Source of the DNA: a virus
IMG/VR virus record: IMGVR_UViG_3300047365_000095
Location: 1 to 25,855 of that record
Direction: 5' to 3' (one strand)
DNA: 25,855 nucleotides
A model generated the notes under the pieces. It did no database searches. It had not been told where the DNA came from and saw only the letters and a program-made list of their open reading frames with translations. Shown in pieces: positions 1 through 25,855 of the stretch; position 1 is the stretch's first letter, and every line of letters starts with the position of its first letter. The position numbers and the translations under genes were made by a program.

Positions 1-1180
1 TGTCACAAGAGACCACTTTGGTGCTAAGCCGTTATTTTATCAAATGTTATCAGCAACAGACTGGATGTTTAGTACAAGTTTAAGAAGCATGGTACATAAG
101 AAAATTGATGAAAAACATAAAAATTCTTTTGTATTTAATCCTATATGGGCAGGTACAGATTGTCCTTATCAAAACACTTGGAAAGTAGCTCCTGGTCAAA
201 CCTATAAGTTTGATTTAAATAAACCAGGAGACCGAGTACATAAAAACTTATGGGACTACTGGAGAATACAATCTAGAAGATTCAAGAAAGAACAAGTTAG
301 AGAAAAACTAATAGCAAGTATACAATCTATTGCTAAAAATAATCAGAAAACAGGAATCTTTTTAAGTGGAGGATTGGATAGTACATTTGCTCTATCAGTA
401 GCAAAAGATATGGACTTAGATTTAACAGCATATATACTAGCTTATGACGAAAAGAAAGGGGAAGTACAAGACCATGATACTTTTAGAAATGAATCCAAAA
501 TGGCAATAAAGACTTGCGAAGAGTGGGGCGTACCTTATAAAGTAGCAACACTATATGAAAAAGATGTGGAGCATTATGGAAAAATGTGGATGAATTATAC
601 ACACTTTCCATGGACAGATAGACTAAGACAAGCACCTAGATATCTACTAGCAAAAACAGCTTCAGAAGACGGGTGTAAAGTTATACTCACAGGAGACAGT
701 GCGGATGAATTGTTTACAGGGTATTATCATCACGAAAAAAGGTGGGAAGAAGGCTATGATGATGAGACTGTAAAAAGAGCAGAAAAGTACAGATGGACTC
801 CCCATAAAATATGGCATGATGAAGACCATTGGAACAATGGCTTATTCTATGATTTATTAGTAACCTCAGAGAATAATATACTAGCAGCTGACCAAACTTG
901 TGGTATGTTTGGTATGGAGTCAAGACCTGTATTTTTACAACAAGATTTTGTAAGATGGATATTTGAACAAGATGGAGCAATTAAGTTTAAAACACACCCA
1001 AGCTATCCTAAAGGAACATACAAGTATATTTTAAGAGAACTACTAGGAGATATGCTTCCAGAGCATGTACGAAACAGAAAACAAAAAACAGGATGGTCAA
1101 GTCCTTGGAACAACAACGTAGCAGAACTACAAGAAGAATGGAGAGAACAAGATTGGGAAACACTGAAAAGTTATCAATAG
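1..1180 (+). CDS. Asparagine synthetase-like amidotransferase (AsnB family), 5' end cut by window edge
   Basis: The reading frame is open from base 2, before the first in-frame ATG at base 44. Its first residues (RDHFGAKPLFYQ) match the end of the class II glutamine amidotransferase domain of AsnB (usual form RDRFGIKPLYY), so the gene starts left of the window and the ATG at 44 is internal. The synthetase domain follows: the PP-loop SGGLDS is encoded near 365-382, and GDSADELFTGYY near 694-729 matches the family's GADELFGGY motif. AsnB enzymes move ammonia from glutamine to an ATP-activated carboxylate, normally aspartate. AsnB relatives also amidate sugars in surface-polysaccharide pathways. 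The adjacent nucleotidyltransferase and nearby glycosyltransferases make a glycan role possible, but the substrate is not visible. The stop is TAG at 1178-1180. Confidence 0.88.
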   Translation, partial: VTRDHFGAKPLFYQMLSATDWMFSTSLRSMVHKKIDEKHKNSFVFNPIWAGTDCPYQNTWKVAPGQTYKFDLNKPGDRVHKNLWDYWRIQSRRFKKEQVREKLIASIQSIAKNNQKTGIFLSGGLDSTFALSVAKDMDLDLTAYILAYDEKKGEVQDHDTFRNESKMAIKTCEEWGVPYKVATLYEKDVEHYGKMWMNYTHFPWTDRLRQAPRYLLAKTASEDGCKVILTGDSADELFTGYYHHEKRWEEGYDDETVKRAEKYRWTPHKIWHDEDHWNNGLFYDLLVTSENNILAADQTCGMFGMESRPVFLQQDFVRWIFEQDGAIKFKTHPSYPKGTYKYILRELLGDMLPEHVRNRKQKTGWSSPWNNNVAELQEEWREQDWETLKSYQ

Positions 1181-1569
1181 GATTTACCTGTGGAGCATTT
1201 GATTTACTTCATGCAGGACATATAGTAATGCTCAAAGAAGCAAAGCAAAACTGTGATTATCTAATAGTAGGTTTACAGACAGACCCAAGCATTGATAGGC
1301 AAGAAAAGAATACACCTGTTCAATCTGTATTTGAAAGATATGTACAACTACGAGCAGTAAAGTATATAGACGAGATTATTCCATATGACACAGAACAAAG
1401 CCTACTAGACTTACTAGAGGCTACAGAAATACATCTTCGATTTGTCGGAGAGGATTATGTCGATAGACATTTTACAGGCAAAGGACTGCATGAGATTTTT
1501 TACACAAGTAGACAGCACTCTTTTTCTAGTACGAATTTGAGAAATAAGATACATGAAAGCAGTTCTTAG
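1153..1569 (+). CDS. HxGH-family cytidylyltransferase-like protein (TagD/RfaE-C type)
   Basis: This is a small nucleotidyltransferase that probably joins CTP (or ATP) to a phosphorylated alcohol or sugar, giving an activated precursor for surface polymers or glycans. The N-terminal GFTCGAFDLLHAGH contains the HxGH nucleotide-binding motif. The C-terminal SFSSTNLRNKI resembles the family's ISTTxLR motif. Length, about 130-150 aa, fits single-domain glycerol-3-phosphate cytidylyltransferases. The start is uncertain. The frame permits ATG at 1093 (88-base overlap with the upstream gene), ATG at 1138, or TTG at 1153. I prefer TTG 1153 because GGAG lies 9 bases upstream and it removes an N-terminus that family members lack. 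The end overlaps the helicase gene by 17 bases. The exact substrate cannot be assigned. Confidence 0.8.
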   Translation: MGNTEKLSIGFTCGAFDLLHAGHIVMLKEAKQNCDYLIVGLQTDPSIDRQEKNTPVQSVFERYVQLRAVKYIDEIIPYDTEQSLLDLLEATEIHLRFVGEDYVDRHFTGKGLHEIFYTSRQHSFSSTNLRNKIHESSS

Positions 1570-2833
1570 TAACAGAATATATTTAGAAGTAAATAAAGAA
1601 ACACACAATTCTATCGAGAAGGAACTTACTTATACAATTCCTGCTCGTATGCCCCAAGACCCTCCTTTAGTATTTAAAACAATTAGATACATAAAAGATG
1701 GTTTAATCTCCATACCTATTGGAAGAGTGGATTTGATACCACATGATTACGAAATAATCGATAAGCGTGTTACCTCGCCAATAGAACATGCAGACTTTAA
1801 GTTTGATTTACGACCTTCTCAAAAGGCGGTTCATGACGAGATAGATGACAATGCTATAGTAAACGCATGGGTAAGTTGGGGCAAGACATTTACAGGTTTA
1901 GCTATCGCAGCGAAGCTTGGTCAGAAAACATTAGTTGTTACCCACACAACTAACTTAAGAAATCAGTGGGAAAAAGAGGTAGAAAAATGCTTTGGAATTA
2001 AACCAGGCAGAATAGGTAGTGGAGACTTTAAGACTAATGCTCCTATCGTTATTGGGAATATTCAGAGTTTATACCGAAAAATGACTGACATTAAAAAGAT
2101 GTTCGGGACAGTTATTTTAGATGAAATGCATCACGTCAGCAGTCCAACTTTTACACGAATTGTAGATGAAATGCCTGCTCGTTATAAAATAGGTCTCACA
2201 GGAACACTAGAACGAAAAGATGGACGTCATGTGGTGTTTAGAGATTACTTTGGAAACAATGTATTCAAACCACCTAAAGAAAACTATTTAATACCAAAGA
2301 TTCATATTGTAAAGTCAGATGTAATATTTCTTGATGGAGCGTATACTCCATGGGCAGAACGTATAAATCATCTAGCGTACAATGAAGAATATGTACATAG
2401 CGTAGCTCTGATTGCATCAAAGTATGCAGCACTAGGGCACAAAGTATTAGTAGTATCAGATAGAGTTGCATTTCTAAAAGCCTGTGCAAGATTGTGCGGG
2501 GATAATGCAGTATCAATCACTGGAGATATGGATTTTGAAGAAAGAGAAAATACTATGCAACTAATAAAAGAAGATAAAAATATTTTATTTGGAACACAGT
2601 CAATCTTTTCTGAAGGCATATCTTTGAATGACCTGAGTTGCCTAGTACTAGGTACTCCTGTCAATAATGACCCCCTTCTTACACAGTTAATTGGTAGGGT
2701 TATAAGAGATAAAGAAGGAAAACAACAACCAGTAGTGGTTGATATACATTTAAAAGGAAAAACAGCAGCTCGACAAGCAAATGCTAGAATGGGCTACTAT
2801 ATAAAACAAGATTACGAGGTAAAAATATTATGA
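1553..2833 (+). CDS. uvsW: Superfamily 2 DNA helicase, UvsW-like
   Basis: A 426-aa SF2 helicase/translocase. In T4, UvsW remodels branched DNA (fork regression, Holliday junction migration, R-loop removal) and supports the switch to recombination-dependent replication. Visible motifs in order: a Q-tip-like LRPSQ (residues 86-90), motif I AWVSWGKT (105-112), motif II DEMH (190-193) in place of the common DEAH, motif III TGT (216-218), and C-terminal QLIGRVIRDKEGK as motif VI. The segment GTQSIFSEGISL before motif VI is also typical of this group. The ATG at 1553 overlaps the nucleotidyltransferase by 17 bases, and the stop shares ATGA with the next gene, so translational coupling is likely. 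Helicase assignment is firm. The UvsW label rests on size, motif set and phage context. Confidence 0.88.
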   Translation: MKAVLSNRIYLEVNKETHNSIEKELTYTIPARMPQDPPLVFKTIRYIKDGLISIPIGRVDLIPHDYEIIDKRVTSPIEHADFKFDLRPSQKAVHDEIDDNAIVNAWVSWGKTFTGLAIAAKLGQKTLVVTHTTNLRNQWEKEVEKCFGIKPGRIGSGDFKTNAPIVIGNIQSLYRKMTDIKKMFGTVILDEMHHVSSPTFTRIVDEMPARYKIGLTGTLERKDGRHVVFRDYFGNNVFKPPKENYLIPKIHIVKSDVIFLDGAYTPWAERINHLAYNEEYVHSVALIASKYAALGHKVLVVSDRVAFLKACARLCGDNAVSITGDMDFEERENTMQLIKEDKNILFGTQSIFSEGISLNDLSCLVLGTPVNNDPLLTQLIGRVIRDKEGKQQPVVVDIHLKGKTAARQANARMGYYIKQDYEVKIL

Positions 2834-3726
2834 GTGTAGAAGTACAACTTAACTTAGAAAAAATGAGGCAAATGAAGATATTTCTTGCAACTCCAATGTA
2901 TGGTGGTATGTGCCATGGTATGTACACAAAGTCTTTAATGGACACAACAAATGTAGCAATGCAGTATGGAATACATATTCAGATTTATTATTTGTTTAAT
3001 GAATCTTTAATTACTAGAGCAAGAAACTATTGTGTAGCAAACTTTTTAAAATCAGATGCTACCCATTTACTTTTTATAGATAGCGATATACATTGGAGCG
3101 CAATGGACTTGATGTATATGTTACATATTGTATCAGAAAAGCCAGAACTATATAGAATTATGTGTGCATTATATCCTAAGAAAACTATTGCTTGGGAGAA
3201 AGTATTGAAAGCAGCACAATCAGGAGACTATGACGATAAACCATGGGAACTAGAAAAATTAGGAGGGGATATGGTATTTAATCCTTTACCTGATGAGTAC
3301 CCTGATGGAAGAGCACCCATCAATGAACCAGTAAAAATTAAAGAAGGTGCTACTGGATTTATGTTAATAGAAAGAGGTGTTTTTGAAGAGTATGCAACAG
3401 CTCACCCTGAATTACTATATACTCCTGACCATTTAAGAGAAGGAGAATTTGCTTTAAATGAGAAGATTCATGCTTTCTTTGATTGTATCATAAATGAACA
3501 AAACAGGTATCTATCAGAAGACTACATGTTCTCCGAATATTGTAGAAATCTAGGCATGGATATATGGGCATTACCTATGATAGAACTAATGCATTGTGGT
3601 AGTTATATATTTCAAGGTAGCATAGCAAGAATGGCGCAAGCTGATGTTCATGCTACAGTTGACGAGGAAACTATAAAAAAGATGCAAAAGGCTAAAGCTG
3701 AAAAAGCTCAGAAAAATAGTTCTTGA
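2830..3726 (+). CDS. GT-A fold glycosyltransferase-like protein
   Basis: A 298-aa protein whose N-terminal half looks like a GT-A glycosyltransferase. A first strand (MKIFLATPMYGG, residues 15-26) is followed by ESLITRARNYCVANFL (58-73) and by LFIDSDIHW (81-89), where DSD at 84-86 is a DxD-type metal/nucleotide-sugar site. GATGFMLIERGVFE, further on, matches the acceptor-side region of GT2-like proteins. The final ~20 residues are Lys/Ala-rich and probably helical. It starts in an ATGA overlap with the helicase stop, which decides the start. Its stop codon lies inside the -35 box of the promoter at 3723, so it is the last gene of the first block. Donor and acceptor are unknown. Confidence 0.65.
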   Translation: MSVEVQLNLEKMRQMKIFLATPMYGGMCHGMYTKSLMDTTNVAMQYGIHIQIYYLFNESLITRARNYCVANFLKSDATHLLFIDSDIHWSAMDLMYMLHIVSEKPELYRIMCALYPKKTIAWEKVLKAAQSGDYDDKPWELEKLGGDMVFNPLPDEYPDGRAPINEPVKIKEGATGFMLIERGVFEEYATAHPELLYTPDHLREGEFALNEKIHAFFDCIINEQNRYLSEDYMFSEYCRNLGMDIWALPMIELMHCGSYIFQGSIARMAQADVHATVDEETIKKMQKAKAEKAQKNSS

Positions 3727-3751
3727 CACGCGCTCAAAAATTTGTTATAAT
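3723..3751 (+). promoter_or_regulatory. Consensus sigma70 promoter with extended -10
   Basis: TTGACA (3723-3728), a 17-base spacer and TATAAT (3746-3751) form an exact consensus promoter. TGT directly before the -10 also fits the extended TGn element. The -35 box overlaps the stop codon of the upstream glycosyltransferase gene. Transcription should begin near 3758, inside the longest downstream ORF, which therefore cannot start at 3752. The match suggests recognition by unmodified host polymerase, as expected for early or middle phage genes. Confidence 0.9.
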
Positions 3752-3778
3752 ATGTTACTATTTAATTGGAATAAGATA

Positions 3779-4144
3779 ATGAGAGTAAGCAACGGAAATG
3801 TTGATGATATGATTCAGATACTTAGAATCATTACTTACAAGATTCAACCAAAAAATTATTACGATAAAACATTTAAGTTTTATAAGCATAAATTCGGAGG
3901 CTCTAGCTTCATCCTAAACCCAAAGGATTTGCTAGAACGAGGAAGGGCATTGAGTGATAGAGAGGTTGTGGAGTATGCAGGTGTCGCATCATTCCGCAAC
4001 TATTACGACTATGTCCGAACAAAAGACACCACACTAGACCTCTTTGACTGTGAAGTTAGTGAGGAAATTATAAATAATAACAGACTGCTTGAAATAAAAG
4101 ATGGAAGGGTACACTTTTGTTTTGAGGAGACATTAGGAGAATAA
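3779..4144 (+). CDS. Hypothetical protein, first gene of the SSB-gp47-gp46 block
   Basis: I do not recognise this 121-aa protein. The longest ORF begins at 3752, but that ATG abuts the -10 box and would lie upstream of the transcript start. The ATG at 3779, preceded by GGAA with 7-base spacing, is the likely start. The product is charged and rich in Tyr, Phe and Asn, with no signal peptide or membrane segment. A central LLERGRALSDREVVEYAG stretch looks helical. It lies directly upstream of the SSB gene, a position held in T4 by genes 59 and 33 and dsbA (helicase loader, late co-activator, DNA-binding protein). That is only a positional hint. It ends one base before the SSB ATG. Confidence 0.7.
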   Translation: MRVSNGNVDDMIQILRIITYKIQPKNYYDKTFKFYKHKFGGSSFILNPKDLLERGRALSDREVVEYAGVASFRNYYDYVRTKDTTLDLFDCEVSEEIINNNRLLEIKDGRVHFCFEETLGE

Positions 4145-4145
4145 A

Positions 4146-4778
4146 ATGGCAATTGGATTCAACCAAACCAAGGGCTCAGCCCAAAAAGAAAAAATCGAAA
4201 CTTATAACTACGCTGGTAAAGAAGACCACCATGTAAGATTAGTTGGTGACTTACTACCAAGGTACGTTTACTGGATTAAAGGTGAAAACGGAAAAAACAT
4301 TCCTATGGAGTGTCTATCATTTGATAGAGAGAATGAAACCTTTAACAACAAAGAACATGACCATGTTCGCGACTTTTACCCAGACTTAAAATGTGGATGG
4401 TCTTATGCCGTTCAGTGCGTAGACTACGCTGATAAATCTGTAAAAGTTCTTAATCTAAAAAGAAAGTTGTTCGACCAAGTTATAGTAGCTATGGAAGAGT
4501 TGGGTGACCCAACAGACCCAGTTACTGGTTATGACATTCATTTCAAAAGAAAGAAAACTGGTCCGCAGGTATTTAATGTTGAGTACCAATTACAAGTTCT
4601 AAAGTGTAAACCAAGAGAACTTGAAGATTGGGAAAAAGACTTAGTTGCAAATCTAAAGTCTATGGATGACGTTTTACCAAGACCAACAGCTGACGCTCAA
4701 CTAGAGCTATTAAGAAGAGTTAATGACCAAGGTGGAGAGACACCTAGCGAAGTATCAGAGGAGTTTGATGTATCATGA
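4146..4778 (+). CDS. Single-stranded DNA-binding protein, short gp32-like
   Basis: A 210-aa protein with the pattern of phage gp32-type SSBs: a basic N-terminal lead, an OB-like core, a conserved-looking segment from KVLNLKRKLFDQVIVAME (residues 100-117) through FKRKKTGPQVFNVEY (133-147), and an acidic C-terminal tail (SEVSEEFDVS, 201-210). T4 gp32 uses such a tail to contact other replisome proteins. It is clearly shorter than the ~300-aa T4 protein. Cys56, His71, His73, Cys83 and Cys91 could form a zinc site like that of gp32, but this is inference. GGAG precedes the ATG at 4146. The stop overlaps the peroxiredoxin ATG as ATGA. Binding ssDNA next to the gp47/gp46 nuclease genes fits recombination-dependent replication. 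Confidence is good for SSB, moderate for a strict gp32 relationship. Confidence 0.72.
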   Translation: MAIGFNQTKGSAQKEKIETYNYAGKEDHHVRLVGDLLPRYVYWIKGENGKNIPMECLSFDRENETFNNKEHDHVRDFYPDLKCGWSYAVQCVDYADKSVKVLNLKRKLFDQVIVAMEELGDPTDPVTGYDIHFKRKKTGPQVFNVEYQLQVLKCKPRELEDWEKDLVANLKSMDDVLPRPTADAQLELLRRVNDQGGETPSEVSEEFDVS

Positions 4779-5299
4779 TGATTGGAGTAGGAGAAAAGTT
4801 TCCTGCATTTAAATTGCAGGGTGTCAACAAAGACAACGAGTTTGTAGAAGTTTCAGTTACTGAACACTACGACCCGTTAAAGCACGATTATACAGTAATC
4901 TACTTTTATCCGAAAGATTTTACTTTTATCTGTCCTACAGAAATTGCAGGAATGGATGTATTAGTAGATGAAGCAAACGTAATCGGTATTAGTGGTGATA
5001 ATGAGTTCTGTAAGTTAGCTTGGAAAAAAGATAACGAACTGATTGGAAACATTAACCACTCATTAGCAGCAGACTGTGGTTTAAGACTTGCAGAAGAACT
5101 AGGAATAGTTGATGAAGAAGCAGGTGTTTGCTACAGAGCAACCTACATTATTGATAGAAATGATGTAGTACAACATGTAAGTGTTAACGCACTTGACACA
5201 GGCAGAAATGCTAACGAAGTTCTTAGAACTTTACAGGGCATCAAAGCTGGTGGATTAACAGGGTGTGAATGGGCACCTGGGGATGACTTTGTAGTATGA
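4775..5299 (+). CDS. Peroxiredoxin (AhpC/TSA family, 2-Cys type)
   Basis: A thiol peroxidase that reduces hydrogen peroxide and organic peroxides. The 174-aa length is normal for the family. The peroxidatic site YPKDFTFICPTE (residues 45-56) carries Thr50 and Cys53. Arg121 in CYRATYIID is the usual supporting arginine. Cys164 in GCEWAPG near the C-terminus is the likely resolving cysteine, although the standard VCP context is absent. Extra cysteines occur at 79, 101 and 119. The gene sits tightly between the SSB and gp47-like genes, with ATGA overlaps on both sides, so it is co-expressed with replication genes. That is an unusual place for an antioxidant enzyme. A second ATG at 4778 is an alternative start and changes only one residue. 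Confidence 0.93.
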   Translation: MMIGVGEKFPAFKLQGVNKDNEFVEVSVTEHYDPLKHDYTVIYFYPKDFTFICPTEIAGMDVLVDEANVIGISGDNEFCKLAWKKDNELIGNINHSLAADCGLRLAEELGIVDEEAGVCYRATYIIDRNDVVQHVSVNALDTGRNANEVLRTLQGIKAGGLTGCEWAPGDDFVV

Positions 5300-6270
5300 T
5301 TTTATTTACAGCAGATTGGCATATTAAATTAGGACAAAAGAACGTACCAGTAGCGTGGGCTTGCTCTCGTTATCAAATGTTCTTTGAACAAGTGCAGGAA
5401 GCTGTAGATAATCATGAAGTTAATCTTCACATCATAGGTGGGGACTTGTTTGACCGAGTCCCTTCTATGGATGAGCTTACTTTGTATTTTGATTTTGTAA
5501 AAAGAACAAAAGTAAGAACAATTATCTATGATGGCAACCATGAAGCCACTAGAAAAAATAAAACTTTCTTTGATAATTTAAAGAGAGTAACAAATGAATT
5601 AAATCCTTTAGTAGAAGTTATAACAGAAACTTACTATGAGGATGATTGGGCAATATTACCTTATGCAGACTTGCATAAAAAGAAAAGTATAGAAATGATA
5701 GATGCAGACTATTTATTTACTCATGTAAGAGGCGAGATACCTCCTCATGTTATGCCCGAAGTAGAACTAGACAGATTTGATAGGTATAAATTGGTTTTTG
5801 CAGGAGACTTACATGCTCACGAGAATACTCAACGAAACATTGTATATCCTGGCAGTCCAATGACAACATCATTTCATAGAAATATTGTAAAAACTGGGTA
5901 CTTAATAATAGATACTAATGCTCATCACTTTGATGAAGATTGGTCTTGGACATGGCATGAATTTGATTTGCCACAACTAATTAGAAAGACTATCGAAGAC
6001 CCAGCGGATATGGAACAAACTGACTTTCACCATACTATTTATGAAGTCACAGGAGATGTACAAGATTTAGCAAAAGTTAAAAACACAGACCTTCTTGACA
6101 AAAAAGTAGTACGTAGAGAAGTTGATGCTAGATTAGATTTGAGCGGAGATTTAACTATGTCAGACGAGCTTATAAAATATTTACAAGAGATATTATCGCT
6201 TGATGATGAAAAAGTTAGACAAATTATAGGAGTGTTTAATGATTATTCTTCAGAAGCTGAAGTGGGATAA
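5296..6270 (+). CDS. SbcD/Mre11-like nuclease subunit (T4 gp47-like)
   Basis: The nuclease half of an SbcCD/Mre11-Rad50-type complex, which processes DNA ends for recombination and degradation. The calcineurin-like phosphoesterase motifs are complete and in order: ADWH (residues 6-9), GGDLFDR (48-54), GNHE (80-83), a histidine in FTHVRGE, and FAGDLHAHE near residue 172. These supply the Asp, His and Asn ligands for two metal ions. Length (324 aa) is close to T4 gp47. The C-terminal third is acidic and probably docks on the partner's coiled coil. The ATG overlaps the peroxiredoxin stop as ATGA. The partner gene overlaps its end by 32 bases, the usual gene order for the pair. Confidence 0.92.
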   Translation: MILFTADWHIKLGQKNVPVAWACSRYQMFFEQVQEAVDNHEVNLHIIGGDLFDRVPSMDELTLYFDFVKRTKVRTIIYDGNHEATRKNKTFFDNLKRVTNELNPLVEVITETYYEDDWAILPYADLHKKKSIEMIDADYLFTHVRGEIPPHVMPEVELDRFDRYKLVFAGDLHAHENTQRNIVYPGSPMTTSFHRNIVKTGYLIIDTNAHHFDEDWSWTWHEFDLPQLIRKTIEDPADMEQTDFHHTIYEVTGDVQDLAKVKNTDLLDKKVVRREVDARLDLSGDLTMSDELIKYLQEILSLDDEKVRQIIGVFNDYSSEAEVG

Positions 6271-8053
6271 TTGCTTCTCGTACGGAGAAGGTAATGAGTT
6301 GGATTTATCAGATGCAACTCTTACACAGTTAGTCGGAACAAACGGCGTGGGTAAATCCTCTATACCCCTTATATTAGAGGAAGTCTTGTTTAACAAAAAC
6401 AGTAAAAATGTTAAGAAGGCAGATATAGCGAACAGATATGTTAACAAAGGATATGATATTAGTCTTGAGTTTAGTGTCGATGCTGATTTATATAATATTG
6501 CTGTCAGTAGGCGTACAAATCTCAAATGCAAATTAACTAAAAATGGAGAGGATATATCTTCTCATACTGCGTCTAATACCTATAAAACACTAGGAGATAT
6601 TTTAGGTATAGACTTTAAAACATTTAGTCAATTAGTGTATCAGAATACTAATGCATCATTACAATTTTTAACAGCAACAGATACAAACCGTAAAAAGTTC
6701 TTAATTGACCTATTGAAACTAGACGATTATGTTTCATACTTTGAAGTTTTTAAAGAAGCTGTACGTAGCGTATCTAGTATGGTAACAACAGAGGAAGCCA
6801 AAATTGCAACTATTCAAAAATGGTTGACAGACAATATTCTCGAAGATAGTTCCATACTCGAAAAGAAAATTTTACCAAAAATAAATGAAAAAGACGAGGA
6901 ATCTTTGCGTTCTTTACAAGTAGAATTTGAAAATATCTCCGAAAAGAACAAACAAATAAATCTAAATGAAAATCTGAAATATCAGTTAAAATCAATAGAC
7001 TTACACGAAGCTAAAAGATTACTAGCAGAGCACCCAGAACTTATTGATACTTCTACGTATCTTACAGGAATAGGGTCTTGGAAGTCTGAACAGATGCATG
7101 AGCAGAAAATGTTAGATAAGTACCAAACCCTAGCGGGTATGGAAAATGCTACCTGTCCTACTTGCGATGGAGAAATTGACCAAAAGTTCGTAAGTAATAT
7201 GATAGAGGAGCATGAGGAAAGAGTAGAGCAGTGTGCAAAATTTGCAGATAAAGATAGAGAAAGATTGCAAAATATAGAGGAAAGTAATGAGATACATAGG
7301 AAAGCAAAAAAAGATGTCGAGACTTGGGAAACTCTCTACAGGGACATTGACAGGGAACTCCCAAATAAAGTCCTCAATGCAGAAAAACTCCAAGAGCAAA
7401 TTGCGGAACTTCGTAGAAAGATTACCACTGCTAGGGAGACTCTTCAAGAGGTAATAGATGAGAATGAAAAGATTGAAAGACATAACACAAGAATTGGAAT
7501 TATTCTTGAACAAACGGAACAGTTTGAGAGCGACCTTAGTCACAGCGAGTCTAAACTTAAGAGTTCAGAAACAAAACTGGCGGTACTTGAAACACTTAAA
7601 AAAGCGTTCTCAACCAATGGACTATTAGCGTATAAAATAGAAAGTTTAGTAAAAGAGTTAGAAATTCTCACAAACGAATATCTAGCAGAGTTTAGTGATG
7701 GTAGATTTGCCATCAATTTTGTAGTGGAGAATGATAAATTAAATGTGGAAGTCTCAGATAATGGCAATATTATTGACATCCTTGCTCTTTCTAGCGGCGA
7801 GTTAGCTAGAGTAAATATTGCAACACTAGTATCAATAAGGAAGTTAATGACTTCAATTAGTAGAAGTCAAATCAATGTTCTTTTCCTTGACGAAGTAAAC
7901 CAAGCGTTAGACGAAGTCGGAAAAGAAAAAGTAGTAGAAGTGTTATTAAAAGAAGAAACCTTAAATACTTACATGGTATCACACGGTTGGACACATCCTC
8001 TACTAGAGAAAATAGAAATAACAAAAGAGGATAACATCAGTTATCTTGAATAG
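6239..8053 (+). CDS. SbcC/Rad50-like ATPase subunit (T4 gp46-like)
   Basis: The ATPase half of the SbcCD-like complex, 604 aa, compact like other phage gp46 proteins. Walker A is GTNGVGKSS (residues 33-41). Two coiled-coil arms flank a zinc hook CPTC at 306-309, which dimerises such proteins. The ABC signature is LSSGELARVN (about 514-523), followed by Walker B VLFLDEVNQALDE with the D-loop. C-terminal VSHGW supplies the switch histidine. The start at 6239 gives the expected short lead before the first strand and overlaps the gp47-like gene by 32 bases. It is the last gene before the second promoter. All essential motifs look intact, so a functional ATPase is expected. Confidence 0.93.
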   Translation: MIILQKLKWDNCFSYGEGNELDLSDATLTQLVGTNGVGKSSIPLILEEVLFNKNSKNVKKADIANRYVNKGYDISLEFSVDADLYNIAVSRRTNLKCKLTKNGEDISSHTASNTYKTLGDILGIDFKTFSQLVYQNTNASLQFLTATDTNRKKFLIDLLKLDDYVSYFEVFKEAVRSVSSMVTTEEAKIATIQKWLTDNILEDSSILEKKILPKINEKDEESLRSLQVEFENISEKNKQINLNENLKYQLKSIDLHEAKRLLAEHPELIDTSTYLTGIGSWKSEQMHEQKMLDKYQTLAGMENATCPTCDGEIDQKFVSNMIEEHEERVEQCAKFADKDRERLQNIEESNEIHRKAKKDVETWETLYRDIDRELPNKVLNAEKLQEQIAELRRKITTARETLQEVIDENEKIERHNTRIGIILEQTEQFESDLSHSESKLKSSETKLAVLETLKKAFSTNGLLAYKIESLVKELEILTNEYLAEFSDGRFAINFVVENDKLNVEVSDNGNIIDILALSSGELARVNIATLVSIRKLMTSISRSQINVLFLDEVNQALDEVGKEKVVEVLLKEETLNTYMVSHGWTHPLLEKIEITKEDNISYLE

Positions 8054-8070
8054 CACCACGAAAGTATCTC

Positions 8071-8099
8071 TTGACAAGAAACTTAAAATGTGGTATAAT
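8071..8099 (+). promoter_or_regulatory. Consensus sigma70 promoter with extended -10
   Basis: TTGACA (8071-8076), a 17-base spacer and TATAAT (8094-8099) are an exact consensus match, and TGG before the -10 fits the extended TGn element. It lies in the 66-base gap between the gp46-like gene and the small membrane-protein gene, the longest clear intergenic gap on the plus strand. It should drive the glutaredoxin-nuclease-RNR block. Its architecture is the same as the promoter at 3723-3751. Confidence 0.92.
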
Positions 8100-8119
8100 A
8101 TATATCTTATGGAGACAAT

Positions 8120-8422
8120 ATGAAAAAAGCAATAGTATGGATTGTAGATAGCTGGAGAAATGTTATGGATGTAAGATTTAATCCCTTACGACATATACCA
8201 GACCCTAGTCTACAGTTGTATTTTACTTTAGTACTTTTTACTATGTGGAGTGTTTACTTTGGCCTTGTAGCAAGTTATTGGTTAGGTTGGGCAAACTATG
8301 ATATAGTAGCAAGTATTATAATACATTTAGCAGTGCTAATACCTATAGGATTCACTAATGCAGTATTTATAGATGCAGAACGTGATGGAAGCAAATGGTT
8401 AAAAGAATGGAGAAACAAATGA
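8120..8422 (+). CDS. Small membrane protein, two predicted transmembrane helices
   Basis: A 100-aa protein that I cannot name. A basic amphipathic N-terminus (residues 1-30) precedes a first hydrophobic segment (about 32-54, with several aromatic residues), a short Trp/Asn/Tyr turn, a second hydrophobic segment (about 61-83), and a charged tail ending in KEWRNK. GGAG stands 5 bases before the ATG, so the start is well supported. It is the first gene after the 8071 promoter and overlaps the glutaredoxin gene as ATGA. Two-helix topology occurs in holins, but early-type placement with RNR genes does not favour lysis. Inner-membrane location is likely; its role is unknown. Confidence 0.75.
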   Translation: MKKAIVWIVDSWRNVMDVRFNPLRHIPDPSLQLYFTLVLFTMWSVYFGLVASYWLGWANYDIVASIIIHLAVLIPIGFTNAVFIDAERDGSKWLKEWRNK

Positions 8423-8646
8423 AAGTAGAAATTTATAGTATACCTAATTGTACTTACTGTAAAAAAGCTAAGTTCTTGGCTGACCACGTTGACCAAGTAA
8501 CTGAGGTGCAGTATAAAATGATTGGCAAAGATTTTTCTGCGTCTGATGTTAGAGAACTATTTCCTGGCGCTAGGACATTCCCACAAATACTTGTAGACGA
8601 TAAGCACATTGGCGGCTACATAGAACTGGAGAAGTTAATTGGTTAA
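8419..8646 (+). CDS. Glutaredoxin
   Basis: A 75-aa thiol-disulphide carrier, the typical size for phage glutaredoxins. The active site CTYC lies at residues 11-14 after the first strand. TFPQILVDD (53-61) provides the cis-proline, and GG at 65-66 is the glutathione-binding turn. An in-frame ATG at 8395 exists, but 8419 is chosen because GGAG lies just upstream, it forms an ATGA overlap with the membrane-protein stop, and it gives the normal short N-terminus. The NrdA and NrdB genes downstream in the same block make it the likely electron donor for ribonucleotide reduction, as in T4. Confidence 0.92.
   Translation: MKVEIYSIPNCTYCKKAKFLADHVDQVTEVQYKMIGKDFSASDVRELFPGARTFPQILVDDKHIGGYIELEKLIG
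8628..8641 (+). promoter_or_regulatory. Ribosome binding site deciding a TTG start
   Basis: GGAG at 8628-8631 is followed 7 bases later by TTG at 8639. The nearby ATG at 8646 is out of frame with the nuclease, so TTG is the only well-placed initiator. The site lies inside the last codons of the glutaredoxin gene. Confidence 0.65.
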
Positions 8647-9127
8647 TGGTAGGCAGAAAGGTAATAACGCAGAATTAAAAGTAGCAGAAATGTTACACAG
8701 ACATACAGGAGAAGCTTTTGTACAAACCCCAGGCTCAGGCAGTGGTAAGATAAAAGGCGACTTAATGGTAGCACACAAAGAAAACTTGTTTGCTATAGAA
8801 GTAAAGTTCTATAGAGATATGTCTTTTAACCACAAAATGTTTACACAAAAAAGTAATAAATTTGTAAACTGGTGGAGTAAGATAGTGAAACAAGCTGAGC
8901 AAATGAAACAAGAACCTATATTGTTCTTCAAAGAAAACCACTCACAATGGTATGTGGCAACGACAAGAAAGCCACTTTACAAAAAACATATGTACTTTAA
9001 TTGGTTAGGTTGCTATGTAACTTTAGCTGATAAATTTTTAGAAACACAAAACATGGAATTTACAAATGGCGATACAATTTATGAACCATGGAAAGCCGAC
9101 CCCGAATGGGAACTTATTGATTGTTGA
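8639..9127 (+). CDS. PD-(D/E)XK family nuclease, Holliday-resolvase-like
   Basis: A 162-aa endonuclease candidate. The N-terminus KGNNAELKVAEML carries a helical glutamate (Glu12). GKIKGDLMV supplies Asp41, and FAIEVKFY supplies Glu54-x-Lys56. Glu-Asp-ExK in this order is the PD-(D/E)XK catalytic core, with spacing like Hjc-type resolvases and VRR-NUC-like phage nucleases. The C-terminal half is rich in Trp, Lys and His and has no recognised domain. It starts with TTG inside the glutaredoxin gene (8-base overlap) and its end overlaps the longest form of the flap-nuclease ORF. The setting among recombination and replication enzymes suggests a role on branched DNA or host DNA. Substrate choice is not visible. 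Confidence 0.72.
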   Translation: MVNGRQKGNNAELKVAEMLHRHTGEAFVQTPGSGSGKIKGDLMVAHKENLFAIEVKFYRDMSFNHKMFTQKSNKFVNWWSKIVKQAEQMKQEPILFFKENHSQWYVATTRKPLYKKHMYFNWLGCYVTLADKFLETQNMEFTNGDTIYEPWKADPEWELIDC

Positions 9128-9917
9128 TGGACTCAATCTAGCTTTTCGATGGAAACACCAAGGTAATACTGACTTCGAGCATGATTATGTAAGAACTGTT
9201 CAGTCTTTGGCAAAGTCCTATAACTGTGGAGAGATAGTCGTTTTAGGCGATGGCGGTAGTAACTATCGTAAAGAAATCTATCCAGAGTATAAAGCAAATC
9301 GTAAAGAACGATATGCAGAACAAACAGAAAAAGAAGCAAAAGAATTTGAAATGTTCTTAGCAGAATTTTCAACTACTCTAAGTACGTTAAAGCGTAAGGG
9401 ATATCTTACGCTTAAATATGCTGGAGTAGAAGCTGATGATATTGCAGCTCTTATTTGTCAAAACAGAGAAGAGTTAGGTCTCGATGAGATTTGGATGATA
9501 TCTTCAGATAGAGACTGGGATTTACTAGTCGATGGTAACATAAGTAGATTTTCTACAGTTACTAGAAAAGAAACAACACTCCTAAACTGGGACGAGCATT
9601 ATGACTTTGACCCCGAGTACTTTTTAACATATAAGTGCTTAACTGGAGATAAAGGAGATAACGTTCCTGGTGTTGATGGAATCGGGCCTAAAAGAGCCAC
9701 ACAGATTATACAACAGTATGGAGATATCTTTGATATTATGGCGAGTTTGCCAATGGAAGGAAAGTACAAATTTATTCAGAACTTAAATGAGTTCGGAGAA
9801 GAAGGACTAGAGATTGGTATTAAACTCATGGATTTAACTTATGACGTAGACGGTGCTGTCTTAGGTCATGGCAAAGAAATTATAGGATTGGTAGAAGATT
9901 ATGTCAGTAAAAATTGA
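9066..9917 (+). CDS. 5'-3' exonuclease / flap endonuclease (T4 RNase H-like)
   Basis: A FEN-type nuclease that removes RNA primers and 5' flaps during lagging-strand synthesis. In the longest form: LLIVDGLN (17-24, metal Asp21), LGDGGSNYR (60-68), the YKANRKERY arch region (75-83), AGVEADDIAAL (119-129), SSDRDWD (146-152), and the helix-3-turn-helix GDKGDNVPGVDGIGPKRA (194-211). All catalytic acidic residues are present. The start is uncertain: ATG 9066 overlaps the upstream nuclease by 62 bases, ATG 9081 is possible, and TTG 9117 (GGGA just upstream) would begin right at the conserved first strand, as in relatives. The end overlaps nrdA by 17 bases. Confidence 0.9.
   Translation: MAIQFMNHGKPTPNGNLLIVDGLNLAFRWKHQGNTDFEHDYVRTVQSLAKSYNCGEIVVLGDGGSNYRKEIYPEYKANRKERYAEQTEKEAKEFEMFLAEFSTTLSTLKRKGYLTLKYAGVEADDIAALICQNREELGLDEIWMISSDRDWDLLVDGNISRFSTVTRKETTLLNWDEHYDFDPEYFLTYKCLTGDKGDNVPGVDGIGPKRATQIIQQYGDIFDIMASLPMEGKYKFIQNLNEFGEEGLEIGIKLMDLTYDVDGAVLGHGKEIIGLVEDYVSKN
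9390..9413. repeat. Perfect 9-base inverted repeat (stem-loop) inside the flap-nuclease gene
   Basis: AAGCGTAAG (9390-9398) and CTTACGCTT (9405-9413) are perfect inverted copies around a 6-base loop. The stem is more GC-rich than its surroundings. No T-run follows, so it is not a standard terminator. It could be chance or an mRNA processing site. Confidence 0.6.
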
Positions 9918-11673
9918 TTTTAGTAAAGACAAACTTTTAGATGCTTTTGCACACGCAACTCTAAAAGATAGATATATGGTAGGTGATGAAACTTCACCTC
10001 AAGAAGCTTTTGCCCGTGCTGCAATGGCTTTTGCAGATGATGACGACCATGCACAAAGGTTATATGATTATGTAAGTAAACTATGGTTTATGTTTGCTAC
10101 GCCTGTGTTATCAAATGGAGGTACTCGGAGAGGACTTCCTATTAGTTGTTTTTTGAACTATGTAGACGATAGTAGAGAAGGAATAACAGACCATTTTACA
10201 GAAAATGCGTTCTTAAGTTCTTTCGGTGGTGGTATCGGTGGTCACTGGTCTGATGTCAGAGCAATGGGAAGTAAAACTTCTAAAGGTTCTGAATCGACTG
10301 GTGTGATACCATTCATGAAGGTCGTAGATGCAGAGATGCTTGCTTTCTCACAGGGGGTTACAAGAAGAGGAAGTTATGCAGCGTATCTACATATTAGTCA
10401 CCCAGAAATAGAGGAGTTCTTAGATGGAAGAAAACCCACTGGTGGAGACGTTAATCGCAAGTTTACTAATTTGCATCATGGTATCGTTATTCCTGATTCT
10501 TTCATGGAGCTAATCCATAGAGCAAGTAAAGAAGAAGGATTTGATGACTCTTGGAAATTAATTGACCCACACTCAAAAGAAGTGAAAAAAGTAGTATCTG
10601 CTAGAGCCTTATGGGTAAAGATACTACAAAACAGAATAGAAACAGGAGAGCCATATGTAATGTACGAAGATGCAGTACAAAATGGATTACCTGATTTCCA
10701 AAAAAGGAAGGGATTACAAGTACATCACTCTAATCTATGTAGTGAGATTACTCTTGCTACTAACGATGAAAGAACAGCAGTATGTTGTCTTTCTAGTGTA
10801 AATTTAGAGTACTATGATGAATGGAAAGACCATCCTTCTTTTATCCCTGATTTGGTCAGGATGCTAGATAATGTATTAACATACTTTATTGAAAATGCAC
10901 CTAGCCCATTAGATAAGGCTAAGTTCAGTGCTTTTAGGGAGAGGAGTATTGGACTTGGTGCTATGGGATTTCATGCGTACCTGCAAAAAAATAGTATTCC
11001 ATTTGAGAGTGCTATGGCAGGTGGCACTAATTTAGAAATGTTTGCGTTTATAAAAAGACACGCAGACACTGAAACTAGAAAACTAGCGGCAGAAAGAGGC
11101 GCTTGTCCTGATGATGATTCTTGCACAGTAAGAAATGCTCATCTATTAGCGATTGCTCCTAATGCTAGTTCTAGTATTATTTGTGGAAACACAAGTCCAA
11201 GTATTGAGCCGTATAGAGCCAATGCTTATACACAAAAAACAAAAACAGGAAGTAACTTAGTAAAAAATAAATTCTTAGATGCAATTATCAAAGAAAAAGT
11301 TGCTCCTGAACTGTATGATGAAGTATGGTCTAGTATAGTTGCAAACAAAGGAAGTGTGCAACATTTAGATATATTAGATGATTGGGAGAAAGACGTATTC
11401 AAAACAGCAGTAGAAATCAATCAGGCATGGATAGTAGAACACGCTTCAGTAAGACAAGAATTTATTTGTCAATCACAGAGTGTAAATCTATTCTTCCCGC
11501 CTGATGTAAATAAAGGGGATTTGCATAATGTTCATATGTTGGCATGGGCAAAGAACTTAAAAACATTATATTACCTAAGAAGTGAAGCTATCGGCAGAGC
11601 TGATAATGTATCTTCTCAGGCTAAAAGAGAGATAATCTTTGAACAATCAGATTGTCTAAGTTGCGAGGGATAA
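9901..11673 (+). CDS. nrdA: Class I ribonucleoside-diphosphate reductase, large subunit
   Basis: Reduces ribonucleotides to deoxyribonucleotides for phage DNA synthesis. The 590-aa protein is shorter than E. coli NrdA (about 760 aa): it enters the catalytic domain almost at once and lacks the N-terminal ATP-cone. Key residues are present: Cys83 in GLPISCFLN, the radical site Asn278-x-Cys280-x-Glu282, the partner cysteine in AVCCLSS (295/296), the NASSSIICGNTSPSIEPY loop, the radical-transfer tyrosine pair in TLYYLRSEAIGR, and a C-terminal CLSC (585-588) that takes electrons from glutaredoxin. The ATG at 9901 overlaps the flap-nuclease gene by 17 bases, and nrdB follows without a gap. Loss of the cone suggests relaxed dATP feedback inhibition, useful for an AT-rich phage. 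Confidence 0.96.
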   Translation: MSVKIDFSKDKLLDAFAHATLKDRYMVGDETSPQEAFARAAMAFADDDDHAQRLYDYVSKLWFMFATPVLSNGGTRRGLPISCFLNYVDDSREGITDHFTENAFLSSFGGGIGGHWSDVRAMGSKTSKGSESTGVIPFMKVVDAEMLAFSQGVTRRGSYAAYLHISHPEIEEFLDGRKPTGGDVNRKFTNLHHGIVIPDSFMELIHRASKEEGFDDSWKLIDPHSKEVKKVVSARALWVKILQNRIETGEPYVMYEDAVQNGLPDFQKRKGLQVHHSNLCSEITLATNDERTAVCCLSSVNLEYYDEWKDHPSFIPDLVRMLDNVLTYFIENAPSPLDKAKFSAFRERSIGLGAMGFHAYLQKNSIPFESAMAGGTNLEMFAFIKRHADTETRKLAAERGACPDDDSCTVRNAHLLAIAPNASSSIICGNTSPSIEPYRANAYTQKTKTGSNLVKNKFLDAIIKEKVAPELYDEVWSSIVANKGSVQHLDILDDWEKDVFKTAVEINQAWIVEHASVRQEFICQSQSVNLFFPPDVNKGDLHNVHMLAWAKNLKTLYYLRSEAIGRADNVSSQAKREIIFEQSDCLSCEG

Positions 11674-12636
11674 ATGAGCAAACTATTAGAAGAGAGAGAT
11701 TATTATAAACCTTTCGATTATCCTTGGGCATTTGAGTTCTATAAAAAACAACAGCAAATGCATTGGCTACCTGAAGAGGTGCCACTCCAAGATGATATTA
11801 AGGATTATACACATAAATTATCAGAAGGTGAAAGAAAACTTATAGATAACATATTTAAGTTTTTTACACAAGCTGATGTAGATGTATGTTGTGGATATGC
11901 GAAGCATTATCTACCAACATTTAAACAACCAGAAATAAGAATGATGTTAGTAAGTTATGCTGCTATGGAAGCAGTACATCAAGAAGCATATTCTTTATTA
12001 CTGGAGACACTAGGAAAATCAGATGAGCAGTATACAGAGTTCTTTGAGATACAAGCTATGGCGGAGAAGCATGAGTACTTAACTGATTTTAATATGTCTA
12101 ACCCACATGAGATTGCAAAAACAATGGCAGTCTATAGTGGTTTTACAGAAGGAGTACAACTATTTAGTAGTTTTGCTATACTTCTAAACTATCCAAGACA
12201 TAATCTTATGAAAGGTATGGGGCAGATAGTAACATGGTCTATAAGAGACGAGTCACTTCATGTTGAAGGACTATCAAAACTCTTTAGGACTTTTATTGCA
12301 GAAAATCCAGATATATGGACAGATAAACTAAAGTATGAGATATACTGTGCGGCAGAACGCGTTGTTGAATTAGAAGATAAGTTTATTGATGTTTGTTTTG
12401 AAAAAGCAGACATACCTGACTTAACAGCGAAAGAAGTAAAAGAATACATAAGATACATCGCCGATAGACGATTACTTGGTCTTGGTATGAAAGCAATATT
12501 CCATAGCACAGTTAACCCACTTCCATGGATTGATATGCAAGTTAATGCAGTTGAGCATACCAACTTTTTTGAAAACCGTGCTACTGAGTATGCTAAGGCT
12601 AGTACACAAGGAAATTGGCAGGATATATTTAAGTAA
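11674..12636 (+). CDS. nrdB: Class I ribonucleoside-diphosphate reductase, small subunit
   Basis: The 320-aa diiron ferritin-like subunit that stores the radical for NrdA. All ligands align with E. coli numbering by spacing: Asp68 (D84), Glu99 and His102 (E115, H118) in MEAVHQEAY, Glu159 (E204), and Glu193 and His196 (E238, H241) in RDESLH. Tyr106 sits at the radical-tyrosine position (Y122), which points to a tyrosyl-radical class Ia-type enzyme rather than a Tyr-less variant. The C-terminal tail that docks into NrdA is NWQDIFK. The ATG follows the nrdA stop directly, and the stop overlaps the next gene as TAATG. Confidence 0.96.
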   Translation: MSKLLEERDYYKPFDYPWAFEFYKKQQQMHWLPEEVPLQDDIKDYTHKLSEGERKLIDNIFKFFTQADVDVCCGYAKHYLPTFKQPEIRMMLVSYAAMEAVHQEAYSLLLETLGKSDEQYTEFFEIQAMAEKHEYLTDFNMSNPHEIAKTMAVYSGFTEGVQLFSSFAILLNYPRHNLMKGMGQIVTWSIRDESLHVEGLSKLFRTFIAENPDIWTDKLKYEIYCAAERVVELEDKFIDVCFEKADIPDLTAKEVKEYIRYIADRRLLGLGMKAIFHSTVNPLPWIDMQVNAVEHTNFFENRATEYAKASTQGNWQDIFK

Positions 12637-12848
12637 TGAATAATTTACCAGAGTCTATAGACATTGATGGCGTAACGTATTATACTGATGAAATGGCAGA
12701 AAATCAACAACTTATTCTATTAGCTATAAGTCAATGTGATATAGAGCTAGATAGAGCAAAACACATGATGGCTATTTGTCAAACAGCGAGACAAGCATAT
12801 ATAAATGATTTAGGTTCACAACTTAAAGATGATGCAAAAGAATCTTAG
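12636..12848 (+). CDS. Small helical protein, DUF6447-like
   Basis: A 70-aa protein. The N-terminus IDIDGVTYYTDEMAEN is followed by a helix with ISQCDIELDRAKHMMAICQTARQAY (as two halves, about residues 31-55). The layout resembles small phage and marine bacterial proteins I associate with DUF6447, in which a short hydrophilic start precedes a helix with a Q-T-A-R-x-A-Y motif. The family label is from memory and not verified. It starts in a TAATG overlap with nrdB and overlaps the next gene by 20 bases, so it belongs to the RNR block. No membrane segment or catalytic motif is visible. Confidence 0.65.
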   Translation: MNNLPESIDIDGVTYYTDEMAENQQLILLAISQCDIELDRAKHMMAICQTARQAYINDLGSQLKDDAKES

Positions 12849-14154
12849 ATTTTATATATTAGTAACTCATACGTTACACAAAGTTAAAAGACACTTTTCT
12901 TACACAGGTATATTGCCTAAGGAAGCTATAGTAGTTATTAATACTACTAATGATGTTTTCTATAAGCAATGTAGTAATTGGTGTGATTCCAAAGGTATAC
13001 CATGGATTCGTACAGAATCTGATGGTACACCAGCAACTGGAAAGAATAGTGTCTTAGACTTATTTTTAAATAGTAAAGATGACTATATGGTAGCAATAGA
13101 CGGAGACGACTATTTAACTAAATATGGCTATGCTTATTATAAAAATATTGTAAAACAAAACAATCCCCCTGATAGTTTATGTCTATATAAACAACAATCC
13201 CAACTAATCACTATTTTTGGTCAAAGAATATGGATTAATCTTATGGGACTTCCCACAGATTTAGATACTGAAATGCACGTACGTAGAAGCCATTTAATGG
13301 GCGAAGTATACGCACACCATTTAAAAGACTACTATGAAAATAAGTATGGAGACCTAGAGCTGTATGTAAAAGATTGTTTGAAACATACAAAAGAAAATTT
13401 ATATTATGTATATAAATACTATGAAAGATATAATATATACGAGAATGAATTTGCAGAATCTCATTGTAGACCTGTATTATTTTCTAAAGCAGCAGCAAAA
13501 GAATGTCACTTTCCTAGTAATGTACCTGTGGGAGAAGATACATTAGTATACTTACAACTTAAAAATGCACATTTTCAAGGAAGAATACAAACTCAACTAG
13601 TAGATGAACTAAACGAAGGAATTACTTATCTCTATGACTGTATAAAATCAGATGGTGATGAGTTAGGAGCTATGTTAGGAATTACTCTTAATCAGACAGA
13701 TTATACTTGGGTACGTTTAATAAATATAAAGCTAAAAGAAATGGAACAAAAAGGAGAGTTACACGCTGTTCCGCTACCTGTAAATAATTGTTTACCGAGT
13801 AAGTGGGAAAAAGATAACTTAATACCTGCAAAACCCCAGTTTCCTTTTGATTTTGATTTAGAAAAATGGGATGAACAGTGGAAAGATAAAGGAGTATTCC
13901 ATGAGGCACCTAGTAAAGAAGCGATGGAAATAATAGAAAATATAAGAATGTGTGAGAATTACTATTCTACAGAATCTGCTGTAGTTTTACAAAACATAGA
14001 ACAACAAAAAGAAAATAAAAAAGAATTATTAAAAGCTTTAGGAATAAGTCCTAATGCTATGGTCAAGTTTCCCAAAGGTTATTTTAACAACTCTAGACCT
14101 TACTTTCACCACGCTACTCCTCACGAAGTAGCACAACATTACCCAAAATCATGA
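12829..14154 (+). CDS. GT-A (GT2-like) glycosyltransferase, 441 aa
   Basis: The N-terminal ~245 residues resemble a GT2-like glycosyltransferase. A Rossmann-like start (RFYILVTHTL, 7-16) leads to YMVAIDGDDYL (86-96), whose DGDD (91-94) is a DxD-type site. VPVGEDTLVYL (232-242) provides an ED pair like the GT2 catalytic base region. The rest is a Lys/Glu-rich C-terminal extension of unknown fold, ending with ATPHEVAQHYPKS. Two adjacent ATGs (12829, 12832) are possible starts. It overlaps the small protein upstream by 20 bases and ends in an ATGA overlap with the next glycosyltransferase. Its substrate is unknown. It links the RNR block to the glycan genes. Confidence 0.68.
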   Translation: MMQKNLRFYILVTHTLHKVKRHFSYTGILPKEAIVVINTTNDVFYKQCSNWCDSKGIPWIRTESDGTPATGKNSVLDLFLNSKDDYMVAIDGDDYLTKYGYAYYKNIVKQNNPPDSLCLYKQQSQLITIFGQRIWINLMGLPTDLDTEMHVRRSHLMGEVYAHHLKDYYENKYGDLELYVKDCLKHTKENLYYVYKYYERYNIYENEFAESHCRPVLFSKAAAKECHFPSNVPVGEDTLVYLQLKNAHFQGRIQTQLVDELNEGITYLYDCIKSDGDELGAMLGITLNQTDYTWVRLINIKLKEMEQKGELHAVPLPVNNCLPSKWEKDNLIPAKPQFPFDFDLEKWDEQWKDKGVFHEAPSKEAMEIIENIRMCENYYSTESAVVLQNIEQQKENKKELLKALGISPNAMVKFPKGYFNNSRPYFHHATPHEVAQHYPKS

Positions 14155-14780
14155 AAATATTTATAGGTTACGAATCTACATACCCCGAAATGTTTGAGGT
14201 ATGCAAAAAAAGCATACTTCGTTACAATCCCAAACATGAAATCATACCACTCAAAAAATCGGAAATATCGGAATATACTCGTCCATTTCAGAACGAGAGT
14301 ACGGAATTTGCCTTTACCCGTTTTCTAGTACCACAGCTCTGTGACTATGAAGGGGAAGCTTTATTCTGTGATGGAGATTTCTTATGGCTCTGTGACCCTG
14401 AAGAAGTTATGGACTATTTTTCCGATGAACATACAGTTCATGTCGTAAAACATCCTAGTTTCCTCGTCAAACCTAAGAAAATGAAAAACAAGAAAAACCA
14501 TGCTTATCCTAGAAAATACTGGTCAAGTCTCATGCTTTTTAATAATCCTAAATGTAAAGAACTTACTTATGATTATGTAAACCAAGCCCCAGCGGGTGCA
14601 TTGCATGAGTTGAGATGGGCAGAAAGCGTAGGGGAACTTCCCGCGCAGTACAATGCCATGGTAAATTATTACAAATTTAAGAAACCAAAAGCCCTGCACT
14701 ACACAGACGGTGGGCCTTGGTTAAATATAAACGAGTGTTCGGAGTACACAGCATCATGGATGAAACTTTACAAAAGTTAA
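14151..14780 (+). CDS. Glycosyltransferase, GT8-like
   Basis: A 209-aa protein with a compact GT-A layout like family 8 enzymes. It begins KIFIGYES. TEFAFTRFLVPQL (51-63) matches the TxFxxxRF region that precedes the donor site, and GEALFCDGDFLWLCDP (68-83) carries the DxD at 74-76. YWSSLMLFNN and the late LHYTDGGPWLN (with a His near the end) match the acceptor and C-terminal His positions. GT8 enzymes are retaining transferases, often of glucose or galactose. Its start overlaps the previous stop as ATGA, and the GT29-like gene overlaps its end by 25 bases (start 14756), so these genes are probably translated together. Confidence 0.78.
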   Translation: MKIFIGYESTYPEMFEVCKKSILRYNPKHEIIPLKKSEISEYTRPFQNESTEFAFTRFLVPQLCDYEGEALFCDGDFLWLCDPEEVMDYFSDEHTVHVVKHPSFLVKPKKMKNKKNHAYPRKYWSSLMLFNNPKCKELTYDYVNQAPAGALHELRWAESVGELPAQYNAMVNYYKFKKPKALHYTDGGPWLNINECSEYTASWMKLYKS

Positions 14781-15406
14781 CAGAAGATAAAAATATTATA
14801 CTTGTCGGAAATTCAGTAGAGATGCTGGAGTATGAGTATGGGGAGTATATAGAAAACTTTGATACAATTGTACGATTTGGAAATGGTATACCTGATGAAC
14901 ATACTGAAAGTCTTGGTATTCGTACTGATATATGGATTACAGGGTGGCTTCGTGCAGTAAAGGTAAAATATTTTCCAACTGCGTATAAATTATTCAATCG
15001 TTGCAGAATACACCTCGATATACAACCAAAAGACCTAACTCCACCTTTTGAGCATGAAACTATGTTTAATGATGATGAATTAAAAAAGATTTATAAAATG
15101 GTGGGAGCTGAAAACAATGTTAAAATGGGAAATAGGCCAAGTGCAGGTTTCTTAGGTATATTATTCTTTTTAACTAAAACCAATCCTAAGTCAATTACTC
15201 TAATTGGCTTTGACTTTTTCTCTAAGAAACTACCATTTAAAAGTGGTAACGATTACCCTTCTAGTTGGCATTTACCACACAACTCTCAAGAGTCTAGTCC
15301 TCATAATAATATGGAGAAACCTCTTGTACAGAAGTGGGCAAATGAAGGTAAATTAGAATGGAAAATTCTATCTGATTTGAACGAAGAGTTCTTAGATTTT
15401 ACCTAG
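14756..15406 (+). CDS. Sialyltransferase-like glycosyltransferase (GT29-like)
   Basis: From ATG 14756 the product is 216 aa. An upstream in-frame ATG at 14717 would add 13 non-conserved residues. IILVGNSVEML (14-24) plus ENFDTIVRFGNG (33-44) match the sialyl L-motif (VGNG/S, then D-x-V-x-R-F/N-N). RPSAGFLGILFFL (127-139) plus ITLIGFDFF (147-155) match the S-motif (PSxGxxxL...GFDFF). His183 to Glu187 may correspond to the VS region. GT29 enzymes use CMP-sialic acid; bacterial and viral members may use other nonulosonic acids or CMP-sugars. No CMP-sialate synthase is visible here. The gene ends the plus strand and overlaps the opposing gene's end by 15 bases. Confidence 0.75.
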   Translation: MDETLQKLTEDKNIILVGNSVEMLEYEYGEYIENFDTIVRFGNGIPDEHTESLGIRTDIWITGWLRAVKVKYFPTAYKLFNRCRIHLDIQPKDLTPPFEHETMFNDDELKKIYKMVGAENNVKMGNRPSAGFLGILFFLTKTNPKSITLIGFDFFSKKLPFKSGNDYPSSWHLPHNSQESSPHNNMEKPLVQKWANEGKLEWKILSDLNEEFLDFT

Positions 15407-16372
15407 TTTATATCCGACTTCAATTAATTTTCTTGATACTTGTTTCTGTTTATTTGATTTAAATAATAAAAGTTCGTTGATTCTAGCATTTCTTAAATTT
15501 ACAGGTATGTTTGGTATCTGTGCAGTCCACAAGTCCCAAGGTATTCCTAACTGTATTCCTGCTGGTAAGTATTGGTATTTCATCAACAACCATTTTGGTA
15601 GAACATGAACACTAAATGATTTTCTCATAATTACATTATGGTTAATAAAATCTTTTGTGTTTAATGCTTCGTAGGTAAGAAGTTTATCATTTTTGCCATT
15701 TACATATACAGGCATTTGTTTTCCTCTATAGCAGAATGGTGTAAAGAAAGACCTATTCCAACTACCCATAACTCTTCTATCTACATGGTGTGGGTAAAGT
15801 ATTGGATTTATTCTTGCGTTCTGACCTCGTGCAAATAATCTTTTTTCATCAAAAGCAACCATTTTATCCCAATTCATAATAAAAAATTCAGTATCAATAT
15901 TATCTAATACTGGAGTTTCTTTTCTACCTACTTCTTCTTCCTCAAACATATTGCTTTTAAAACCTAAGATATCATAATACTTTCCGTATGTAGGATGGTC
16001 TTTGTATACATTCATATGGGAGTAAGTACAAAATTTATTCTCAAAATATTTTTCATCAGGTATTTCATTTTTCCACCCGTTTTTTAAGAATATTCTAGCT
16101 CCACCTGCATACATAACTCTTTTATTTAAGCCACCTTTATTCTTCCAATACTCTTTCAAGTATCTCATGGCTCTGGCTTGTTCTTCTCCTTTCCAAAAAC
16201 TCTGGTATACTTTTACATTTTCTATATTAGCGAGTGCCCATGATACTACATTTTTATCCCAGTCATCTTCGTGGATAAATAAATGCAAGCGAAAGTCCTC
16301 GTCCTTCTCAATTAGAGAGGCAAGTGTAAATAAACTAAAGTGTTTTATGTATGTATGTACTATCTCAATCAT
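15392..16372 (-). CDS. Hypothetical protein, possible glycan-related enzyme
   Basis: I do not recognise this 326-aa protein. Its start (MIEIVHTYIKHFSLFTLASLIEK, given in halves) and the following RLHLFIHEDDW resemble the first strands of GT-A transferases, where the acidic HEDDW might be a metal site, but no clear DxD-donor motif context follows. It is rich in Tyr, Trp, Phe, Asn and Lys. A central FIMNWDKMVAFDEKRLF and RINPILYPHHVDRR stand out. No signal peptide or membrane helix is visible. It is the last gene of the minus-strand block, overlapping the start of the upstream gene's tail by 8 bases. TATAAATA, identical to the T4 late promoter octamer, lies 25 bases upstream of its ATG. Glycan function is inferred from neighbours only. 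Confidence 0.6.
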   Translation of the reverse strand: MIEIVHTYIKHFSLFTLASLIEKDEDFRLHLFIHEDDWDKNVVSWALANIENVKVYQSFWKGEEQARAMRYLKEYWKNKGGLNKRVMYAGGARIFLKNGWKNEIPDEKYFENKFCTYSHMNVYKDHPTYGKYYDILGFKSNMFEEEEVGRKETPVLDNIDTEFFIMNWDKMVAFDEKRLFARGQNARINPILYPHHVDRRVMGSWNRSFFTPFCYRGKQMPVYVNGKNDKLLTYEALNTKDFINHNVIMRKSFSVHVLPKWLLMKYQYLPAGIQLGIPWDLWTAQIPNIPVNLRNARINELLLFKSNKQKQVSRKLIEVGYKLGKI

Positions 16373-17270
16373 CTTCTTTTTTATATTCCCAAAAATTATT
16401 TATAAACCTTTCTAGTCTTTCCTCTGCATCTTCATCAAAATCAAATATAATTCCTGAATTTTTTGCTGATAAAATCTTCTTTATCGTATTTGATGCTTTA
16501 GTTCCTGCTACGGCATGGTAAATGCTTTCGTATGTTAATAAATTTTTCTCTCTTTCTTTCTTAGAATGACTTATCATCCTAAGTTGTTTGTTTAATAATA
16601 ATGCTACTATTCCCATTTCACTATTTGGCATTGTAGCAACCTCTTTGCAGTTGTATAAAATTTCATGTCCACTTTGTTTTTTATTTAATACTTTATCTGC
16701 TCCAAAATCTTTTTTGAATTTAGCCATGTAAAGTGCATTAGTAATAGGATGAGGTTTTATAACATAACCCTCTTTTACAAAGTTTCTCATTCTACCCCAG
16801 TGTATAACTCTATCTTTACATATTAAATTACTACCTGGTGGAAAAATTACTTTATCGTAATGTTCTTGTGTTTTTGCTAAAATGTATTTATCTTCTATAC
16901 AATTTAGTATTTTTTCTATTCTTTCTTCGTCAATCTCTATGTCCGACTTAGCAATAGATATCATTAACTTATCGTTAATTTTTACAGAATTTGTTTTTAC
17001 ATAAATTCCTCTACCTAAAAAATCTGTGTATAACCACTTTCGTATTGTAAATAATTCATTTGTGTTAAACCATACGTCATATTCAAATCTAACACCTTCT
17101 TTCCAGTCTGGTATTAGTCTTTTTTTAAAATTCAATAATGCGTCTCTTTGATGGTCAGGTCTATAACAAGACCCTGATTTCATAAAGTGAGTAACCTTGT
17201 CTCCAAGACTCTCATTACTTGCCATAGGAACTAATTTATCTTTTTTAACTTTTACTGTTTTTAATTCCAT
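16365..17270 (-). CDS. Capsule-polysaccharide (KpsS/KpsC)-like GT-B family protein
   Basis: A 301-aa protein whose C-terminal half has the signature of KpsS/KpsC-type and related GT-B transferases: VIKPHPITNALY (the KPHP motif), then a loop, then LYNCKEVATMPNSEMGIVALLLNKQL, shown here only by its key features: an 'SExGIxALLLxK' segment that matches the donor-binding helix of this group. The N-terminal half shows no clear match. GAG lies 8 bases before the ATG. The start lies inside the 54-aa ORF (26-base overlap), and the end overlaps the next gene by 8 bases. It stands directly downstream of the giant Thr-rich appendage gene, in the same direction, so it may act on it. Donor sugar is unknown. 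Confidence 0.6.
   Translation of the reverse strand: MELKTVKVKKDKLVPMASNESLGDKVTHFMKSGSCYRPDHQRDALLNFKKRLIPDWKEGVRFEYDVWFNTNELFTIRKWLYTDFLGRGIYVKTNSVKINDKLMISIAKSDIEIDEERIEKILNCIEDKYILAKTQEHYDKVIFPPGSNLICKDRVIHWGRMRNFVKEGYVIKPHPITNALYMAKFKKDFGADKVLNKKQSGHEILYNCKEVATMPNSEMGIVALLLNKQLRMISHSKKEREKNLLTYESIYHAVAGTKASNTIKKILSAKNSGIIFDFDEDAEERLERFINNFWEYKKEDD
16397..16404 (-). promoter_or_regulatory. Possible T4-like late promoter octamer
   Basis: TATAAATA on the minus strand, 25 bases upstream of the ATG at 16372, equals the T4 late promoter consensus. In sequence this AT-rich, such octamers also occur by chance (one lies inside the 441-aa gene near 13411), and I found none before the other minus-strand genes, so support is weak. 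Confidence 0.25.
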
Positions 17271-17409
17271 CTTTTAACTCAAATAATTGTGTTTCTATAT
17301 TTTTTAATCTATCTTCTTGTTCTACGATTGTGTCCATTAGTGCGACAACAATACTTTCTAATTTATCGTTAACATACTTGGGGGTTATATCTTTGTCCTT
17401 TAGTTTCAT
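17245..17409 (-). CDS. Small coiled-coil ORF directly after the Thr-rich repeat gene
   Basis: A 54-aa ORF reads from ATG 17409 to TAA 17245. It begins immediately after the TAA of the 1150-aa gene (TAAATG), and its last 26 bases overlap the start of the KpsS-like gene. The product starts MKLKDKDITPKYVNDKLES and continues with a helix (about residues 22-50) whose hydrophobic Val, Leu, Ile and Leu residues recur at 3-4 residue steps among Glu, Lys and Asp, as in a coiled coil. It fills what would otherwise be a 139-base gap. It may be a small assembly factor or trimerisation partner of the fibre. This is inference from position and helix pattern. Confidence 0.62.
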   Translation of the reverse strand: MKLKDKDITPKYVNDKLESIVVALMDTIVEQEDRLKNIETQLFELKDGIKNSKS

Positions 17410-20400
17410 TTAGTCTGTCCATGTTGAACCGTCCCAGTAACTTGCACTAAAGTCGTTTATACTTGCAACTTCTGTGTCAAAGATTGTACCCGCCTGAGAC
17501 GCTGTTATTCTTTCAAATACTGTGGTACTCGTATTAAATGTAGTTGTGGTAATATGGTCAGTTGTTCTAGTTGTTTCTGTTACATTACCTGTGGCAAATG
17601 TTGTGGTTGTTGTTTTGCCTGTTTCAAATTCTGTTGTTCTAGTTGTTTCAAAAGTAGTAGTCGTATCGTAAGCTGTATTCTTAGAAGTAGTAGTAGACCT
17701 ATCTGTTTCAAATGTAGATACTGTACTTCTGCTTGATGCTGTATCTCTTGCAGTAAGTGTTGCTCTAGCTGTATTAAATGTACTTGTAGTTTCTCTGCTA
17801 GATTGTGTTGCTCTAGAGGTTATTGTTCCTTTAGTTGTGGCATATACTGTTGTTGTATCTCTACTTGTTAAAGTTCCTCTAGCTGTATTAAATGTTGTTG
17901 TCGTATCTCTAGATGTTCCTGTTACTCTTTGTGAACCTCTACTTGTTAAGTATGCTGTTTCATACGCTGTACTTCTACTTGTATTAGTATTTCTAGTTGT
18001 TCCAAATGAGGTATTATCTACGTATGCTGTTGTTCTTGAAGTTTCTGTTCCTCTACTTGTATTAGTACTTCTACTTGTGTTTGTGGCTCTACTTGTTACA
18101 AATACTGTATTATCTACATACGCTGTTGTGTAATTTGTATTTACTAAGAATACAGTAGTGAAGTTAGTGCTATCTACATATGCGGTTGTTCTACTTGTAT
18201 TTGTACTTCTTGTAGTTGAGAATGATGTATTATCTACATATGCTGTTGTTCTACTTGTGTCTGTAGTTTTAGAAGTATTCGTAGACTGTGTAGTTGTATA
18301 AGCTGTTTCGTTTGTGAAGCCTGTGTTGTCTACATAAGCTGTTGCAAATGAAGTGTTGTCTACATAAGCGGTTGTTCTAGAAGTGTTTGTATTTCTTGTT
18401 GTACCAAATGAGGTATTATCTACATATGCTGTTGAGAATGATGTATTATCTACATATGCTGTTGTTCTAGAAGTGTTCGTACTTCTTGTAGTACCAAATG
18501 AAGTGTTATCTACATATGCTGTTGAGAATGATGTATTATCTACATATGCTGTTGTTCTACTTGTGTTCGTACTTCTTGTAGTACCAAATGAAGTGTTATC
18601 AACATAAGCTGTTGTAAATGTTGTGTTATAAGAAGTAGAATTTGTAAACCCTGTATTTCTACTTGTGTTCGTTGCCTGTGTAGTTGTATAAGCAGTAGAG
18701 TTTGTAAATCCTGTATTTCTACTTGTGTTTGTAGCTTGTGTAGTTGTTCTACTTGTATTCGTGTTTCTAGAGGTATTCGTATTTCTGCTTGTGTTCGTTG
18801 CCTGTGTAGTATTATAAGCAGTATTTCTAGAGGTATTTGTATTTCTGCTTGTGTTCGTTGCCTGTGTAGTATTATAAGCAGTAGAGTTTGTAAATGATGT
18901 ATTTCTACTTGTATTTGTATTTCTAGAAGTATTTGTGTTATAAGAAGTAGAATTTGTAAATGATGTATTTCTACTTGTATTAGTACTTTCAGTAGTATTG
19001 TAAGAAGTATTTCTAGTACCCCCACCAGTAGTTCTAGTTGTATTTACTGACCTAAATGCTGAACTTGCTGAAGTACCTGTTCTTCTTTGATAAGTTCCAG
19101 AGTACCCTGAGTTAAATCCACCGCCCCAACCGCTGTAATAATTTCCTCCACCACTCCAGGATACTGTAGTAACTCTGTTATAGTAGAATGTTAAGTATGT
19201 AGTACTATTTCCAAATGCTGTTGACCTTGTTGTTGCTCTAGCAGTATTATTGTCGAAGTCTGTACTTCTACTTGTGTTAGTGTTTCTACTTGTACTATTT
19301 GTAAAGCCTGTGCTGTCTACATATGCAGTGCCTCTACTTGTATTTGTATTTCTGCTTGTTCCAAATGATGTATTATCTACATATGCAGTAGAGTTTGTAA
19401 ATCCTGTGCCTCTACTTGTTCCGAATGAAGTGTTGTCTACATATGCTGTACTATTTGTAAATGAGGTAGAGTTTGTAAATGAAGTACTAAAAGATGTATT
19501 ATCTACATATGCGGTGCTTCTACTTGTGTTAGTGTTTCTACTTGTTCCAAATGATGTGTTGTCTACATATGCAGTGCCTCTACTTGTATTAGTATTTCTT
19601 GTTGTACCTCTTGTTGTGTCTCTTGATGTATTTGTTGCTTGTGTAGTTGTATAAGAAGTATTGTTACTAAATCCTGTACTTCTAGAAGTATTTGTTGCCT
19701 GTGTAGTAGTTCTAGAAGTGTTTGTGGCTTGTGTAGTATTGTAACTTGTGTTATTAGTAAATCCAGTGCTTCTTGATGTATTCGTAGACTGTGTAGTTGT
19801 TCTACTTGTATTTGTAGATTGTGTTGTTGTATATGCTGTTTCGTTTGTAAAACTTGTGCTTCTACTTGTGTTTGTAGATTGCGTAGTTGTTCTACTTGTA
19901 TTTGTACTTCTGCTTGTGTTTGTATTTCTTGTTGTACCAAATGACGTATTATCTACATATGCTGTTGTTGTTCCAAATACAGTAGTTCTGGAAGTATTTG
20001 TTGCTTGTGTAGTTGTATAAGAAGTATTGTTACTAAATCCTGTACTTCTACTTGTGTTAGTGTTTCTACTTGTAGTTACACTTGTATTAGAAGCTCTAGA
20101 AGTTGTTCTACTTGTATTTGTAGATTGTGTAGTATCATAACTTGTATTATTCGTAAATCCTGTGTTATCTACATATGCGGTTGCAGTATTATATACAGTA
20201 GTTCTAGAAGTATTTGTTGCCTGTGTGGTTGTATACGCTGTTTGGTTTGTAAACCCTGTAGACCTAGACGTACCAATTACAGTATCAAAACTTGTAACAT
20301 ATGTTGTAGTTGTATTGTAGTTGGTAGTGGTGCTACGTGCGGTATTAAAGGTGGTAGTAGTTGTATACGTTGTAGTAGTATCTTTACTTGTTTCAAATGT

Positions 20401-20862
20401 TGTTGTAGTTGTATACGCTGTTGTAGTATTAAATACTGTTGTAGTACCTTGTGTAGTTGTAAAGGTAGTTGTAGTATTGAATGTTGTAGTAGTTGTAAAT
20501 AGAGTTGTAGTTGTAGTGGTTGTATTATATGTTGTAGTCGTATTATGAGTAGTGCTTCTACTTGTATTCGTAGCTCTATCCGTATCAAATGTTGTTACTC
20601 TATCTGTGTTATATGTTGTTGTTGTGTCACGAGTTGTATCAAATCCAGTAGTCGTATTAAACGCTGTTACCTGTACACCTGATATGGTAGTTCTAGCTGT
20701 TGCTGTATTTCTTGAAGTTTCATGAACGACAGAAAATGGCCCTTCTAGAGCGCCACTATCGTTTACGTATACTTCATTAACCCTTCGTATTGTGCCATTA
20801 TCGTTGATGGCGAGAAAGGATATCTGACGTAATGTACCATTGTCATTAACATATATTGCCAT
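17410..20862 (-). CDS. Giant Thr/Ser/Asn-rich repeat appendage protein (1150 aa)
   Basis: A probable virion fibre or appendage protein. Residues 1-45 hold three 14-residue repeats built on NDNG/NDSG (6-9, 20-23, 34-37), a motif seen in phage tail proteins. From about residue 50 to 1110 it is a low-complexity repeat array; a sampled 50-residue stretch has 19 Thr. The dominant unit is a decapeptide, for example RTTAYVDNTS, FGTTRSTNTS or YTTTQATNTS. Bulky residues (R, F, Y, Q, K) recur at steps of 4 and 6. Many N-x-T/S triplets occur. Around residues 550-605 a Gly/Tyr/Trp-rich island interrupts the array. The last ~35 residues (ERITASQAGTIFDTEVASI onward) are non-repetitive. GAG precedes ATG 20862. 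It lies in a fibre operon with glycan genes downstream. No family assigned. Confidence 0.85.
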   Translation of the reverse strand: MAIYVNDNGTLRQISFLAINDNGTIRRVNEVYVNDSGALEGPFSVVHETSRNTATARTTISGVQVTAFNTTTGFDTTRDTTTTYNTDRVTTFDTDRATNTSRSTTHNTTTTYNTTTTTTTLFTTTTTFNTTTTFTTTQGTTTVFNTTTAYTTTTTFETSKDTTTTYTTTTTFNTARSTTTNYNTTTTYVTSFDTVIGTSRSTGFTNQTAYTTTQATNTSRTTVYNTATAYVDNTGFTNNTSYDTTQSTNTSRTTSRASNTSVTTSRNTNTSRSTGFSNNTSYTTTQATNTSRTTVFGTTTAYVDNTSFGTTRNTNTSRSTNTSRTTTQSTNTSRSTSFTNETAYTTTQSTNTSRTTTQSTNTSRSTGFTNNTSYNTTQATNTSRTTTQATNTSRSTGFSNNTSYTTTQATNTSRDTTRGTTRNTNTSRGTAYVDNTSFGTSRNTNTSRSTAYVDNTSFSTSFTNSTSFTNSTAYVDNTSFGTSRGTGFTNSTAYVDNTSFGTSRNTNTSRGTAYVDSTGFTNSTSRNTNTSRSTDFDNNTARATTRSTAFGNSTTYLTFYYNRVTTVSWSGGGNYYSGWGGGFNSGYSGTYQRRTGTSASSAFRSVNTTRTTGGGTRNTSYNTTESTNTSRNTSFTNSTSYNTNTSRNTNTSRNTSFTNSTAYNTTQATNTSRNTNTSRNTAYNTTQATNTSRNTNTSRNTNTSRTTTQATNTSRNTGFTNSTAYTTTQATNTSRNTGFTNSTSYNTTFTTAYVDNTSFGTTRSTNTSRTTAYVDNTSFSTAYVDNTSFGTTRSTNTSRTTAYVDNTSFSTAYVDNTSFGTTRNTNTSRTTAYVDNTSFATAYVDNTGFTNETAYTTTQSTNTSKTTDTSRTTAYVDNTSFSTTRSTNTSRTTAYVDSTNFTTVFLVNTNYTTAYVDNTVFVTSRATNTSRSTNTSRGTETSRTTAYVDNTSFGTTRNTNTSRSTAYETAYLTSRGSQRVTGTSRDTTTTFNTARGTLTSRDTTTVYATTKGTITSRATQSSRETTSTFNTARATLTARDTASSRSTVSTFETDRSTTTSKNTAYDTTTTFETTRTTEFETGKTTTTTFATGNVTETTRTTDHITTTTFNTSTTVFERITASQAGTIFDTEVASINDFSASYWDGSTWTD
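17560..20700 (-). repeat. Decapeptide (30-base) coding repeat array, Thr-rich
   Basis: The bulk of the 1150-aa gene is an array of 30-base coding units with occasional 18-base and 12-base units, matching protein modules of 10, 6 and 4 residues. Plus-strand sequence is strongly T/G-rich as a result. Copies range from near-identical to strongly diverged; divergence is highest near both ends. Confidence 0.85.
18331..18600 (-). repeat. Three tandem 90-base direct repeats
   Basis: Units at 18331-18420, 18421-18510 and 18511-18600 are tandem copies. The second and third differ at only 3 of 90 bases; the first is more diverged. Each encodes 30 residues (three decapeptides). They cover about residues 755-844 of the 1150-aa protein. 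The near identity points to recent unequal recombination or slippage. Confidence 0.9.
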
Positions 20863-20865
20863 TTT

Positions 20866-21087
20866 TTAACTCGAATAGACAAACCATACATGACCGTCAC
20901 TCGTTCCTGAAGTATTTGTCGGCGCTGTAGTTGTAATTGTAAAAGGTAATCTATCTTTTCCAATAGTACCAGAGCCAATCTTTCCTGATGCAACTGTTCC
21001 TTGATAGTTTCTGCTAGAGTCTACTACCTGTGCACCGTCAATCTTGATACCTGCGTCTTCGATGTTAAAATCTAATTTTTGTCCCAT
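20866..21087 (-). CDS. Small structural/tail-associated protein (73 aa)
   Basis: A 73-aa protein between the two giant repeat proteins. MGQKLDFNIEDAGIKIDGAQ is followed by SSRNYQGTVASGKIGSGTIG and ends DGHVWFVYSS. The Ser/Gly/Thr-rich composition and the final aromatic 'DGHVWFVY' recall short C-terminal pieces of phage tail fibres, but I assign no family. No membrane or catalytic feature is visible. AGAGG lies about 6 bases before ATG 21087. Its stop lies 3 bases before the 1150-aa gene's ATG, and the upstream giant gene ends one base before its ATG, so it is expressed with both. It may be a linker or chaperone between the fibre proteins. Confidence 0.68.
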   Translation of the reverse strand: MGQKLDFNIEDAGIKIDGAQVVDSSRNYQGTVASGKIGSGTIGKDRLPFTITTTAPTNTSGTSDGHVWFVYSS

Positions 21088-21088
21088 T

Positions 21089-24000
21089 TTATACCTCTAT
21101 TGTTGTTCTTATGAACTTGTATGCCATTGTGTCTCCACTTGCTGGCGTTACTCTTAATCTTACGTTACCCGCACTTACGTCTGCATCAAATGTTGCTTGT
21201 GCTCCATTGTCGAATATAGATGCGTACTGTGTTAAGTATACATCTGACCCATCATGGAATAGGAAAATTTCTAATGCTTGATAATCTGAATCTGTTGTGT
21301 TTTTAATCTGTACTACATATTTAGCAGTTCTAAATACAGTAGTTGCAAAACTATCTAGTGTAAATGTCGTTGTTGCAGATGAACTTCCTGTACCTACGTC
21401 CATACCAGCTACTTCGTCTATATGAAGTTTTTGTGGTGGAGAACCATCTTGAATACCAAGGCTACCGCCTACGTTCTGTACTGTTCCAGTATCTCCTAAG
21501 AATAAGTTTCCTGTGAAACCTATTGTACCTGACATAAACTTGCCTGATAAAGCTGAACTTATTAATTGTGTAGAAGTTACAGAGTTATTTGCAATCTCAC
21601 TTGAACCAACAGCGTTTGCTGCTATTTTACTGGCGTCTATAGCATTGTCTTGAATCTTTGCAGTTGCTACTGAATTACCAGCTAATTGTGCTGTATTAAT
21701 TAGAGCATCTTGTATAAAGTCAACACTATTAATTGCATTTGCAGCTAGTTGTGTTGCTGTGATAGAAGCGTTTGGTATTTTTGCAGAAGTAATAGCATTA
21801 TCAGCTATCTCTACTGCTGTTATTGTACCATTTGGTATTTTAGCACCTGATACAGAGTTATCAGCTAATTTACCTACTGTTACTGCTCCTGTGCCTATTT
21901 GTTGTTCTGTTACTGCACCTGAAGCTATTTTGTTTACTGTTACGGAGTTAGAACCAAGTTTTGCTTCTGTTACAGAACCAGTTGATAAATGAGTAGCATC
22001 TATACTTCCTGTTACTAACTCTGCTGAATCTACTGAGTTATCAGCAATATGTCTGGATAGTACAGCGTCTGTTGCGAGTTTGGTAGCATCTATTGAGTTG
22101 TCAGCCATATTGCCTGTAGCAATAGTGTTGGCTGCTATTTTTCCTGTTGTGACCGAGGCGTCTGCTAGATGCTCGTTATCTATACTTCCTGCAACATAAT
22201 GTTCTGAATTTATAACATCATCTGCTATTTTTGTGCCGTCTACTATGTCTGCGGCTAAATGTATTCTGTCTATGCTTCCTGTGACAAGTTCTGAACTGTC
22301 TACAGAGTTGGCGGCTAGTTCACTTGAACCTACAGCTCCAGCTGTTATTTTTGCTGCAGTTACTGAATTTGCTGCTATTCTAGGTTCTGTTACAGCATTA
22401 GCTGCTATATGTATAGTATCTATGCTTCCTGAAACAAGTTCTGAACTATCTACTGAATTTGCGGCAAGTTCTGAAGCACCTACTGCTCCAGCTGCTATAT
22501 GTGATGCATCGATAACATCTGTACCAATCTTGTTAGCATTTATTGCGTTATTTGCAATGTTTGGGCCTGTAACTGTTAATCCTGCTATTTTAGCTCCAGT
22601 AACTGCGTCATCTGCTAAATGAATTGTATCAATGCTACCAGTGACTAATTCTGCACTATCTACTGAGTTTGCTGCTAGTTCACTTGCTGTTATGCTTCCT
22701 GCGACTATCTTATTTGCATTTACTGTGTTATCTGCAATCGCACTCGCTGTTCCTGTTAAGTTACCTGTAACATTTCCTTCTAAGTCTGCTACTAGAGTTC
22801 CTTTTGTTATTGTTAGGTCGCCTGTGGAAGCACCAGTAAATGAACCAGTACCCATTTTAAATTTGTTTCCACTTTCATCAAATCCCATAAATGCATTATC
22901 ATTGTCGCCTCTTTCCATAACGATACCCATATCATTTGATGGAACTCCTGTTGTTCCTGTACCAAGTTCTAGTACATGGTCAGCGATTGTTGTAGTGGTT
23001 GAATTAACTGTTGTTGTTGTACCGTTTACTGTTAAGTTTCCTGAAAGTGTAACATTTCCTGTGAATGTTTGACCACCTAATGCATCTGATTTAAGTTCAG
23101 AAGCTGATACTGCATTTGCTGATATTTCACTGTTACCAACTGAGTTTGCGGCTATTTTTGCGCCTGTTACAGCATTGCCTGCTATATGTATTGCATCAAT
23201 AGAGCCAGAGATTAATTCTGCGCTGTCTACTGAATTGTCTGCTAGTTCGCTTGAACCAACAGCACCTGCATTGATGTGTTTTGCTAATATTTGGTCTGTT
23301 GCAATTTTTGCTGAAGTAACTTGGTTAGCTGCGATATGTATTGTGTCAATACTACCAGTTGCTATTTCTGAACTATCTATTGAGTTTTCAGCTATATGTG
23401 TTACATCTATAACACCTGTACCTATCTTTGCAGCAGTGATTGAGTTATTTCCTAAATGTATAGTATCTATACTACCTGTTACTAACTCTGCTGAATCTAC
23501 TGAATTAGCTCCTAAGTGGTCTGCTGTTATTGTTGCTGTAGGTATATGTCTTGCAACGATTGAATTCTGTGCTATCTTAGTTCCGTCTACTGCGTTATCT
23601 GCAATATTGGCTAAGGCTATTGTATTGGCGGCTATTTTTGCGCCTGTTACTTGTAAGTTTCCTATATGTGCAGTATCTATACTACCATCTACAAGATGTT
23701 CTGAATCTATAGAGTCATCAGCGATTTTTGAGCCACTTACTGCATCCGCTCCTATTTTTCCACTAGTTACTGCTCCTGTACCTATTTTTGCTTCTGTTAC
23801 TTGTGAAGCTCCAATATGTATAGTATCAATGCTACCTGATACAAGTTCAGAACTATCAATAGAGTTTGCAGCTATTTGTGTAGAACCTACACTATTAATT
23901 CCTACATTGGAACTATTTACTATTGCTTTCCAACCCATGTTACCATGTGCTGAACATTGGTAATACAATATTTGAGGAGTAGTGTCTGTAACGGCAATTT

Positions 24001-24961
24001 CTGTGTATGCACCTGAACTTCCTGCTGTTCCGTTATTTGTAACTCCTGTAGTATAAGCCGTTGTTTTATTGGCTTCTAAATAAAATCTGAAAGGATGGTT
24101 AGCGTTTGACGAGTCATCTTGCTTAAATTTATAGGTATTCCCGGGTTGTAATACTAATACTGGAGACTCTTTGCCTTCGAACTTATATCCTAGAGTGCTA
24201 CCATTTCCGTAGTCACCGTGTGCGGAAGTTTTTGTAATAACCGTTACATCATATTCATAAGTTCCAAATTCTTGAATTGATTTTGCGTTCTTGTGTATTT
24301 CACTTGAAGTAACATTATCAGCAACTATTTTTGCTGTACTCACTGAATTTGTGCTTAGTTTTGCACCTGTTACTTGTAAAGCTCCAATATGTATAGTGTC
24401 AATACTACCTGTTACTAGTTCGCTAGAGTCTACTGAGTTTGCGCCAAGTTGTGTTGAAGTAATACTCCCATCAGCAATATGATGAGCAGTAACTGCATTT
24501 TGGGCAATCCTCGCTGTTGTTATTTGATTTTCAGCAATTTTAACTGTGGTTATAGCATTGTCAGCTACTTGTAATGTTTCGATTGCATTTGTGGCTATCT
24601 CTGAAGTATCTACTGAGTTTGCAGCTATTTCGTTGGAAGTGATAGCGTTAGCAGCTAGTTTGGCTGTTGTGACTTGTCCTGTTCCAATATGAATAGTATC
24701 AATAGAACCACTTACTAACTCACTTGAATCTACTGAGTTTGCAGCGATACCTGCATTTGTTACTGAATTATCTCCTACGCCTGTAACTGCTGTTGCTTGT
24801 AGCTGTGCAGCTCCAACAGAGTTTGTAGCAAGTTCTGAGGCGCTAATAGAATTAACTGCTATTTCAGAGGCACTAATAGCATTTGCAGCTATCTTTGATG
24901 CTACCACACTATTGTTTCCTATTGAATCTTGTTGTACTAAAAATTTACCGATTAGTGGCAT
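21089..24961 (-). CDS. Long tail fibre protein with decapeptide repeats and an embedded cupredoxin-like domain (1290 aa)
   Basis: A probable virion fibre for host contact. From about residue 20 to 1120 it consists of 10-residue repeats, such as KIAENQITTA, RIAQNAVTAH and ELVTGSIDTI, in a nearly unbroken register. Such repeats are common in marine phage fibres and likely form a beta-rich trimeric shaft. Three non-repeat inserts stand out. Residues ~231-350 form a cupredoxin-like domain with His289, Cys336, His339 and Met342. Residues ~624-744 form a second domain starting LGGQTFTGNVTLSGNLTVNG. The C-terminal ~160 residues (SGKFMSGTIG onward) form a third domain. GGAG lies 12 bases before the ATG. 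The gene is flanked tightly by small structural genes. The fibre call is by composition and context. Confidence 0.85.
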   Translation of the reverse strand: MPLIGKFLVQQDSIGNNSVVASKIAANAISASEIAVNSISASELATNSVGAAQLQATAVTGVGDNSVTNAGIAANSVDSSELVSGSIDTIHIGTGQVTTAKLAANAITSNEIAANSVDTSEIATNAIETLQVADNAITTVKIAENQITTARIAQNAVTAHHIADGSITSTQLGANSVDSSELVTGSIDTIHIGALQVTGAKLSTNSVSTAKIVADNVTSSEIHKNAKSIQEFGTYEYDVTVITKTSAHGDYGNGSTLGYKFEGKESPVLVLQPGNTYKFKQDDSSNANHPFRFYLEANKTTAYTTGVTNNGTAGSSGAYTEIAVTDTTPQILYYQCSAHGNMGWKAIVNSSNVGINSVGSTQIAANSIDSSELVSGSIDTIHIGASQVTEAKIGTGAVTSGKIGADAVSGSKIADDSIDSEHLVDGSIDTAHIGNLQVTGAKIAANTIALANIADNAVDGTKIAQNSIVARHIPTATITADHLGANSVDSAELVTGSIDTIHLGNNSITAAKIGTGVIDVTHIAENSIDSSEIATGSIDTIHIAANQVTSAKIATDQILAKHINAGAVGSSELADNSVDSAELISGSIDAIHIAGNAVTGAKIAANSVGNSEISANAVSASELKSDALGGQTFTGNVTLSGNLTVNGTTTTVNSTTTTIADHVLELGTGTTGVPSNDMGIVMERGDNDNAFMGFDESGNKFKMGTGSFTGASTGDLTITKGTLVADLEGNVTGNLTGTASAIADNTVNANKIVAGSITASELAANSVDSAELVTGSIDTIHLADDAVTGAKIAGLTVTGPNIANNAINANKIGTDVIDASHIAAGAVGASELAANSVDSSELVSGSIDTIHIAANAVTEPRIAANSVTAAKITAGAVGSSELAANSVDSSELVTGSIDRIHLAADIVDGTKIADDVINSEHYVAGSIDNEHLADASVTTGKIAANTIATGNMADNSIDATKLATDAVLSRHIADNSVDSAELVTGSIDATHLSTGSVTEAKLGSNSVTVNKIASGAVTEQQIGTGAVTVGKLADNSVSGAKIPNGTITAVEIADNAITSAKIPNASITATQLAANAINSVDFIQDALINTAQLAGNSVATAKIQDNAIDASKIAANAVGSSEIANNSVTSTQLISSALSGKFMSGTIGFTGNLFLGDTGTVQNVGGSLGIQDGSPPQKLHIDEVAGMDVGTGSSSATTTFTLDSFATTVFRTAKYVVQIKNTTDSDYQALEIFLFHDGSDVYLTQYASIFDNGAQATFDADVSAGNVRLRVTPASGDTMAYKFIRTTIEV
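23911..24271 (-). other. Cupredoxin-like domain inside the 1290-aa fibre
   Basis: Residues ~231-350 interrupt the decapeptide array. LQPGNTYKFKQDDSSNANHP carries His289 where blue copper proteins hold their first His. A later YYQCSAHGNMGW supplies Cys336, His339 and Met342. The four residues match the ligand set of type 1 copper sites, though the His-Met spacing is shorter than in plastocyanin. The domain is flanked on both sides by resumed repeats. Confidence 0.6.
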
Positions 24962-24962
24962 T

Positions 24963-25295
24963 TTATGTTTGCTCCAAATAAGATAGAACTACGTCTATCG
25001 AGCTTGCCGTGTTTGACTGTACTTTAATTGCATCACCAGCTTCTAATACTACTTTTGCATCTCCACCGATTGGTGCGAGTGTTGAGCCTGCTGGTATTTC
25101 TATTCCATGAACTATACTGATGTGATTAGTTGTACTTGCGTCATAAAATTGAGCAGTAGCATTTATATCTGCGCCACCAACATTACATAGGTATAAACCT
25201 ATAATCGTTGTTGTTGTTGAACTAGGGCAGGTATATACTGTAGATAAACTTGTTCCTATATCATTCCCTGTTGCTGTTTTAAATGCTGATGCCAT
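24963..25295 (-). CDS. Small virion structural protein (110 aa)
   Basis: A 110-aa, mostly beta-strand protein. A Thr-rich strand region (STVYTCPSSTTTTIIGLYL) leads to IEIPAGSTLAPIGGDAKVVLEAGDAIKV and ends IDVVLSYLEQT (quoted here in pieces). The 'IPAGS...LEAGDxIKV...SIDVVLSYLE' layout recalls small structural proteins often found beside fibre genes in marine myo- and podoviruses. I recognise the style but cannot name a family. The start has AAGGATAAG shortly upstream. The stop lies one base before the 1290-aa fibre's ATG. It could be a fibre-tip, decoration or baseplate-attached protein. Confidence 0.68.
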   Translation of the reverse strand: MASAFKTATGNDIGTSLSTVYTCPSSTTTTIIGLYLCNVGGADINATAQFYDASTTNHISIVHGIEIPAGSTLAPIGGDAKVVLEAGDAIKVQSNTASSIDVVLSYLEQT

Positions 25296-25299
25296 AATC

Positions 25300-25509
25300 T
25301 TATCCTAATGCTATCGAGAAAGCTACTAGGTCATCTGTTGTTAATGCTCCTGGTACATGACTAGCTAAAGTTACTATTGAGCCGTCTGCTTTCTTTGTAT
25401 AAATCTTTTGGTCAGCCACATTCATAGCAAGTTCATGTGTTTGTAAATCGCTTGACTGTGGCACAGATAATGCTGTTTCTGACCTTTTTGGTTTAATAAC
25501 GTGAGCCAT
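25300..25509 (-). CDS. Small fibre-type protein resembling tail-fibre N-terminal module (69 aa)
   Basis: A 69-aa protein starting MAHVIKPKRSETALSVPQSS and continuing DLQTHELAMNVADQKIYTKK. The pattern 'IKPKRS...P...DL...ELAxNxADxKIYTK' matches a module found at the N-terminus of many phage tail fibres; here it stands alone and ends after a short helical tail (TTDDLVAFSIALG). It may act as a separate adapter joining fibres to the particle. GGAGG lies about 11 bases before its ATG, a strong ribosome site. It follows the stop of the right-edge fibre gene after 2 bases and precedes the 110-aa gene by 4 bases. Confidence 0.72.
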   Translation of the reverse strand: MAHVIKPKRSETALSVPQSSDLQTHELAMNVADQKIYTKKADGSIVTLASHVPGALTTDDLVAFSIALG

Positions 25510-25511
25510 TC

Positions 25512-25855
25512 TTAGAAAGTACCTCCGTCTAATGTGTTAGTCCATGTTATTGTTCCGTTGTTTCCTACTTGTAATACTTGTCCTACAGAGTGTGTAGAGT
25601 CGTATGTTCCGATTGATAAAGAAGCAAAAGAGTTACCACCATTTGCACCATATAATAGTGTACCTTCTGGTAGTGCGGCTACTCCTTTTAATCTTGCTGT
25701 ATCTGAATTAAGTTCTATTGTAGTATTATCTACATTTAGAGCTAAAGTATTTCCTGATTTTGATAAACCATTTCCTGCTGTAACACTACCAGCTCCTGAG
25801 AACTGAGTCATTGTTATGGTATCAGTACCAATAGAAGCTGAGCCAGTTATGTTTG
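25512..25855 (-). CDS. C-terminal end of a tail fibre/structural protein, 5' end beyond right edge
   Basis: The frame is open from the right edge. Residues just before the first in-frame ATG at 25811 read ITGSASIGTDTIT and run smoothly into TQFSGAGSVTAGNGLSKSG, so that ATG is internal and the gene enters from outside the window. The visible part is Gly/Ser/Thr/Asn-rich, with strands such as TLALNVDNTTIEL, and ends VLQVGNNGTITWTNTLDGG plus TF. This is a typical beta-structured fibre C-terminus. It ends two bases before the 69-aa gene. The promoter of the minus-strand block is presumably further right. Confidence 0.75.
   Translation of the reverse strand, partial: NITGSASIGTDTITMTQFSGAGSVTAGNGLSKSGNTLALNVDNTTIELNSDTARLKGVAALPEGTLLYGANGGNSFASLSIGTYDSTHSVGQVLQVGNNGTITWTNTLDGGTF

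Follow-up and report, generated by a model that had tools for sequence, protein, structure and literature searches.

Organisation of the locus

The window, a stretch of 25,855 nucleotides covering positions 1 to 25,855 of virus record IMGVR_UViG_3300047365_000095, carries a gene for a long Thr/Ser/Asn-rich array protein flanked by a tail-fibre gene and a smaller partner gene (Table 1). The position next to a tail-fibre gene is in keeping with the original prediction of an appendage. The N-terminal domain contains many invariant columns in alignment A1 and shows a dN of 0.000 in comparison with relative L007, while the tip has the lowest nucleotide identity to this relative (0.767) among the five regions compared.

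Table 1. Features of the array locus in the window.
Feature	Positions	Strand	Remarks
Whole array gene, 1150 aa	17410..20862	-	ATG start
N-terminal domain, aa 1-50, three VNDxGTLR-like repeats	20713..20862	-	Conserved; presumed base/attachment
Arm 1, aa 51-550, putative outgoing strand, 4/6 bulky steps	19213..20712	-	Mirror register i+j=1167 (1-based)
Tip/turn, aa 551-616, Gly/Tyr/Trp-rich, outside the grammar	19015..19212	-	Mirror centre between aa 583 and 584
Arm 2, aa 617-1116, putative returning strand, complementary to arm 1	17515..19014	-	Complementary/like rungs 93/2 ungapped, 97/0 gapped
C-terminal domain, aa 1117-1150 (ERITASQAGTIFDTEV...YWDGSTWTD)	17413..17514	-	Conserved, A1 invariant columns
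Partner gene, 301 aa, phrog_26179	16365..17270	-	KPHP and SE motifs conserved; weak similarity to glycosyltransferases
Upstream tail-fibre gene, 1290 aa, phrog_892	21089..24961	-	Same strand as array gene

Grammar of the array

Bulky residues were defined as R, F, Y, Q and K, and the steps between them were counted over aa 51-1110. The spacing of 4 or 6 residues read from the sequence earlier was confirmed for 188 of 212 steps (102 of six and 86 of four residues). The accompanying statement that all steps are even proved slightly too strong: 194 of 212 are, and of the 18 odd steps 11 fall in the non-repetitive centre (aa 551-616). Autocorrelation gave the expected peaks at lags 4, 6 and 10 (z 9.3, 12.0 and 20.0) and further peaks at 16 and 20 (z 13.3 and 13.1), with depletion of the odd lags. 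The peak at 10 agrees with the proposed decapeptide array, but this is not a plain tandem repeat, because the order of the 4- and 6-residue steps is mirrored about the centre. In a set of 23 distinct relatives with 4310 steps in all, 92% of the steps were even, and a Thr preceded the next bulky residue by two positions in 96% of the 4- and 6-residue units. Such a regular pattern suits extended strands with the bulky side chains on one face, as had been suggested. The original prediction included neither the mirror centre nor the complementarity nor the tip.

Mirror symmetry and complementarity

The two halves of the array mirror each other, with the centre of symmetry at aa 583.5. When residue i is set against residue 1167-i, a single register, 182 of the 192 bulky residues have a second bulky residue across from them. 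A rung was called complementary when an aromatic residue stands across from R, K or Q; 93 complementary and two like rungs were counted ungapped, and 97 and none when gaps were allowed. The net mirror score of 91 was reached by none of 2000 shuffles of either kind, the maxima being 22 for unit shuffles and 30 for identity shuffles. Scoring bulky positions gave one sharp centre, with 95 coincidences where unit shuffles gave 37.0 ± 3.2. Among 94 rungs in the window protein, 77 are cation-aromatic and 16 Gln-aromatic; no aromatic-aromatic rung (23.0 expected) and one cation-cation rung (16.6 expected) were present. As residues match position by position, an aromatic lying opposite arginine, lysine or glutamine, the proposed pairing of the arms can be likened to that of an RNA hairpin.

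The best parallel offset, 10, is far weaker than the mirror register; it combines 102 complementary with 44 like pairs and is thus net complementary, which is not the like-on-like stacking at coil length of a beta-solenoid. Like-on-like pairs prevail at offset 6 (14 complementary versus 91 like), a length too short for known solenoid coils.

Array proteins of related phages

Mirror coincidences exceeded all 200 shuffles in each of 22 full-length proteins, and all 35 full-length clusters beat their own 200 shuffles. Nineteen of these clusters had been held out; all 19 passed, with centres at 0.504-0.509 of the length. Rungs of an aromatic with R, K or Q made up 1119 of 1143 across 14 proteins. 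When one-residue bulges were allowed, four relatives whose ungapped ladders are weaker rose to 96-114 complementary and no like rungs, and a fifth to 70 and one. The ladder of L163 is weak (27 complementary, six like), that of L175 needs many shifts, and partial protein L095 has 97 complementary versus 33 like rungs.

The base register is fixed: aa 51 stands opposite the residue just before the ER[IT]TA motif in 32 of 35 clusters. Near the base, the arm that bears the aromatic of an aligned rung differs among relatives, the partner lying opposite (column 127: 21 versus 11). A rung-by-rung comparison of eight pairs found eight such side swaps between the window and L011 and none in the seven closest pairs. 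In the clearest pairs, indels are matched between the arms: the window and L007 differ by +20, -18, -6 and -2 in each arm, and L064 and L066 by +12, -12 and +12 at mirrored positions. In two of the seven close pairs the indels of the arms do not match: L021 and L037 differ by 30 aa in arm 1 only, and the arms of L018 and L019 by +40 versus -20. In addition, L058 and L059 show a surplus of 6 aa in a single arm. Repeat collapse during assembly is a possible cause. Some centres are short and turn-like (EEEESG, GDQSEG, VTKGSY and the Cys-bracketed CWSSGKSGSC), which favours pairing within one chain.

Occurrence of the code in other phages

A second family of up to about 3,400 aa, found in T4-like marine phages, follows the same code, with complementary/like ladders of 232/2 (L092), 228/4 (L064) and 124/3 (L091). 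KVP40-like Vibrio phages encode versions of 170-200 aa that obey it as well, and their mirror complementarity was significant. The observed score was reached by 0 (D479), 0 (K575), 7 (KVP40), 8 (VS1) and 83 (QD01) of 5000 unit shuffles, and by 0, 4, 65, 84 and 343 of 5000 identity shuffles, respectively. D479, whose ORF is unannotated, is the strongest case. In QD01, a phage with Vibrio natriegens Vmax as its recorded host, the ladder (QD01_260, with partner QD01_262) is weak, two registers scoring equally. For Lull_041 of Caulobacter phage Lullwater (11 complementary, two like), 246 of 5000 shuffles reached the net score; raw counts, taken without shuffles, were 11/4 for DCM and BL198 and 7/1 for Quill, also Caulobacter phages. 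CRP-13, Cr30 and DLP6 have the neighbour or partner genes and no ladder in the stretches scanned. L113 and L114 encode a 193-aa W/K/R array that has no single strong hairpin centre. In the records seen, such genes carry no annotation or are labelled 'hypothetical' or 'cell wall mannoprotein'; PMC3468402 uses the last name for the phi-pp2 gene product that matches KVP40.

Partner gene

A phrog_26179-like partner lies directly downstream of 164 of the 166 array ORFs followed by at least 900 nt of sequence (these loci overlap), and of 50 of 51 distinct array ends. Similarity to Pfam families was found below the curated cut-offs for KVP40.0256 (PF07922, E 5e-4) and Lull_042 (PF05159, E 0.006); the window's partner matched PF05159 at E 0.098. 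No Pfam glycosyltransferase match was obtained for the copies of Cr30, DLP6, L072 and L016, nor any match in a PDB profile search. Our guess is that the partner modifies the Thr/Ser-rich faces or aids folding.

Database searches and structure prediction

The array protein had no match in Pfam, PHROG or PDB, and hence no homology to a tail-fibre family of the T4 gp37 or T5 pb1 type was found there; the earlier remark that no named fold has this grammar agrees with this. The only NCBIfam hit, NF033849 (21.6 bits, with the cut-off at 650), looks like an effect of composition. In 50,697 phage records, tblastn, which here filters low complexity, found nothing at E 0.001 with the whole protein, 20 records with the N-terminal piece at E up to 10 (best E 0.01) and five with the C-terminal piece at E 7 or more. 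A direct search of the same records with the N-terminus of the second family gave none, and no relative turned up when bacterial and archaeal genomes were scanned. No such fibre was found described in the open-access papers searched; other wording might find more.

AlphaFold2 gave a pLDDT of 30 and no confident model for the full protein, and likewise for the tip fragment of L030, in which two short strands, if paired, would lie about 6 residues off the mirror register. This low confidence partly agrees with the prediction of disorder that would count against the original interpretation; it neither shows disorder nor supports strands.

A probable giant beta-hairpin and its alternatives

From these sequence patterns, the array protein is probably a phage fibre consisting of one giant antiparallel beta-hairpin with a variable tip. 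Arm 1 would run outward from the base, the chain would turn in the tip, and arm 2 would return alongside, residue i facing residue 1167-i. At every fourth or sixth residue a rung would place F or Y opposite R, K or Q, in a cross-strand cation-pi or amide-pi contact. The face with the rungs would otherwise be mostly Thr, the opposite face Ser, Thr, Asn, Ala and Gly. The 500-residue arms may be held in register by a bar code composed of the 4/6 spacing and of the arm on which each aromatic stands. Both terminal domains would meet at the base and attach to the tail, while the tip would make the contact with the host. Both the location in the virion and the adhesive tip are inferred, as is the contour length, which for some 530 fully extended residues of 0.33 nm each would come to about 175 nm.

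That the hairpin is formed by one chain rather than by an antiparallel dimer is likewise inferred. In a homodimer or higher oligomer with chains head to tail, residue i would face residue 1167-i of the other chain around a two-fold axis at the centre, and identical mirror symmetry, complementarity and covariation would result. Such an assembly needs no non-array insert at the exact centre, no short turn-like or Cys-bracketed centres and no mutual register of the two conserved termini at one base, and we consider it unlikely. Far less credible is the solenoid of the original prediction, or a trimeric beta-spiral, in which 10-residue repeats would stack their bulky residues in a core. It accounts for the autocorrelation peak at 10 and draws on the 102 complementary and 44 like pairs at offset 10, but antiparallel half-to-half pairing (93/2 ungapped), a mirror centre and paired indels are not expected of a parallel solenoid, nor is the mirrored recurrence in one arm of the irregular 4/6 step order of the other; this reading is unsupported.

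Equally improbable is a disordered sticker-and-spacer chain, a sticky flexible brush of R/F/Y/Q stickers set at even distances in a T/S/N spacer: the low-complexity composition and low AlphaFold confidence would fit, but even-parity steps, complementarity in a single register, one-residue bulges, side swaps and paired indels would be unexpected. An artefact at the DNA level (an inverted or mirror repeat, repeat expansion or assembly) might be sought in the repetitive coding region and in the unmatched indels of some relatives, which could be repeat collapse. It has a negligible probability: mirror and inverted DNA identities at the centre (0.342 and 0.330) are within 1-2 sd of neighbouring shifts, so that a DNA palindrome has no explanatory power; dN/dS against L007 is 0.19 and 0.13 in the arms; and the mirror score is 92 (z 20.1) in the coding frame and does not exceed 59.5 (z 6.0 or less) in the other five.

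The giant hairpin may, somewhat more tentatively though still on balance, be a natural protein counterpart of a nucleic-acid hairpin, in which a two-letter code (aromatic against R/K/Q) and the variable spacing would fix the register of two strands of about 350-1,650 residues within one chain. Its evolution would proceed through paired indels and compensatory swaps, and it would occur in unrelated phage types: T5-like, T4-like marine and, in miniature, KVP40-like Vibrio phages. The fibres would be very thin, up to several hundred nanometres long, with a variable tip and a dedicated modifying enzyme. If right, the design, which the searches made did not find described, would be a fibre architecture with an explicit complementarity rule, readable from sequence, between the strands of one chain. 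A giant hairpin would offer a direct route to how very long beta-ribbons find their register, and the mirror rule a way to find such genes and a template for programmable protein duplexes.

Comparison with known systems

The L-shaped tail fibres of T5 and the long tail fibres of T4 are trimeric and beta-structured. Like them, the array proteins are long and their genes adjoin tail genes. The phage types are related: Pectobacterium phage My1 has a terminase sharing 50.6% identity with the one in the L008 record, where a protein matching an L-shaped-fibre-assembly phrog is found near the fibre gene. Unlike them, the window protein matches nothing in Pfam, PHROG or PDB, its two halves complement each other, and its termini would both lie at the base. 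Midge and other Thr-rich antifreeze proteins share the richness in Thr, the 10-residue periodicity and stacked aromatics. They are solenoids, and we know of no mirror symmetry among them.

Designed tryptophan-zipper and cross-strand cation-pi hairpins also hold a two-stranded antiparallel ribbon together by cross-strand side-chain pairs. Such peptides are about 12-16 residues long and contain between one and a few pairs, whereas the large array members are natural, have about 60-230 pairs and use a two-letter complement code. The stalk of the ultralong cattle antibody CDR-H3 is an antiparallel two-stranded ribbon that presents a variable, disulfide-bonded tip away from its base, as proposed here; it measures tens of residues, the array arms hundreds, and to our knowledge it has no complementary code. 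KVP40.0254 (phrog_30374, called 'cell wall mannoprotein' in certain records) shares the mirror code, with 4-residue steps, the central turn and a partner-family gene close downstream, but has about 57 residues per arm and a different N-terminal domain. Such miniature versions make the hairpin testable in cultured phages, including QD01.

Array grammar

Bulky residues (R, F, Y, Q, K) of the 1150-aa array protein had been proposed to lie 4 or 6 residues apart, with all steps even. The spacing was correct: of the 212 bulky-to-bulky steps between aa 51 and 1110, 102 were of 6 and 86 of 4 residues (188 together). Evenness held for 194 steps, and 11 of the 18 odd ones touched aa 551–616. Autocorrelation showed the anticipated maxima at lags 4, 6 and 10, plus 16 and 20. 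Even steps made up 92% of 4310 in 23 distinct relatives, partial ones included, and Thr stood two positions ahead of the next bulky residue in 96% of the 4- and 6-residue units. The protein matched neither a Pfam nor a PHROG family (E 0.01), and a PDB search up to E 10 gave no chain.

Mirror symmetry and rung complementarity

A feature overlooked in the original proposal is mirror symmetry. Despite very different lengths, most array proteins carry a non-repetitive stretch near mid-protein; in the relatives L016, L018, L019 and L023 the centre-finding script chose another repeat, a Tyr/Phe-rich mid-protein stretch being visible in the sequence. The window protein has a single outstanding mirror centre between aa 583 and 584 (residue i opposite 1167-i), inside the tip (aa 551–616) that lies between arm 1 (aa 51–550) and arm 2 (aa 617–1116). 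Bulky-bulky coincidences numbered 95 against 37.0±3.2 (maximum 48) when the units were shuffled within each arm. Of the 192 bulky residues that the arms contain, 182 lay opposite another. In 22 of 22 full-length proteins, some near-duplicates, the mirror score exceeded all 200 own shuffles (z 6.8–39.0). DNA symmetry does not explain the mirror pattern.

Facing bulky pairs (rungs) were scored as complementary (aromatic against R, K or Q) or like (same class). Of 94 window rungs, 77 were cation-aromatic and 16 Gln-aromatic; aromatic-aromatic rungs numbered 0 (expected 23.0) and cation-cation 1 (expected 16.6). The net score, complementary minus like, was 91 (93/2) at the centre, 39 at the second-best mirror register and 58 (102/44) at the best parallel offset. 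Shuffled maxima were 22 for reordered units and 30 for permuted identities with positions kept (2000 shuffles each), and among 377 ORFs scanned in the relatives' loci the non-array ones scored at most 17. Over 14 proteins (of the 15 given a centre, near-duplicate L006 omitted and remaining full-length proteins not entered), 1119 of 1143 rungs joined an aromatic to R, K or Q. Rung pairing is non-random.

In L014, L016, L019, L023 and L024 ungapped pairing reached just 54–68% because of one-residue register shifts. Single-residue bulges are usual in antiparallel sheets. Aligning arm 1 to the reversed arm 2 with gaps allowed gave complementary/like rungs of 70/1, 114/0, 102/0, 109/0 and 96/0 respectively, and 97/0 in one register throughout aa 51–550 for the window; such alignment can buy matches, but unit-shuffle controls (three each, five other relatives) scored far lower. 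One-residue shifts recur in arm 1 of L014, L016, L019, L023, L024, L159 and L185, frequently at intervals of 21 residues; they affect only part of the arm and go mostly in one direction.

Held-out relatives and step rule

The best 80 of 211 stretches passing the E-value in a profile scan gave 77 loci, some on contigs already examined. The 173 array ORFs, including overlapping loci, fragments and a second family, yielded 50 distinct full-length proteins in 35 clusters, 19 of them without any previously seen member. Mirror scores exceeded their own 200 shuffles in all 19 held-out clusters and all 35 overall, with centres at 0.504–0.509 of protein length. Weak cases were L163 (27/6, usual base register without ladder) and L175 (24/2 ungapped, many register shifts).

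Across the 35 clusters the aromatic switched arm at 697 of 817 4-residue and 81 of 87 8-residue steps and stayed at 1129 of 1397 6-residue steps; 10-residue steps had both outcomes (72 of 166 switching). Apart from rungs, the rung-bearing face is 84% Thr, the opposite face chiefly Ser/Thr/Asn/Ala/Gly. Asn-Asn facing pairs were enriched (23 vs 9.7), the pairs being non-independent owing to repeats.

Evolution of the arms

Register at the base is constant: in 32 of 35 clusters aa 51 lies opposite the residue immediately preceding the ER[IT]TA motif (offset 49), the exceptions being two clusters with offset 47 and L163. In base-proximal columns the aromatic's arm differs among relatives, with the partner opposite (21/11 at columns 127 and 149, 22/7 at 171); in many others the side is invariant. 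Rung-by-rung comparison of 8 pairs gave 8 side swaps between window and L011 and 0 in 7 closer pairs.

Indels were compared in 7 pairs of close relatives, each arm aligned separately. Between window and L007, arm 1 changes of +20, -18, -6 and -2 had four identical lengths in arm 2, mirrored order kept (dN/dS 0.19 and 0.13 in the arms). L064/L066 showed +12, -12 and +12 at mirrored positions 1275/1279, 1312/1325 and 1451/1455. Net change was equal between arms but split differently in window/L006 and L030/L029, and L058/L059 had +20 on each arm plus +6 limited to arm 2. Two pairs had unmatched indels, which counts against pairing: L021/L037, with 30 aa confined to arm 1, and L018/L019 (+40 vs -20).

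Spread among phages

The second family (ORFs of 1,789–3,421 aa) follows the same code, N-terminal similarity not being evident. Rungs were 232/2 (L092), 237/4 (L066), 228/4 (L064), 183/8 (L088), 125/3 (L090) and 124/3 (L091), and 97/33 (L095) and 31/1 (L089) in partial or split members. L089 and L192 are one contig with the giant array gene in two ORFs, through frameshift or assembly error. The T4-type capsid gene gp23 is present in the records of L072, L091 and L092; a search for it in the possibly fragmentary records of L008, L039, L032 and L016 gave none. The L008 terminase and its counterpart in the T5-like Pectobacterium phage My1 share 50.6% identity. Two scans found no array relatives in bacterial and archaeal genomes.

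Cultured KVP40-like Vibrio phages encode a 170–200 aa protein with a C-terminal mini version: D479 13/0, K575 12/0, KVP40 9/0, VS1 9/0 and QD01 8/0, matched by 0, 0, 7, 8 and 83 of 5000 unit shuffles. Rung residues of D479 are mostly Arg in arm 1 and Trp in arm 2, partly reversed in K575. A ladder in Caulobacter phage Lullwater and its relatives is doubtful: Lull_041 scored 11/2, a net value that 246 of 5000 shuffles reach, and the counts were 11/4 in DCM and BL198 and 7/1 in Quill. The D479 gene (L103:3504-4007) is unannotated, short opposite-strand ORFs being called there instead; the homologue is labelled 'cell wall mannoprotein' in phi-pp2, PVA8 and PC-Liy1, and PMC3468402 gives a KVP40-matching phi-pp2 product that name. 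A 193-aa W/K/R/T/S array ORF (L113/L114:1459-2037) has 4-residue steps and several turn-like motifs; a single strong mirror centre was not found, and it is perhaps a multi-strand variant of the hairpin proposed below.

Gene neighbourhood

Features of the window around the array gene and elsewhere
Feature	Position	Strand	Remarks
phrog_7878-like ORF (heptose 7-phosphate kinase / heptose 1-phosphate adenyltransferase)	1093-1569	+	adjoins DNA helicase gene
GT29-type sialyltransferase-like ORF	14151-15406	+	PF00777, E 2.4e-6; faces fibre module
326-aa ORF	15392-16372	-	without family match; overlaps partner gene
phrog_26179-like partner, 301 aa	16365-17270	-	immediately downstream of array gene
Array ORF, 1150 aa	17410-20862	-	
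Tail-fibre gene, 1290 aa		-	phrog_892; upstream of array gene

Among the 166 array ORFs followed by 900 nt or more of sequence (loci overlap), 164 have the partner immediately 3'; counted by distinct array ends, 50 of 51 do. Both misses fall on the single L089/L192 contig with its split array, where the partner was not found right after the first ORF. In KVP40 one gene intervenes; Lullwater and DCM again have a tail fibre, a Thr-rich protein and the partner in succession; in Cr30 and DLP6 the partner is present and no ladder was found in the scanned stretches. KPHP and SE motifs are found in the partner family. That it acts as a glycosyltransferase is a guess, because the resemblance to glycosyltransferase and capsule-synthesis families is weak, below cut-offs and seen in some members only.

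A weak GT8-like ORF (E 0.011) likewise faces the fibre module. In L008, L032, L039 and L016 the equivalent place holds ORFs whose starts resemble those of this and the GT29-type ORF, and ORFs resembling the 326-aa ORF at their start follow the partner.

Structural reading

The window protein is probably a giant antiparallel beta-hairpin of one chain, both termini forming the base and the variable tip pointing outward. Covariation alone would fit an antiparallel dimer equally well; the turn-like centres (EEEESG, GDQSEG, VTKGSY) and Cys-bracketed turns in D479 and K575 favour one chain, and the dimer is improbable. AlphaFold2 (pLDDT 30 in both predictions) was no help on the fold. If fully extended, hairpin arms of ~530 residues at 0.33 nm would span ~175 nm and arms of ~1,650 residues over 500 nm; twist or coiling would reduce the contour length. 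The proposed architecture is read from sequence, and no description of such a fibre turned up in the open-access literature searched.
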